In this document: positions 1-64,000 of the stretch, in pieces | Numbering within the stretch: the first letter of the stretch is position 1 | How the letters are laid out: every line of letters begins with the position of its first letter | Assembly (NCBI GenBank): GCA_022571215.1 | Contig: JACZYG010000007.1 | Coordinates: forward strand, 1 to 64,000 | From: Fidelibacterota bacterium | GTDB taxonomy: Bacteria > Fidelibacterota > SORT01 | Length of the DNA: 64,000 nucleotides | Reading direction: 5' to 3' | Made by a program: the position numbers and the translations under genes | The notes under the pieces: model-generated | The model's database searches: none | What the model saw: only the letters and a program-made list of their open reading frames with translations | What the model was told of the DNA's origin: nothing

Positions 1-115
1 TATCTAATTTATTAGATCTAAAGGTTTCCTGAAGATTACAGGATTGATAGGTCACAGGTGTAAGCCCTGCAAGGGGTTAAGCCGAGTGATACTAATTAGC
101 CGTGAGGCTTGATTA
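1..115 (+). rRNA. 23S ribosomal RNA, 3' end (partial)
   Basis: Contains the 23S 3'-terminal signature (gataggtcacaggtgtaagccctgcaaggggttaagccgagtgatactaattagccgtgaggcttgattac), followed by 5S. Confidence 0.9.
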
Positions 116-195
116 CTTCTTTTTAGTTATATCAAGTAGTTGCGAAAAAACTACCCTTAAAACAAATTACTCTCTTGGTTGTGATTTAAGCGTTC

Positions 196-311
<116 letters not shown>

Positions 312-318
312 CTTTATT

Positions 319-350
319 AAAAAAGCCTCACATTAATGTGAGGCTTTTTT
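319..350 (+). terminator. Rho-independent terminator of rRNA operon
   Basis: aaaaaagcctcacat/taatgtgaggctttttt stem followed by T run, directly after 5S. Confidence 0.9.
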
Positions 351-464
351 GTCTTGATAAAAGATTGAACATCAACTATATTCTACCGTTGTAGGCAAAA
401 TTCCTATATCTTCGGAATGTGACGGGGAACACACTGTATAAGGAACTTTTTGTACTATGACGAG

Positions 465-518
465 TCTCACTGTTATTGTGAGAATATGTCACTAAATTTT
501 TGCAATTGTGAAAATATG
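465..518. promoter_or_regulatory. Operator-like inverted and direct repeats upstream of secreted protein/FecR locus
   Basis: TCTCAC-N7-GTGAGA (465-483); ATTGTGAGAATATG (475-488) and ATTGTGAAAATATG (505-518) 30 bp apart. Confidence 0.35.
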
Positions 519-543
519 CTTATTTTATTAAAAAGGAGCGCAC

Positions 544-1743
544 ATGAAAATTGATACGATTCTTGGTAAACTGTGGGTAATGGCTGGAATTTTACTGCTA
601 AACATCTCAAGCGTATTCGGGCAGAACACTATCATGGTAACCGAATTGGTATCACCTGACGCTATTGTAATATTCTATGTTGGTGATTTCAATTTCACAA
701 ATGCTTCAGCTAATCCGCTGATATTTAAATACCGACTCTCGGCGCGAACATATCCCGCTAAAATGAAAATTGTATTCGGAATGACAGCAACGGTTCCTTC
801 TCTCAATCTAAACAATGAAGAAATATTTTTTGTAGAGACAGATTCTTTTAAGATCGTGAGACCGGTGATAATTTCCAACAGGGAGATTGATGAGAGCACA
901 AGCACTATAACTGATGTAGCCGGTGAAGATGTAACTTTCAACGTAATTGAGACACGACAGCTTGAAGGCGCTCTCCAGGATAAGCTGGTAAAGTCAGTTA
1001 CTCAATCAGGTAAGCTTCCAGCCGGCAAATATATACTTTTCTTCAAAGTAACTTCAAATTCAGCTGACGTAGATAACAATTTTGAAGACAAGATAATAGA
1101 TATAACCAATCCTACTACTTTGGATCTTGTAGGTCCGGGCGGGTTTCTCTCCGAGGAATTTGAAATATTTACTCTCTTTCCGATATTCCAATGGGAATCA
1201 CAAGGGTGCGAATATGCTATTCGGGTGAGTCAATACGATCCCTTAATTCACAGTTCGGTGGAAGAAGCTCTGAATGACATCTCCAATTTGCCATTCCCCG
1301 ATGATGGGAGCTATTTTGCCGGTGATGATGGTGAGGGATTGGAAAGCACTACTCTGCAATATCCTTTATCAGGAGCCAAACAGTTGGAGTATGGTAAAAC
1401 ATATGTTTGGTCTGTGAAAAAAACCTGTATCACGACAGCCGGAGAAGAAGAGCGAAATAGCGATATTTACGCGTTCAAAATCGCAAATATTACAGGTGGA
1501 GGAGATGATTCCGGTGCAGGCATTACAGGTGGCGTGATAAACGACCCTGTTATAGCCGCTTTACAAACGATATTCGGGGATGTTTTTGAAGCCATCTTTT
1601 TAGGCGATGGGGAATTAGCGGGTTATACCATAGTATCGAACATATTGCTTAACGATGAGACGGCAACCGCCGGGGCTGTAAGCGACCTCGCGGAGAAAAT
1701 GCTCAGCGGTGAGGTGGGACCAGTTCAAATTGAAATTCAATAA
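544..1743 (+). CDS. Secreted hypothetical protein with signal peptide and Ig/FnIII-like segment
   Basis: ORF with aaaaaggagcg RBS; N-terminal hydrophobic signal; no family recognised. Confidence 0.75.
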   Translation: MKIDTILGKLWVMAGILLLNISSVFGQNTIMVTELVSPDAIVIFYVGDFNFTNASANPLIFKYRLSARTYPAKMKIVFGMTATVPSLNLNNEEIFFVETDSFKIVRPVIISNREIDESTSTITDVAGEDVTFNVIETRQLEGALQDKLVKSVTQSGKLPAGKYILFFKVTSNSADVDNNFEDKIIDITNPTTLDLVGPGGFLSEEFEIFTLFPIFQWESQGCEYAIRVSQYDPLIHSSVEEALNDISNLPFPDDGSYFAGDDGEGLESTTLQYPLSGAKQLEYGKTYVWSVKKTCITTAGEEERNSDIYAFKIANITGGGDDSGAGITGGVINDPVIAALQTIFGDVFEAIFLGDGELAGYTIVSNILLNDETATAGAVSDLAEKMLSGEVGPVQIEIQ

Positions 1744-1768
1744 GTTTTGCACCGTTAAGGAGAAGAAT

Positions 1769-2455
1769 ATGAAATTAATTTATACAAAAACTTTATGTTT
1801 TCTGCTGATGAGCCTTTTTATGAACAGTTTTCTTTTTGCGCAGGGGACAAAATCTATAGCAGTAGCCGCCAAGGTTAAAGGAAAAACTGAACATAAAATC
1901 TCCGGCGGCGAATATGCTCCAAATCTTAAACGAGGAAAACAGATCAACGATAAAGATTGGGTTAGGACGAAAGATGACGGTTATTTAGCCCTGATGTTCA
2001 TAGATGATAAGACCCTCCTTAAGATCAGGGAAAATACTGAATTAGAAATTCAAGCGGTAAGGTCAGGAGCAGGGCTTGACAAGAGTATTCATATGTCATT
2101 CGGGAAACTGAAAGCGGAAATTTCGCCCCAACGTAGCGGTGAATTTACAATCACTACGCCTACCTCCGTTGCATCGGTTAAAGGAACTATATTCTGGATC
2201 ATTGCCACACCGGAAGGCGACGAAATTATCTGTATTGAAGGAACGGTAACGGTAACAAATAATGAAAGCGGGGAGACTGTTACAGTGACCGTCGGTCAGA
2301 CTGCAACCTCAAATGCCGATGGAACGATAGACGTACAAGCCACACCCGCAGGTGGTATTCCGGATGATTTGAGTGATGACGACGGAGGCAACCAATTAAT
2401 AATAAAATTGGAAAATCTGGACGGAGACAGTAAAGAAGTCATAATCGATTATTGA
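1769..2455 (+). CDS. FecR domain-containing secreted protein
   Basis: FecR-like segment (KGTIFWIIATPEGDEIICIEGTVTVTNNESGETVTVTVGQTA); start moved to ATG 1769, which has aaggagaag RBS and a signal peptide. Confidence 0.85.
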   Translation: MKLIYTKTLCFLLMSLFMNSFLFAQGTKSIAVAAKVKGKTEHKISGGEYAPNLKRGKQINDKDWVRTKDDGYLALMFIDDKTLLKIRENTELEIQAVRSGAGLDKSIHMSFGKLKAEISPQRSGEFTITTPTSVASVKGTIFWIIATPEGDEIICIEGTVTVTNNESGETVTVTVGQTATSNADGTIDVQATPAGGIPDDLSDDDGGNQLIIKLENLDGDSKEVIIDY

Positions 2456-2546
2456 GTATAGATATTATTAATAATTTATAAGTTTATCCGGGAACCTTTA
2501 CCTTTAAAAGAGTTTCCGGATAAACTTGTTAGTGTAGGGAGACACT

Positions 2547-5165
2547 ATGCCACAATTTTCATTACGTCAGCTGAGTACCGCATTTTTTATTCTGATCGTA
2601 CCATCTCTCTTATATGCTCAAGGAAGAATTTTACATTCTCCCCCTCCGGGAGTTGAAATAGGAAAAGATGTTGAGATCATTGCTTCTGTTGAAAATTCGT
2701 CCACACCGGTATCGGAGCTGAATGTCCTTTACAGGCAGAGGGGTTTTCAATCCTACAAAGAATTCAGTATGTTTGAATCATCAGGATTCTGGTCTGTTAC
2801 GATTCCGGGCAGCGAAGTAACTGATGCGGGATTAGAATATCTTATCGTAGCAGATTTACAGGGTGGAGGACAATTAGCCTATCCCGAAAACAACCCGTAC
2901 GATCAACCTGTATTCATTGCTACGCTGATAGTAAAAACCGCGGAACTTACGGAAGCAGCGATCAAACAGGGTGCGGTTTCGGGAAGCAATATGATAATAT
3001 TGAGTCCTGAGCCTAATTCGAGAACGAGGGTGGAGGAGGTCCTTATAGCCGTTTCCTTATTCTACAACGATGAAATTGATCTTTCCTCAATATCAATTTT
3101 TCTTAATGGCATAAACGTAACGGCGGGCAGCGATATTTCGGAAGAGTTGATAACGTATGTGCCTGAGAAAATCGAACCGGGGATAAAAACGGTAATTATC
3201 GAAGCATCCGATACCTCAGGGGAGCCGCTTATACCGCTCCAATGGGATTTCAGAGTTGTGAGTAACAAAAAAAGAACGGAAAGCAGATTCAAGATCAGCG
3301 GTAGGGCGTTTGTTGATTCCCGGAGCGACAAGATTCAGGGACAAACAGATGACGTTTCCATATCCCGCGTCTCGTTCAGAGGAAGTTACGATTTCGTAAG
3401 TTATAAAGGATTGGCATATGTGACCTCCAAGGAGAACGAATTTTTACAGCCTAAAAATCGATTTATGTTTGGATTAAAGACCAAATATTTAACGCTCAAT
3501 TTCGGCGATCTTAATCCAAATGTTACACCACTAACTATCTACGGTAAGCGGATTAGGGGCATCGAAGGCAATCTCGAACTTGGGTACTTTAATTTACATA
3601 CCGTGTACGGTGAACTTGAGAGGGAAATTCCTGCTGATATAAGCCTCATCACGGAGTTATTGGTAGTAGATATTAATGGAGATGGAGAGTTTTCGAAAGC
3701 TGATGGAGATAGTTTCGTTGATTTAAACAGCAATGGGAAACGAGATAAAATTGGAGACGTGCTTCGGGGTGGAACATTCGGACGAACTTTGCTGGCTATC
3801 AGACCAAGTTTCGGTTCGAGGAGAAGCTTTCAGTGGGGACTGACATTCGCTCAAGCGCGAGACGATTCACTGATAAAGATTAACTTACCGGACAGAATTA
3901 ATCCTCAGGGAGTGAGCTTGTTAAGCGGGCGTCCCTCGAGATTCGATTATATCACCCCTGACAATGAAACAGTGTTTGTGGATTTAGGTCGTTCCCCGAA
4001 AGATAACCTACTACTCGGAACCGATCTGTTCCTTGGCTTTGATAACAACCGCTTCATATTAGAAGGTGAGGGAGCCTTTAGCCTTTTAGCCAGAGACATC
4101 ACGGGAGGTCCGTTTACAAAGCTTGGATTAGATACTTTGACAGATGATGTTGTTGATGGAAAAATTGGTGATGCAAACATACCATTTGATCCGGCGGACC
4201 TTGAAGGCATATTTATCTTGAATCAAAGCATAATTCCGCTTGATCCGAGGGGATTGACCTCTGTGTCGTATAACACCGGATTAAAATTGAATTATTTTAA
4301 GCATTTCGTTCGCGCTAATTATCGTTTTGTAGGGAGTGAATATAACTCGCTGGCAAATCCGTTTATCAGAAAAGATATTAAAGGATTTAACGTCTCTGAC
4401 AGGATAAGAATGTTAAACAATAAGTTTATCGTCAGTATAAGATTTGAAAGATTGGAGAATAATCTCGCTGGGGAAAAGGAAACTACTACCACGACCACCT
4501 CATTTGACGGCGGGATATCCCTATACCCCGGTCGCGATATGCCCCGGATAAGCCTTAACGTTCGTAACTACCTACGCGATAATGGAGTCGATACGACAAG
4601 AATAGACACTTCAATCGGGTTGATAGATAGGAGAGAAGAGAATGCTACTGTTACTTCAACATTTTCTATCGGTTATGATGTTGAAGCTCTTGGATACAAG
4701 CACAAGGTAAATCTGAATGTTTCAAATTCAGAAAGAACGGATGAATTTCGTATGGATCGTGATTCATCTTTTACATCGTCCGAATTTAGTTCTACGCAGC
4801 TCGCATTGGTAGTGAACACCGAATATGATTTTCCACTTAAAACGCAGGTGCAATTTTTAACCAATAAAAATGAAACAGTCGGTTTAAGTAAATTTACATA
4901 TACTGTCTTTGGCGTAGGTGGCGAATATTTGATGCTTAATAAGAAGTTAAGGCTTAACGGTAACCTGAAATTTTCTACGACTTCAGGTACAGTGGAATTC
5001 AATGAAAGTAGACTCAGCGGAGGAGCTCGATACAGTATTACCGTGAAACAATCAATTCTTGCGAGCGCAGAGTTCGCAAAACGCGTTCAATCCGCCGGGG
5101 AAGGTAAACCAGACGAGACTTTCAATGATTTTATCATTAGGGCAAGATACGCGATTTCGTTTTAG
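2547..5165 (+). CDS. Large outer-membrane/beta-barrel-like protein with N-terminal Ig-like region
   Basis: Signal peptide, amphipathic beta-rich C-terminal half ending in aromatic YAISF, DINGDGEF / DLNSNGKRD loops. Confidence 0.65.
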   Translation: MPQFSLRQLSTAFFILIVPSLLYAQGRILHSPPPGVEIGKDVEIIASVENSSTPVSELNVLYRQRGFQSYKEFSMFESSGFWSVTIPGSEVTDAGLEYLIVADLQGGGQLAYPENNPYDQPVFIATLIVKTAELTEAAIKQGAVSGSNMIILSPEPNSRTRVEEVLIAVSLFYNDEIDLSSISIFLNGINVTAGSDISEELITYVPEKIEPGIKTVIIEASDTSGEPLIPLQWDFRVVSNKKRTESRFKISGRAFVDSRSDKIQGQTDDVSISRVSFRGSYDFVSYKGLAYVTSKENEFLQPKNRFMFGLKTKYLTLNFGDLNPNVTPLTIYGKRIRGIEGNLELGYFNLHTVYGELEREIPADISLITELLVVDINGDGEFSKADGDSFVDLNSNGKRDKIGDVLRGGTFGRTLLAIRPSFGSRRSFQWGLTFAQARDDSLIKINLPDRINPQGVSLLSGRPSRFDYITPDNETVFVDLGRSPKDNLLLGTDLFLGFDNNRFILEGEGAFSLLARDITGGPFTKLGLDTLTDDVVDGKIGDANIPFDPADLEGIFILNQSIIPLDPRGLTSVSYNTGLKLNYFKHFVRANYRFVGSEYNSLANPFIRKDIKGFNVSDRIRMLNNKFIVSIRFERLENNLAGEKETTTTTTSFDGGISLYPGRDMPRISLNVRNYLRDNGVDTTRIDTSIGLIDRREENATVTSTFSIGYDVEALGYKHKVNLNVSNSERTDEFRMDRDSSFTSSEFSSTQLALVVNTEYDFPLKTQVQFLTNKNETVGLSKFTYTVFGVGGEYLMLNKKLRLNGNLKFSTTSGTVEFNESRLSGGARYSITVKQSILASAEFAKRVQSAGEGKPDETFNDFIIRARYAISF

Positions 5166-5251
5166 TTGAAATTTACCGATAAACATCATTAGAGTTTCTC
5201 TTCACTGAAGTCGAGAATGTTTCCTTGAATTATGAGTAATTTAGAACGACC

Positions 5252-7588
5252 ATGAAATTTACTCTACAAAATTTTGAACTAAAGAAAGTCCTTATAGGTC
5301 TCATTATTACGGTAGTGGGACTTTTTATCGTTTTGGCATTACGTCTTAGCGGGATACTCGAACCTGCGGAATTGAGTGTTGTGGATTTCAGGTTCCTTAC
5401 CAGAGGACCGTTAAGCGGAATAATGGCTGTGGAGCCGATCCCAAAAGATAGTCTGGATGTTGTTTTAGTTTCTCTCGACGATGAATCCTGGAGATTGATA
5501 CCGTACAGCTGGCCTTATCCGAGAGATGTTTGGGCAAGGGTTGTAAGGAATCTCACGAGAGCAGGCGCAGCGGTTATAGTTTTTGATATCGAGTTTGATT
5601 CGGAAGATAGAAGATCAGCTATTGGAGATTCTATTTTCGGGGAGTCAATAAGATACGCAAAAAGTCAAGGAGTGGATGTTGTTTTAGCTGTGAAATACAT
5701 TCAAGAAAAAACAAGAATCCCGCCAGATTATATTAATTATCCAATTCAGGTTCTGCGAGATGCAGGCGCTGAGACGGGTCTGATAGGGGAGATAAAAGAT
5801 CGTGATGGAGTCACAAGAAGAGCATTAATCTTTTCAATGGTTACCAATGATTCAGCTCTGCACTTATCATTACCTTTAAAAGCAATAAAATACTATTTAG
5901 ATATTTCCGACGATGAGAAATTGTTACCTTTTGGACAAGGATTCGATTATGGGGGTCTTTATATACCCAGCTATCAAAGATCAAATACGTTTATCGTCAA
6001 CTTTTACGGGCCTCCTTCTAATGCCGGTCCAGATCCACCTTTAGGACCCTGGAGGACATTTAATCGATATCCCGTTTCAGGAGTATTGGATGATGAGGAA
6101 TTCGATCTCAAAGACCCGTTGGAAGACATCGATTGGATGGAATTATTTTTCGAGGATGGATTCATGGCATCTATCGGAATGGTGCAGGAGAGTCCGTTCA
6201 AAGACAAGATAGTAATTATTGGCGTAGCGGTTGAGACTCAACTCGATCTAAAAGAGACACCTTTCTATAACTATCTCGGAGTACCTCAACTAATGCCCGG
6301 AATGGAGACACACGCTCATGCCATCCAGACGATTCTCGATCAGAATAATATAGAGGAACTCGGTTTCACCTTTGAACTGATCTGGCTTGTATTACTGAGT
6401 CTCATCTCTTTCGGATTTTTGATGTGGTTAGGTCCGGTATTCGGGGGAGTAGTGCTGTTTTTGATAGGTGTTGCTTATGCCGACATAAGTATTGGCATGT
6501 TTTTCGGAGATAGTCTATGGATATTCAAGAAATTGATTGACCTGTTATTAACTGACAATTTTCTTGACATTCTGAATAATCCGCAGCTGATAGGAATACC
6601 CGCTTTCGGTACTTCCGTATTGGTACCCGTAGTAACGCCTCTGCTCGGTCTTCTGATCACATATGGTGGAAATATTCTTTACCAATTCGTGATTGAGCGA
6701 CGGGAAAAGAAAAAGATCAATAACATGTTTTCGACCTATGTCAGTCCGAAAGTTTTAGAGCATCTGCAGGATAACCCCGACGCATTCGGTCTTTCAGGTA
6801 CGAAGATGTCGGCAACAGTGTTTTTCTCCGACGTGGCGAATTTTACTTCTATAAGCGAAAATCTGTCTGCCGAGAATCTTGCGGTGGTCTTAAACAGATA
6901 TCTTTCTCCCATGACGGAAATTCTTATGTCATATGACGGGTATGTGGACAAATATGAGGGTGATGCGATAATGTGCGATTTTGGAGTACCGATGCCGGAT
7001 CCCGACCACGCGTGGAAAGCTTGTTATTCCGCGATTGATCAGCAGAAAAGACTTGAAATATTGAGAGAGGAGATCAAAGAGGAGTTTGACGTTGAAATAT
7101 TTGTACGTATGGGAATAAACTCCGGTGACGTCAGTGCGGGAAACATGGGGTCGGCGCAACGATTTCAGTATACGGTTATGGGAGATGCGGTCAACCAAGC
7201 CTCGCGATTTGAAGGAGCAAATAAACAATATAACTCTAAGATTATGATCGGCGAAGCTACCTATCAGATGGCGAAAGAAAAATTAGAGGTTAGACCTTTA
7301 GATAAATTGGTAGTAAAAGGAAAAGCTATCCCGATAGATGTATACGAATTACTTGCGAAAAAAGGGGAACTATCGCCTGAAATGAGTAAGATGCGAAAGT
7401 TTTTTGAAGAAGGAATAAATCATTATTGGGAGAGAAAATGGGATTTGGCTTTAAGTAAATTTCAGAACGCCACCGAGATTATTTCCGGAGATGGACCCTC
7501 TCTTACCTATATTAAAAGATGCGAACTCTTCAAACAGACACCGCCTCCGGATGATTGGCAAGGCGAGTTTGTCATGACAACAAAATAA
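5252..7588 (+). CDS. CHASE2 domain-containing adenylate/guanylate cyclase
   Basis: CHASE2-like extracellular domain, TM segments, class III cyclase domain (SATVFFSDVANFTSISE, YVDKYEGDAIMCDFG, MGINSGDVSAGNMGS). Confidence 0.92.
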   Translation: MKFTLQNFELKKVLIGLIITVVGLFIVLALRLSGILEPAELSVVDFRFLTRGPLSGIMAVEPIPKDSLDVVLVSLDDESWRLIPYSWPYPRDVWARVVRNLTRAGAAVIVFDIEFDSEDRRSAIGDSIFGESIRYAKSQGVDVVLAVKYIQEKTRIPPDYINYPIQVLRDAGAETGLIGEIKDRDGVTRRALIFSMVTNDSALHLSLPLKAIKYYLDISDDEKLLPFGQGFDYGGLYIPSYQRSNTFIVNFYGPPSNAGPDPPLGPWRTFNRYPVSGVLDDEEFDLKDPLEDIDWMELFFEDGFMASIGMVQESPFKDKIVIIGVAVETQLDLKETPFYNYLGVPQLMPGMETHAHAIQTILDQNNIEELGFTFELIWLVLLSLISFGFLMWLGPVFGGVVLFLIGVAYADISIGMFFGDSLWIFKKLIDLLLTDNFLDILNNPQLIGIPAFGTSVLVPVVTPLLGLLITYGGNILYQFVIERREKKKINNMFSTYVSPKVLEHLQDNPDAFGLSGTKMSATVFFSDVANFTSISENLSAENLAVVLNRYLSPMTEILMSYDGYVDKYEGDAIMCDFGVPMPDPDHAWKACYSAIDQQKRLEILREEIKEEFDVEIFVRMGINSGDVSAGNMGSAQRFQYTVMGDAVNQASRFEGANKQYNSKIMIGEATYQMAKEKLEVRPLDKLVVKGKAIPIDVYELLAKKGELSPEMSKMRKFFEEGINHYWERKWDLALSKFQNATEIISGDGPSLTYIKRCELFKQTPPPDDWQGEFVMTTK

Positions 7589-7647
7589 TTTATCACAAAA
7601 GAAATCCTGCCTATAGAGAATAAAGCTACCGTATGATCAGATAATCA

Positions 7648-7708
7648 AATCAGCAGACTCGAATTTTGTTGACTGCTGATTCTAAGCTGTTTACTTTTAA
7701 AAGCTTAG
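7648..7708 (+). promoter_or_regulatory. Tandem hairpins in cyclase-porX intergenic region
   Basis: AATCAGCAG(7648-7656)/CTGCTGATT(7673-7681) and CTAAGCT(7682-7688)/AGCTTAG(7702-7708). Confidence 0.4.
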
Positions 7709-7737
7709 CAAAAGTTTAAAAGGAGTAGAATCTGAAT

Positions 7738-9300
7738 ATGATACGTGGCACTATATTATGGGCGGATGATGAGATCGATTTACTTCAACCGCATCTTATG
7801 TACCTTGAAGAACGAGGTTACAAAGTAACCGGAGTTACTAACGGAGATGACGCGATTTCGCATGTCAGAGAGGAAGATTTCGATCTGGTGCTTCTTGATC
7901 AAATGATGAGCGGTCGGGACGGACTATCAACTTTAGAAGAATTGAAGAAAATATCTCCCGGGCTGCCGGTAATAATGATCACAAAACATGAAGAAGAAAG
8001 TTTGATGGAAGAGGCGATTGCAGGCAAGATAACCGATTATCTTACAAAGCCGGTAAACCCGAGTCAAATATTATCGGCCTGCAAAAAAGTATTAGAGAAA
8101 AAACAAATATTTTCGGACAAGATGTCCAGAGAGCATGTAAGCGAGTTCAATAAAATCAGCGAGCTGCTCGATGTCGAGCCTTCGGTAAACGACTGGATAG
8201 ACATTCATACGAAACTTTCAGAAATGGAAGTGGAATTGGATTCAAATAAGGATTCCGGTCTCGAAATGATGTTATCGGAACAACGGAAAGCGTGTAATAC
8301 TCAATTTGGTAAGTTTGTTACCCGTAATTATGCTTCGTGGGTGACCGATGGGAGGAACGAGAGTCCTACACTTTCAACAGATATCTTCTCAAGATTCGTA
8401 TATCCGTTGTTGAAAGAAGAAACTGAAGTCGTGTTTATAGTAGTAGATTGTATGAGATTGGACCAATGGTATTCCATTGAGGAAGGTCTATACGATTATT
8501 TTAACATAACACGAAATTATGCCTATTCAATACTTCCGACAGCTACGCCGTTTTCTCGAAATGCGATATTCAGCGGATTATTCCCAAGGGAGTTATCAAA
8601 AGCGTATCCGGATATATGGCAAAAAGCCTGGGAAGATGAAAAATCAATGAATCGTCACGAAGAAATCTACCTCAATAATCAATTGGATCGGTTAAAAATC
8701 GAGCTAAAGCCTGCCGCAAAATATTCAAAAATTCTCAATATTGATGAAGGCAAAAAAATAGAGAAGCAAATTCCTACGTACGTAAATGTTCCGTTGATAA
8801 CTCTTGTAGTAAACTTTGTCGATATTCTTACGCACACAAGATCCGAATCAAATGTGTTGAAGGAGATAGCCCCTGATGAATCAGGATTCAGGAATCTAAC
8901 CCGCTCGTGGTTTGAAAATTCGTGGCTTTACAGGGTTTTGATACAATTATCAGAAATGGGGAAAACAATTATCCTAACTACCGATCACGGAAGTATAAGA
9001 GTTACAAAGGGTACTCAGGTTTTGGGCGACAGGGAAACATCCACCGGATTAAGGTATAAATACGGCAGGAGTTTGAAATGCGACGATAAGGACGCGTTCT
9101 TATTGAAAAACCCCGAAGAGTGGAATTTGCCATCCTTTGCGATTAATACGAATTTTATTTTTGCTAAAACCGAGCATTTCTTTTTATATCCGACTAATTA
9201 CAATAAATATCTGAACATTTATAAAGACTCGTTTCAGCATGGCGGTATATCGTTGGAGGAGATGATTCTACCCGTCTTGACCCTGAAGGCGAAGCGCTAA
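7738..9300 (+). CDS. porX: PorX-like protein: response regulator receiver domain + PglZ/alkaline phosphatase-superfamily domain
   Basis: Receiver motifs (ILWADDE, LVLLDQMM, MITK, YLTKP) fused to PglZ-like domain (VFIVVDCMRLDQWYSIE, PTATPFSRNAIFSGLFP, ILTTDHGS). Confidence 0.85.
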   Translation: MIRGTILWADDEIDLLQPHLMYLEERGYKVTGVTNGDDAISHVREEDFDLVLLDQMMSGRDGLSTLEELKKISPGLPVIMITKHEEESLMEEAIAGKITDYLTKPVNPSQILSACKKVLEKKQIFSDKMSREHVSEFNKISELLDVEPSVNDWIDIHTKLSEMEVELDSNKDSGLEMMLSEQRKACNTQFGKFVTRNYASWVTDGRNESPTLSTDIFSRFVYPLLKEETEVVFIVVDCMRLDQWYSIEEGLYDYFNITRNYAYSILPTATPFSRNAIFSGLFPRELSKAYPDIWQKAWEDEKSMNRHEEIYLNNQLDRLKIELKPAAKYSKILNIDEGKKIEKQIPTYVNVPLITLVVNFVDILTHTRSESNVLKEIAPDESGFRNLTRSWFENSWLYRVLIQLSEMGKTIILTTDHGSIRVTKGTQVLGDRETSTGLRYKYGRSLKCDDKDAFLLKNPEEWNLPSFAINTNFIFAKTEHFFLYPTNYNKYLNIYKDSFQHGGISLEEMILPVLTLKAKR

Positions 9301-9758
9301 TGTCCATTTCCCATCCCGCTATCAGAGAGGCGAAGTTTGCCACCTTAAGCCCTGAAGAGACATTTAACGAAGGAAAAAAATTTGCTTCTCGGCTTAACGG
9401 GGGTGAGGTGATCGCGCTTGTGGGAGAGTTAGGCGCGGGAAAAACTGTTTTTACAAAGGGGTTGTGTGAAGGGCTTAATGTTAAAAATCCAGTTATAAGT
9501 CCAACATTCACAATTGTAAATGAGTACGATGCTGACCTTAAAATATATCATTTTGACGCATACAGACTCTCGGGATCAGAAGAAGCGGCTGCAATCGGAA
9601 TAGAGGATTACATGAAGGGAGACGCCGTATGTATTATCGAGTGGGCGGATAAAGTGAAAGAAGTAATTCCTGAAGAGGCAACTTGGATATATCTTTACCA
9701 TAATAAAGATAGTGGAACCGGTCGATTGCTAAAAATAGTTTTGTTTGGGGATAGGTAG
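9300..9758 (+). CDS. tsaE: tRNA t6A biosynthesis ATPase TsaE
   Basis: Walker A GELGAGKTVFTKG, SPTFTIVNEY, HFDAYRL, IIEWADK. Confidence 0.93.
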   Translation: MSISHPAIREAKFATLSPEETFNEGKKFASRLNGGEVIALVGELGAGKTVFTKGLCEGLNVKNPVISPTFTIVNEYDADLKIYHFDAYRLSGSEEAAAIGIEDYMKGDAVCIIEWADKVKEVIPEEATWIYLYHNKDSGTGRLLKIVLFGDR

Positions 9759-9759
9759 A

Positions 9760-10443
9760 GTGAAACTGCTGGCAATTGAAACTTCGACCTCGATTTGCAG
9801 TGTAGCTTTGATTCAGGATCGATTGATACTTGCTTCACAGGGAGAACGGGTGGAGTTTGGTCATTCGACACCGCTCGCTGAAATGACGAAAAAAGTGCTT
9901 GAAGACTCTGACATTGAAATTTCTCAACTCGATGCGCTTGGTGTATCGATCGGACCCGGCTCCTTGACGGGATTACGAATCGGATTGGCGTTTGCAAAGG
10001 GGATATGTTCAGCTGCAACGATACCGATTGTTGCGATACCGACACTTACCGGACTTGTTTATAATATTCTTGAGGAAGGAGTTTTAATAAGACCTATAGT
10101 TAGCGCTAAAAAAGGGCAATTCCATACAGCGCTTTATGAGCATAAATCAGAAACTTATTCAGAAATAGAGTCGCATGATATTATTTCATCGGATTTCTTG
10201 AATAAAGAAATATTCAGACGCACCATACTGATAGGCGAAGCGTTCACCGCCTCTGAATCTGATTCTATGTCGAAGATGTACGAGCTGGATGTAGATGATA
10301 ATTCTCCTATTGCGGAGGGGATAGCTCGATTAGGCGAAAAGATGCTCTTAAAAGGTGAGACGTCGAACATTGCTGAATTAGAACCCGAATATAAGATGGA
10401 ATTTAATGCAAAAATATGGAACCGGGAAAAGACATCAGCATAA
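9760..10443 (+). CDS. tsaB: tRNA t6A biosynthesis protein TsaB
   Basis: LLAIETSTSICSVAL, GPGSLTGLRIGLAFAKG; GTG start at 9760 favoured over TTG 9745. Confidence 0.9.
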   Translation: MKLLAIETSTSICSVALIQDRLILASQGERVEFGHSTPLAEMTKKVLEDSDIEISQLDALGVSIGPGSLTGLRIGLAFAKGICSAATIPIVAIPTLTGLVYNILEEGVLIRPIVSAKKGQFHTALYEHKSETYSEIESHDIISSDFLNKEIFRRTILIGEAFTASESDSMSKMYELDVDDNSPIAEGIARLGEKMLLKGETSNIAELEPEYKMEFNAKIWNREKTSA

Positions 10444-10874
10444 GACCAATGAACTTGGAAGATATAAATTGGGTATTGGAAACCGAAAAAATATGTTTCC
10501 CTGATCCATGGACCGGAGAACATTTTAAATCGGAGATAGTTCATAACAACTTTTCTGAGCCTATTATTGCAACCCTCGATAATGAGAAAGCGGGTTATGC
10601 CGTCACATGGTTTATCGCTGATGAACTCCAGATAACCAATATAGCCGTACATCCGAAATTCAGAAGAATGAAAATAGGCTCGTCAATGATCTCACACATT
10701 TTAGGTGAAGGTAAGAAAAAAACGATTAAATTTGGTTATTTGGAAGTTGATAATAACAATTACGGGGCAATAGGATTATATAGGGAATTTGGATTCAGGG
10801 AAATAGGGATGAGAAAGAATTATTATAGGGAAAATTCCGGTGATGCCGTCATCATGATGAAGGAACTCGATTGA
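10416..10874 (+). CDS. rimI: Ribosomal protein alanine N-acetyltransferase (GNAT)
   Basis: GNAT motifs (LQITNIAVHPKFRRMKIGSSMI, LEVDNNNYGAIGLYREFGFREIG), next to tsaB. Confidence 0.88.
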   Translation: MEPGKDISIRPMNLEDINWVLETEKICFPDPWTGEHFKSEIVHNNFSEPIIATLDNEKAGYAVTWFIADELQITNIAVHPKFRRMKIGSSMISHILGEGKKKTIKFGYLEVDNNNYGAIGLYREFGFREIGMRKNYYRENSGDAVIMMKELD

Positions 10875-11713
10875 ACTGGTTTAAAAGGGTACAAAAAGGT
10901 TTACGGACATCTCAGAAAAGGGAGATGCCTGACAATCTTTGGATAAAATGTAAAGGGTGCGGAGAGATTCTGTTCAGGAAGGAGCTTGAAAAGGCTCTTC
11001 ATGTCTGCCCGAAATGCGGGTATCATTTTCGCATGGGAAGTAACTTATACATACCTATCTTGGCGGATGAAAACAGCTACCGGGAGATATCGCCGAATTT
11101 AAGGTCTGTTGATCCTTTAGGGTTCAAGACATCCAAAAAATATTCTGATCAACTAAAGGAAGCAAAAAAACGTACAGGTCTCCAGGATGCTTGTAGAATC
11201 GGAGAGGCGACCATAAACGGATATCCGGTAGTATTGGGAGCAATGGATTTTGGATTTATAGGAGGCAGTATGGGTTCTGTGGTGGGAGAGAAAGTATCGA
11301 GAGGCATTGATATTGCTCGTGAAAATAATTGTCCTCTTATTATTGTAACCAGCTCGGGTGGAGCAAGAATGCAGGAGGGAATTCTATCGCTTATGCAAAT
11401 GGCGAAAACAAGCGCCAAACTGAGTCTGATCTCCGAAAAGGGACCTTTGTTCATCTCCATTCTGACCGATCCTACTACCGGAGGCGTAACCGCAAGTTTT
11501 GGTATGCTTGGGGATATTATCATTGCCGAACCGGGAGCGCTTGTCGGATTTGCCGGTCCGAGAGTCATCAAGCAAACTATCGGGCAGGACCTTCCCGAAG
11601 GTTTTCAACGCGCCGAATTTCTGATGGAAAAAGGATTTGTGGATATGATTGTCGAGAGGAACAAGATGAAATCAAGAATTTCAAATATCATCAGGTTTTT
11701 TAACAATGACTAA
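10871..11713 (+). CDS. accD: Acetyl-CoA carboxylase carboxyltransferase subunit beta
   Basis: Zinc ribbon CKGCGEILFRKELEKALHVCPKCGYHFRM, SSGGARMQEG, DPTTGGVTASFGMLGD. Confidence 0.96.
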   Translation: MNWFKRVQKGLRTSQKREMPDNLWIKCKGCGEILFRKELEKALHVCPKCGYHFRMGSNLYIPILADENSYREISPNLRSVDPLGFKTSKKYSDQLKEAKKRTGLQDACRIGEATINGYPVVLGAMDFGFIGGSMGSVVGEKVSRGIDIARENNCPLIIVTSSGGARMQEGILSLMQMAKTSAKLSLISEKGPLFISILTDPTTGGVTASFGMLGDIIIAEPGALVGFAGPRVIKQTIGQDLPEGFQRAEFLMEKGFVDMIVERNKMKSRISNIIRFFNND

Positions 11714-12467
11714 AATTCTCCTCACTAATGACGATGGCATTAATGCTCCGGGTATATTTGCCCTATACGAAAGTATTAAGTCATTGGGAGAAGTGGATGT
11801 GATTGCCCCTGCCACGGAGATGAGCGCGGTGGGGCATGCAATTACCCTTTCAGATCCTCTCAGAGTTGAAAAAGTTAACAAGCGTGACGAATTTTTCGGT
11901 TATGCGGTAAGCGGTACACCGGCTGATTGCGTAAAGATAGCAGTTTGGGCGCTGCTTGACGAAAAGCCTGATATTGTTATATCGGGCATTAATTTGGGTA
12001 ATAACACCGGCATAAGCATAATCTATTCCGGGACGGTAAGCGCGGCGACTGAGGGTACTATTTTAGAGATTCCGTCAATAGCTATCTCCCTCGCGGCATA
12101 CAAAAATCCTGATTTCGCTTTTGCGGCAAAGTTTGCGAAGAAATTGATCACCATAATTCTTGAGAAAGGATTACCTGTCGGCACTCTCTTAAATGTAAAC
12201 GTGCCGAATGTTCCTGAAGAAGAAATTGAAGGGGTAATGATCACACGACAGGGCAAAGCGGTATACGAAGAATTCTTTGATAAAAGAACCGATCCTTGGG
12301 GACGTTCGTATTATTGGATGGCTGGAGAAAAAGTAAAGATGAAGCAGGACGAATCGGTAGATGACAGCGCTATCTTCAACAATATGGTATCCGTGACTCC
12401 TATCCAGTTTGACCTTACGGATTATGCTAATATGGAGCTGATAAAGAGTTGGAACCTCACCAAGTGA
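11706..12467 (+). CDS. surE: 5'/3'-nucleotidase SurE
   Basis: LLTNDDGINAPGI, VSGTPADCVK, ISGINLGNNTG. Confidence 0.96.
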   Translation: MTKILLTNDDGINAPGIFALYESIKSLGEVDVIAPATEMSAVGHAITLSDPLRVEKVNKRDEFFGYAVSGTPADCVKIAVWALLDEKPDIVISGINLGNNTGISIIYSGTVSAATEGTILEIPSIAISLAAYKNPDFAFAAKFAKKLITIILEKGLPVGTLLNVNVPNVPEEEIEGVMITRQGKAVYEEFFDKRTDPWGRSYYWMAGEKVKMKQDESVDDSAIFNNMVSVTPIQFDLTDYANMELIKSWNLTK

Positions 12468-14005
12468 AAGTCCTCGACAAAGTAGTAGTTTTAGATTTTG
12501 GCTCGCAATTCACCCAACTGATAGCACGCCGTGTAAGAGAATGTAATATTTATTCAGAGATATTGCCTTTTGATACACCGATCGAAGAAATTAAGAAGTT
12601 AAATCCCAAGGCGCTTATACTTTCCGGCGGTCCTTCAAGCGTTTATGACGATGAAGCTCCGATAGCCTCTGAAGATATAATTGAACTGGGCATACCTATT
12701 CTCGGGATATGTTACGGGATGCAGTTAATAGGACACTATTTTGGCGCAAAAATCAAAGCTGCTTCCAAGAGGGAATATGGACGTGCAGAGTTAACCATCG
12801 TTGGGGAGGACGCTCTTTTTGACGGTTTCAACGGTAAATCCACCGTGTGGATGAGCCACGCGGATAAAATTGAAGAGCTTCCGCAAGGCTTTAAAAAACT
12901 CGGGTACTCCGACAATTCAGAATTCGCCGCGATTAGACATATCGAAAAGAGTATCTATGGTCTTCAATTTCATCCCGAGGTAGCGCATACGGAAAATGGC
13001 TCGCTGATAATCGAGAATTTCGTACGAAAAGTATCTGAAATCAGTGGAGATTGGACCACTCAAGTTTTTATCGAAGAGGCAATAGATGATATCAGAAATC
13101 GGGTTGGTGATGAAAAAGTACTTTGCGCGGTAAGCGGAGGTGTGGATTCAACCGTAATGGCAGTTCTCTTGAACAGAGCGCTCGGTAAAAATGTAACTTG
13201 CGTTTTTATTGATACAGGATTACTCAGGTTGAATGAAGCCGAGCAGACAATGAAGATGTTTTCAGGAATAGACGGTATGAATGTTCAACTTTTTGACAGG
13301 AAGGAAAATTTTTATTCGGCTTTAGCCGGTATAAGCGACCCGGAGGTTAAGCGGAAGGCGATTGGGAAGACTTTCATAGATGTGTTTAGTGAGATTGCGG
13401 ACAAATTTGATGAGCATAAATATTTAGCGCAGGGGACTTTATATCCCGATGTTATAGAAAGTAGACCGGTCAAAGGTCCGTCAGAGACAATAAAGTCTCA
13501 CCATAATGTCGGAGGATTGCCTAAAGAGATGAATTTCGAGTTGATTGAGCCGTTTCGGGAACTGTTCAAGGATGAGGTCCGAATAGTTGGAAGAGAATTC
13601 GGACTTTCCGAGGAGGTAATCGGCAGACATCCGTTCCCGGGTCCGGGTCTGGCTATTAGATGTCCGGGAGAAGTAACAGAAAAAAACTTGAAACTTCTTC
13701 AGTTAGCAGATGATATATTCATCAGCGAGCTCCATAAATCAGGATACTATGACAAAGTATGGCAGGCATTTGCCGTGTTATTACCTGTTAAAAGTGTGGG
13801 AGTAATGGGAGATAAAAGAACGTATTCGAAGGTAATATCTCTAAGAACCGTGACAAGCGTTGACGGCATGACAGCCGATTGGGGACATCTGCCGCATGAA
13901 TTATTAGGTAAAATATCGGATAGGATAATCAATGAAGTGGAGGGCGTTAACCGTGTGTTATATGATATTAGCTCCAAACCTCCAGCTACAATCGAATGGG
14001 AGTGA
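12464..14005 (+). CDS. guaA: GMP synthase (glutamine-hydrolysing)
   Basis: VVLDFGSQFTQLIARR, GICYGMQL, CAVSGGVDSTVMA, HPFPGPGLAIRC; GTG start overlapping surE stop (GTGA). Confidence 0.97.
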   Translation: MKVLDKVVVLDFGSQFTQLIARRVRECNIYSEILPFDTPIEEIKKLNPKALILSGGPSSVYDDEAPIASEDIIELGIPILGICYGMQLIGHYFGAKIKAASKREYGRAELTIVGEDALFDGFNGKSTVWMSHADKIEELPQGFKKLGYSDNSEFAAIRHIEKSIYGLQFHPEVAHTENGSLIIENFVRKVSEISGDWTTQVFIEEAIDDIRNRVGDEKVLCAVSGGVDSTVMAVLLNRALGKNVTCVFIDTGLLRLNEAEQTMKMFSGIDGMNVQLFDRKENFYSALAGISDPEVKRKAIGKTFIDVFSEIADKFDEHKYLAQGTLYPDVIESRPVKGPSETIKSHHNVGGLPKEMNFELIEPFRELFKDEVRIVGREFGLSEEVIGRHPFPGPGLAIRCPGEVTEKNLKLLQLADDIFISELHKSGYYDKVWQAFAVLLPVKSVGVMGDKRTYSKVISLRTVTSVDGMTADWGHLPHELLGKISDRIINEVEGVNRVLYDISSKPPATIEWE

Positions 14006-14015
14006 TTAACTGATT

Positions 14016-15842
14016 ATGTGCGGTATCGTAGGATATGTTGGAAAGAAAAACGGTGTGCCGATGGTGATGAACGGTTTAAGACGACTGGAATATAGGGGGT
14101 ATGATTCGGCGGGCATATCTGTTCAGATTGACGGTAAGTTGGAAGTGACCAAGCAGAAGGGGAAGATAGAGTTGCTCGATCGGGCGATTACGAAAAGCGG
14201 TATACGGGGAGAGGTCGTCATCGGGCATACAAGATGGGCGACTCATGGAGTCCCTAATAAAAAGAATGCTCATCCTCATCTGAGCTCTGACGGAAATATT
14301 GCATTGGTTCACAACGGAATAATTGAAAACTATAAATCGCTTAGAAAATATCTTCAAAAAGAAAATATTAAATTCAAAACAAAAACCGACTCTGAAGTTC
14401 TTGTAAATCTTATAGAGCACCTATACAGGGGGAATTTAGAGGAAGCGGTTGCCGAAGCAACTTCAAGGATCATCGGTTCGTATGCGATCGCCGTAATGGC
14501 CGGCAGCGAACCCGGGAAGATAGTGGCGACACGTTTTGGTCCGCCGTTAATCGCCGGATTGGCAGGCGATGAATTTTATATCGCTTCAGATGTGGCTGCT
14601 ATTTTAGAATTTACAAAAGACGTTATTTACATAGATGACGGAGAGTTGGCGATAGTTACGGGTGACGGCGTGAAAATAATTGACAGTAATAATCTTCCCG
14701 TAACTAAAGAGGTGAAAAAAATCTTATGGGATATCGGCAGTATAGAAAAGGGCGGTTATGAGCATTTCATGTTGAAGGAGATCAACGAACAGTGCGAAAC
14801 ATTGAGAGATGCCATGCGAGGCAGGCTTGATCCAAAAAACGGAACGGCAAAACTCGGTGGTCTACTCGATTATGTGCACACTATTGAATCCGCCTCGCAA
14901 TTCTATATAACAGCTTGCGGCACTTCTTACCACGCCGCCATGATAGGCGAAAGCGTGATTGAGAGTATGGCGGGGATACCTGTCGAAGTAGAATATGCGT
15001 CGGAATTCAGGTACAAAGACCCTATAATAGACCAAAATACCGTCGTTCTTGCCATAAGCCAGTCGGGGGAAACCGCTGATACTTTGGCAGCAATCAAAAT
15101 GGCAAAGAAGAAAGGCGCGACGGTTCTTGGAATATGTAATGTAGTAGGAAGTTCTATAGCAAGAGAAACGGATGGGGGAGTTTATATTCATGCGGGACCT
15201 GAGATCGGAGTTGCATCCACGAAGGCATTTACATCTCAGGTAACGGTTCTAATTCTTCTTGCGCAGCTGTTGGGACGACGAAAAAATCTTACTTTAGCAT
15301 CGGGTAAGAAATTTGTCAGCGATATGAGCAGATTACCCGATATCGTTCAGTCAGTCCTCGATTCTTCAGGACTGATAAAAAAAATAGCTGAAAAATTCAA
15401 ACATGCGGACAACTTTCTTTATCTTGGACGCGGATTTAATTATCCGGTCGCTCTTGAGGGGGCGTTAAAGCTTAAGGAAATATCGTACATACATGCTGAG
15501 GGATATCCGGCGGCGGAGATAAAACATGGTCCGATTGCGTTAATAGATGAGAAGATGCCGGTAGTCGTGATAGCGCCGCAAGATAAAACTTATGATAAAG
15601 TTATCAACAACATAGAACAGGTAAAAGCAAGGAATGGGTCAGTAATCGCGATTGCAACCGAAGGAGACAAAGAGATAGGGAAAATTGCGGATTGGGTAAT
15701 TCCAATCCCGAAAGTTGAAAGTCATTTCCTTCCTATCGTAGCGGTAATTCCCCTTCAACTGTTAGCGTATTATATTGCTATTCTAAGAGGCTGCAACGTG
15801 GATCAACCGAGAAATCTTGCAAAAAGCGTGACGGTGGAATGA
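14016..15842 (+). CDS. glmS: Glutamine--fructose-6-phosphate aminotransferase (isomerising)
   Basis: MCGIVGYVG, GHTRWATHG, ITACGTSYHA, AISQSGETADTL, C-terminal QPRNLAKSVTVE. Confidence 0.97.
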   Translation: MCGIVGYVGKKNGVPMVMNGLRRLEYRGYDSAGISVQIDGKLEVTKQKGKIELLDRAITKSGIRGEVVIGHTRWATHGVPNKKNAHPHLSSDGNIALVHNGIIENYKSLRKYLQKENIKFKTKTDSEVLVNLIEHLYRGNLEEAVAEATSRIIGSYAIAVMAGSEPGKIVATRFGPPLIAGLAGDEFYIASDVAAILEFTKDVIYIDDGELAIVTGDGVKIIDSNNLPVTKEVKKILWDIGSIEKGGYEHFMLKEINEQCETLRDAMRGRLDPKNGTAKLGGLLDYVHTIESASQFYITACGTSYHAAMIGESVIESMAGIPVEVEYASEFRYKDPIIDQNTVVLAISQSGETADTLAAIKMAKKKGATVLGICNVVGSSIARETDGGVYIHAGPEIGVASTKAFTSQVTVLILLAQLLGRRKNLTLASGKKFVSDMSRLPDIVQSVLDSSGLIKKIAEKFKHADNFLYLGRGFNYPVALEGALKLKEISYIHAEGYPAAEIKHGPIALIDEKMPVVVIAPQDKTYDKVINNIEQVKARNGSVIAIATEGDKEIGKIADWVIPIPKVESHFLPIVAVIPLQLLAYYIAILRGCNVDQPRNLAKSVTVE

Positions 15843-17725
15843 ACTTAAGAAAAATAAATCACTGTTTGGGCGGGTCGTTTTTGATTTCCCTATTTGTCTG
15901 TTCGGCATTATTCGCTCAATCGGGTATAGATAAATTGGCAGTCGAGAACCTCTCGAAAAAAGCCGTAGAAGAATACAAAAAAGGTGAGTATTCATCGGCG
16001 CTGTCGATTTTAGGGGATCTTTATAAAATAAGGTTTAAATATCGCAGCAAAAGTATCGTTCATCTCATGTACGGGAAAACTCTTTATAAATTAGGAGAAT
16101 TAGAAAGGGCAAAAAGGGTTCAAAAAGATTTTCTGTTAAAATATCCGAATGATCCGCTTTCTTATAACGCAAGGCATAATCTTGGCGAAATATACTATAG
16201 GTTAGGTGAATTTCCCATGGCTACGCGGGAATTTTTAACGGTTGCCGTCAATGCGAAACGCGCGCCCTTACGTAGTAAGGGATTGACCTTGGCTGGATAT
16301 ATTTTGGAAAATAAGGTAACACTTGATGATATCAGAAAACAGAGAAGAGAAACAGTGAATATTGTTGAAAAAGCATATTTGACACTGAAATTATCTGAAA
16401 ATCTTTACGAAATGGGGGCAATGGAACTCGCGAGGAAGGAAGCAGCCATATTTCTTGCTAACTACAAAAATCCGCCTTTTAAGGAGGATATCGAACGAAT
16501 TAGAGATGGGAAGGTATCGCGGGGTACGAGCATCGTAAATATTGGTGTGTTATTACCCCTGACGGGCGAAAATGCCGAAAACGGTTTATCTATCCTGCGA
16601 GGCATAAAAACGGCTTTCAACGAGCAACCTCCCGAATTTAGGAAAATGTTCAAATTGACAATAAAGGACAATGAATCTGATCAGGTAAAGACCGTAAAGG
16701 AGATGATAAAATTTGCGGATGATCCATCCGTGATGGTAGTGGTAGGACCGATGATGTCCGATAATTCTACCGCTGCGGCAGCGATAGCAAATAGCGTCGG
16801 ATTGCCCATGATATCGCCTACCGCCACAAGAGATGGTATCGCAGGAATAGGTTCTTTTTCATTTCAGGCAAATTCTGATCTTTCAGTAAGGGGAAAGTCT
16901 TTAGCCAAATTTGCAATTGATTCCCTTGGGCTTAAGAGAATAGCAATATTATCGCCTGCTAATGATTACGGTAAGCAAATGACAGATAGCTTTGCGAGGG
17001 AGATCGATGAGCTGGGTGGGGAAATTGTCGCTCAAAGTTGGTATTACGGAGAGCCCAAAAATCTGAGATTACAATTCGAACAATTTAGAAGGATAAGTTT
17101 CCGAATTCATGAGGAATTATATCCCGAGGAGGAACCACCCGATTCAGCAGCTATATTAGCCGACAGCGCATTAAGTGATTCGGTGATAATGAGAATGTTA
17201 ACGGAGCTTTCAAAACCACCCGAAGAGATAGATTCCGGGAAAGTAATATTAGATGTCATAGACGGTTTCTATCTCCCGATAGAATTCGGGGAGATAAAAT
17301 ATTTAGCTCCCCAGTTCGCTTTCTGGAATTTTAAGACTCAAATTCTTGGAGGGCAAAACTGGTACGATGAAGAAATGCTATCAGACAAAGATATATCAAG
17401 ATACTTAGACGGCGTTACCTTTACTTCGGATATATATAGAGGTTCTGATAACTTAGCATTACAAAACCTGAAGAATAAGTATAAAGAATTATACAATGAG
17501 GAGCCGTTTCGTACTGATATATTCGGTTATGACTGCCTGAATATGGTGTTACAATTGATAGGGGATAAGATTAGAACGAGAGAAAACTTCATAAAAAAAA
17601 TAACTGAACTGAATAATTTCCGGGGTGTCTCGGGTATGATCGATTTCAGCGGAGTTTCCAAAAGAGTAAATAATTCTATTCATATTCTCCAGTTTTCAAA
17701 AAATGAAATAGTTAAGATAAATTAA
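15839..17725 (+). CDS. TPR + type-1 periplasmic binding protein fold (LivJ/LpoA-like) secreted protein
   Basis: Signal peptide, N-terminal TPR-like repeats, C-terminal Peripla_BP_6-like domain (IGVLLPLTGENAENGLSILRGIKTAFNE). Confidence 0.8.
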   Translation: MNLRKINHCLGGSFLISLFVCSALFAQSGIDKLAVENLSKKAVEEYKKGEYSSALSILGDLYKIRFKYRSKSIVHLMYGKTLYKLGELERAKRVQKDFLLKYPNDPLSYNARHNLGEIYYRLGEFPMATREFLTVAVNAKRAPLRSKGLTLAGYILENKVTLDDIRKQRRETVNIVEKAYLTLKLSENLYEMGAMELARKEAAIFLANYKNPPFKEDIERIRDGKVSRGTSIVNIGVLLPLTGENAENGLSILRGIKTAFNEQPPEFRKMFKLTIKDNESDQVKTVKEMIKFADDPSVMVVVGPMMSDNSTAAAAIANSVGLPMISPTATRDGIAGIGSFSFQANSDLSVRGKSLAKFAIDSLGLKRIAILSPANDYGKQMTDSFAREIDELGGEIVAQSWYYGEPKNLRLQFEQFRRISFRIHEELYPEEEPPDSAAILADSALSDSVIMRMLTELSKPPEEIDSGKVILDVIDGFYLPIEFGEIKYLAPQFAFWNFKTQILGGQNWYDEEMLSDKDISRYLDGVTFTSDIYRGSDNLALQNLKNKYKELYNEEPFRTDIFGYDCLNMVLQLIGDKIRTRENFIKKITELNNFRGVSGMIDFSGVSKRVNNSIHILQFSKNEIVKIN

Positions 17726-17734
17726 ATTCCCGAT

Positions 17735-18484
17735 ATGCCATACAGATCTGCCGAAAATTTACTGTTTTGGGAATTTGAAATATTTCAGCAATACGAGGAA
17801 TTGACCTGCCTGTTCAGCACAATCCGAAACGGTAATTCTAAATTAAATCTCGGGTTCACAAAATTTGCCGACGCTGATGAAGTGCGTAAAAATCGGGATC
17901 TGTTCTTAAAAGCGGCAGGGGCAAGCGGAAATAATATCGCTATCGGTAAGCAGATTCACTCCCGAAATGTAAGGAATGTAACGGAACCAGGTCTGTTTGA
18001 CGATACGGACGGACTTGTTACTTCGAGGAGTGATCTATCTATAATTGTCAGCAGCGCGGATTGTCTTCCGCTGTTTTTATATGACACCGTCAAAAAAGTT
18101 TGTTCGGTTGTACACAGCGGTTGGAGAGGGACACGAGACGGCATTTCGGAAGAGGCGGTTCGTTTGATGGTGGAATTATATGGAAGCGATCCAAGTGACA
18201 TCAAGTGTGGAATCGGACCATCGATAGAAGCCTCATGTTATGAAGTGAGCAACGATGTGGCGAATCAGTTCGACCGAAACTTTTTAACTCCCTCAAAGAA
18301 CGATAAGATGCAGCTTAATTTGAAAGATGTTGTTAGAGGACAATTGGAAAAATCGGGGCTGTTGCCTGAAAATATAGAGGTTTGTGATATTTGTAATAAG
18401 TGTGATGAAGAAAATTATTTTTCTTATAGGCGTGAGGGAGAAAAAACCGGAAGGATGTGGGGTCTTATGAGAATAAACCAGTGA
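17735..18484 (+). CDS. pgeF: Peptidoglycan editing factor PgeF / YfiH (Cu-oxidase_4) family
   Basis: SADCLPLFLYD, VHSGWRGTRDGI, GPSIEASCYEV. Confidence 0.92.
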   Translation: MPYRSAENLLFWEFEIFQQYEELTCLFSTIRNGNSKLNLGFTKFADADEVRKNRDLFLKAAGASGNNIAIGKQIHSRNVRNVTEPGLFDDTDGLVTSRSDLSIIVSSADCLPLFLYDTVKKVCSVVHSGWRGTRDGISEEAVRLMVELYGSDPSDIKCGIGPSIEASCYEVSNDVANQFDRNFLTPSKNDKMQLNLKDVVRGQLEKSGLLPENIEVCDICNKCDEENYFSYRREGEKTGRMWGLMRINQ

Positions 18485-18550
18485 TTTACTATCCGCTTTA
18501 AAATCCCTTGCTAATCGGACGGATTGCCGATAAATTCACTTTCCTATTTT

Positions 18551-19384
18551 ATGATAACTCAGTTGACATTGAACGACTCCTTGCTGTTGGGATTCTTGCA
18601 GGGAATTACGGAGTTTTTACCTGTTAGCAGCTCCGGACATTTGGTCGTGGCTCAGGCATTATTGGGGATCAAGAAAACAGGGATTTCTTTCGAGATATTC
18701 GTTCATTTCGGAACGCTGATGAGTATTTTTGTGATGTTCAGAAAAGATATTGGCGCCATGGCAGCGGCGTTTTTCAAAATTATAAGAAATCCGAAGAATA
18801 TTGTGGTAAGTTATCGCTCAGACAAGCAGTTTAAGCTTCTTGTTATAATTTTGATTTCGACCATTCCGGCAGGTGTTATCGGTATACTTTTCAAAGAGAG
18901 CTTCGAAATGCTTTTCAGTTCCCCTAAACAGGTCGGATACGCTTTTATCTTCACGGGAATATTGCTATTTTCTACTAAGTTCGCTCTAAACAGATCTGCT
19001 GAAATAGGGATCGGTAATGCCCTGATAATCGGATTCGCTCAAGCGTTTGCAATTATACCGGGAATATCGCGAGCCGGTTCGACTATTGGAGCAGGGATGC
19101 TTCGAGGAATCAGCGGAGAGGAAGCGGCGCGGTTTTCATTTCTGCTTGCGATACCCGTCATAGCGGGCGCGACTTTGCTTCAGGTTATTGATATATACGA
19201 ATATGGGCTGAAAGAATTAAGTTTAACAGTTGCCGCTGTTGGTATTATATCCTCATTTTTGACGGGTATTTTCGCGATTCGGATTCTCATGGGAGTTTTG
19301 AAGAGAGGGAAGCTTCACTATTTCAGTTGGTATTGTATTGCCCTCGGAGTTGTTACGATATTTTTCATATCTGAAAACAGGTGA
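18551..19384 (+). CDS. uppP: Undecaprenyl-diphosphatase
   Basis: LGFLQGITEFLPVSSSGHLV, PGISRAGSTIGAGM. Confidence 0.94.
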   Translation: MITQLTLNDSLLLGFLQGITEFLPVSSSGHLVVAQALLGIKKTGISFEIFVHFGTLMSIFVMFRKDIGAMAAAFFKIIRNPKNIVVSYRSDKQFKLLVIILISTIPAGVIGILFKESFEMLFSSPKQVGYAFIFTGILLFSTKFALNRSAEIGIGNALIIGFAQAFAIIPGISRAGSTIGAGMLRGISGEEAARFSFLLAIPVIAGATLLQVIDIYEYGLKELSLTVAAVGIISSFLTGIFAIRILMGVLKRGKLHYFSWYCIALGVVTIFFISENR

Positions 19385-19388
19385 TTAA

Positions 19389-20852
19389 ATGAGTGTACAA
19401 AATGAAATGTTCAGTTCCAGATGGGCGTTGATATTAGCTTCGCTCGGGATGGCAATCGGCGCGGGAAATATATGGCGATTTCCACGGATAGCGGCGGAAA
19501 ATGGAGGGGGTTCATTCCTGATTCCCTGGATACTGTTTTTATTCCTCTGGTCTATACCGCTTATCATTGCCGAATATGCTATGGGAAGAAAATCACGCAA
19601 GGGGGTTATCGGTTCGTTTATAACTATCATGGGTCCGAAATTCGCCTGGATGGGCGCCTTTGTGGCATTCTGTACAATGGGAATCATGTTTTATTATTCC
19701 GTGGTGACGGGATGGAGCATACGGTATTTCTATGTCTCATTGACCGGCGGGCTTGCGGGGTTGGACCATGCCGCTGAATGGAGCAGATATACCTCTTCGG
19801 GTTACGGACCGGTTTTCTTTCATTTAGTGGCTATGTCTTTGGGCGCATTTGTAATTCATAGAGGTGTCAAAGGCGGCATAGAGAAAGTAAATAAAGTCGT
19901 GGTTCCACTGCTATTTCTACTTTTGATTATCGCAGCTGTAAGGGCGTTGACTCTTCCCGGCGCCGCCGAAGGCTTGAATTATCTTTTCAGCGTGGATTTT
20001 GAAAAGTTGAAAGACTATAGAGTATGGTTGGAGGGACTATCGCAGTCGGCTTGGTCTACGGGCGCGGCATGGGGACTCCTCATGACATACGCCGTTTATA
20101 TGGATAAAAAAGAAGATATAGTTCTTAACTCTTTCATAGCAGGATTTGGAAACAACGCAGCTTCGTTGCTTGCGGGATTAGCAGTGATACCGACAGTATT
20201 TGCGCTGTCCGCGTCCGCGTCCGTGGCGATGGACTCCTTGGGCGCAGGAAATACCGGATTGACGTTCATCGTGATTCCACAACTATTTGAAAAGATGCCG
20301 GGCGGAGCGGTATTCGAGACTTTGTTCTTCTTGGCGTTATCGTTAGCTGCCTTTTCTTCTTTGTTGGCGATGATAGAGATGTCGACACGGATATTTATGG
20401 ATATGGGTATGAATAGAAAGAAGGCGATAAAGGTAATCGGAGTAACCGGCTTTTTGCTTGGAATCCCTTCCGCCATATCACTTGGGTTTTTCAACAATCA
20501 GGATTGGGTGTGGGGTATTGGATTGATGGTCAGCGGACTTTTCGTAGCATTGGCTGTAATCAAGTACGGAGCGGATAAATTCAGAGAAGAGCTTGTGAAC
20601 GTTGAAGGGAATGATATCCAGGCGGGGAGATGGTTCTCAATTATAATTAAATGGTTGATTCCGATAGAATTTGCAGTTATGCTCGGGTGGTGGTTTTGGC
20701 GTTCGGCAACCGAATTTGACCCGGATGCCATATGGAATCCGTTCCATACTTATAATATTGGTACCACAGTGATGCAGTGGGCAGTGGTCTTAACTTTATT
20801 TATTGTTTTTAACAAGATGCTCGTTAAAATGACCTCCAAGGGAGAATCGTAA
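19389..20852 (+). CDS. Sodium-dependent transporter, NSS/SNF family
   Basis: SSRWALILASLGMAIGAGNIWRFPRIAAENGGGSFLIPW; about 12 TM. Confidence 0.95.
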   Translation: MSVQNEMFSSRWALILASLGMAIGAGNIWRFPRIAAENGGGSFLIPWILFLFLWSIPLIIAEYAMGRKSRKGVIGSFITIMGPKFAWMGAFVAFCTMGIMFYYSVVTGWSIRYFYVSLTGGLAGLDHAAEWSRYTSSGYGPVFFHLVAMSLGAFVIHRGVKGGIEKVNKVVVPLLFLLLIIAAVRALTLPGAAEGLNYLFSVDFEKLKDYRVWLEGLSQSAWSTGAAWGLLMTYAVYMDKKEDIVLNSFIAGFGNNAASLLAGLAVIPTVFALSASASVAMDSLGAGNTGLTFIVIPQLFEKMPGGAVFETLFFLALSLAAFSSLLAMIEMSTRIFMDMGMNRKKAIKVIGVTGFLLGIPSAISLGFFNNQDWVWGIGLMVSGLFVALAVIKYGADKFREELVNVEGNDIQAGRWFSIIIKWLIPIEFAVMLGWWFWRSATEFDPDAIWNPFHTYNIGTTVMQWAVVLTLFIVFNKMLVKMTSKGES

Positions 20853-20854
20853 TA

Positions 20855-20986
20855 GTGGAACTTAATACAATACTGACTATGATATTACTTCTTGGTTTTG
20901 TCTGGGGTGGGTTCGCATTCACGCTGAGGATGGCGGTTAAGAAAAACGAAGAGAAAAAACGACTGAGCGGTGACGGCGATGGCTAA
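20855..20986 (+). CDS. MetS-like NSS transporter small subunit (43 aa)
   Basis: Not in ORF track: GTG 20855 to TAA 20986, VELNTILTMILLLGFVWGGFAFTLRMAVKKNEEKKRLSGDGDG; one TM, 2 nt after NSS stop. Confidence 0.8.
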   Translation: MELNTILTMILLLGFVWGGFAFTLRMAVKKNEEKKRLSGDGDG

Positions 20987-22001
20987 AGCGGGCGGTTCAA
21001 CGCCTCAGAATTACAGTGAGGCTGAACGGACGATAAAGAGGGATGGGATAAAACCCGTTTATCTGTTAGCCGGTAGGAAATTATGGGCGGATTCTTACCT
21101 TCGGGACAGGTTCATAGATAAGGTAAAAGAGCAATTCAAAGGGGACGGAGCCTCCGATTATACGTTAGAGCTGTTCCATGCAGCCTCGGATAGCGCAGAA
21201 AGTATAATTAATTCGCTTTCGACAGCAAATCTTTTTACGGACAGAAAGCTGATTGTTATACACGATGTTCAGCGATTGAGTCAGCAGGGAATAAAAGGCT
21301 TGGCTCAATATACGAAATCTCCTAATCTTGATAATTGCGTCATTCTTGTATCGCTGAATTTTGACGCCCGTAAAAAGTGGTATTCATCGATAAATAATAA
21401 TCTGATGAGCGTAAAGATAGAGACCCCTTTTGCGAATAAAATTCCTCAATGGATAACGCTGTTTGCAAAATCGAGAGGGAAAAATATATCACGCGGAGCT
21501 TCCGGATTGATTGCTGAATTTTCAGGCGATACACTTCAAATGATCGATATGGAGATGGAAAAACTGTCTATATTCGTCGGTGAAAAAGAATTGATTGAAG
21601 AAAATGATGTAAAAGAAGCTATAGGATTTTCGAGGCAGCTTTCTCCATTTGATCTTGAGAAGTATTTTGCGAACAAAGATTTAAATTGGACATTATCAGC
21701 GATTGACAATATGCTTCAGAGAGGGGAAAAACCTACATCAATTACAATAACAATTTATAATTTTATTATGAACACTTTGATATATATGGAAGCAGGGAGT
21801 AATCCATCTGCCCGTTGGTCTCCGAGAGAGCAAAATAAAAAGGACGCCGTAAAATATTGGAGGCGAACTGATTTGATAGAATCTCTTGAGTTGGTGAGAG
21901 AATCAGATCGCAAAATCAAACAGACCAAGATTCCTCATCGGGTAATTTTGACCGAGCTTGTATTAAAAATGTTTAGTAAAAAAGGCGAACCCGTTGTCTG
22001 A
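20979..22001 (+). CDS. holA: DNA polymerase III subunit delta
   Basis: HolA-like (KPVYLLAGRKLWADSYLRDRF..., LSPFDLEKYFANKDL...); start ATG 20979 favoured. Confidence 0.85.
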   Translation: MAKAGGSTPQNYSEAERTIKRDGIKPVYLLAGRKLWADSYLRDRFIDKVKEQFKGDGASDYTLELFHAASDSAESIINSLSTANLFTDRKLIVIHDVQRLSQQGIKGLAQYTKSPNLDNCVILVSLNFDARKKWYSSINNNLMSVKIETPFANKIPQWITLFAKSRGKNISRGASGLIAEFSGDTLQMIDMEMEKLSIFVGEKELIEENDVKEAIGFSRQLSPFDLEKYFANKDLNWTLSAIDNMLQRGEKPTSITITIYNFIMNTLIYMEAGSNPSARWSPREQNKKDAVKYWRRTDLIESLELVRESDRKIKQTKIPHRVILTELVLKMFSKKGEPVV

Positions 22002-22572
22002 AGAGGGTAATAAATTCAGTGATGAGGATCTGATCGCACGATTCCAAAACGGAGATGAATATGCGTTTGATGAAATAGTTCACCGTTACAAGGACAGGCT
22101 CGTAAATTTTGTATTCAGATTTTTAGGTCAAATTGATGAAGCGGAAGATATCGTGCAGGACACGTTTCTAAAAGTTTACAAGAATAAAAACGCTTATGAA
22201 AATATTGCGCGTTTTTCAACCTGGATATACACAATAGCCGGGAATCTGGCTAAGACGGAGTTACGTAAACGAAAGAGACGCCGGATATTCTCAATTTCAA
22301 GGATGGGTCCTGATGAAAAGGAATTCGAGTTGCCTACGAGTGATAAATCTCCTGAAGAAGATGCCGATAGTCGTTTTACTGAAAAGATAATTCAGACGGC
22401 TATACAAGAATTACCAGAAAAATTTCGAACTGTCGTAATTCTTAGAGATATTCAGGAACTTTCTTATGATGAAATTAGTATGATACTTGAAGTGCCGCTC
22501 GGAACAGTGAAGTCTCGAGTCAACAGGGCGAGACTTAAACTCAGAGATTTATTAAAGGCGATGGATCATTAA
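21994..22572 (+). CDS. RNA polymerase sigma-70 factor, ECF subfamily
   Basis: YKDRLVNFVFRFLGQIDEAEDIVQDTFLKVYKN; LPEKFRTVVILRDIQELSYDEISMILEVPLGTVKSRVNRAR. Confidence 0.96.
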   Translation: MSEEGNKFSDEDLIARFQNGDEYAFDEIVHRYKDRLVNFVFRFLGQIDEAEDIVQDTFLKVYKNKNAYENIARFSTWIYTIAGNLAKTELRKRKRRRIFSISRMGPDEKEFELPTSDKSPEEDADSRFTEKIIQTAIQELPEKFRTVVILRDIQELSYDEISMILEVPLGTVKSRVNRARLKLRDLLKAMDH

Positions 22573-22646
22573 GACAAAAGAAAACATAAAGGTAATCGGA
22601 AACAAATCAAGACAGAAATTCGGATACCAAAGGAGGATGCCTATCG

Positions 22647-23180
22647 ATGGATTGTAACGAATATCGTGAAAATCTCACGAATTACTATGACAACGAACTA
22701 ACTACTCAAGAAAATAACTCAATGCTCAAACATGAAGCGATCTGTTCTGATTGTTTGGAGCTAAACTCAGAGATACAAAATATTCTCGGAGAGATCAAAG
22801 GTCTATCTAAAGTAGAAGCCTCAGCTAATTTTGAGACTGAACTTTACGAAAAGTTGCATTCGCAAGCGGAAAATTCTCTTACAGATAAGATAAAAGAGTT
22901 CTTTGAACCGAGTCCGATTGGTGTAAAAGCTCTTGCGGCAGGATTTGCCATATTGATGATAGTTGTGAGCGGAAGCTACTTCATGTATAATGGAGTCACT
23001 ATCGGCAGTGAAGATGGAATGCCTGCGCTGTCTAGCCCGAGATTTATTGAGAAACATGAAAAAAGCTCGGCTGACGTGATCGATGAAGAAGCGGTCAGAG
23101 AAGATGAAAAGACCGATGAAGAGGAAGATAATAATATCGATCTTGACAACCCTTCAGAGAATGAAGTTATAAGCGAGTAG
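22647..23180 (+). CDS. Putative anti-sigma factor with zinc-finger (ZAS) motif and one TM
   Basis: MDCNEYRENLTNYYDNELT...HEAICSDC motif, TM, downstream of ECF sigma. Confidence 0.82.
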   Translation: MDCNEYRENLTNYYDNELTTQENNSMLKHEAICSDCLELNSEIQNILGEIKGLSKVEASANFETELYEKLHSQAENSLTDKIKEFFEPSPIGVKALAAGFAILMIVVSGSYFMYNGVTIGSEDGMPALSSPRFIEKHEKSSADVIDEEAVREDEKTDEEEDNNIDLDNPSENEVISE

Positions 23181-23210
23181 TAGCAAAGTTTTATAAATTA
23201 ATAATAGCGG

Positions 23211-23233
23211 AATCTTTCGCGATGCCGAAAGAT
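23211..23233. repeat. Inverted repeat downstream of anti-sigma gene
   Basis: AATCTTTC(23211-23218)/GAAAGATT(23226-23233). Confidence 0.4.
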
Positions 23234-23326
23234 TACGTCTATCACTCTACGGTTCATTCTTTATTGACATTCTGACATTTTATTTTATATTAAGCCTCAA
23301 TATATTCCATATATTATGGCTTACGA

Positions 23327-25114
23327 TTGTTAGTTTCAGAAGATAAATTATCCGACAACAAAAAACAGAAGATATCGACCATCGGTGTCGGGTCGCTGTT
23401 TTTCTTCTCACTGATTCTATTATACCTTCTGCCAAGCAACTCGGATAACCCCTATTACAACATATTCAGACCTTTAGCGGCCTTGACGGTATTGGGCTGC
23501 GGTGTGGCGCTTCTGATAAGGTCAAACAGATCTAAATTGATTAGAGAAGTCAGTTTGAAAGCTTTGACAAGGAAGTTTTCAACTTCAAGCATGAGCAGGG
23601 AAGAAGTTGACCTAACGAAAATTCCGGCTTACACAGCTGAAGAGGAATATTCTTCCTACATGAAACTCTTTCTCGAGTCTGTAAGCGATACGTTTGTCGC
23701 GCGAGCCGCGGCATTCTACATGGGTGGGTCCAAGATGAGTCTTCAAGCCGCGTTTCCCGATGAAGAATTTGGAAATTTTCACAAAGAGATCGCTATGGGG
23801 GAGGGGATATTAGGAAAGATCCTGCAAACCGGAAAAACAATACTTGTTAATAGCTTCAATGAGATAAACGAGGTTCCGGACTATCTCTCAGATTCAGCGC
23901 CGGTGAAATCCCTGCTCGGAACACCTGTATATTATTTACAAAAACCCTTTGGCGTCTTATTTGTAGATAGCAGCGCTGAAGACTCTTTTGGTGAATCGGA
24001 CAAACGATTAATGGAGCGATTCGCCTCGCTTTTAGAAAAAACTATCTCTCAATTAGAATCCATATTCAACTTTCACGGAAGATTAAATCTGATTACCGAG
24101 CTTCATACATCGCTTCTTTCCATCCATAGGGCGAAAAGAATAGAAGATGTGATTAGTCAAGCCTCTACGGCATGCCAATCGCTTATCGAAAGCGATGTAA
24201 TAACCATATCGATGGTAAAAGAATCCGAGAAGGATACCCTGAAAATCTATTCGATCATTGGGACTAAGGATAATTTTGTTGAGGGAGTGGAATATCCGGT
24301 TGAGGGCGGTTTAAACGGATATGTATTCTCTAAGAACACTTCGGTACTCATTCCTGAATCGGAAGAGGACGGATATTTTAAACCGCGATTTACAAGTAAT
24401 GAAAAAATCAGTGATGAATATCATTCTTATCTCGGAGTACCTATCTCCATAGGAGATGAAGTATATGGCGTAATCGGATTGGACAGCATTTCACCGGCGA
24501 ATTACTCCGACAGGGATAAGGCTATTCTGACTTCGATAGGCGGTATAACGGGTCAGGCTATTTCAAGATTAAGACTTCTTATTGAAAAAAGGTCACAAAG
24601 TTTATATGACAAGACCACAGGTTTACCGAATATAAAACACTTTAAAGAATCTATAGAAAAGGAGATAGCAAGAGCCAAGAGATACGAGGAAAAATTTTCT
24701 ATTTTTATTATTGATATAGATAATTTCGGTAAAATTAATAAAAAATACAGCCAGTTAGCGGGGGACTTCGTGCTCAGTTCAATTGGGCAGCAAGCAAAAC
24801 GCCTGATTCGTGAGTCGGACATGGTCACTCGATATGGAGGAGATGAATTTAGCTTGATAATGTTGGGTGTCTCAAAAGGATTGGCAACAGATATTGCAAA
24901 GAGGGTCAAAAAAGATTTGGAAAAGAGTGCATTGGATTATAAGAAGGATTATATTACATTCGAGATCGCTATAGGAGTTTCGACTTTTCCCGACGATGGA
25001 GAGACTCCCGATACTCTTATAGCAAAAGCAGATAAGGCTCTAATTGGTAATGTACGATCAAGAGGGAAAAAAAAGGATAAGAAATCAAATATTGGACCAG
25101 ATAAGAAGATCTGA
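23327..25114 (+). CDS. GAF domain-containing diguanylate cyclase (GGDEF)
   Basis: TM region, GAF-like segments, YDKTTGLPNIKHF...RYGGDEFSLIML. Confidence 0.93.
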   Translation: MLVSEDKLSDNKKQKISTIGVGSLFFFSLILLYLLPSNSDNPYYNIFRPLAALTVLGCGVALLIRSNRSKLIREVSLKALTRKFSTSSMSREEVDLTKIPAYTAEEEYSSYMKLFLESVSDTFVARAAAFYMGGSKMSLQAAFPDEEFGNFHKEIAMGEGILGKILQTGKTILVNSFNEINEVPDYLSDSAPVKSLLGTPVYYLQKPFGVLFVDSSAEDSFGESDKRLMERFASLLEKTISQLESIFNFHGRLNLITELHTSLLSIHRAKRIEDVISQASTACQSLIESDVITISMVKESEKDTLKIYSIIGTKDNFVEGVEYPVEGGLNGYVFSKNTSVLIPESEEDGYFKPRFTSNEKISDEYHSYLGVPISIGDEVYGVIGLDSISPANYSDRDKAILTSIGGITGQAISRLRLLIEKRSQSLYDKTTGLPNIKHFKESIEKEIARAKRYEEKFSIFIIDIDNFGKINKKYSQLAGDFVLSSIGQQAKRLIRESDMVTRYGGDEFSLIMLGVSKGLATDIAKRVKKDLEKSALDYKKDYITFEIAIGVSTFPDDGETPDTLIAKADKALIGNVRSRGKKKDKKSNIGPDKKI

Positions 25115-25133
25115 TTCCACGGGAGTATTATAA

Positions 25134-25328
25134 ATGGCGAAAGATAGAAGTTTTGCAACAAAAACAGCAAAGGCGGAAGGCGGAAAAGACAGTTGTCCTG
25201 TTTGCGGTGATGCCTATGCTTATTTAAGACATATCTCTACAGCGAAATCCGCTAAAACTGATGCCTGGAAAGCCAATCGGAAAATGGTAAGAGTTTGCGG
25301 CTGTAACCAGAAGGAAATTTACGGATAA
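25134..25328 (+). CDS. Small CxxC-containing hypothetical protein
   Basis: 64 aa with CPVCG and VCGC cysteines, upstream spacing as for an RBS-led gene. Confidence 0.65.
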   Translation: MAKDRSFATKTAKAEGGKDSCPVCGDAYAYLRHISTAKSAKTDAWKANRKMVRVCGCNQKEIYG

Positions 25329-25339
25329 GATTAATCAGT

Positions 25340-25373
25340 AGGCGGTCCCGGTTGCGTAGCCCCGTCTATTTTT
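25340..25373. terminator. Hairpin between convergent genes (possible bidirectional terminator)
   Basis: ggcggtcccggttgcgtagccccgtctatttttt between convergent CDS. Confidence 0.4.
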
Positions 25374-26148
25374 TCAGCGATTTCGCATGTTGAAGTCGTT
25401 CTAAACTTTGCTTCAAGAGTAGAACTCTCGCAGAATCCAAATGTATCATTATCATCGAATCAACCAACACATCTAAATTATGAGTAATCTTAATCAGGGG
25501 TGCGATTATTGGCGGACTTTCGATAATTGTAATGTTTGATTCTCTTCGATTAAACGAAGAGGTCTGAGATTCCATAACCGCTTCAACAGGTTCATATGAG
25601 ACTATGACCTCCATTGTGCTGCTCTTTTTAAGTGTTTGAAGCTCCGCAGAGGGAGTAACTTTAGACAATTGCTCTCTCAAAGTCAGATATGGTAAGTTTT
25701 CTTCCTGAAATGCCGCAAGTTCTTCAATTTTTAAAGCGATAGATTCATATTTTGCGTCTAAGGTTTTGCCGGACAGCCTATTAAGTTCGGCTTCTTTTTG
25801 CGCAAATTCCATATCGAGAATAATTTTCTTTAATTCGCTGTCTATGTTGATTCCTTCTTCCATTCTGATGTTTAGTATAGCGGCAGCGACATCCTGGAAT
25901 TCTTCGGGCGTTATCTCTCCCTTCGATATTTTTTCGGAGAATACCTGGAAACTCTTTCTGGCATTTTCGCCCGTTTTATTGTCAGGAACGCTTTCTGAAA
26001 GTATATTGTTGAGCATCGCAAGCGAAGATTTTATGAGAGAAGATTGCTCGACTTTTGAAGAGAATTCTCCGCTAAAATAGTTGTATATAAGAACGGAGAA
26101 ACCTATCGCAAACAGCACCTTGAGCATCGCCCAGAAATTTTCTTTCAT
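25366..26148 (-). CDS. Hypothetical membrane-anchored protein
   Basis: 260-aa ORF with N-terminal TM segment; no family recognised. Confidence 0.65.
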   Translation of the reverse strand: MKENFWAMLKVLFAIGFSVLIYNYFSGEFSSKVEQSSLIKSSLAMLNNILSESVPDNKTGENARKSFQVFSEKISKGEITPEEFQDVAAAILNIRMEEGINIDSELKKIILDMEFAQKEAELNRLSGKTLDAKYESIALKIEELAAFQEENLPYLTLREQLSKVTPSAELQTLKKSSTMEVIVSYEPVEAVMESQTSSFNRRESNITIIESPPIIAPLIKITHNLDVLVDSMIMIHLDSARVLLLKQSLERLQHAKSLKK

Positions 26149-26303
26149 ACTAATTCACTATTTAGTTTTATTGAACAAATCATAGATAACAGTAATCTTT
26201 ACTCATAATAAAAAATACTGTCAAATCATTTTCACCGCAAGCTTTATTGATAAATATAGTTTTCGCTTGTAACATATGGGGAGCTTGAATAAGTTTATAC
26301 TCG

Positions 26304-27911
26304 ATGAAGAGATACATGATTAAAATGTACAGCTTAACGCTGATGATTATCAGTTTCTGGTTAATTCAATGCACCGCCGCTCTCCAAAAGAGTCCGAACT
26401 CCGAAAATCAGGAAAAGGCGATAGAAAGAGAATATAACGCTCTTGCCATAAATCATTTTATGGAGGGTTCGTTACTTGATTTGCAGGAGAATTATGCGGC
26501 GGCGATAGAAGAATATAAAAAAGCTCTAAGATTCGATTCGACTTCCGCTACAATACATTTGTCATTGTCAGAGGATTATACGAGACTTTCGAAATACGCT
26601 GAAGCGATTATGTCGGCAAAAAAGGCAATCGCATTGGATCCCGAAAGCGAAGAGGCGATCGGGTTGATTGCCCGGATATATTTTGTGACGGAAAGGTACG
26701 CTCTTGCTTCAAGATGGTACGATAGATTGTTAAAGCTCAACTCTCAGGATATTAACGCATGGTACCAATTAGCAGAATCTTACGAAAGGGCGGGAATGAG
26801 AAAAAATGCCGCTCAAGCGTATGAAGAGCTGTATGATACCAATTCATCAGTCAGTGAAGCGCTATTACGGGCGGGTGATCTTTACGAAAGAATGGGGGAG
26901 GAAGAAAAATCAGTAGAGCTGTTTTCAAAATACTATGAAGAGAATCCGGAAAATCAAGCTCTGAGAAGGAAATTAGCGGATTATTATGTCGATAAAGGGA
27001 AATTCGAGGAAGCTAAGAAGCTTTACCAGGACCGTCTATTAGAAAATGCAAATGACCTATCAACACTGATTTCATTGGGTGATCTTTATTGGCGTGAAGG
27101 GAATATCGAGCTCACGAAAGAGCACTTCATAAAATTATTGCCCGGCAATGAGAAGGAATGGAGAATATATTTTTATCTTGGAATTGTCTCCGCAGAGCTG
27201 GATGAATTTCCCGAATCTGAAAAATATTTGAAAGAACTAATTAAAATTTCTCCTCGGAATCCGGTTGGTTATTCCAATTTAGGCAGAATTTACCTCGTAC
27301 AGGAGAAGTATACCGAAGCGATTGTAGTTTTAAATAGCGGTGAAAAGATTGCCCCGAATAGCTGGTCGGTAATGTATCTTTTGGGTTCGGCATACAATCA
27401 GGTAGGAAATTATGAAAAGGCGGAGAGAGCGCTTGAGCGCGCAATCCTGATTAGACCTGAGGATACATCTACAATAACGGTACTTGCGTCAGTATATGAT
27501 AACCTAAAAAAATATGATGAATCGGATGAACTTCATTTACAGATACTCAGCAAAGACCCCACAAATACCACTATCTTGAACAATTACGCTTATAGTCTTT
27601 CAGTAAGGGGAATAAAATTGAAAAATGCGCTTGAGATGGCTCAGGTAGCAGTGAAAAAATCTCCGAAAAACCCGGCGTATCTCGATACTCTCGGATGGAT
27701 TTATTTCAAGTTGGGAAAGTTCGACCAGGCTCTTGAATATATAAAAAAATCGTTAGAGATCGATCAATCGAGCGCTGAAGTTTTAGAGCATATGGGTGAT
27801 ATACAGCAAGAATTGGGAAACAGGGAGAAGTCTAAAGAGTTCTACAAAAAGGCTTTAGACGCGGAAAAAACAGAATCAACAACAATAGAAAAAAATATAT
27901 TCAAAGAATAA
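26304..27911 (+). CDS. TPR-repeat lipoprotein
   Basis: N-terminal signal with WLIQC lipobox-like Cys; about 12 TPR-like repeats. Confidence 0.9.
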   Translation: MKRYMIKMYSLTLMIISFWLIQCTAALQKSPNSENQEKAIEREYNALAINHFMEGSLLDLQENYAAAIEEYKKALRFDSTSATIHLSLSEDYTRLSKYAEAIMSAKKAIALDPESEEAIGLIARIYFVTERYALASRWYDRLLKLNSQDINAWYQLAESYERAGMRKNAAQAYEELYDTNSSVSEALLRAGDLYERMGEEEKSVELFSKYYEENPENQALRRKLADYYVDKGKFEEAKKLYQDRLLENANDLSTLISLGDLYWREGNIELTKEHFIKLLPGNEKEWRIYFYLGIVSAELDEFPESEKYLKELIKISPRNPVGYSNLGRIYLVQEKYTEAIVVLNSGEKIAPNSWSVMYLLGSAYNQVGNYEKAERALERAILIRPEDTSTITVLASVYDNLKKYDESDELHLQILSKDPTNTTILNNYAYSLSVRGIKLKNALEMAQVAVKKSPKNPAYLDTLGWIYFKLGKFDQALEYIKKSLEIDQSSAEVLEHMGDIQQELGNREKSKEFYKKALDAEKTESTTIEKNIFKE

Positions 27912-27927
27912 TTTATAAATAAATAAT

Positions 27928-28671
27928 TTGAATAATACCAAACTTCTTTTATCGTTCTTCGTTTTATTAAATTTATTCTCAAGTTGCGGTCTGATGAGTA
28001 CGACTAAGTCTATCGGTACAGAGAGAATAACTGTTGAGGAAATTATTTCCATTTTGAGGGAGAATAAAAATAAGCTATTCACGATGGAAGCAGAGGCAAG
28101 AATAGCAATTGATACCGAAGAAATGGCTCAGATGGGTATAAGCTACATAAAAATTGAGATGCCTTCTTCGATTGAGATGAGCATTAGAGGTCCTCTCGGT
28201 CTGCCCCTTGTCGAGATGAAAGCGGACAGCAATTATTATTCTTTAAGAGATTTCGTCAGACAAGATTTTATAGAAGGAGCGCCGGGCGATTTGAACTTTT
28301 TGGGATTACCGTTTAATGCGGGTTTAAATGAATTATTAGAACTAATTTTAGGTGTGGTAACATTTTCGGACACAGATGTTGACAGCTTAAAAGAGTATAG
28401 AATCGATGATGGTAAATATTATTTTGAGATAGTCAAGCACGGCATAAAAACATCAAACTGGATAGACAAAAAAGATCTAATTTTAACGAGACAGGTCATC
28501 TCTTCTTTGGATGCGAAATATACAATAGAAAAACGTTTCGAAATAATTGAGGTTGTGAACGGTGTGAAACTGCCGAGAATAATTCATATTTTCAGTGAAG
28601 AACTTGGAGGCTCAGCCTCAATCGAATATATAGACAGGAAAGTAAATTTAGTCTCAGAGGTAGACCGGTAA
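27928..28671 (+). CDS. DUF4292/LolB-like lipoprotein
   Basis: Lipobox LFSSC; outer-membrane lipoprotein carrier-like beta pattern (EAEARIAID, IRGPLGLPLVEMKAD). Confidence 0.6.
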   Translation: MNNTKLLLSFFVLLNLFSSCGLMSTTKSIGTERITVEEIISILRENKNKLFTMEAEARIAIDTEEMAQMGISYIKIEMPSSIEMSIRGPLGLPLVEMKADSNYYSLRDFVRQDFIEGAPGDLNFLGLPFNAGLNELLELILGVVTFSDTDVDSLKEYRIDDGKYYFEIVKHGIKTSNWIDKKDLILTRQVISSLDAKYTIEKRFEIIEVVNGVKLPRIIHIFSEELGGSASIEYIDRKVNLVSEVDR

Positions 28672-29618
28672 TGAATTCAAAAACTGAACTCTCTATAATC
28701 ATACCCGTATTCAACGAGGAAGAATCGATTTTCGAACTCAACGCGGAAATCAATGGAGCGATGAAAGATTCAACCGCTGAATATGAAGTGATATTCATTG
28801 ATGATGGAAGCAATGATGGTTCCTATGACAAAATAAAAGCTATCGCGGCTGAGGACTCCCGTATAATCGGTGTCCGCTTCAGAAGAAATTATGGGAAAGC
28901 AGCTGCCCTCTCCGAAGGGTTCAGGATTTCCAACGGAAAGATGGTTGTCACGATGGATTCCGATTTGCAAGACGATCCGACTGAAATAACCGCTTTAATG
29001 GGGAAATTGGATGAAGGTTACGATGTGATCTCCGGTTGGAAGAAAAATCGGAAAGACCCATGGACAAAAAAAATCCCGAGTAAAATATTTAATCTTGTAA
29101 CCAGAATGATGTCGGGAATAAGAATACACGATTTTAATTGTGGTTTAAAGATCTATCGGTCGGAGGTAGTTAAGAGTGTCAAAGTTTACGGAGAGCTGCA
29201 CAGATACATACCTGTTCTTGCAAAGTTAGCAGGCTTCAGGGTTAGTGAATTGGTTGTAAATCACAGACCGCGCAAATTCGGGAAAACGAAATTCGGGGCG
29301 GGACGATTCGTAAAAGGTTTTTTAGACCTTACCACGGTATTGTTTCTAGGGAAATTTGAACGAAACCCACTCCATTTTTTCGGTATTCTTGGAGGGTTAC
29401 TATTTTTCGCGGGGTTGTTGATAAACGGATATCTCACTATACAGTGGTTCGGCGGCGTATGGATAGGAAACAGACCGATCCTCTTTCTCGGTATCCTATT
29501 GATGATAGTAGGGATCCAATTTATTTCACTTGGTCTACTCGCGGAGATGATCACAGCAAGGGGAGAAAATTTGAAATACTCTATAGCTGAGAAAACGTAC
29601 GCGGACAATGATGTTTAA
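28671..29618 (+). CDS. Glycosyltransferase family 2 with C-terminal TM (DPM/DPG synthase type)
   Basis: LSIIIPVFNEEESI, VIFIDDGSNDGS, VTMDSDLQDDP, two C-terminal TM. Confidence 0.94.
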   Translation: MNSKTELSIIIPVFNEEESIFELNAEINGAMKDSTAEYEVIFIDDGSNDGSYDKIKAIAAEDSRIIGVRFRRNYGKAAALSEGFRISNGKMVVTMDSDLQDDPTEITALMGKLDEGYDVISGWKKNRKDPWTKKIPSKIFNLVTRMMSGIRIHDFNCGLKIYRSEVVKSVKVYGELHRYIPVLAKLAGFRVSELVVNHRPRKFGKTKFGAGRFVKGFLDLTTVLFLGKFERNPLHFFGILGGLLFFAGLLINGYLTIQWFGGVWIGNRPILFLGILLMIVGIQFISLGLLAEMITARGENLKYSIAEKTYADNDV

Positions 29619-29662
29619 ATCTAACCCAAAGGGTTTACTCTTTTCTTAACTACGGGTTCCTT

Positions 29663-30778
29663 TTGATGAAAGTCATATTAGTCGGTCCCTCGCATCCATA
29701 CAGAGGGGGAATTTCGCATTACAATACTCGTTTATATAAAGAATTCATTAAAAAGGGACATGACTGTTCCATTCTGAATTTTAAACGAATGTATCCGTCA
29801 ATTTTCTTTCCCGGAAAAACTCAGTATGACGAATCGAGCAGCATATTTGAAGCTCCTTCAGATAGGTTATTGGATTCAATAAATCCATTTTCGTGGCATA
29901 AAACAGCGAAATTTATAAAATCGCAAAATCCGGATGTAGTGATATTTCATTGGTGGCAGCCGTTTTTCGGCCCCGGTTATAATACAATTCTTAAAAAATT
30001 AGAAAACACTTCAAAAAGGATATTTATCTGCCATAATGTTCGTCCGCATGAGGAATCAATGATAGACAGCTTTTTAAGCAGGAGAGTTTTTAAAAATGTT
30101 GACAGGTTTATTGTTCACTCGGAAGAAGATAAGGTTAATCTCCTTGAGATCCGTCCGGATGCCGTAATAGAGAAAAATTTCCATCCCTTATATGATATTT
30201 TCGAGAATAGCGGTAAGCACAAGACAGAAAGAAGAAATGATAAAAAAACGCCCTCGAATATTCTATTCTTCGGATATATAAGAAAATATAAAGGTCTGGA
30301 GTATCTATTAAAAGCGATGCCGAAGATATTGAACGAAGTAGATGTCAGATTGACCGTAGCGGGCGAATTCTATGATGAGAAGCAACCATATTTAGACCTG
30401 ATAGAAGAACATGGTCTCTCAAACAAAATAAACATTATTGATAAGTATATTCCTAACGAGGAAGTCGAAGGTTATTTTATGAACAGCGACTTAGTTGTGA
30501 TCCCTTATAGAGATGCAACTCAAAGCGGTATCATACAAATCTCATACAGCTTTGGCGTTCCTGTTGTAGTCACAAGGGTCGGAGGATTGCCGGAGGTGGT
30601 TCATGACGGTGAAACTGGTTACATAGTGGAACCCGGTTCAAGCAACGCAGTGGCTGACGCGGTTATTGATTTCTTCAAGAACAATAAATCAGAAGAATTT
30701 AAAAATAACATAGCAAAGCGCAAACATCTTTTTTCATGGGAAAATCTTGTCATCACGTTGGAAAATTTAGTTCGATGA
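29663..30778 (+). CDS. Glycosyltransferase family 4
   Basis: HPYRGGISHYNTRL, FFGYIRKYKGLEYLLKAMP, YSFGVPVVVTRVGGLPEVV. Confidence 0.92.
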   Translation: MMKVILVGPSHPYRGGISHYNTRLYKEFIKKGHDCSILNFKRMYPSIFFPGKTQYDESSSIFEAPSDRLLDSINPFSWHKTAKFIKSQNPDVVIFHWWQPFFGPGYNTILKKLENTSKRIFICHNVRPHEESMIDSFLSRRVFKNVDRFIVHSEEDKVNLLEIRPDAVIEKNFHPLYDIFENSGKHKTERRNDKKTPSNILFFGYIRKYKGLEYLLKAMPKILNEVDVRLTVAGEFYDEKQPYLDLIEEHGLSNKINIIDKYIPNEEVEGYFMNSDLVVIPYRDATQSGIIQISYSFGVPVVVTRVGGLPEVVHDGETGYIVEPGSSNAVADAVIDFFKNNKSEEFKNNIAKRKHLFSWENLVITLENLVR

Positions 30779-31650
30779 CCAGCTCAGAAAATTCTCCAAA
30801 CGTGGAAATTATCGTCTTGAACTGGAACGGAAAGGAAGACACTTTAGGATGCTTGAAAGCATTACAAAAAGTCAGGTATGATAATATTTCTGTTACGGTT
30901 GTGGATAACGCTTCGACAGATGATTCCACGGAGATGATCGCGGCCGAATTCCCTTCGGTAAAACTTATTAAGAATACCGCGAATTTGAGGTATGCGGGCG
31001 GAAATAACGTTGCTATTAAAGAGGCTCTTAAAGGGGAAGCGGAATATATTCTCATATTGAACAACGATACGATTCCGCATGAAGATTTTTTAACATCTCT
31101 TGTGGAAACTATTAGTTCAGAGGTGGAAATCGGGATAGTGGCGCCGAAGATAAATTATTTTACGGATAGAAAATTGATATGGTACGCAGGTGGATTCGTG
31201 AATTTCTTTACCGGAAATATATATCATAAAGGTCTACGAAAGCGGGACGATGGTAAATATGATCTATCTAACGAAGTTGATTATGCCACAGGATGCTGCA
31301 TGTTGATAAAGAGAGAGCTTTTTGATGAGATAGGTCTTTTGGATGAGAAGTATTATATTTACACTGAAGATGTTGATTTCAGTTTCAGGGCGCGCGCGGC
31401 GGGATACAAAGTGATATTCGAGCCTCGTTCCCTTATTTGGCACAAAATTTCAGCCTCAACAGGCGGCGCATTTTCGTTCTTCAAAATCAGGAACAAGTTA
31501 AAAAGCAATCTGCGGTTTTTCATAATTTATGCCAGCTGGTATCATTGGTTCACGATTCCGCTGTTTACGGTGATGAGGTCTCTTTATATTATTATTGGAC
31601 AGATGTTGAGAAAAATATTCAGCGCTCAAAGGGGTAGCTACAACGGCTAA
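30775..31650 (+). CDS. Glycosyltransferase family 2 (rhamnosyltransferase-like)
   Basis: VEIIVLNWNGKEDTLGCLKAL, VVDNASTDDST, LNNDTIP; ATG 30775 overlaps GT4 stop (ATGA). Confidence 0.93.
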   Translation: MTSSENSPNVEIIVLNWNGKEDTLGCLKALQKVRYDNISVTVVDNASTDDSTEMIAAEFPSVKLIKNTANLRYAGGNNVAIKEALKGEAEYILILNNDTIPHEDFLTSLVETISSEVEIGIVAPKINYFTDRKLIWYAGGFVNFFTGNIYHKGLRKRDDGKYDLSNEVDYATGCCMLIKRELFDEIGLLDEKYYIYTEDVDFSFRARAAGYKVIFEPRSLIWHKISASTGGAFSFFKIRNKLKSNLRFFIIYASWYHWFTIPLFTVMRSLYIIIGQMLRKIFSAQRGSYNG

Positions 31651-33295
31651 GAAAAAGAAGATAGTTCTATTAGGACTCGACGGCGGAACGTTTGATATCA
31701 TAATGCCTTTAATAGAACAGGGCGACATGCCTGTTATGAAATCGTTTATTGATAACGGCGTTCATGGAATCTTAAAGAGCACTTTTCCACCCTTGACTTG
31801 TCCCGCGTGGTTCAGCTTTTCAACGGGTAAGAATCCCGGAAAACTCGGAATGTACAATTTTTATCGGCTTGAACGGAAATCATATCAAATCAAGCGATTT
31901 GATAATCATGATGTCGCCAATGAAAACGAGCTATGGGATATATTGAATTCTCAGGGATACACAACAGGTATATTCAATAATCCGGTGGCATATCCGCCCA
32001 AGCCGGTAGACGGATTCATGATATCGGGATTTTTAGCCCCTTCGACATTTTCAAACTTCACTTATCCGAAATCACTAAAAGGAAAGCTGGACAGCGTCAC
32101 GGGAGGCTATGAACTTGACGCGGATCAGGGGGACAGGTTCACTGCGAAGGAGGTTATCGAGAATTGTCACAGAATAATGAAAAAACGCACGAAGGCGATG
32201 AAATTCCTCCTTGAAGAAGAGAACAAAGATTTCATGATGTTGGTTTATACCGGCACCGACAGGATATCTCATCAACTGATCAACAAGATGTATTCAGAGG
32301 ACGAGAGTGAAGCGGCATGGGCAAAGGAAGAGATAAGAAAGTTTTTCACTGCTCTTGACGGTGAGATCGGAGAACTTCTTGATACGCTCTCAGGTGAGGA
32401 ATACACGCTTTTTGTGATGTCTGACCACGGATTTCACAGACGGGACAAGGGATTTTATCTGAATCAATGGCTTATCAACGAGGGATATTTAGTATTGAAA
32501 GACCCGACTTCCATTTTAGGAAAGATCGGATTGACACAAAAGGGAATAGCTTCCTTATTGGAAAAGGTCGGATTGAAGAATTTCGTTCGAGGAATAGTTC
32601 CAAAATCAATTGAGAAACGAGTTCCGATCGGAGTAATAGAAGGAAAAGGCAGGTCAATTCTTGATCTGATTCAGACAGGCGGTATCGATTGGAGCAAGAC
32701 AAGGGCTGTCGCTCTTCCGGGTGGTATTTATCTCAACAGTGTTGATAGACCCGAAGGGATAGTAGAGAACGAAAATTATACTGCTCTCAGGAATGAGATA
32801 GCGGAGAAGTTTAAAAATATAACCGATCCGCGTGATGGTTCAGATTTAGAAGTGGAAATTCTTTTTAGGGAGGATATCTATACCGGACAATATGTTGAGA
32901 ATGCGCCGGATATTCAATTCATCATTGGCGGTTATGAGTGGGGTGCAATCAGAAACATACCCGCAGACGGAAGGCTATATGACCCGTTAAAGACAGCTCA
33001 TCATGATGATAAAGGGATTTTCATAGTGACCGGGCAAGGAATTAAACAGGGTAAAAAAATTGAAAATGCGAATATCATTGACCTGACACCTACTATATTA
33101 GCCGCATACGGAATTAAGCCTCCAAGCGATATGGACGGAAAGGTGCTCAATGAAATTTTTGTATCGGCTCCTGAATTTCATGCCAGCGCGGATGATACTG
33201 AATCGGCAAGTCTTGAAAGTGATACCGCCGGTTACACTCCTGAAGAGGAGAAAGCAATAGAGGAACGACTTCGCGGCTTGGGATATGTTGATTAA
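31643..33295 (+). CDS. Alkaline phosphatase-superfamily (type I phosphodiesterase/nucleotide pyrophosphatase-like) protein
   Basis: KKIVLLGLDGGTFDIIMPLI metal-site motif lies upstream of the first ATG (31703); frame open from 31610 without ATG/GTG/TTG; ACG at 31643 follows AAAGGGG. Also LFVMSDHGFHR. Confidence 0.85.
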   Translation, partial: TAKKKKIVLLGLDGGTFDIIMPLIEQGDMPVMKSFIDNGVHGILKSTFPPLTCPAWFSFSTGKNPGKLGMYNFYRLERKSYQIKRFDNHDVANENELWDILNSQGYTTGIFNNPVAYPPKPVDGFMISGFLAPSTFSNFTYPKSLKGKLDSVTGGYELDADQGDRFTAKEVIENCHRIMKKRTKAMKFLLEEENKDFMMLVYTGTDRISHQLINKMYSEDESEAAWAKEEIRKFFTALDGEIGELLDTLSGEEYTLFVMSDHGFHRRDKGFYLNQWLINEGYLVLKDPTSILGKIGLTQKGIASLLEKVGLKNFVRGIVPKSIEKRVPIGVIEGKGRSILDLIQTGGIDWSKTRAVALPGGIYLNSVDRPEGIVENENYTALRNEIAEKFKNITDPRDGSDLEVEILFREDIYTGQYVENAPDIQFIIGGYEWGAIRNIPADGRLYDPLKTAHHDDKGIFIVTGQGIKQGKKIENANIIDLTPTILAAYGIKPPSDMDGKVLNEIFVSAPEFHASADDTESASLESDTAGYTPEEEKAIEERLRGLGYVD

Positions 33296-33363
33296 ATCAA
33301 TAATAGAATTTCGCCAATAGTCGTACACAATATAAACTCAAAATAGAAGCGAACGTTATCAGA

Positions 33364-34674
33364 ATTGAAAAGCATTTAAATAAAGGTATTTGGGCTATAG
33401 GAGCCCAGCTGTCGCAGTTGGCTTATTTTGCGGCGGCGATATTTTTTGTTGTCAGGGTGCTTCCCGCAGACGAGTTCGGCGCATACGTGCTGGCGCAAGG
33501 AATGGTACAATTCATTACTCTTATCAGCGTCGCCTTGGTTTACCGGTATATGATCCGTGAAATGTCAAAAGATGATTGGGAACCGTTACTTCCGTATAAT
33601 TCGTTTCTGATTTCATTAACGCTGAATTTAATAATAATTATTCCAATCTATCTTACTGGAACTCCGATAGCAGCTTTCCTGAATTCCGAAATATTTGAGG
33701 AATTGCTTAAATCCGCCGTCCCTTTATTTCTGTTAAGCATGTTTCTTAAAACTTTTACTCAAAAAATCATTATCTCTATGCTGCAACCGGCTAAACTGTT
33801 TCTGGCTAACGGGACTTATTTTTTGACTTTGATCTTAGGATTGGTCTATCTTGGTTTCAATGGCGGTCTGAAATCGTCATCGCAGTTGATATATCTTTCA
33901 ACATTCTCGGCATTCGCGTCAGCGCTAATCGGATTCATTCTAATTTTTCCGGTTTTGAAAAAGGTACGATTGAAAATTTCTTATAACAGCCATAAGAAGA
34001 TATTGAATTTCGGAAAGTATTCCGTAGGCGCCGCAACGACTAACTTGATTACAAATACCGCAGATTCATATTTGATCTCGTATCTTGCGGGTCCGATACA
34101 GGTAGCGTATTATAACTCGGCAAAATTTATATACAAATTTTATCAATCTATACCACAGGTTCTTGATGTCACATTATTTCCGTATAGTTCAAAACTTGCT
34201 CAGGAAAATAGAAGAGCAGACCTGAAAGCGCTGTATGAGAAAATATTATGTTACCTCTATCTGATTTTGTTACCGCTGAATATTGTTGCTTTCTATTTCT
34301 CTGAACCGTTGTTATCACTGCTATATAAGGGGAAGTATGAAGGTTCATATCTGATTCTCCAACTATTTATAATCATCTCCTCATTTATCCCGGTAATATC
34401 AATGGGCGCCATCCTCGCATTCGCGGAGAATAAACCAAAATCGGTCTTATATGGGAGATTGATTACATTGTTCTTAGTCATAATATCGGGGTTTTATTTT
34501 GTTCGTGGATATGGAGCTCAGGGAATGGCAGCTGCTTTATTAGTGGGATTTTTGGGTCAAGCGGTCTATATGACGTTTATTATTAAAAGAAGCATAAATA
34601 TAACATTTTTAGGAGTTCTATTCCGCACAAAAGACGCGTTAGAATTTGTTAAAAGAGCGGTACGGGCAAACTGA
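33364..34674 (+). CDS. Oligosaccharide flippase / Wzx-like (MATE-MVF superfamily)
   Basis: Multi-TM protein, PADEFGAYVLAQGMVQFI; homology-like N-terminus extends upstream of TTG 33418; start uncertain (ATT 33364 proposed). Confidence 0.8.
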   Translation: MEKHLNKGIWAIGAQLSQLAYFAAAIFFVVRVLPADEFGAYVLAQGMVQFITLISVALVYRYMIREMSKDDWEPLLPYNSFLISLTLNLIIIIPIYLTGTPIAAFLNSEIFEELLKSAVPLFLLSMFLKTFTQKIIISMLQPAKLFLANGTYFLTLILGLVYLGFNGGLKSSSQLIYLSTFSAFASALIGFILIFPVLKKVRLKISYNSHKKILNFGKYSVGAATTNLITNTADSYLISYLAGPIQVAYYNSAKFIYKFYQSIPQVLDVTLFPYSSKLAQENRRADLKALYEKILCYLYLILLPLNIVAFYFSEPLLSLLYKGKYEGSYLILQLFIIISSFIPVISMGAILAFAENKPKSVLYGRLITLFLVIISGFYFVRGYGAQGMAAALLVGFLGQAVYMTFIIKRSINITFLGVLFRTKDALEFVKRAVRAN

Positions 34675-34702
34675 CCGTTTTGAGTTTGCTTGATTGTGAT
34701 AA

Positions 34703-34897
34703 GACGCGTGCAAATTATTAGGCTTTAAACAGGAAGCTATTAGACCTGTAATCAGAGAAGGGCGGAAGTCCTTGAACATCAGATATATTGATGTGTTTTA
34801 CAACCGTCGGAGGCTTCATTTACGCTTCGGTTATAAAAAGGCCTTAGAATTTGGAAATGAGAGAAAGTTGCTTAACTTAATGCCCACTTTATTTTAG
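34703..34897 (+). pseudogene. IS3-family transposase C-terminal remnant
   Basis: Frame 34703-34897 encodes ...YIDVFYNRRRLHLRFGYKKALEF..., matching the IS3-type rve_3 C-terminal pattern (YIxxFYNRxRxHxxLGYxxPxxFE); no start, rest of transposase missing. Confidence 0.75.
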
Positions 34898-34956
34898 TAA
34901 GGTCAGACAGCTAAGAAAACCGGTTAGATAGATTTAAGAAGGATGTTGTTATAAGC

Positions 34957-35727
34957 ATGAGTTTAAAAGAAAATTCATCTGAAAAGAGAAAATATTGGGA
35001 CAAAAGAGCCGCCGCGTACAATAAATTAAGCTGGGTGAAAAATAAAACCTTGAGTGTGATAGCCGACGAAGCGGGACAATATAACAAATGTCTGGACCTT
35101 GGATGTGGAACCGGGGCTGTTCTGAAAACATTAATATCTCTTAATGGCGATGCTGAGTATGTGGGAATCGATATATCCGATTCTATGAGTAAAGATCATG
35201 AGTTATATCAAGTTAAGAACATTGACCTCGACATTCTTACACCGGAAGATATTATAAAGATATCCCCTGATTTAGTTACAGCGAGGATGGTAATGCATCA
35301 TATAACTAATCCAGGAGAACTTGTGAATGTTTTACATTCAGGTTTAGATAATAACGCCAAATTTATCCTTTGTGAGGGAGTCGTTCCCTCATCAGATGGC
35401 GAAATTGTTGATTGGTATACTGAAATGTTTAAATACAAAGAGAAAAGGCATACATTTCTCCCTGAAACTCTTTTAAGCCTTTTCGATCAAGAGAAGTGGG
35501 ATGTAAAGCTCCAGAAAGTTGTCACAAGAGATAACAGCTTAAGCAATTGGATCAATAACTCGGGTATTTCGGCTGACAATCAGCCAATAATCCGCGATAT
35601 GCATTTCGATGCTCCTGAATCAGTAGTAAAAGCATACAACTTTAAGAGAACAACAAATGGAGACATATTGATGGACTGGGAATTTGTTATCCTAACGGCA
35701 ACCGTAAAATCTAACTTCGTAATGTGA
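34957..35727 (+). CDS. Class I SAM-dependent methyltransferase
   Basis: CLDLGCGTGAVLKTL, VTARMVMHHITNPGELV. Confidence 0.9.
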   Translation: MSLKENSSEKRKYWDKRAAAYNKLSWVKNKTLSVIADEAGQYNKCLDLGCGTGAVLKTLISLNGDAEYVGIDISDSMSKDHELYQVKNIDLDILTPEDIIKISPDLVTARMVMHHITNPGELVNVLHSGLDNNAKFILCEGVVPSSDGEIVDWYTEMFKYKEKRHTFLPETLLSLFDQEKWDVKLQKVVTRDNSLSNWINNSGISADNQPIIRDMHFDAPESVVKAYNFKRTTNGDILMDWEFVILTATVKSNFVM

Positions 35728-35742
35728 TAATTAGAGAACTTT

Positions 35743-36591
35743 TTGGATAAGATGATGAATGTCCCGCCGGTAAAAGAGTTAAGGACAATATGCAGGAAAA
35801 ACATCGAAACTGGGTGGTACCCTGTATATGTGGTCCGCCCCTTTTCAATCTATATTACAAAGGTTCTGTTGTATACTCCCATAACAGCGAATCAGGTGAG
35901 TTTAATCGGTATGATATTCGGTATTTGCGGCGCATTCGCAATAGGATACGGAACATTCCAATCAGGAATTGTAGGTATAATGTTACTTCAATTAGGTTAC
36001 GTGTTCGACTGTGTCGATGGAGAGTTAGCTCGATATTATAAGCAATCAAGCGTCAACGGCATATTTATAGACTTTCTCGGACATAGGATAGTTATACCAC
36101 TGATATTTTTAGGCGCGGCATTCATGATCTATATGAACAACCAGAATATATACATGCTTATAATCGGTATCTTGGGCGCTGAAGCGTCATCAAGTCCGTT
36201 GAACACAGTCAAACGAAACGTCATTATGAGTTTAAGCATTCATAGTAATCTTGATCATTACAATTTTCAGAAGTTGTCTCGGGATTCCGACACAAAAGAA
36301 GGATTAACGCCCACGCCATCCACCGCAGAGCGATTTCTGAAAGCAATATTGTTTTATCCCGGAAACATGAACGTTATCTCGATTTCCGTGCTGGGCTATT
36401 ATCAGTTTAGAGAAATATTTACGCTCTTCTTGTTGGGCTACTTTATATTGCAAATACTTGCGCAGATAGGGATGGCTGTCTCCTGGTATATCAATAATAG
36501 CGTAGAAAATGAATTTATTAGCTTAATTAAGAATATATCTAACGCTTACCTTAGCAGAGAGGTAAATAACTCGAAAAGGGATAAGAATTGA
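35743..36591 (+). CDS. CDP-alcohol phosphatidyltransferase family protein
   Basis: DCVDGELARYYKQSSVNGIFIDFLGH (DxxDGxxARx8GxxxDxxxH), multiple TM. Confidence 0.88.
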   Translation: MDKMMNVPPVKELRTICRKNIETGWYPVYVVRPFSIYITKVLLYTPITANQVSLIGMIFGICGAFAIGYGTFQSGIVGIMLLQLGYVFDCVDGELARYYKQSSVNGIFIDFLGHRIVIPLIFLGAAFMIYMNNQNIYMLIIGILGAEASSSPLNTVKRNVIMSLSIHSNLDHYNFQKLSRDSDTKEGLTPTPSTAERFLKAILFYPGNMNVISISVLGYYQFREIFTLFLLGYFILQILAQIGMAVSWYINNSVENEFISLIKNISNAYLSREVNNSKRDKN

Positions 36592-36628
36592 GTTCTTATC
36601 AGAGTGTTCCCTCTAAAATGGGGAAGAT

Positions 36629-39151
36629 TTGAAAGAAAACATTCTCTTGAAAATTAAATCAATTGGAGCAAGCAGTTACTTTAAGGGGGGGGCGCTGCTT
36701 TTTTTAATACAATTTATTCTGTTATTTGATAATTATACAAACGACCAAATATTTGTATCTTCGGATTTGGTTTCCGCGGTCAATACAACGGCGCCGTTAA
36801 AAGAGTTTTATGATACGACCGGCGAATATCCGTTTTGGAATCCATATATATTTGGAGGTATGCCCGCTTATGAAAGTCTAAGTTTTTCGAGTGTGGCATA
36901 TCTTCCCGGAGAAATACTTATAAAAATAGGAAACGGTTTAGGATTGCCCTGGATGTTTATTTTACTGACTCACATATTTATGGCGGGTCTGTTCACATTC
37001 CTATTCCTGAAAAAAAGGGGGTTATCGCAGGCGTCGTCGCTGTTCGGCGGGATAGTCTACATGATGAACCCGTATCTCATAACGATGATGGTATTCGGTC
37101 ATGGCTCACAGGCGTATTCGGCTGCGTATATACCGTTAGTTTTATTTGCTATTTCGGAATTATGGGAGAAGCCGTCACTGGCAAACCTCGGATTTACGGC
37201 AGCAGCCGTAGGTTTTCAGTTACAGAGCAGACATATTCAGATAGTCTACTATACGTGGATGATGATGGGTTCTTATCTGATCTACTCGATAATTATGGAA
37301 ATTAAGCGAAAGAGCAAGGCTATTGTTATCGGAAGAAAATTCGGATATGCCGTTGCCGCCTTACTGCTTGCGTTCACTCTCGCAGCTGTTCTTTATCTAC
37401 CTGTTCACTCTTACAGCGAGTGGTCGACAAGGGGAAGCGGTACGGGAGGAGGAGCGGGCATGCAGTATGCGACTCAATGGTCTTTCAGCCCGGGTGAAAT
37501 GATGACTTTTTTGATACCGTCGTTTTATGGTTTTGGCGGTTCCACTTATTGGGGTGATATGCCCTTTACGGATTATCCGAACTATATGGGAATATTGGCT
37601 CTGTTACTTGCAGTTTACGCGCTTGTGAAAAAGCGTACCGATTTGATTATGTTTCTCGGGATAGTAATCGTCCTTTCGCTTCTGCTATCATTCGGAAGGC
37701 ATTTCTCTCTCTATTATTCCATGTTTTATAATTACATGCCGTTTTTCAATAAGTTCCGGGTACCAGCAATGGCGCTGATTCTGGTTCAATTTTCCGTTTC
37801 AATCCTTGCCGCATATGGATTAGAGACTATAATAAAAGATACAAAGAAAATTGAAAAACCCGGGAAGAAGAAAAAAAACAAGAATCAGGTAGAAAAGCAT
37901 TTACTCTATTCAATGGGTGGAATCGGGTTGATGGCGGTCATGGCGGGAGTCTTTAAAAACAACCTTCTATCGGCTTTTCTCGGTATAGAAAGGGGTGTCA
38001 GGGGAAATCCGGTTTCACAGGCATCCGCGCTGAACACTCTAAGGTTTGAACTTTTTTACGCAGATTTCTGGGTAATGTTGTTGATACTTTTGATTTTTCT
38101 CGCTCTGCTGTATTATAGAACAAAAGTTGGTATAAAATCTTTCATAGTCGGGGCGGTGGTGATAATTCTCACTCTCATAGATCTTGGCAGGGTTGATAAT
38201 AAAATAATGGGTAAAGTTCAGACACGGCATTCATCGTTTTTAGATAATTCTACCCGGAAGAGCTTGCTCGCAAGGTTTTTTCTTCAGAAGATCGATTCGG
38301 GAGAGAAGTTTAGAATATTCCCAGTTAGGGACCTGTTTTCGACAAAAGAATTTGCCGCTCAAGGGATAGAGAGCATTGGCGGATACCATGCGGCGAAAAT
38401 GGGGATATACCAATCGTATTTGGATATCAGTTCGATAAATCGCTCCTTTATAAAGAAATATTACAAGATAAGCGGTAATTCAAGACAATCGGCGCTAAGA
38501 ACAGTCCCGGAGCAAAATAGAGAAGCGATAGAGAGAGACTTGGCGGGATTATCCATGCTGAATGTCAGATATATTGTGAGTCCTTATCCAATGATAGAAC
38601 CGAAATTCAAGCTGGTCCGGGAATACGACTCGAGAGAGAGCGGTTTTAATTTTCCCGTAACATATTTATATGAATTTGAAGAAGCGATGGGCAGGGCATG
38701 GTTGGTTAATGAAGCGAAAGTGTTCAATTCGCATCAATCTATCATCGAGTATATGAGACAAAATGATTTTGACCCATCGAAGGTGGTACTGTTGACCGCA
38801 TCGCCCGAAACAGCGCTTGATCCGGAAGCGACGGGTGAGGTGACAGAGCTTGTTTCCACTCCTAACAGAGTTGAAATTAGTGTTACGACCACCGGGCAAA
38901 TGAATTTAGTGATTTCTGAGCTGTATTATCCGGCAGGCTGGCGAACGTATCTTGATGGAGAGGAAGTTGAGTTCAAAAGAGCAAATTACCTGCTGAGAAG
39001 CATTCAAATCCCGGCAGGAACGCACAAAATTCTAATGCGGTCAGAACCGCCGGGATTCAAATTAGGTTTTATATTAACGTCATTCGGATATTTACTGTTA
39101 GTGGGAATTTCAGTAAATACGTATATTACAAGGAAAAAGGAAAAGACCTGA
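36629..39151 (+). CDS. YfhO family multi-TM membrane protein
   Basis: Long multi-TM N-terminal region plus lumenal C-terminal domain (ELYYPAGWRTYLDGEEVEFKRANYLLRSIQIPAGTHKI). Confidence 0.88.
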   Translation: MKENILLKIKSIGASSYFKGGALLFLIQFILLFDNYTNDQIFVSSDLVSAVNTTAPLKEFYDTTGEYPFWNPYIFGGMPAYESLSFSSVAYLPGEILIKIGNGLGLPWMFILLTHIFMAGLFTFLFLKKRGLSQASSLFGGIVYMMNPYLITMMVFGHGSQAYSAAYIPLVLFAISELWEKPSLANLGFTAAAVGFQLQSRHIQIVYYTWMMMGSYLIYSIIMEIKRKSKAIVIGRKFGYAVAALLLAFTLAAVLYLPVHSYSEWSTRGSGTGGGAGMQYATQWSFSPGEMMTFLIPSFYGFGGSTYWGDMPFTDYPNYMGILALLLAVYALVKKRTDLIMFLGIVIVLSLLLSFGRHFSLYYSMFYNYMPFFNKFRVPAMALILVQFSVSILAAYGLETIIKDTKKIEKPGKKKKNKNQVEKHLLYSMGGIGLMAVMAGVFKNNLLSAFLGIERGVRGNPVSQASALNTLRFELFYADFWVMLLILLIFLALLYYRTKVGIKSFIVGAVVIILTLIDLGRVDNKIMGKVQTRHSSFLDNSTRKSLLARFFLQKIDSGEKFRIFPVRDLFSTKEFAAQGIESIGGYHAAKMGIYQSYLDISSINRSFIKKYYKISGNSRQSALRTVPEQNREAIERDLAGLSMLNVRYIVSPYPMIEPKFKLVREYDSRESGFNFPVTYLYEFEEAMGRAWLVNEAKVFNSHQSIIEYMRQNDFDPSKVVLLTASPETALDPEATGEVTELVSTPNRVEISVTTTGQMNLVISELYYPAGWRTYLDGEEVEFKRANYLLRSIQIPAGTHKILMRSEPPGFKLGFILTSFGYLLLVGISVNTYITRKKEKT

Positions 39152-40356
39152 CAACAAAGCTCAAATATCGCTCTTCGTACAATCTAAAAGCGTCTCTGTT
39201 CGTTTTAGCGTTACTGTTGGTGCTCGGGATGCTGTATTATTCACAGCGGATAACGAATCAATTAAGAGAAGAATCGAGAGAGACTGTAACATTCTATGCC
39301 GAAACTTACGCGAAATTTGCGTCAGAGAATGATGTTGAGGATTTTAGTTTTTTCTTTGAACAGTTCATACAGAGAATGACCTTTCCCGTAATTATTTCTA
39401 CAGTCGAAAATGACCCTTCTGATTGGAAGAATTTAGCTGTTGATTCATGGGACAAGAGTGAGCAGGCTTTAATAAAAGTACGTCGTTTAATGACCGCAAT
39501 GGATGAATTGAATGATCCCATAGATCTTAATTATTTTGATCCAAGTTCCAATACGAACATAGTGATAGCAAGATTTCATTACGGTGATTCCAAGTTAATC
39601 ACGCAATTAAGATGGCTGCCGTATGTTGAGATTGCTGTAGCGGGATTATTTATTCTTTTGGGCTTTGCCGGATTTCAATTTATAAGAAGATCTGAGAGGC
39701 AATTAATATGGGCGGGTATGGCGAAGGAGGCGGCTCATCAACTTGGTACGCCCCTTTCTTCTTTGATGGGCTGGGTGGAAATGTTAGAGAATGCTGACAC
39801 TGACCGGGTTGCAAAGTTGCTTCCTGAAATGAGCGCTGATCTTCAGCGACTGAATAAAGTCGCGCAACGATTTTCGCATATCGGCGCCGGAGGCGGACTG
39901 AAACCGGCAGACGTGAACGAAGTAATATCAAAAGTAGTGTCATATCTTGAAAAACGATTGCCTCAACGGAACAAAACGGTAAATATATCCATGAATTTAG
40001 GTAAGCTGCCTGAGATTTCCGTAAATGTTGATTTATTTGAATGGGCGCTCGAAAATATCATTAAAAACAGCGCTGACGCTATGTCAAGGAAAGATGGCAA
40101 GATAGAGGTCACAACGGAATTTCTACCTGAAAATAAGATCGTAAAGATCAGCATTAAGGACAACGGCAGCGGTATTCAACCGAGGTATCAAAAGGAAATT
40201 TTTAAGCCCGGATATAGTACGAAATCTACGGGATGGGGGCTTGGTTTAAGCCTCAGCAAAAGAATCATTGAGCAATATCACGGTGGGGAGCTGTTTTTGG
40301 TTGAGTCAAGCAAGGAAGCAGGTACTACTATGCAAATATCACTTAAATCAGAATAG
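39148..40356 (+). CDS. Sensor histidine kinase
   Basis: WAGMAKEAAHQLGTPLSSLMGW H-box, DNGSGIQPRYQKEIFKPGYSTKSTGWGLGLSLSKRI; TM extends upstream of TTG 39217; CTG 39148 overlaps the YfhO stop. Confidence 0.9.
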   Translation: MTTKLKYRSSYNLKASLFVLALLLVLGMLYYSQRITNQLREESRETVTFYAETYAKFASENDVEDFSFFFEQFIQRMTFPVIISTVENDPSDWKNLAVDSWDKSEQALIKVRRLMTAMDELNDPIDLNYFDPSSNTNIVIARFHYGDSKLITQLRWLPYVEIAVAGLFILLGFAGFQFIRRSERQLIWAGMAKEAAHQLGTPLSSLMGWVEMLENADTDRVAKLLPEMSADLQRLNKVAQRFSHIGAGGGLKPADVNEVISKVVSYLEKRLPQRNKTVNISMNLGKLPEISVNVDLFEWALENIIKNSADAMSRKDGKIEVTTEFLPENKIVKISIKDNGSGIQPRYQKEIFKPGYSTKSTGWGLGLSLSKRIIEQYHGGELFLVESSKEAGTTMQISLKSE

Positions 40357-40447
40357 CTTTATAGTCTAAGACGAAAAGTTAGGAAGCTTATGCTTTGAAC
40401 AGCTGAGTAGTGCAATTATATCCGTGTAGTAATTTCACAAAAAGCTC

Positions 40448-40481
40448 GGCTGCCAACCATTGCCGGGATCGATTGGCAGCC
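40448..40481. repeat. 9-bp perfect inverted repeat in intergenic region
   Basis: GGCTGCCAA(40448-40456)/TTGGCAGCC(40473-40481). Confidence 0.5.
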
Positions 40482-40569
40482 AAAGGAGCGTGAAAAGAGA
40501 AAGTATCAGAACTATCCCTTCTCAATTATAATAGACGTGAATTTCCCTTAAAAAGTTGCGTTTTTTTAA

Positions 40570-40767
40570 AATATAATTGAAGTTGAAATCATCTCCTTGA
40601 GAGGCGGTTATTATTTCAATTATGATGAGGTTGGATTTTCTTATGCAGCGGGCTTGAAATACGATACGAAAGAAGCTGAATCAGCAGCGCATAACAAATC
40701 TCAACAGCGATTGACCTTGACTTTAATTACTGCTTACTTTAACATCATGCGTAAATTTTGGAGATAA
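40570..40767 (+). pseudogene. Possible C-terminal remnant of PorV/PorQ-like outer-membrane protein
   Basis: Open frame without start encoding EIISLRGGYYFNYDEVGFSYAAGLKYDTK..., resembling barrel strands of PorV-type proteins. Confidence 0.4.
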
Positions 40768-40771
40768 TTAA

Positions 40772-41092
40772 ATGATAATTTTGATGTTATTGATGGGACA
40801 AACTTCCGAAGGATCTGAAGGCGGAGGCATCTTAGGGCTACTTCCGTTTATTCTCATATTCGTAATTTTTTATCTGCTTCTGATTCGACCTCAGATGAAG
40901 CAGCAGAAGAAAAAACAAGTTATGATCAAAGAGTTAGCCAAAGGGGATAAGGTAATTACGATAGGCGGATTGCACGGTACGATCGAGGGTATAAAGGAGA
41001 AAGAAGAAGTGCTGATCTTAAAGATTGCGGACAATGTAAAAGTCAATGTTTCAAGAAGCGCTGTCACAAGCAAAAAAGAAAGTAAGAAATAA
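40772..41092 (+). CDS. yajC: Preprotein translocase subunit YajC
   Basis: LLPFILIFVIFYLLLIRPQMKQQKKKQVMIKELAKGDKVITIGGLHG. Confidence 0.95.
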   Translation: MIILMLLMGQTSEGSEGGGILGLLPFILIFVIFYLLLIRPQMKQQKKKQVMIKELAKGDKVITIGGLHGTIEGIKEKEEVLILKIADNVKVNVSRSAVTSKKESKK

Positions 41093-41095
41093 ACG

Positions 41096-41629
41096 TTGGC
41101 ATTATTGGATTTAAAATACTACGGGGATCCCATTCTGAGGAAAGAGACTCACTCGGTGAAAGAGTTTGATTCGGAGCTGGAACGATTCGCTCAAGACATG
41201 ATCGAAACGATGACTACCAACATCGGAGTGGGATTAGCAGCGCCTCAGGTAGATGATTTGAGAAGCCTCATAATTATAGATGTTAGCTCGGAAGAGGATG
41301 AAGAAGAAGAAAATTTAGAACCATTCATCTTAGTGAATCCCGATATAATAGAACTTTCGGGAAATTGTGTGATCGAAGAAGGATGTCTCAGTATTCCGGA
41401 AGTCAGAGTCGAAGTGGAGCGTCCTGAGGAAATAAGAGTTATCTACCAAGATATTAAGGGTAACAAAAAAGACTTAAAGTGCGACGGGATATTAGCAAGA
41501 GTGATTCAACATGAAGTTGATCATTTAAGAGGTCGGTTGATGATAGATTACCTTAGTTCGGTCAAACGGGACCTATTGAAATCTAAACTCCAAAAGATAT
41601 CACGCGGCGAAATTCCCGCAGGAGTTTAA
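41096..41629 (+). CDS. def: Peptide deformylase
   Basis: GVGLAAPQVD, EEGCLSIPEV, QHEVDHLRGRL. Confidence 0.96.
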   Translation: MALLDLKYYGDPILRKETHSVKEFDSELERFAQDMIETMTTNIGVGLAAPQVDDLRSLIIIDVSSEEDEEEENLEPFILVNPDIIELSGNCVIEEGCLSIPEVRVEVERPEEIRVIYQDIKGNKKDLKCDGILARVIQHEVDHLRGRLMIDYLSSVKRDLLKSKLQKISRGEIPAGV

Positions 41630-41661
41630 CGAACGACATTTCACAATATAAGAGTCCCGCG

Positions 41662-42591
41662 ATGAAAATCATTTTCATGGGCACCCCTGAATTCGCTGTT
41701 CCATCATTAAAAAAATTATCAGAAAACAATTATAAGCCGATCGCCGTGGTAACGGGTCTTGATAAGAAGCGGGGAAGGGGTCAAAAATTGATTTCCACTC
41801 CCGTAAAGATTGCCGCTAACGAGTTGAATATCCCATTGATACAACCGCTGAAATTAAACGATCCTGCATTTTTAAAACAAATTAAAAATCTGAATGCGGA
41901 TCTTGCGTGTGTGGTGGCGTTTAGAATTCTACCGGAAGAATTGCTCACCATTCCGATAAGTGGAACGATAAACCTGCATGGTTCTTTACTGCCTGTATAT
42001 CGTGGGGCAGCTCCAATTCAACGCGCGATCATGGCAGGTGAGGAAGAAACAGGAGTAACGACCTTTTTCATAAAGAAAAAAGTTGATACGGGTAATATTC
42101 TTTTACAAGATTCATTGAAAATAAGCGAAAACGAAGATTTTGGCAGCGTGCATGACAGGCTCTCCAAATTAGGCGGAGATCTCCTCCTCGAAACGGTTAG
42201 GAGAATAGAATCCGGTAAGATTGAAGAAAGGGCGCAGGACGATTCTCTTGCGACTAACGCTCCTAAAATCACAACATTGGATTTGATTATTAATTGGAGT
42301 AACAACGCAAAATCAATACACGATCAGGTGAGAGGTCTATCGCCTTTTCCGGGTGTTTCGACCAAGCTGATGAACAGAAAGATAAAAATATTTAAATCCG
42401 AAGTAGAACTGAATTTAGCAGGGAAGTTTTCTACGGGAGAAGTAGCATCGGTTACGAAAGATTTTTTCACTATAACTACCGGAAAGGGTGGATTGAGAAT
42501 ATTGGAACTTCAGAGAGAAGGGAAAAATAGAATAAAAAGCGCGGATTTTTTAAGGGGAATGAGTGTATCTGTCGGTGATAAGCTGGATTGA
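41662..42591 (+). CDS. fmt: Methionyl-tRNA formyltransferase
   Basis: IIFMGTPEFAVPSL, NLHGSLLPVYRGAAPIQRAI. Confidence 0.96.
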   Translation: MKIIFMGTPEFAVPSLKKLSENNYKPIAVVTGLDKKRGRGQKLISTPVKIAANELNIPLIQPLKLNDPAFLKQIKNLNADLACVVAFRILPEELLTIPISGTINLHGSLLPVYRGAAPIQRAIMAGEEETGVTTFFIKKKVDTGNILLQDSLKISENEDFGSVHDRLSKLGGDLLLETVRRIESGKIEERAQDDSLATNAPKITTLDLIINWSNNAKSIHDQVRGLSPFPGVSTKLMNRKIKIFKSEVELNLAGKFSTGEVASVTKDFFTITTGKGGLRILELQREGKNRIKSADFLRGMSVSVGDKLD

Positions 42592-42598
42592 TGTGTAA

Positions 42599-43924
42599 AT
42601 GAGTTCGATGCGCAATATAGCACTGAATCTTCTATTGGAATCCCATAAAACAGGAAAATATATTGATCGGTTGTTAAACAAATCATTATCGAATAATTCC
42701 TTTCCGGATCAGGAGAAAAGATTTCTGACGGAGCTCGTTAAGGGAACTACGCGTATGCAGGGGCTTCTGAATTTTTACCTCAAAGAGTTGATAAAAGGTC
42801 GTTTAAAGAATGTGAAAATCTCGGTAAGGCAGATTCTGATACTCGGGCTTTATCAGCTGATCTATATGGATTCGATACCGGCATACGCCGCTATAAACGA
42901 ATCGGTAAAACTCGCTAAAAAAACCGGAAATGAACGCGATGGAGGACTTGTAAATGCGGTTCTGAGAAATTTTGAACGGAACCGGTCGGATCTGCAGGAT
43001 AAAATAGAATCATTTCCCGATGAAAAGAGAATATCGATCAAATATTCACATCCGGAGTGGTTGATCAAAAGATGGATAGAAAGATTCGGTAAAGAGGAAA
43101 CCGAAAATCTTTGCGGCTATAATAACAGCGTGCCTCGAATAAGCGTCAGACTGAATAAATTACTTAAAAAGCATCCTAAAATTCGGCAATTGATGAACAA
43201 GGAGCCGGATAAGATAATAAAATCTAAATATCTTGAAAATTATTATACTTTCGAAAAGGGATATAACTATTCGATATGGGAAGCATTCGATGATGGAGAA
43301 CTAACTATTCAGGATGTCAGCGCCGGACTCGCAGTGCGACTGTTAGCTCCGGAAGCGGGGGAGACGGTAATAGACCTCTGCGCGGCTCCGGGCGGTAAAA
43401 CCGGGGCAATCGTGGAAAGCATGGGAGATAAAGGTAGGGTCGTAGCAGTAGATTCTGATGAGTATCGGCTCTCTCTCGTGAAGGAGCACGAAGAACGGCT
43501 CGGTCTGAGCAGCATAGATTATATTTACGGAGACGGCAGCGCCATTGAATTACCAACGGCGGATCGGATATTGGTTGACGCGCCCTGTTCAGGAACGGGA
43601 GTATTCGCTAAAAGGGCGGATATTCGATGGCGGAGAAAAGAAACAGATATTGAAGGGCTGATTAAATTACAACTGAATTTGCTTCAACACGCATCCGAGC
43701 ACTTGAAAAAAGGCGGGATTCTTGTATATAGCACGTGTACAATGGAGCAAGAAGAAAATTGGGGAGTCGTAGGAAAATTCCTCGAGAACAATTTGGACTT
43801 TAAAGTTGAAGATGCGGGGAAATACGTCCCAAATGAACTTACGGACGAAAAAGGCGCTGTTGCAACCTATCCGTTTAAACATTATATTGACGGTTCATTC
43901 TGCGTACGGATGACAAAGAACTGA
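42599..43924 (+). CDS. rsmB: 16S rRNA (cytosine-5) methyltransferase RsmB
   Basis: NusB-like N-terminus; LCAAPGGKTGAI, VDAPCSGTGVFAKRADIRW, YSTCTMEQEEN. Confidence 0.94.
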   Translation: MSSMRNIALNLLLESHKTGKYIDRLLNKSLSNNSFPDQEKRFLTELVKGTTRMQGLLNFYLKELIKGRLKNVKISVRQILILGLYQLIYMDSIPAYAAINESVKLAKKTGNERDGGLVNAVLRNFERNRSDLQDKIESFPDEKRISIKYSHPEWLIKRWIERFGKEETENLCGYNNSVPRISVRLNKLLKKHPKIRQLMNKEPDKIIKSKYLENYYTFEKGYNYSIWEAFDDGELTIQDVSAGLAVRLLAPEAGETVIDLCAAPGGKTGAIVESMGDKGRVVAVDSDEYRLSLVKEHEERLGLSSIDYIYGDGSAIELPTADRILVDAPCSGTGVFAKRADIRWRRKETDIEGLIKLQLNLLQHASEHLKKGGILVYSTCTMEQEENWGVVGKFLENNLDFKVEDAGKYVPNELTDEKGAVATYPFKHYIDGSFCVRMTKN

Positions 43925-43955
43925 TTTTACTTCATACCACATTTGCGGATGGAAA

Positions 43956-44729
43956 TTGAAAAAATACTGGAATTTAATTCAATATTTATTCTACATCGGT
44001 TTGATTTTGACAGTTGTAGGGGTGATTATGGACTTTATAGTGATGCCATTCTACGTACGCTACGGGCAAGAGATAATTCTTCCTGATACACGGGGGATGG
44101 AGATTGAAGAAGCCGGCAAATTTTTGGAAGAGAGAGGATTCAAAGTTATAGAGAAAGAGCCGAGGTTCACTACCACGCTAAAACCCGGGCGTGTGTATGA
44201 ACAATCACCCGCTCCGTTATCCAAAGTGAAAAAGGGAAGACGGGTTTATCTTACGCCTTCATTGGAAGAACGACTCCTCACTGTACCGGATATAATCGGA
44301 TTATCGCAAAGGAATGCATATTTAAAAATCGAACGAACCGGATTTAAGATCGATTCCATTTTTTACGATTACTCAAATAAAATTCTTGAAGGAGCGGTAA
44401 TAGCTCAATCTATACCCGCGAAATTAGAGGCTAAGAGGGGAACACCAATTTGGATCACCGTGTCATTGGGACCTCAACCGAATATATTCAGAGTGCCGAA
44501 TTTAAGGGGTAAGAGCCTGGCTAACGCGAAGGGATTGATTGTAAAAGCCGGATTAAAAGAAGGAATAATCAGCTATAGGTTGGAGCCGGATCTAATACCG
44601 TTTACGATTATATGGCAATCGATAAATCCCGGAAAAATATTAAAGGAACGAGTATCTATAGAGCTCATCGTCAGTATCACCGACATTGAGCAGATACCCG
44701 ATCCTCCTGAGGAGAAGGATGATCTATGA
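43956..44729 (+). CDS. PASTA domain-containing membrane protein
   Basis: N-terminal TM, three PASTA-like repeats (LPDTRGMEIEEAGKFLEERGFKV; VPDIIGLSQRNAYLKIERTGFKI; VPNLRGKSLANAKGLIVKAGLK). Confidence 0.9.
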   Translation: MKKYWNLIQYLFYIGLILTVVGVIMDFIVMPFYVRYGQEIILPDTRGMEIEEAGKFLEERGFKVIEKEPRFTTTLKPGRVYEQSPAPLSKVKKGRRVYLTPSLEERLLTVPDIIGLSQRNAYLKIERTGFKIDSIFYDYSNKILEGAVIAQSIPAKLEAKRGTPIWITVSLGPQPNIFRVPNLRGKSLANAKGLIVKAGLKEGIISYRLEPDLIPFTIIWQSINPGKILKERVSIELIVSITDIEQIPDPPEEKDDL

Positions 44730-45391
44730 GTGAAATAGTTCCGTCCCTATTGTCGGCTGATTTTTCGATTTTGGCTGAAGAAGTAGCCAGAATGGAAGAA
44801 GCGGGAGCAAAAAGGTTGCATCTTGATGTTATGGACGGGCATTTTGTGCCGAACCTCTCATTTGGTAACCCAGTGGTAAAATCCTTACGGAACAAAAGTG
44901 ATCTGCATTTTGAGGTTCATCTGATGGTTCAAAATCCAGCCGACAGGATAGATGAATTTCTAAAGGCAGGAGCAGATACACTGATATTTCATGTCGAAGC
45001 GGATGGAGACGATATAGAATTGATAAAAAGAATCAAAACAGGTGGAGCGGAGGCGGGTATCTCGGTTAAACCCGGAACACCGCTGTCGTCAATTTCAAAT
45101 TTGATCTCCGAGATAGATTTATTATTAGTGATGACGGTGGAGCCGGGATTCGGCGGACAGGAGATGATCAAATCCGCTTTGCAAAAAGTGAATGAAGTGA
45201 AAAGAATGAACGGGACGGAACATTTATTGGTTGAGGTTGATGGAGGAATAAACCTTGAGACTGTTCGAGAAGCAGCTGAGGTGGGAACTGATTTAATTGT
45301 TAGCGGTTCAACTATTTTCCATTCGAGTGACCCTTCCGAAATGTTTAAAACATTATCAAGAAAAGCCGACTTGGATAATAACGGACACTGA
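44726..45391 (+). CDS. rpe: Ribulose-phosphate 3-epimerase
   Basis: IVPSLLSADFSILAEEV, HLDVMDGHFVPNLSFG, MTVEPGFGGQ. Confidence 0.97.
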   Translation: MSEIVPSLLSADFSILAEEVARMEEAGAKRLHLDVMDGHFVPNLSFGNPVVKSLRNKSDLHFEVHLMVQNPADRIDEFLKAGADTLIFHVEADGDDIELIKRIKTGGAEAGISVKPGTPLSSISNLISEIDLLLVMTVEPGFGGQEMIKSALQKVNEVKRMNGTEHLLVEVDGGINLETVREAAEVGTDLIVSGSTIFHSSDPSEMFKTLSRKADLDNNGH

Positions 45392-45961
45392 GTGGGTCTT
45401 CAAGCCGAAATTAGAAGAAAAATATTTCATCTGGTATCGTTGGTAATACCATTGGGGTATTTGATGCTCGAGAGAGAAACGACTTTGAAAGCGGTTGCTA
45501 TCGCATTTTCGTTTGTAATGACCATGGAATTGGCGCGATTATTCATTCCGAAAATTCGTAACAAGGTGCATCCGTTTTTCTCTTCGATCATGAGAGAGGC
45601 TGAGGAGAAAAAACTTTCAGGCGTCACATATATGCTGATCGGAGCATGGATAACTATCTACCTTTTTGAAAAGGAAGTCGCCATAATTGCTCTGCTCTTA
45701 GTTTCTATAAGTGATACCGCGGCTGCGATTGTGGGTACGGCATATGGTAAGATACATCTTTGGCAGAAAACCCTTGAAGGTACAGTTGCTTTTTTTGCCG
45801 TTACGGGAGTTATGATGATATTAGTTGATCATTTAACCCTTGAACAAAAGTTGACGGGATTGGTTACAGGCACATTGGTCGAACTACTTCCGATTCCGGT
45901 GAATGATAATCTGTCACTTCCAATAGTGACAGCCTTTGCAATGCAGGCGGTTGGCGGTTAA
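45392..45961 (+). CDS. Phosphatidate cytidylyltransferase / dolichol kinase-like (SEC59/DGK family) membrane protein
   Basis: IRRKIFHLVSLVIPLGYL, SISDTAAAIVGTAYGK, KTLEGTVAFF. Confidence 0.85.
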   Translation: MGLQAEIRRKIFHLVSLVIPLGYLMLERETTLKAVAIAFSFVMTMELARLFIPKIRNKVHPFFSSIMREAEEKKLSGVTYMLIGAWITIYLFEKEVAIIALLLVSISDTAAAIVGTAYGKIHLWQKTLEGTVAFFAVTGVMMILVDHLTLEQKLTGLVTGTLVELLPIPVNDNLSLPIVTAFAMQAVGG

Positions 45962-46020
45962 ATACAACTTGACTAATGCTGCGTAAGTAAGTAGATTTTT
46001 GAGTCTTAGGACGATATGTT

Positions 46021-46464
46021 ATGGTTATGACATCAACATTTTCAAAAGAAAATATTAAAGAAATAGAAAAGGTACTTGGCGTAACTGCCAAAGATGAACA
46101 AAACCATTTCAAGTTCATGCTCAATAATCCTGAGGAAAAACGTTGGCTTTCTCTTGAGATCTATCCCGATATTAAAATTGGTTCTGAAGTAGGTAATCTG
46201 ATCTCGGTCTACGCCTCAAACGCTCATTTGCAGCTTCATTTCTGTGTAGGTTACGTAGTAAGCGAAATGCTTGATGAAGTTACATTTATATCGGAAGAAA
46301 ATGGCAGGCTTTGCGGGTTGATAATTGAGAAGGGAGCCGGTTGTTCTCTCTATGCGAATGTCGACAGAAAAATTCTATCGGGAGATTTCACCGCGTTAGG
46401 ACCGGAAGTAATGCTTTCCGGCATCGCATTATCGTTATCCGAAGATGTAATAGACAACGACTGA
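46021..46464 (+). CDS. Hypothetical protein
   Basis: 147-aa intact ORF with coding-like composition; no family recognised. Confidence 0.6.
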   Translation: MVMTSTFSKENIKEIEKVLGVTAKDEQNHFKFMLNNPEEKRWLSLEIYPDIKIGSEVGNLISVYASNAHLQLHFCVGYVVSEMLDEVTFISEENGRLCGLIIEKGAGCSLYANVDRKILSGDFTALGPEVMLSGIALSLSEDVIDND

Positions 46465-46522
46465 TTACGTTAAATATTTTTTTATCATACCACTTAAATT
46501 TAAACTCTGACGGAAAAATAAT

Positions 46523-48619
46523 ATGCCGGGTTTTCTGAACAGCGCGGCATTATTCGGACTTGCTGCTGCCGCAATTCCTCTGATCCTGCACCTCTTGAAT
46601 AGAAGACGAAGGCATCTGATTGATTTCAGCACTTTAAGATTTCTTAAACAGTTGGAAAAAAAAGAGATGAACCGTCTTCGGTTAAAACGGTTATTGCTTC
46701 TGCTCATCAGAACATTAATAGTGATTTCAATTGTTCTTTCATTCAGCAGACCAACTATTAGAGGATATCTTCCGGGCGCGGAACTTTCAACAAGCGCGGT
46801 AATCTTGTTAGATAATTCCTTAAGCATGCAAATCAATGACGAAGGGATGTTGCTGTTTGACAAGTCAATTCAAGCTGCAAAAGAGATACTTACCACGTTT
46901 AATAAAAATGACCGGCTGAACGTTCTTCCGAGCGTACGAAATAAACGAATCGAATTAAACCACATGGAATGGTTAAGCCCGGATAAGGTGATCCTTACGG
47001 ATATGAATATCAGTTATCAATCGTCTGACCTAAAATTAGAGATAAAAAAGTCCATTGAATTATTGAATAATGATGAATCGGCGAACAAAGAGCTATTCAT
47101 TATCAGCGATTTTCAGGGTAATTCGGTTGTCAATATGGGCGAAGATATTGATGAGCTTGCGAAGGGTCTGCATATTTATTTGATAAAGTTAACATCGAAT
47201 GAAACGAATTATTCGATAAGCCGGGTAGATGTTATCAGTAAAGTGCTGCGTAAAGGAAGTAACGCCCGATTAGCTGTTGAGGTACAGAGTAACTCGGAAG
47301 AAAATGGGGAAGTGCGATTAGACCTGTTCATTGAAGGAGTAAGAGTCGGTCAATCTCTCGTGAATCCGACTGCTAAAAACAGTCTGATATCAGAATTTAT
47401 GGTTTCGATTAAAAGCTCAGGATTCATAAGCGGCTTTGCGGAATTGGAAGATGATGCGCTAAAGGCGGACAATAGAAGGTATTTTCATTTATACATTCCC
47501 GAACGGATTAGAGTATTGGCTATCGGTTCGGATAACGATCTTTATTTCACTGCGGCAGCGCTGAGATCAACTCTTAAGGATGGAACCGACTCAGAGTTGA
47601 AGATAATAAAACCTTCTGAGATCAAAAGAGTCCACCTGGATGACTTTGATGTCATATTGTTGTCCGCTCTCCCCGAACAAACCGATCGGTTTGCTCAGCA
47701 ATTAAAGGAATACGTGAATGTCGGGGGAGGGTTATTGATATTTCCCGGTAATGATTTTAATATGGAACGGTACAACGAATCAATCAGTTCGGAATTAGAC
47801 CTGCCAAGATTGACGGGAATCGCCCGAAGCGAAGACATTTTAGAAGAGTACACTTCAATCGGCACGATAGACTGGGATCACCCGTTGTTCGCCGGAATAT
47901 TTTCCGAGAATAAAACTGAATTAAATTATCCCAAAATAAAGAAATATTATACGATTGACGAGCATACTAATGGTGAAGACGTTGCAAAACTCGTTAATGA
48001 CAGACCTTTTATCAGCGAGTTCAGATTAGGCGAAGGGCATATAATCCTGATGCTAACCGCGCCTTCACTCGATTGGAGCGATTTCCCTCTGAAAGGTCTT
48101 TGGGTTCCATTCATTTCCAGGGCGGTCGAATACGCCATGACGGGACAATCTTCTTTTATTGATACAATCAGGGTCGGCAGTAAACTTACTTTTAATATGG
48201 ATTTTATGAACCCCGGCGCTGATTTGATAGTGAAGACACCTATTGGAAGATCATTCGCTGTTCTGCCCGAAGCAAGGGGAAATAAATTCCGGGTTAATTT
48301 TGACAGGGCAGACTTACCGGGCAGTTACCGGTTGATGCAGGATGGTGAATTAAAGAAGATGAAAACCGTTAATATCGATAGAAAGGAATTCGTGCGGGAG
48401 AGTGAGCTCGATCAATACCTGAATGAATTTAAGGAAGGGTTCGTCAGGGTGAGCTCCGTTTCTGATATACGACAAGAAATCGAAGAATCGAGAATAGGAG
48501 TTGAATTGTGGAGATATTTTGCAGTTATAGCTTTTTTACTTCTTATAGCGGAAATGGTAGTACAAAATGTTAATAATGGTAAGGAGACTCGCGAGAGCTT
48601 TTCTCAATCGACTGATTAG
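46523..48619 (+). CDS. BatA/VWA domain-containing membrane protein
   Basis: N-terminal BatA motif (FLNSAALFGLAAAAIPLILHLLNRRRR..STLRFL), VWA-like VILLDNSLSM. Confidence 0.88.
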   Translation: MPGFLNSAALFGLAAAAIPLILHLLNRRRRHLIDFSTLRFLKQLEKKEMNRLRLKRLLLLLIRTLIVISIVLSFSRPTIRGYLPGAELSTSAVILLDNSLSMQINDEGMLLFDKSIQAAKEILTTFNKNDRLNVLPSVRNKRIELNHMEWLSPDKVILTDMNISYQSSDLKLEIKKSIELLNNDESANKELFIISDFQGNSVVNMGEDIDELAKGLHIYLIKLTSNETNYSISRVDVISKVLRKGSNARLAVEVQSNSEENGEVRLDLFIEGVRVGQSLVNPTAKNSLISEFMVSIKSSGFISGFAELEDDALKADNRRYFHLYIPERIRVLAIGSDNDLYFTAAALRSTLKDGTDSELKIIKPSEIKRVHLDDFDVILLSALPEQTDRFAQQLKEYVNVGGGLLIFPGNDFNMERYNESISSELDLPRLTGIARSEDILEEYTSIGTIDWDHPLFAGIFSENKTELNYPKIKKYYTIDEHTNGEDVAKLVNDRPFISEFRLGEGHIILMLTAPSLDWSDFPLKGLWVPFISRAVEYAMTGQSSFIDTIRVGSKLTFNMDFMNPGADLIVKTPIGRSFAVLPEARGNKFRVNFDRADLPGSYRLMQDGELKKMKTVNIDRKEFVRESELDQYLNEFKEGFVRVSSVSDIRQEIEESRIGVELWRYFAVIAFLLLIAEMVVQNVNNGKETRESFSQSTD

Positions 48620-48646
48620 GCAATCTATTGTGAAAGCGAAAGCGGT

Positions 48647-49933
48647 ATGGACGGAAATATGACTATTGTTAAGAATATGAAAGAGAACGCAGTTATTGTC
48701 GGAGTTGCTCTGAAAGACACTTCGAGAGAGGAATTAAACTCTTCGATGGAGGAATTAAAGCAGCTATCAATCACAGCTGGAGCGAACGTTGTTGAAGTGA
48801 TTTCGCAGAATCTTGCTTCAATTAATCCATCGACTTATATCGGCAAAGGAAAAGTTGAAGAGTTAGCGAAACTGATTAAAGAAAAAGAAATTCAATTGGC
48901 GATATTTGACGATGAGCTTTCTCCCGCGCAAGCTTCTAAACTCGAAAAGATAATAGAGTGCGCTGTAATTGACCGAAAAGGATTGATTCTCGATATCTTT
49001 GCTCTTCACGCGCGGAGCCGTGAATCGAAAATTCAGGTAGAACTTGCTCAGCTCAAGTATATGCTGCCCCGTCTGAGAGGGCAATGGACTCATCTCGAAA
49101 GACAGGAAGGAGCGATAGGTACCAGGGGACCTGGTGAAACTCAGCTCGAGACCGACCGCCGCGCTATCAGGATTAAAATCAGCAAACTTGAAAAAGATCT
49201 CGATAAAATAGATTCCCAGAGAAACGTTCGGCGAGCCGGGAGAAGCAGACTCAAGATGGCTTCGCTAATAGGCTATACTAATGCCGGTAAATCCACTCTC
49301 CTGAACGCTCTAACCGGAGCGGACGCCCTTGTGGAGGACCAACTCTTTGCAACGCTTGACACCACCGTAAGAAGGATTGATTTTGATAACGGGTCAGATA
49401 TTCTTTTGAGCGACACCGTGGGGTTTATCAAAAAACTGCCTCATGAACTCGTTGCATCATTTCGGAGCACGTTCTCGGAAGCAATTGAAGCTGATTTGTT
49501 ATTGCACGTGATAGACACAAGTCAACCGAATTTCGAAGAACAAATGGAGGCGGTGACATCAGTGCTCCACGAGATTAAAATCACTGATAAACCGATCATC
49601 TATGTATTTAACAAGATGGATATTATTGATTCAGCGGGGAGGAAAGAGGCTTTACTTAAAAATTATCCTGATGGAGTGTTCATTTCCGCATCAAAAAAAA
49701 CCGGATTGAATGAACTGTTGATACAAATAAGGAAGTTGGCTTTTGGCTCCTATATCAGAAAGACACTTTCTATTCCACTAAGCGAGGGGAAAATTCTTGC
49801 ATCAATATATAACAGTGGAAGGGTCTTGAATAGAATAGAGGCGAACGGCAAAGTCGAAATTACTTTTGAAGCGTCTCCGGAAATCGTTTCGATAATCATG
49901 AAGAGTATTGACAACGCGGAGAAGCCGAATTGA
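48647..49933 (+). CDS. hflX: GTPase HflX
   Basis: GPGETQLETDRRAIRIKI, LIGYTNAGKSTLLNALTGA, LSDTVGFIKKLPHELVASFRSTF. Confidence 0.96.
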   Translation: MDGNMTIVKNMKENAVIVGVALKDTSREELNSSMEELKQLSITAGANVVEVISQNLASINPSTYIGKGKVEELAKLIKEKEIQLAIFDDELSPAQASKLEKIIECAVIDRKGLILDIFALHARSRESKIQVELAQLKYMLPRLRGQWTHLERQEGAIGTRGPGETQLETDRRAIRIKISKLEKDLDKIDSQRNVRRAGRSRLKMASLIGYTNAGKSTLLNALTGADALVEDQLFATLDTTVRRIDFDNGSDILLSDTVGFIKKLPHELVASFRSTFSEAIEADLLLHVIDTSQPNFEEQMEAVTSVLHEIKITDKPIIYVFNKMDIIDSAGRKEALLKNYPDGVFISASKKTGLNELLIQIRKLAFGSYIRKTLSIPLSEGKILASIYNSGRVLNRIEANGKVEITFEASPEIVSIIMKSIDNAEKPN

Positions 49934-50466
49934 AAAGCATCGAAATATCAGGAGCCAAATTACTGTTGGCAAAAGGAGATATAGCTCTTGAAGAGAGTGA
50001 TGCCATTGTCAACGCTGCTAATAATGTATTGTGGATGGGGTCAGGAGTAGCCGGCGCAATCAAAAAAGAAGGGGGACAGGAAATAGAGGAGGAGGCTGTT
50101 TCCAAAGGACCGATTGAAATCGGAGAGGCAATTCTGACGGGCAGCGGGAATCTTAAATCAAAGTGCGTTATTCACGCTGCGGTGATGGGACAAGATCTTT
50201 CTACCGATGCTGATACTGTTAAAAAAGCTTTGATTAGCAGCTTCGATCTTGCGGAACAAGAAGGGTTGAACTCGATTTCCGTTCCTGCGCTCGGAACCGG
50301 AGTAGGCGGATTTTCAATTGACGCGTGCGCTGAAATTATGGTTCGGGTAACCATTAACTTTCTTCAGCGGTCGGTGAATATCAAATTAGTGAAAATTGTT
50401 CTTTTCAGTGATTCGGATTTAGAAACGTTTGAAGGCAAACTTGAGGAGATTTTTTCTCGAAAATAA
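49930..50466 (+). CDS. Macro domain protein (ADP-ribose binding, YmdB-like)
   Basis: KGDIALEESDAIVNAANNVLWMGSGVAGAIKKEGG; SVPALGTGVGGF. Confidence 0.93.
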   Translation: MKSIEISGAKLLLAKGDIALEESDAIVNAANNVLWMGSGVAGAIKKEGGQEIEEEAVSKGPIEIGEAILTGSGNLKSKCVIHAAVMGQDLSTDADTVKKALISSFDLAEQEGLNSISVPALGTGVGGFSIDACAEIMVRVTINFLQRSVNIKLVKIVLFSDSDLETFEGKLEEIFSRK

Positions 50467-50640
50467 TAGACCTCAACAGAGTGTTTAATTGGGAACCGTA
50501 TCATTTACGGTGGGTACTTCCGGAACGCTTCGAGGTTCCGCCTTGTTCGTGGGGCATTCTCTTGACGCTCCGAGTTCAGTTCCCTGCTTTAGAGTGTTGG
50601 TTCCAAGCAGAACACTCTCAGTGTCGAGGTCTAAATCGAA
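50467..50640 (-). ncRNA. Putative structured ncRNA (identity unknown)
   Basis: 18-bp closing stem (50468-50485 with 50611-50632) with 4-nt bulge, nested helices, and a - strand promoter-like TTGCTT-17-TATATT at 50731-50703; strand inferred. Confidence 0.4.
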
Positions 50641-50702
50641 GAAAATATTTCAAAGAGCAAAGGCACCTCCTATGGAAGTTTTATAACCTATCTTCACTCA
50701 AC

Positions 50703-50731
50703 AATATAGGATGCTCGAAAGATTAAAGCAA
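50703..50731 (-). promoter_or_regulatory. Sigma70-like promoter for putative ncRNA
   Basis: On - strand TTGCTT (50731-50726), 17-nt spacer, TATATT (50708-50703). Confidence 0.4.
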
Positions 50732-50757
50732 GCGTTTGCGGATTACAGCTACGTAGA

Positions 50758-51969
50758 TTATTTATACGAGTTGATTTTGGTTACTTCGCCCTGAGACATC
50801 GCAATTGTAATGGTACCGACAGAGTCGCTCCATACATTTACGGTAGTCCTCATCATGTCGAGTATCCTGTCAACGGCTACGATCAGTCCCACGCCCTCTA
50901 AGGGAAGACCAACCGCATTAAGAATGATACTCATCATCACGAGACCTGCCATAGGTATTCCCGCAGCTCCGATGGATGCGAGTAAGGCAGTTACCACAAC
51001 TATCATCTGTTGCGTAAAGGAAAGCTCAATACCGTAAGCTTGCGCAATGAAAACAGCCGCTACACATTCATATAGCGCGGTGCCGTCCATATTAATGGTC
51101 GCTCCAAGAGGCAGCACAAAACTCGAGATCTTGTTTGAAACTCCCGCATTCTTCTCAACACTGCTCATTGTGACAGGAAGAGTTGCCGATGAAGAGGAAG
51201 TAGAAAATGCGGTAGTAAGGGCGGTCGCCATTGCCTTAAAGAAATTGAGCGGATTCACGCGAGCGATAAAATATAAGATGAGAGGAAGCGTGACGAATGC
51301 GTGAATAATCAAACCGGCGGCTACCACGGACATATAACTTAACAGGGGTCCGAAAGCTGAAAACCCTGTTTTTGCGACTATCTTCAGCATCAACCCGAAT
51401 ACGCCGATAGGCGCAAGTCTGATGATCACACCGGTCATTTTCATCATTATTTGAAAAATGGATTCAAAGAAACCTGTCATTTGGGTGCGGCTTTTTTCGG
51501 GCAATCGAGTGATAAAATAACCGAATAGGAGGCTGAAAAATATAATTGGTAAGATCTCGCCATTCGCCATTGACGCTATTGGGTTCGTCGGAATTATCCG
51601 ATATAAAATATCAATAGGTGATTTTATGGTGGTGAGTCCTGTGGGCGCTTCTTCAAGACCTAAGTTCGCTCCTACTCCCGGCTGAACTAAGTTGACAAGG
51701 AAAAGACCGGTGATAATAGCTAAAAAACTCGTACTTATATAATAGGTGAAGGTCTTGAGGCTGATCATTCCTAATTTGCCGGCAGAGCCGATGCTTGTTA
51801 CTCCTGAAATAATAGAGGAAAGAATTAGAGGGACGATAATCATTTTGAGGAGTCTAAGGAAGAGATCACCAAGGAAAGCTAACCATAATAGTTGCTCACC
51901 GAATATTGAGCCGGCGGCGCTGCCGATCACCATAGCGATTAATATTTGCCAGTGCAATTTTAGCTTCAC
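50758..51969 (-). CDS. Dicarboxylate/amino acid:cation symporter (DAACS, GltP/GltT-like)
   Basis: AFSTSSSSATLPVTM, PLGATINMDGTALYECVAAVFIAQ, DRILDMMRTTVNVWSDSVGTI. Confidence 0.95.
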   Translation of the reverse strand: MKLKLHWQILIAMVIGSAAGSIFGEQLLWLAFLGDLFLRLLKMIIVPLILSSIISGVTSIGSAGKLGMISLKTFTYYISTSFLAIITGLFLVNLVQPGVGANLGLEEAPTGLTTIKSPIDILYRIIPTNPIASMANGEILPIIFFSLLFGYFITRLPEKSRTQMTGFFESIFQIMMKMTGVIIRLAPIGVFGLMLKIVAKTGFSAFGPLLSYMSVVAAGLIIHAFVTLPLILYFIARVNPLNFFKAMATALTTAFSTSSSSATLPVTMSSVEKNAGVSNKISSFVLPLGATINMDGTALYECVAAVFIAQAYGIELSFTQQMIVVVTALLASIGAAGIPMAGLVMMSIILNAVGLPLEGVGLIVAVDRILDMMRTTVNVWSDSVGTITIAMSQGEVTKINSYK

Positions 51970-52189
51970 TATTATCTCCGTTTGTTTTTGTAAAAAGTTG
52001 ATTTAAAGAAAAAAGTATAGTGATGATCGGGTTAATGCACAAGAAGAAATAATTCAAAGCATGACTTATTGCGACTATGAACAGAGAGACCGGTTGTAAG
52101 AAAATTCTTCTTGTAAATTACTTCCGAATGACCGATACTACGTCCAATTACTGACAACAAACCACGCTCAAAATTCAAAGGGATACCAG

Positions 52190-53620
52190 ATGCCGAAAGC
52201 CAAAACAATAAAAGAAGACCTGAATCTCAACAATATTGTCGGACGCCAATTCGATAAAGCGGCAAGAACATTAAAATTGCCATCGGGGTTGATAAGTCAG
52301 ATAAAGGCGTGTAATGCGGTCTATCAAATGCAGTTTCCGGTAAAAGTGGGGCATCATTATGAACTGTTCACTGGTTGGAGGGCGGAGCACAGTCAGCATA
52401 AAAAACCTCTCAAAGGCGGTATCAGGTTCAGTCCAACAGTAACGCAAGATGAGATAATGGCTCTTGCCGCATTGATGACGTATAAATGCGCTATTGTAAA
52501 CGTGCCGTTCGGAGGTTCAAAAGGAGGAGTTCGAATCGCTCCATGGAAATATAAGAGAAGTGTTATAGAAAAGGTTACAAGACGATTCACGGCTGAACTG
52601 ATTAAAAAGAATTTTATAGGGCCGGGGGAGAATGTTCCTGCGCCGGACATGGGCACCGGTCCCCGCGAAATGGCCTGGATGGCTGATACATTTGATGTGT
52701 TTAACCCTGGTGGATTAGATAACATGGCTTGCGTAACGGGGAAACCGGTGGAACAGGGGGGTATCCAAGGCAGGAGAGAAGCTACGGGAAGGGGAATCCT
52801 ATACGGTATTAAAGAGGTGACAAACGATAAAAAGATAATGAAGAAATTGGGGTTGTCTTTAGGTATTGACGGCAAAAAAGTCGCAGTCCAGGGTTTCGGA
52901 AATGTAGGCTGGAATGCTGCCAATTTTTTGCATCAAGAGGGAGCAATAATAGTAGGTGTCGGAGAGTGGGACGGCTGCATTATTACTCCAAAAGGTCTTG
53001 ACCCGGTAAAAGTGATCAAGCATCGGCAAAAGACCGGTTCAATAAAGAAATACCCGGGAGCTAAAACAGTCGCAAATCCGAAAGCGATTTTAGAGGTTGA
53101 GTGTGATATACTCGTTCCGGCTGCTCTCGAGAATCAAATCACTTTGGAAAACGCCCGTGATATAAAGTGTAAGATATTGGCTGAAGGAGCAAACGGACCT
53201 ACTACTTCCGGCGCTGAAGAAATTCTTCTCAAGAAAGGTATTTTAATAATACCCGATATTTATCTCAATGCCGGAGGCGTAACAGTTTCATATTTTGAGT
53301 GGAGTAAGAATCTTTCTCATATGAGATATGGCAGGATGGAAAAAAGGTTTGAAGAGATAAAGACCGAGAAGTTCCTAAATTTTAATGAAAGTTTTATGAA
53401 TAAAAAAATAAGCAAGAAGATGAGGGAATCTATCGTCAAAGGCCCCAATGAGATAGATCTTGTAAATTCAGGTCTTGAAGAGACAATGAAAGATGCCTTT
53501 AGAGAAATTATGGAAATTTATTATCGCAAAAGAGATATAAACGATCTTAGAACCGCGGCGTTTGCTCTCGCCATAGATAAGGTCGCCACGACTTATCTGC
53601 AATTGGGGATATTTCCTTAA
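52190..53620 (+). CDS. gdhA: Glu/Leu/Phe/Val dehydrogenase (glutamate dehydrogenase) with antenna-like insertion
   Basis: LKGGIRFSPTVTQDEIMALAALMTYKCAIVNVPFGGSKGGV, VQGFGNVGWNAA, VTVSYFEWSKNLSHMRYGRM. Confidence 0.95.
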   Translation: MPKAKTIKEDLNLNNIVGRQFDKAARTLKLPSGLISQIKACNAVYQMQFPVKVGHHYELFTGWRAEHSQHKKPLKGGIRFSPTVTQDEIMALAALMTYKCAIVNVPFGGSKGGVRIAPWKYKRSVIEKVTRRFTAELIKKNFIGPGENVPAPDMGTGPREMAWMADTFDVFNPGGLDNMACVTGKPVEQGGIQGRREATGRGILYGIKEVTNDKKIMKKLGLSLGIDGKKVAVQGFGNVGWNAANFLHQEGAIIVGVGEWDGCIITPKGLDPVKVIKHRQKTGSIKKYPGAKTVANPKAILEVECDILVPAALENQITLENARDIKCKILAEGANGPTTSGAEEILLKKGILIIPDIYLNAGGVTVSYFEWSKNLSHMRYGRMEKRFEEIKTEKFLNFNESFMNKKISKKMRESIVKGPNEIDLVNSGLEETMKDAFREIMEIYYRKRDINDLRTAAFALAIDKVATTYLQLGIFP

Positions 53621-54189
53621 AGAGTTCTCCGGTAATACTCGAAAGTCAGACCCGTTTTGTTCCAGTTATCAAATTTTGAAAGTACGGTAACGTCACCGAC
53701 CATTTGCGAGGAAATTCCCTCGCGGACACATCCCGAAATGTATTTATATCCACGATCCTTGCTCCACCATAAGTAGGTGCTTTTTAACTCTTTCGCTATT
53801 CCTTTACCCCGAAAAGAAGGTATCACTCCGAAAGCATATGTATACAGCGTATTCTCCTCTCCGAGGTTTTCATCAACTGAAATCCAGTCAACCTCGCTGA
53901 AATATTCGAGAGGCGCGCCAATTATGAAACCTATCGGCTCGCCCTGATAGCGGGCGATGAAGGGATGAGTCGAGGGAGGATTGAAATAGTTCAATATATC
54001 TTTTCTCGTTGCCAATAATTTGAGACCGAAACTTTCCACGAGCGATTGGGAGATATGAATAAGAGGTTTAACGTCATTACTCCCGAGCGATCTGAGAAGC
54101 TCGATTGTAAAACCGCCTTCTATCCGTCTAATTATCTTGGAAGTAGATTCCGCGCTGTTTGGATCTATTCCCATCGGTAAAGAATCCAT
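53617..54189 (-). CDS. GNAT family N-acetyltransferase
   Basis: TYAFGVIPSFRGKGIAKELKSTYLWWSKDRGYKYISG. Confidence 0.75.
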   Translation of the reverse strand: MDSLPMGIDPNSAESTSKIIRRIEGGFTIELLRSLGSNDVKPLIHISQSLVESFGLKLLATRKDILNYFNPPSTHPFIARYQGEPIGFIIGAPLEYFSEVDWISVDENLGEENTLYTYAFGVIPSFRGKGIAKELKSTYLWWSKDRGYKYISGCVREGISSQMVGDVTVLSKFDNWNKTGLTFEYYRRTL

Positions 54190-54359
54190 TTCTTACGACT
54201 TTATTATTTATTAATTATCTGTTGCATGTTTTTGATTATAAAATTGTAGGAATTATACTTCCTATAGTCAAGGGAAGATAATATAAGACCGAACGCTCTT
54301 TAATGGTTGTTTAATAGAGGAGAGGATTATAGATTAAATTTTTATGACAACGGAAGAAA

Positions 54360-55160
54360 ATGAGTTTTAACGAGAATTTAAAATCCCTTATAAAATCTAA
54401 GAAGAGTCATCTTTGTATCGGACTCGATGTAGACGAAACAAAATTACCACAATCGGTTTTATCCTCGGATGAACCGATACTCGCTTTCAATCAACAGATT
54501 ATCAAATATACCGAAGACATTGCCGTCGTGTTTAAATTGAATTTGGCATTCTATGAAGCTATGGGAGAGAAAGGCTACCGGATATTGCAAGAGACTCTGT
54601 CAATGATTCCCAAAGACGTTCTGACGGTCGCGGATGCCAAAAGGGGAGATATTAGCAACAGTTCTTCAATGTACGCGAAAGCGATCTTTGAGGATTTAGG
54701 ATTCGATGCCGTAACTGTTAACCCCTATATGGGCTTTGATTCGGTAGAACCATTTTTAAAAGATCAGGAAAAAGGCGTCTTTATATTGGTTCTGACCTCT
54801 AACGAGGGCAGTTCTGATTTTCAACAAATTGAGTCGGCTGACGGGATACCGATGTTCCTTGAAGTAGCGAAAAAGATTTCAAAATGGAACGGAAACGACA
54901 ATATCGGAATGGTCCTGGGCGCGACTCACCCCGAAGAGCTGGAAAGCGCCGTAAAAGCCGCTCCGAAATTGTCAGTGCTTATACCGGGAGTCGGTAAACA
55001 GGGCGGTGAAGTTAAAAGGGTCAAAGCTGCTTTCAAAGATAGTGAGCAAGGTCCCTACATTGTAAATTCTTCAAGAGGAATTATATATGCTTCGTCCGGA
55101 GAGGATTTTGCTTCTGAGGCGAGGGAAGCGGCAAAAGAACTTAGGGATGAATTGAACTAA
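54360..55160 (+). CDS. pyrF: Orotidine-5'-phosphate decarboxylase
   Basis: LCIGLDVDETKLP, VADAKRGDISNSS, VTVNPYMGFDSVEPFL. Confidence 0.95.
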   Translation: MSFNENLKSLIKSKKSHLCIGLDVDETKLPQSVLSSDEPILAFNQQIIKYTEDIAVVFKLNLAFYEAMGEKGYRILQETLSMIPKDVLTVADAKRGDISNSSSMYAKAIFEDLGFDAVTVNPYMGFDSVEPFLKDQEKGVFILVLTSNEGSSDFQQIESADGIPMFLEVAKKISKWNGNDNIGMVLGATHPEELESAVKAAPKLSVLIPGVGKQGGEVKRVKAAFKDSEQGPYIVNSSRGIIYASSGEDFASEAREAAKELRDELN

Positions 55161-55163
55161 GCG

Positions 55164-55742
55164 ATGATGACAAAGCAGGAAATAAAAGATCTGTTTCTGA
55201 AGTCGGGAGCTCTGAAGGAGGGTCATTTCAAACTCACTTCAGGGCTGCACAGTCCTCAATACGTGAACAAATTCGATCTGTTGAGCAAGCCGGAATTTGC
55301 CGCCCCGCTTTTGGAGGAGATGGCATCGAGATGGAAAGATAAAATGGTCGGGATAGTTGTCGGTCCTGCTGTTGGAGGGATAATATTATCCTATGAAGTC
55401 GCCCGGCATCTGAATATCACCGGAATATTTCTCGAACGGAAAAATGGGGCGATGACCATGACTCGCGGATTCGAGATCAAACCCGGTCAAAGGGTGTTGA
55501 TAGTAGAAGATGTGGTCACAACAGGAGGTTCTGTCAGAGAAGTCTGTGATGTGGTCAATGAGGCGGGAGGCAGTCTGATAGGAATTTCATTAATGGTAGA
55601 TAGAAGCGGAGGAAAAGTGAACTTCGGAATTGAAACGGATTCTTTGCTGACCCTTGATTTAGAAACTTACACTCCTGATGAATGTCCTCTCTGCCATGAT
55701 GGGACAGCCTTATCCACGCCCGGAAGCACAGGGAAAAAATAA
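55164..55742 (+). CDS. pyrE: Orotate phosphoribosyltransferase
   Basis: GHFKLTSGLHSPQYVNKF, VLIVEDVVTTGGSVREV. Confidence 0.95.
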   Translation: MMTKQEIKDLFLKSGALKEGHFKLTSGLHSPQYVNKFDLLSKPEFAAPLLEEMASRWKDKMVGIVVGPAVGGIILSYEVARHLNITGIFLERKNGAMTMTRGFEIKPGQRVLIVEDVVTTGGSVREVCDVVNEAGGSLIGISLMVDRSGGKVNFGIETDSLLTLDLETYTPDECPLCHDGTALSTPGSTGKK

Positions 55743-55744
55743 AG

Positions 55745-56518
55745 ATGAAAGTAGTCACGCTCGCTTCGGGCAGTAATGCCAATTCTACTTACGTTGAATC
55801 CGGGGATGTGAGGCTTCTGTTTGACATGGGACTGTCCGGGAAGGCTACGTTTGATCGCCTTAAAGAGTTGGGCGTACTTCCAATGAGTCTTTCCGGAATT
55901 TTCATAACGCACGAACATAAGGATCATTGCCGTGGACTACGGGTATTCACACAGAAATACAATGTGCCTATTTATGTCAATAATCCAACCGCAGAGTTAT
56001 TGGCAGCAGAGCTTCCAGCCGATGTTAAACTTCGTATAATTTCAACGCAGGACGAGATCAAATTCAACGGGTTGCGTGTAATCCCTTTTAGCGTTCCTCA
56101 TAACAGTATCGAGCCGTTAGGTTATTCCATCATAGCCGAGAAGAAAAAAATAGGAATCCTTACGGATTGCGGATTCGCGACTAATCTGGTGAAAGAGAGG
56201 TTGAAAAACGTTGATCTTTTATTGATAGAATCGAACTATGACGAAGAATTGCTCAAAAATTCATCTTATCCCTGGTCGATCAAGCAACGGATAAGCGGTC
56301 GATTAGGTCATTTATCGAATAAAGAGTCGGCAAAGCTGATAGCTGAATTGTTTGAAGGAAGAAAAGCAAAGGTTATATTGGGTCATCTATCAGAAAACAC
56401 CAACACTCCCGAGCTGGCTGCCGCAGCCGTTGAAACCGCTCTTCGAAGTAACGTGAATAAATCCCATGAGATCTATCATGCACCAAGAGCAGGTCTTGGT
56501 GGAATATTTAATCTATAA
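55745..56518 (+). CDS. MBL-fold metallohydrolase, YycJ/WalJ-like
   Basis: VVTLASGSNANSTYVESGDVRLLFDMGLSGK, ITHEHKDHCRGL, GRLGHLSNKESAKL. Confidence 0.93.
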   Translation: MKVVTLASGSNANSTYVESGDVRLLFDMGLSGKATFDRLKELGVLPMSLSGIFITHEHKDHCRGLRVFTQKYNVPIYVNNPTAELLAAELPADVKLRIISTQDEIKFNGLRVIPFSVPHNSIEPLGYSIIAEKKKIGILTDCGFATNLVKERLKNVDLLLIESNYDEELLKNSSYPWSIKQRISGRLGHLSNKESAKLIAELFEGRKAKVILGHLSENTNTPELAAAAVETALRSNVNKSHEIYHAPRAGLGGIFNL

Positions 56519-56647
56519 GCTTACGATCTGATAACAAATTGTGCAATTTTAATAATAGTTACTTATATTCTTTGGAAAAGCAGTAACAATTAATCGGAAA
56601 TAAAGTATTTAAGAGCAGTGAACGGTAAATCAGGAGATATACGTATT

Positions 56648-57316
56648 ATGCGAAAAATAGTGATAATTCTAAGTTTAGCCGGGCTTATTGGCGCCTGTTC
56701 GAGTAAATCAGATGAAATGGAGATAAGTATGACGCATGAGATATTGACGACTGAACAAATAGAAGCAATCATGGAAGAAGTATCGGCAATGGAAATGCCG
56801 ACGATTGAGGCTGATGAAGTGGCGGTGATGGAAACGAGTTTAGGTACTATGGTTATTGAATTTGATGTTGCTAACGCTCCGGTGCATGCGGCAAATTTCA
56901 AAAAATTGGTAATGGCTGGATATTATGACGGAATTTCCTTTCATAGAGTAATTCCCGGCTTTATGATACAGGGAGGTGATATAAATTCCCGCGATGACGA
57001 TCCTAATAATGATGGCGTGGGCGGTCCGGGATATACAATCGCGGCGGAAATCCATAATCCGCATAAAAAAGGTACGCTGGCTGCGGCGAGAACAGGCGGA
57101 GCGATGAACCCTGAACGAAGGTCAAGCGGAAGCCAATTTTACTTCTGTCATGTCGATATTCCCCACCTTGACGGTGAATATACCGTATATGGTCAGGTGA
57201 TCGAGGGAATGGATGTTATTGATAAGATTGCCGCCGTTAAAACAGGTCCGAATGACAAACCGATTGATGATGTAAGAATCAACAGGGTATATATGACTAC
57301 CAAGTCAGAGCTGTAA
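56648..57316 (+). CDS. Cyclophilin-type peptidyl-prolyl cis-trans isomerase lipoprotein
   Basis: Lipobox LIGACSS; FHRVIPGFMIQGGDINSRDDDPNNDGVGGPGYTI; ATG 56648 favoured over 56618. Confidence 0.93.
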   Translation: MRKIVIILSLAGLIGACSSKSDEMEISMTHEILTTEQIEAIMEEVSAMEMPTIEADEVAVMETSLGTMVIEFDVANAPVHAANFKKLVMAGYYDGISFHRVIPGFMIQGGDINSRDDDPNNDGVGGPGYTIAAEIHNPHKKGTLAAARTGGAMNPERRSSGSQFYFCHVDIPHLDGEYTVYGQVIEGMDVIDKIAAVKTGPNDKPIDDVRINRVYMTTKSEL

Positions 57317-57373
57317 CAGTAGAGAATAAATAGAAGATATGGTGCCTAAAAGTAAAACTATAGGTATAGCAAA

Positions 57374-57847
57374 TTGACCCTGTCCCATGTAAATAAGGCT
57401 GGAAAGGCATCTATGGTCGATGTTTCCGGGAAAGAACTGACCGAACGGATTGCTTCAGCCCGCGTCAGGGTAAAGTTGAACGCTGAAGCGTTTGAAGCTG
57501 TATCAGAGAATAAAATTAAAAAAGGCGATGTTCTTGCTGTCGCAAATATCGCCGGAATCAATGCGGCAAAAAAGACATCGGAACTGATCCCGCTTACTCA
57601 TCAGATAAATTTAAGGCATGTCAATATTGAATTTGTCCTGGATAGAGAATCTTCAGAGATTGAGATAACTTCCGAGGTGAAAGCCAACGATAAAACCGGG
57701 GTTGAGATGGAGGCGTTGACGGCAGCATCGGTCTCCGCTTTGACAATATACGATATGTGCAAATCTATCGACCGAAAGATTGAAATTAGAGATTTGAGGG
57801 TTATATTCAAGGCGGGCGGGAAAAGTGGAAAATTTGAAAATGAGTAA
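57374..57847 (+). CDS. moaC: Cyclic pyranopterin monophosphate synthase
   Basis: LSHVNKAGKASMVDVSGKELTERIA, IPLTHQINLRHV, VEMEALTAASVSALTIYDMCKSID. Confidence 0.95.
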   Translation: MTLSHVNKAGKASMVDVSGKELTERIASARVRVKLNAEAFEAVSENKIKKGDVLAVANIAGINAAKKTSELIPLTHQINLRHVNIEFVLDRESSEIEITSEVKANDKTGVEMEALTAASVSALTIYDMCKSIDRKIEIRDLRVIFKAGGKSGKFENE

Positions 57848-57905
57848 TCCGCATGACATTTAAAAGAGATGCCTGATATTATACTGAGTGCTCTGAAGCA
57901 AGAAA

Positions 57906-58214
57906 ATGTTAAGCCTGGAGGAGCAAATGGTAAAAGCGATATGGAATGGAAAAGAACTTGCGGCAAGTGATGATTGTATAGTGATAGAAGGCAATCAATA
58001 CTTCCCGCCTGACAGTATCAATAAAGAATATTTCAAGGATAGTCCGAGCAATTCTACTTGCCCGTGGAAGGGAATTGCAAGTTACTATAACATAGAAATT
58101 AACGGCGAAGTAAATCAGGATGCGGCGTGGTATTATCCGGCTCCGTCCGATGCTGCGAGTTCCATAAAGGATTATGTGGCATTTTGGAGAGGAGTGGAAG
58201 TGACTAATGAATAA
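57906..58214 (+). CDS. DUF427 domain-containing protein
   Basis: VKAIWNGKELAASDDCIVIEGNQYFPPDSINKEYFKDSPSNSTCPWKGIASYYNI...AAWYYPAPSDAA. Confidence 0.92.
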   Translation: MLSLEEQMVKAIWNGKELAASDDCIVIEGNQYFPPDSINKEYFKDSPSNSTCPWKGIASYYNIEINGEVNQDAAWYYPAPSDAASSIKDYVAFWRGVEVTNE

Positions 58215-58232
58215 CCTCTCGAGGAGAATATT

Positions 58233-58961
58233 TTGGGTAATATAGGAATTATAGCGGCATTTTTCGGGGGTTTTATCTCCTTTATATCCCCTTGCGTATT
58301 ACCGCTCGTGCCGGCGTACATCACTTTCGTTTCCGGTGTATCAATAGATGAATTGCGGAATGATTCAGGAAAGAAAAGACAAAAAAAAGTGCTGTTTCTA
58401 AGTCTCGCTTTTGTACTCGGTTTCTCAACGATATTCATCATGCTGGGCGCCGCGCTTGCGGGGCTATTTTCGGCATTCTTCAAGCAGCCGCTGTTTTACA
58501 GGACAGCAGGTCTGATACTGGTATTCTTCGGATTACACCTTGCGGGCGTCATACCGGTTAAGTTTCTGAATTATGAAAAGAGATTTAATATAAATCCAAA
58601 AGAAGTCGGAGTCGGAGGAGCGTTCCTTATCGGTCTGTCGTTCGCATTAGGCTGGAGTCCATGTATCGGGCCTGTATTGGCGGGGATATTGGCGATCGCA
58701 GGTGTTCAGGGCGGCGCAACAGAGGGGATGATACTTTTGTCCGCATATTCGTTAGGGCTTGGCATACCATTCATACTGACCGCGCTCGCTACGGACAAGT
58801 TCATGAGTTTCTCCGGATTCATGAGAAAGCACTACAAGGCGATAGAAGTTACAAGTGGCGCTTTTTTGATCGGCGTGGGTGTGATGATATTTTTCAATCT
58901 GTTCTACGTAATGACACTCTATTTCACTAAAATGTTCCCATGGTTAACACAGATAGGATAA
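58233..58961 (+). CDS. ccdA: Cytochrome c biogenesis protein CcdA
   Basis: FFGGFISFISPCVLPLVPAYITFVSG; LGWSPCIGPVLAGIL. Confidence 0.94.
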   Translation: MGNIGIIAAFFGGFISFISPCVLPLVPAYITFVSGVSIDELRNDSGKKRQKKVLFLSLAFVLGFSTIFIMLGAALAGLFSAFFKQPLFYRTAGLILVFFGLHLAGVIPVKFLNYEKRFNINPKEVGVGGAFLIGLSFALGWSPCIGPVLAGILAIAGVQGGATEGMILLSAYSLGLGIPFILTALATDKFMSFSGFMRKHYKAIEVTSGAFLIGVGVMIFFNLFYVMTLYFTKMFPWLTQIG

Positions 58962-59497
58962 TGAAAAAGTCAGGCATATTTTTTGTCTTCCTGACCGTAG
59001 TGGCTGCATTTGTCTTCGATTTTTATCCCGAAAATGCTAAAGGCACGCCCGATGATGACGATTATCAGATGGCGCCTGATTTTACGTTAACCTCTCTTGA
59101 TGGAGAAGAAATAACTCTTTCCGATTACAGGGGAAAAGTTGTCGTTGTTAATTTTTGGGCTACATGGTGCGGTCCGTGCAGATACGAAATTCCGATGCTT
59201 ATCAATTTTCAAGAGCAGTATGGAACAGATAATCTCGTCATATTGGGATTAACCATTAACTCGGGCTCAAAAGAAAAGATAGAAAAATTTGCCGAGGAAT
59301 TTAACATAACATATCCTATCCTTTATGGTTCCGATGAGGAATTAGGAAAAATCGTTTATTCGTATGGTAATTTTGCCTCAATTCCTTCGACATTTATTAT
59401 AAATCGCAAAGGTGAGGTTACCAACTATATCAAGGGCGCTCAAAGTAAGAGTGTTTTTCAAACAAGTATTGAAGAGCAATTAGAATCAAATCTCTAA
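58940..59497 (+). CDS. TlpA family disulfide reductase
   Basis: VVVVNFWATWCGPCRYEIPML, SIPSTFIINRKGEV. Confidence 0.94.
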   Translation: MVNTDRIMKKSGIFFVFLTVVAAFVFDFYPENAKGTPDDDDYQMAPDFTLTSLDGEEITLSDYRGKVVVVNFWATWCGPCRYEIPMLINFQEQYGTDNLVILGLTINSGSKEKIEKFAEEFNITYPILYGSDEELGKIVYSYGNFASIPSTFIINRKGEVTNYIKGAQSKSVFQTSIEEQLESNL

Positions 59498-59505
59498 TAT
59501 TTTTT

Positions 59506-59534
59506 GTGGCGGTCGGGTCTTGCCCCGTCGCCAT
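59506..59534. repeat. Intergenic GC-rich palindrome (REP-like)
   Basis: TGGCGGTCGGG-TCTTG-CCCCGTCGCCA imperfect hairpin; similar to 25340-25366. Confidence 0.45.
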
Positions 59535-59800
59535 AACCGAATAATTCATGCACCGCTGCCTGTCTTACTAAAAAAACAGCCGGAGAAGGGCAAAATCAAA
59601 TTCTCGTATTCTTTTGATACGTAACAAATCAATAAGTTTTTAAGCTTGATCGGCGTTCCAATAGTTTTAATATATATTTAAAAAGATTTTTCACTACATT
59701 ACTACTGATCCGGACTGACCGAGCAAACAAACGGAATATGGGGAGGAGCAAAACATACGCTCATATTACCGTTAAATAAATCTTTTAAGAGGAAATCAAG

Positions 59801-62062
59801 ATGATACGCAGAGAAGACGCTTTAGAATATCATTCGAGAGAAAGAAAGGGCAAGATAGAGATAAATGTTACGAAACCGTTTCTTACCCAGCGAGACCTTT
59901 CACTCGCTTATACGCCCGGAGTCGCTGTACCGTGCCTTGAAATAGAGAAAAATGCCGATGACGCTTATGAATATACAGCGAAAGGCAATCTGGTCGCTGT
60001 TGTGACTAACGGTACTGCCGTTCTCGGATTGGGGAATATCGGAGCGCTTGCGAGCAAGCCTGTAATGGAAGGCAAGGCGGGATTATTCAAACAGTTCGCC
60101 GATGTGGATGTTTTTGATCTGGAGATCGCCACAGAAGATGTGGAAGAATTTATCCGCACCGTAAAACTTCTTGAGCCGACATTCGGCGGAATAAATCTTG
60201 AGGATATAAAATCGCCTGAATGTTTTATCATAGAAGAGCGGTTGAGAAAAGAGATGAATATCCCGGTGTTCCATGACGATCAACACGGCACCGCTATTAT
60301 TTCCGGCGCCGCGCTCCTGAATGCGTTAGAGATCACGGGCAGGAAAGCGAGTGAGGCAAAGATAGTAATAAGCGGCGCCGGTGCGGCGGCGACCGCCTGC
60401 GCATGGCATTATATCAATTTAGGGATAGATAAAAAAAACGTGAGAATGGTGGACAGGGAAGGAGTCATATACAAGGGCAGGAAAAAGGGGATGAACGAAC
60501 ATAAATTGGGTTTTGCCGTTGAAACCGAAGAACGCACTCTTGCGGATGCAATGAAAGGCGCGGATATATTTTGCGGTTTATCCGTAAAGGGTATTCTAAG
60601 CAAAAAAATGGTCAAATCGATGGCTGATAATCCGATCATATTCGCCATGGCAAATCCGGATCCTGAGATCACTTATGAAGATGCCAAAGAAGCCAGACCT
60701 GATGCGATTGTGGCGACGGGCAGGTCGGATTTTCCGAATCAGGTAAACAATGTACTTGGATTCCCGTTTATTTTCAGAGGCGCATTGGACGTGCGCGCCA
60801 GTACTATCAACGAAGAGATGAAAATAGCGGCAACTCAGGCTCTCGCGGATCTCGCCAAGGAAGATGTGCCGGATGCTGTCGCGAAAGCATATAACGTAAA
60901 GTCTTTCAAGTTCGGTCCTGATTATATCATTCCCAAGCCTATGGATCCGCGTGTCCTAATATGGGAAGCGACTGCCGTGGCTAAAGCGGCAATGGATAGC
61001 GGGGTGGCTCGGATTAAAATCGATATTGACGAGTATAGAGAGTCGCTCGAAAACCGATTGGGAATGTCGAGGCAGGTGATGCGGATGATGATCCGGAAGG
61101 CGAGAAATCAACCGATGAGAATCGTGTATCCTGAAGGTGAGAATGAAAAGATACTTCGAGCGTGTCAGATAATATTTGATGAGGGAATCGCGAGACCGAT
61201 ATTGTTAGGGAAAAAAGAACGCATCCTTAAAAAAGTGAAGGAACTTAATCTCGATTTCGACACAGCGCTAATAATCGATCCAAGAGAATCGGCTCAAAGA
61301 GAGGTTTACGCGAAGGAATTCACAAAGATGAGAGAACGAAGAGGAATCACTTATAAGGAAGGATTTAGAAGAATGGGTGATCCTAATTATTATGCGTCAA
61401 TGATGGTTCGCTCGGGTGACGCGGACGGACTCGTTTCGGGAATCTCTCAACAGTACCACCAAACTATACGTCCTTCGCTGCAAGTATTAAGCAAGAGAAA
61501 AGGCATTAATCGGATAAGCGGAGTCTATCTGATGATATTCAAGAATAAGATAAAATTGTTCGCTGATACGACTATGAATATAGACCCCACGCCGGAAATT
61601 CTCGCTGAAACGGCCATACTGACCGCTGAACTCGCGAGAGAATTTGACATTGAACCGCGGATCGCGATGCTTTCGTTTTCAAATTTCGGCAGCTCGGCTC
61701 ATAAGGATGCCAAAAAAGTCGCCGATGCTGTTAGACTGGTTAAAAAGCAGGCTCCGGACTTGATAATCGACGGAGAAATGAATGTTGACGCGGCAGTTAT
61801 GCCGTCTGTAATGAAAGAGAATTATCCGTTTTCAACACTGCAGGAAGAAGCGAATATATTGATTTTTCCAGATCTGGCATCGGGGAATATCGGTTACAAA
61901 CTGCTTATGAGGCTTGGAGGAGCGGAGGCTGTAGGCCCTATTCTTGTAGGATTGGAGAAACCTGTGAATGTATTACAAGTAGGCTCTTCCGAGGTGAAAG
62001 ATGTCGTTAATATGACCGCCATCGCCGTTGTGAACGCTCAGAGAATCTCAGGAGCGGAATAA
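59801..62062 (+). CDS. maeB: NADP-dependent malic enzyme with C-terminal phosphotransacetylase-like domain
   Basis: [31 protein letters not shown]-terminal PTA-like region ([19 protein letters not shown]). Confidence 0.95.
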
Positions 62063-62176
62063 TATTAGTCAGTTTATTCGAAATAGATGACATATCAGTA
62101 GGAAAATTTATTCTTCTGAACGTTCCACTCATATTGCTTGATTTTCATATCAATCAGATTTAAACTTTGTTCGATT

Positions 62177-62251
62177 GGGCGCATAGCTCAGCTGGTTTAG
62201 AGCACCGCCCTTACAAGGCGGGGGTCACTGGTTCGAATCCAGTTGCGCCTA
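62177..62251 (+). tRNA. tRNA-Val (anticodon TAC)
   Basis: Cloverleaf: GGGCGCA...TGCGCCT acceptor, CCGCC-CTTACAA-GGCGG anticodon arm, ACTGG-TTCGAAT-CCAGT T arm; 3' CCA not encoded. Confidence 0.95.
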
Positions 62252-62387
62252 CAGAGCGACAGATGTAACGTTAGACTTATGCAGGCAAAGTCAATGCTGC
62301 TCAAATACTTTTGACTGTTATTGACTACTGAATAGATGGACAGTATATTCAAACCGGAACAGATAAATGAGGGATGAAAGGTTTTAA

Positions 62388-62915
62388 ATGATAGTTCGCC
62401 GCCCAAATTCGTTTTGGGACAGATTTTATATTCCTGCCATTTTGGGAGGATTAGCAATAACCTTCAAACATTTGATAGGAAGCAAATTTACTATTCAATA
62501 TCCTGAAGAAAGAGTAGAACATCATTCAGGATATAGAGGAGCACACAGATTAAATAAAGACAATCAGGGCAGAATTAAATGCGTAGCTTGCGAAATGTGT
62601 TCAACCGCTTGCCCTGCAAACTGTATATCAATTTTACCTTCAGCACCGCCGATAGATTGGAAGGACAGGGAGAGAGTTCCCAAAAAATTTGAGATCAACA
62701 TGTTAAGATGTATCTATTGCGGGATGTGCGAAGAAGCATGTCCCGAAGATGCGATAGAATTAACTTATATAGATGATTTAGTATCCTATACCCGCTCTGA
62801 AATGATTTGGGATAAGGAGCGTCTTTTATCACAGTTCGATCTCACTGAAAAAACCCAACCAATGAAAACGGCGCGGCGTGGAGCATCAATGAAAGCGCTT
62901 CATGGGGCAGCTTAG
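62388..62915 (+). CDS. nuoI: NADH-quinone oxidoreductase subunit I
   Basis: RGAHRLNKDNQGRIKCVACEMCSTACPANCI...CIYCGMCEEACPEDAIEL; two 4Fe-4S motifs. Confidence 0.93.
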   Translation: MIVRRPNSFWDRFYIPAILGGLAITFKHLIGSKFTIQYPEERVEHHSGYRGAHRLNKDNQGRIKCVACEMCSTACPANCISILPSAPPIDWKDRERVPKKFEINMLRCIYCGMCEEACPEDAIELTYIDDLVSYTRSEMIWDKERLLSQFDLTEKTQPMKTARRGASMKALHGAA

Positions 62916-63072
62916 ACACAGAACCTCAGATCTACCGGAATCGTTAAGCTCTCCTGAAGAGAGTCCGACTCTCTTTGGTAACCGGGAGCATTGCAAGGAA
63001 AAGCAGCAGGTTTTTCTTAAAGTTACCCGTATTCCTGATTTTAAGTTTACTTGTACAGAGGTAAACAAATAA

Positions 63073-63918
63073 ATGCAGCTGGGAAGATACACCATTTCCG
63101 TTATCGAATGCGGATACTTGGGTCTCGACGGAGGGTCGATGTTCGGTGTCGTTCCGAAAACTCTCTGGCAAAAAACGAATCCCGCAGACGAACAAAACAG
63201 AATTAAGCTGGCGATGAGGGCGATGCTCATCCAGGGGGATGGAAAGAACATAATTATCGATTGCGGCGCAGGCAATAAATTAAGCGAAAAGTTGATGGGC
63301 ATATATGTTCTTGATTATTCTGAATATTCACTTGAATCATCTATAAATAAATCAGGCTTGAACTTAGAGGATATCACTGATGTGGTTCTTACACATCTCC
63401 ATTTTGACCATACGGGAGGAGCGACCGTCACAAATGATGATGGAGAACTGAAAGCGACATTTCCCAATGCCACTTATTATATTCATAAAATACAGTGGGA
63501 GACTGCGTTCAATCCCTCGCCGAGGGATAAAGCGAGTTATTTCAAAGAGAATTATGAAATTCTAATGAAAAACGAACAGCTGAACTTGCTTGAAGGAGAA
63601 GGCGAACTGTTCAGCGATATCGAAACAATAGTTGTAAATGGCCACACTCCCGGGCAGATTCTTCTTAAAATCCGGGGTGATGAGAGGACAATGCTGTATA
63701 GCGCGGACCTTTTCCCCACCTCTTCTCATGTGCCGCTTCCGTATATAATGGCATATGATCTTGAACCGTTGGAATCAATGAAAGAAAAGGAGAGAGTCTT
63801 GCAGCGGGCGGTAAAAGAAGACTGGATCCTGTTTTACGAGCATGATCCGTACAGAGCCGCAACGGGTGTGATAAACGATGAAAAAGGATATCGAGCAGGT
63901 GAGGAGGTTTCTATATGA
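63073..63918 (+). CDS. MBL-fold metallo-hydrolase
   Basis: VVLTHLHFDHTGGATV, VVNGHTPGQILLKI, LYSADLFPTSSHV. Confidence 0.92.
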   Translation: MQLGRYTISVIECGYLGLDGGSMFGVVPKTLWQKTNPADEQNRIKLAMRAMLIQGDGKNIIIDCGAGNKLSEKLMGIYVLDYSEYSLESSINKSGLNLEDITDVVLTHLHFDHTGGATVTNDDGELKATFPNATYYIHKIQWETAFNPSPRDKASYFKENYEILMKNEQLNLLEGEGELFSDIETIVVNGHTPGQILLKIRGDERTMLYSADLFPTSSHVPLPYIMAYDLEPLESMKEKERVLQRAVKEDWILFYEHDPYRAATGVINDEKGYRAGEEVSI

Positions 63919-64000
63919 AAATTCCTGTGAAGGATAAACTGTTTACCGTGGAAGAGGCGGATAAGTTATTGCCTGAAATACGAACAATATTAGATGAGTT
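63915..64000 (+). CDS. DUF2203-like protein, N-terminus (truncated by window end)
   Basis: ATG 63915 overlapping previous stop; MKIPVKDKLFTVEEADKLLPEIRTILDE. Confidence 0.6.
   Translation, partial: MKIPVKDKLFTVEEADKLLPEIRTILDE

Follow-up and report, generated by a model that had tools for sequence, protein, structure and literature searches.

Genomic Setting of the Element

The coordinates first given for the element (50467-50757) span the whole 291-bp gap that separates two convergent genes, encoding a macro-domain protein and an SDF-type sodium:dicarboxylate symporter, within the 64,000-nt stretch of DNA analyzed here (the window; Table 1); the RNA itself occupies 50464-50635. The symporter protein places the DNA in Candidatus Neomarinimicrobiota, next to the single-cell genome MT.SAG.2 (93% identity). 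A copy search showed that the element is present once in its own genome. Its inverted ends are flanked by TA, and this arrangement, together with the convergent neighbours, could point to a mobile repeat whose ends are inverted, such as a MITE, or to a plain bidirectional terminator. The existence of a single genomic copy and of phylum-scale orthologues with 6S-specific covariation leaves that explanation with virtually no probability, and the MITE or repeat is refuted by its copy number and by homology.

The promoter TTGCTT-17-TATATT, proposed in the original prediction to lie 5′ of the RNA, is conserved. Specifically, the pattern TTGNNT-17-TAT[AC]TT is found at the same distance in all four family members, with the -35 elements TTGCTT, TTGCTT, TTGACT, and TTGATT. 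A scan for a stricter promoter consensus did not list it.

Positions 1-311 of the window hold the 3′ end of a 23S rRNA at the contig start and then a 5S rRNA. The 16S rRNA was not found in the draft assembly, so the comparison with rRNA leaders below uses a genome of the same family (G004). A stand-alone NusB is encoded elsewhere in the genome, on contig C35. A second NusB-domain match lies in the window at 42605-42979, within a 441-residue open frame that is probably the 16S rRNA methyltransferase RsmB.

Table 1. Coordinates of the 6S RNA gene, its structural parts, its leader, and the adjacent genes in the window.
Feature	Position	Strand	Remarks
Macro-domain protein gene	49930-50466	+	PF01661
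6S RNA, 172 nt	50464-50635	-	Full match to RF00013 and to the phylum-specific model
Closing stem, overall	50467-50477/50623-50633 and 50478-50485/50611-50618	-	18-19 bp with a 4-nt bulge
Closing stem P1, 5′ arm TAGACCTCGAC	50623-50633	-	All 11 pairs covary
Closing stem P1, 3′ arm GTTGAGGTCTA	50467-50477	-	Followed by a T-rich stretch
Closing-stem extension, 5′ arm AGAGTGTT	50611-50618	-	Compensatory change relative to L014
Closing-stem extension, 3′ arm AACACTCT	50478-50485	-	Compensatory change relative to L014
Helix P2, 5′ strand GGAACC	50599-50604	-	Covaries; pRNA expected to be copied through P2
Helix P2, 3′ strand GGTTCC	50492-50497	-	Covaries
Central bubble, 5′ side AACACTCTAAAGCA	50585-50598	-	Holds the predicted pRNA start
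Central bubble, 3′ side	50498-50511	-	Hairpin ACCGT (50507-50511)/ACGGT (50495-50499)
Apical arm GGGAAC ... GTACCC	50512-50584	-	Covariation
boxA-like leader motif TGCTCTTTGAAAT	50647-50659	-	Phylum rRNA-leader profile and conservation
Small leader hairpin ACTTCC-ATA-GGAGGT	50665-50679	-	Upstream of boxA; same genus only
-10 element TATATT	50703-50708	-	TATCTT in L010 and L016
-35 element TTGCTT	50726-50731	-	17-bp spacer; TTGACT in L016, TTGATT in L010
SDF-type sodium:dicarboxylate symporter gene	50758-51969	-	PF00375

Identification as 6S RNA

A default Rfam scan of the window returned rRNA and one tRNA only, with no call for 6S RNA. The original statement that no family is recognised thus holds at the default cutoff. 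It does not hold in E-value mode, where the 6S model RF00013 aligns to the minus strand over its entire length with a score of 35.4 bits (E 9.9e-6). Since this is below the curated cutoff of 46.4 bits, a routine scan misses the gene. The 6S-Flavo model (RF01685) had no match up to E = 10 in the 50467-50757 stretch.

The identity was settled by the relatives, namely a locus in a genome of the same family (L010, genome G003) that scores 56.4 bits against RF00013, above the curated cutoff, and 87 homologues that fit one 6S fold. Additionally, the element is one intergenic gene with its own promoter and a size within the range of about 160-200 nt. The resemblance in length and terminal stem to 6S-like regulators that had been remarked on earlier is therefore that of a true 6S RNA, as judged by the model match and by covariation. 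We regard it as highly probable that the element is a Neomarinimicrobiota 6S RNA gene, the only one in its genome, and that it works by the promoter-mimic mechanism, with polymerase binding and pRNA synthesis ascribed to it by inference.

Among 61 genomes of the phylum, RF00013 matched in 20 at E ≤ 0.001, and the match was above the cutoff in 10. A phylum-specific model built from 20 aligned sequences detected 6S RNA in 49 of the same 61 genomes. Overall, 160 of 245 genomes, representing 68 of 84 genera, had the RNA, nearly always as one copy. The 6S RNA of this marine phylum is therefore mostly invisible at the standard Rfam cutoff, and annotations wrongly imply that it is absent. No article joining 6S RNA and Marinimicrobia was found in the open-access literature.

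Some further observations concern distribution and gene order. No 6S match was found in the listed genomes of the small-genome family f6 (G009, G035, G080-G090; 0.4-1.0 Mb), some of which are 93-97% complete, and G009 (98% complete) also lacked a match with the Rfam model. This streamlined lineage may have dispensed with 6S RNA. Many of the genomes G033 (contig C2), G049 (C17), G037 (C27), G228 (C14), G029 (C32), G053 (C51), G057 (C32), G021 (C119), G017 (C59), G012 (C12), and G025 (C92) have the RNase P RNA and the 6S RNA on one contig, about 6-7 kb apart. The window's genome does not have this synteny, its RNase P RNA being on C4. In several sister-phylum genomes (L245, L247, L252, L254, and L255), inspection by eye placed the 6S RNA close behind an open reading frame with a ZapA-like C-terminus, an order that we take to resemble zapA-ssrS of E. 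coli.

Secondary Structure and Covariation

The minus strand folds with -64.0 kcal/mol (z = -6.3), and none of 200 dinucleotide shuffles folded as well, while the plus-strand fold is weaker (z = -4.05). Because the departure from chance is much larger for the minus strand than for the plus strand, the minus strand is taken to be the RNA strand. The proposed minus-strand ncRNA is thereby upheld, and the doubt about the strand that had accompanied it is removed. A structure on the plus strand was rejected, as were the short ORFs that overlap the element on that strand, on account of the weaker fold and of RNA-type covariation on the minus strand.

The fold is a rod consisting of a closing stem, helix P2, a central bubble, and an apical arm, and it is supported by covariation. 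In a first alignment of 20 phylum sequences, made by MAFFT with no use of structure and containing 27 invariant columns, 94.7% of the cells were paired when the 6S fold was imposed, and 27 of the 37 pairs had changed on both sides. The covariation score was 0.488, compared with 0.221 for shuffled alignments and at most 0.113 when the partners were slid by 1-3 columns. Among 87 distinct phylum sequences, compensatory changes were found in 35 of the 37 pairs and the score rose to 0.658 (shuffled, 0.241), although these homologues are related to one another and the counts overstate their independence. The larger alignment was fitted to the phylum model, whereas the MAFFT alignment was not. P2 covaries among relatives, with the variants TGGAACC/GGTTCC, TAGAACC/GGTTCTA, CAGGATC/GGTCCTG, and CAGATCC/GGATCTG.

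The highly structured element described from the window sequence is real, with all of the named pairings in place, and it recurs in relatives with covariation, as noted above. The 18-bp bulged stem AGACCTCGAC/GTTGAGGTCT is the conserved 6S closing stem. The CCGTA/TACGG helix corresponds to the hairpin on the 3′ side of the central bubble, which was more stable than loop-shuffled sequence in 63 of 71 phylum sequences. The GGGAAC/GTTCCC pairing, which would be a collapse helix, is present in the window and has no phylum-wide support. Neither P2 (GGAACC/GGTTCC) nor the boxA-like leader motif had figured in the original prediction. The T-rich stretch that follows the 3′ arm of P1 may serve as a terminator; a terminator scan of the minus strand recognised none there.

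Two exclusive folds had also been proposed, in which AGAGTGTT pairs either with the 3′ copy of AACACTCT or with a second AACACTCT in the 5′ side of the bubble (the complement of 50591-50598); on that reading the RNA would be a bistable regulator. Both partners do occur in the window, and predictions give a strong 5′-bubble hairpin for the window's genus, L016, and L114. The rival pairing is not conserved. In L014, from the same genus, the two arms of the closing-stem extension are AAAGTGTT and AACACTTT, with G-C replaced by A-U in a compensatory change. The bubble copy is still AACACTCT and no longer matches the altered arm, which leaves an A.C mismatch in the rival helix. A hairpin on the 5′ side of the bubble was likewise tried as a phylum-wide feature. 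Striking as it is in the window, L003, L006, and L017/L114, it failed the comparison of each sequence with its own shuffles, the phylum-wide value of -1.77 kcal/mol being no better than the shuffled -1.68 kcal/mol. The predicted 5′-bubble hairpin of B. subtilis 6S-1 RNA was also unconfirmed by probing (PMC8876501). Based on these results, a bistable switch is very improbable.

A boxA-like Motif in the Leader

The predicted leader between the promoter and the 6S RNA contains the motif TGCTCTTTGAAAT, whose counterparts are TGTTCTTTGATAA in L016 and TGATCTTTGACAT in L010. Its letters are like those of the boxA in the rRNA leaders of the phylum. In the same-family genome G004, the rRNA leader carries TGATCTTTGACAA 63 nt past its -10 box and reads TGATCTTTGACA at the motif, and the family's 6S leaders have TGCTCTTTGAAA, TGTTCTTTGATA, and TGATCTTTGACA. 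The motif contains a G that is also carried by the rRNA boxA of Bacillus. Except for this G, it equals the known boxA, GYTCTTTAANA (PMC5725501).

Within a single genome, a match to so short a motif is not significant, as TGNTCTTTGANA occurs 17 times in the 2.56-Mb genome, and the case rests on conservation. A 10-base profile was made exclusively from 19 rRNA-leader motifs of the phylum, chosen by eye, and was applied with a threshold of 6 bits. It had a match in the last 40 nt before the 6S start at 65 of 87 loci (75%), compared with 9 of 172 far-upstream controls (5%) and 8% of shuffles; the remaining 22 of the 87 leaders fell below the threshold, and these loci, being related, do not count as independent. 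The motif is mostly found at -7 to -16 relative to the 6S RNA, and at -24 in the window's family. The profile also matched before tmRNA in 24 of 27 genomes (controls, 6 of 54 stretches) and before RNase P RNA in 12 of 27 (controls, 2 of 54). In these genes a boxA-like GCTTTTTGA precedes the mature 5′ end by about 10-14 nt (tmRNA, L274-L303; RNase P RNA, L215-L244). The tmRNA and RNase P leaders of the window's own family are without a boxA-like motif.

Inspection by eye found no such motif upstream of the 6S genes of 11 sister-phylum genomes, the tmRNA of 14, or E. coli ssrS. The notion that boxA is an ancient trait of 6S RNA was rejected, as it was seen neither in the 11 sister-phylum 6S genes nor in E. 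coli.

Based on the identity with the rRNA motif of the phylum and the presence of NusB in the genome, the motif can be read as a NusB-S10 site, and it is reasonably probable that it is a boxA, that is, an RNA-level signal for Nus factors. One alternative is that the TCTTTGA block is a DNA element of the promoter or start site, comparable to the Bacteroidota -7 box TAnnTTTG. The block does lie 6-22 nt after the -10 box in most lineages, close to where transcription is expected to start, and 6S, tmRNA, and RNase P RNA genes all have examples of it. Nevertheless, its distance from the -10 box varies between 6 and 44 nt among the 6S promoters that are better resolved (43-44 nt in the window's family), and in the G004 rRNA leader it is 63 nt, deep inside the transcript; such variability favours an element of the RNA over a promoter part with a set position. 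The recognisable promoter is, moreover, TTGAC-17-TATATT, and the near-identity with boxA given above also weighs against this alternative, which is unlikely.

A second alternative is that the block guides the processing or folding of stable RNA precursors from their 5′ ends, with no role in antitermination. Its near-fixed spacing in tmRNA, RNase P RNA, and often 6S RNA, where the mature end follows after about 10-14 nt, would fit such a signal, but the motif lies 83-106 nt from the mature end in rRNA and 24 nt away in the 6S RNA of the window's family. We consider an exclusive role of this kind doubtful, if conceivable. A processing or folding signal is also compatible with boxA, because Nus factors are said to act on the folding of rRNA (PMC5725501).

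In gamma-proteobacteria, boxA is also found before non-rRNA genes, in a survey that states that non-coding RNAs were not considered (PMC5725501). No relevant article joining 6S RNA and boxA was found in the open-access literature, as judged by titles and term counts; two articles contain both terms, but only once or twice.

Proposed Function

If the locus works as its sequence suggests, transcription from the sigma70-type promoter TTGCTT-17-TATATT would start near 50696 and yield a precursor in which a leader of about 60 nt precedes the 172-nt 6S RNA. The boxA-like motif, being of the phylum's rRNA type, would be bound in the leader by NusB/S10, which could make this untranslated, strongly folded transcript resistant to Rho or help it to fold, as proposed for rRNA. 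By virtue of its membership in the 6S family, the RNA is expected to bind the sigma70 holoenzyme and to template pRNA. The folded rod would mimic an open promoter and hold the housekeeping RNA polymerase, as in other bacteria. When nutrients become available again, the polymerase would use the bubble as template and synthesize a short pRNA on through P2, beginning with 5′-GUUGGUUCCAAG... at C40 (50596), a start predicted by position. P2 would then open, the 3′-bubble hairpin would be kept or strengthened, and the enzyme would be freed.

Overall, the body of the RNA is an ordinary, if diverged, 6S RNA, and its variant feature is the conserved leader motif of rRNA type, which suggests that the phylum makes 6S RNA with its rRNA machinery. 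We lean slightly toward the broader view that the stable ncRNAs of Neomarinimicrobiota (rRNA, 6S, tmRNA, and RNase P RNA) share one boxA/Nus-factor regime. If so, the RNA that shuts down RNA polymerase would be made with the elongation machinery of rRNA, and the leader motif would be a testable link between the growth-rate control of rRNA and 6S RNA. Should the transcripts of 6S RNA, tmRNA, and RNase P RNA be targets of Nus factors, boxA would mark stable RNAs in general in the phylum, beyond rRNA.

Comparison with Known Systems

The RNA resembles the SsrS RNAs of RF00013 in its length, closing stem, P2, central bubble, and apical arm, as well as in the conserved GGG/CCC and bubble sequences. 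It differs in that the window's copy, like most copies of the phylum, has diverged to below the cutoff. Most 6S genes of Neomarinimicrobiota also have a boxA-like leader motif, which was not seen upstream of E. coli ssrS or of the 6S genes of the 11 sister-phylum genomes.

As in rRNA leaders, where boxA is the NusB/NusE site (PMC5725501), the motif is located past the promoter, in what is predicted to be the leader, and it has the same letters as in the phylum's rRNA leaders. It differs in standing before a regulatory RNA, and before tmRNA and RNase P RNA, near the mature 5′ end, and NusB/NusE binding is putative here.

Parallels in structure exist with B. subtilis 6S-1 RNA (PMC8876501), which in its free state has a small 3′-bubble hairpin like the one predicted here. 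In both RNAs the 3′ strand of P2 could pair with the distal 5′ bubble (GGGAAC/GTTCCC here) as a "central bubble collapse helix," although across Neomarinimicrobiota this helix is unsupported. The pRNA starts at nt 40 in B. subtilis (PMC8876501), and nt 40 is likewise the start predicted for the RNA of the window.
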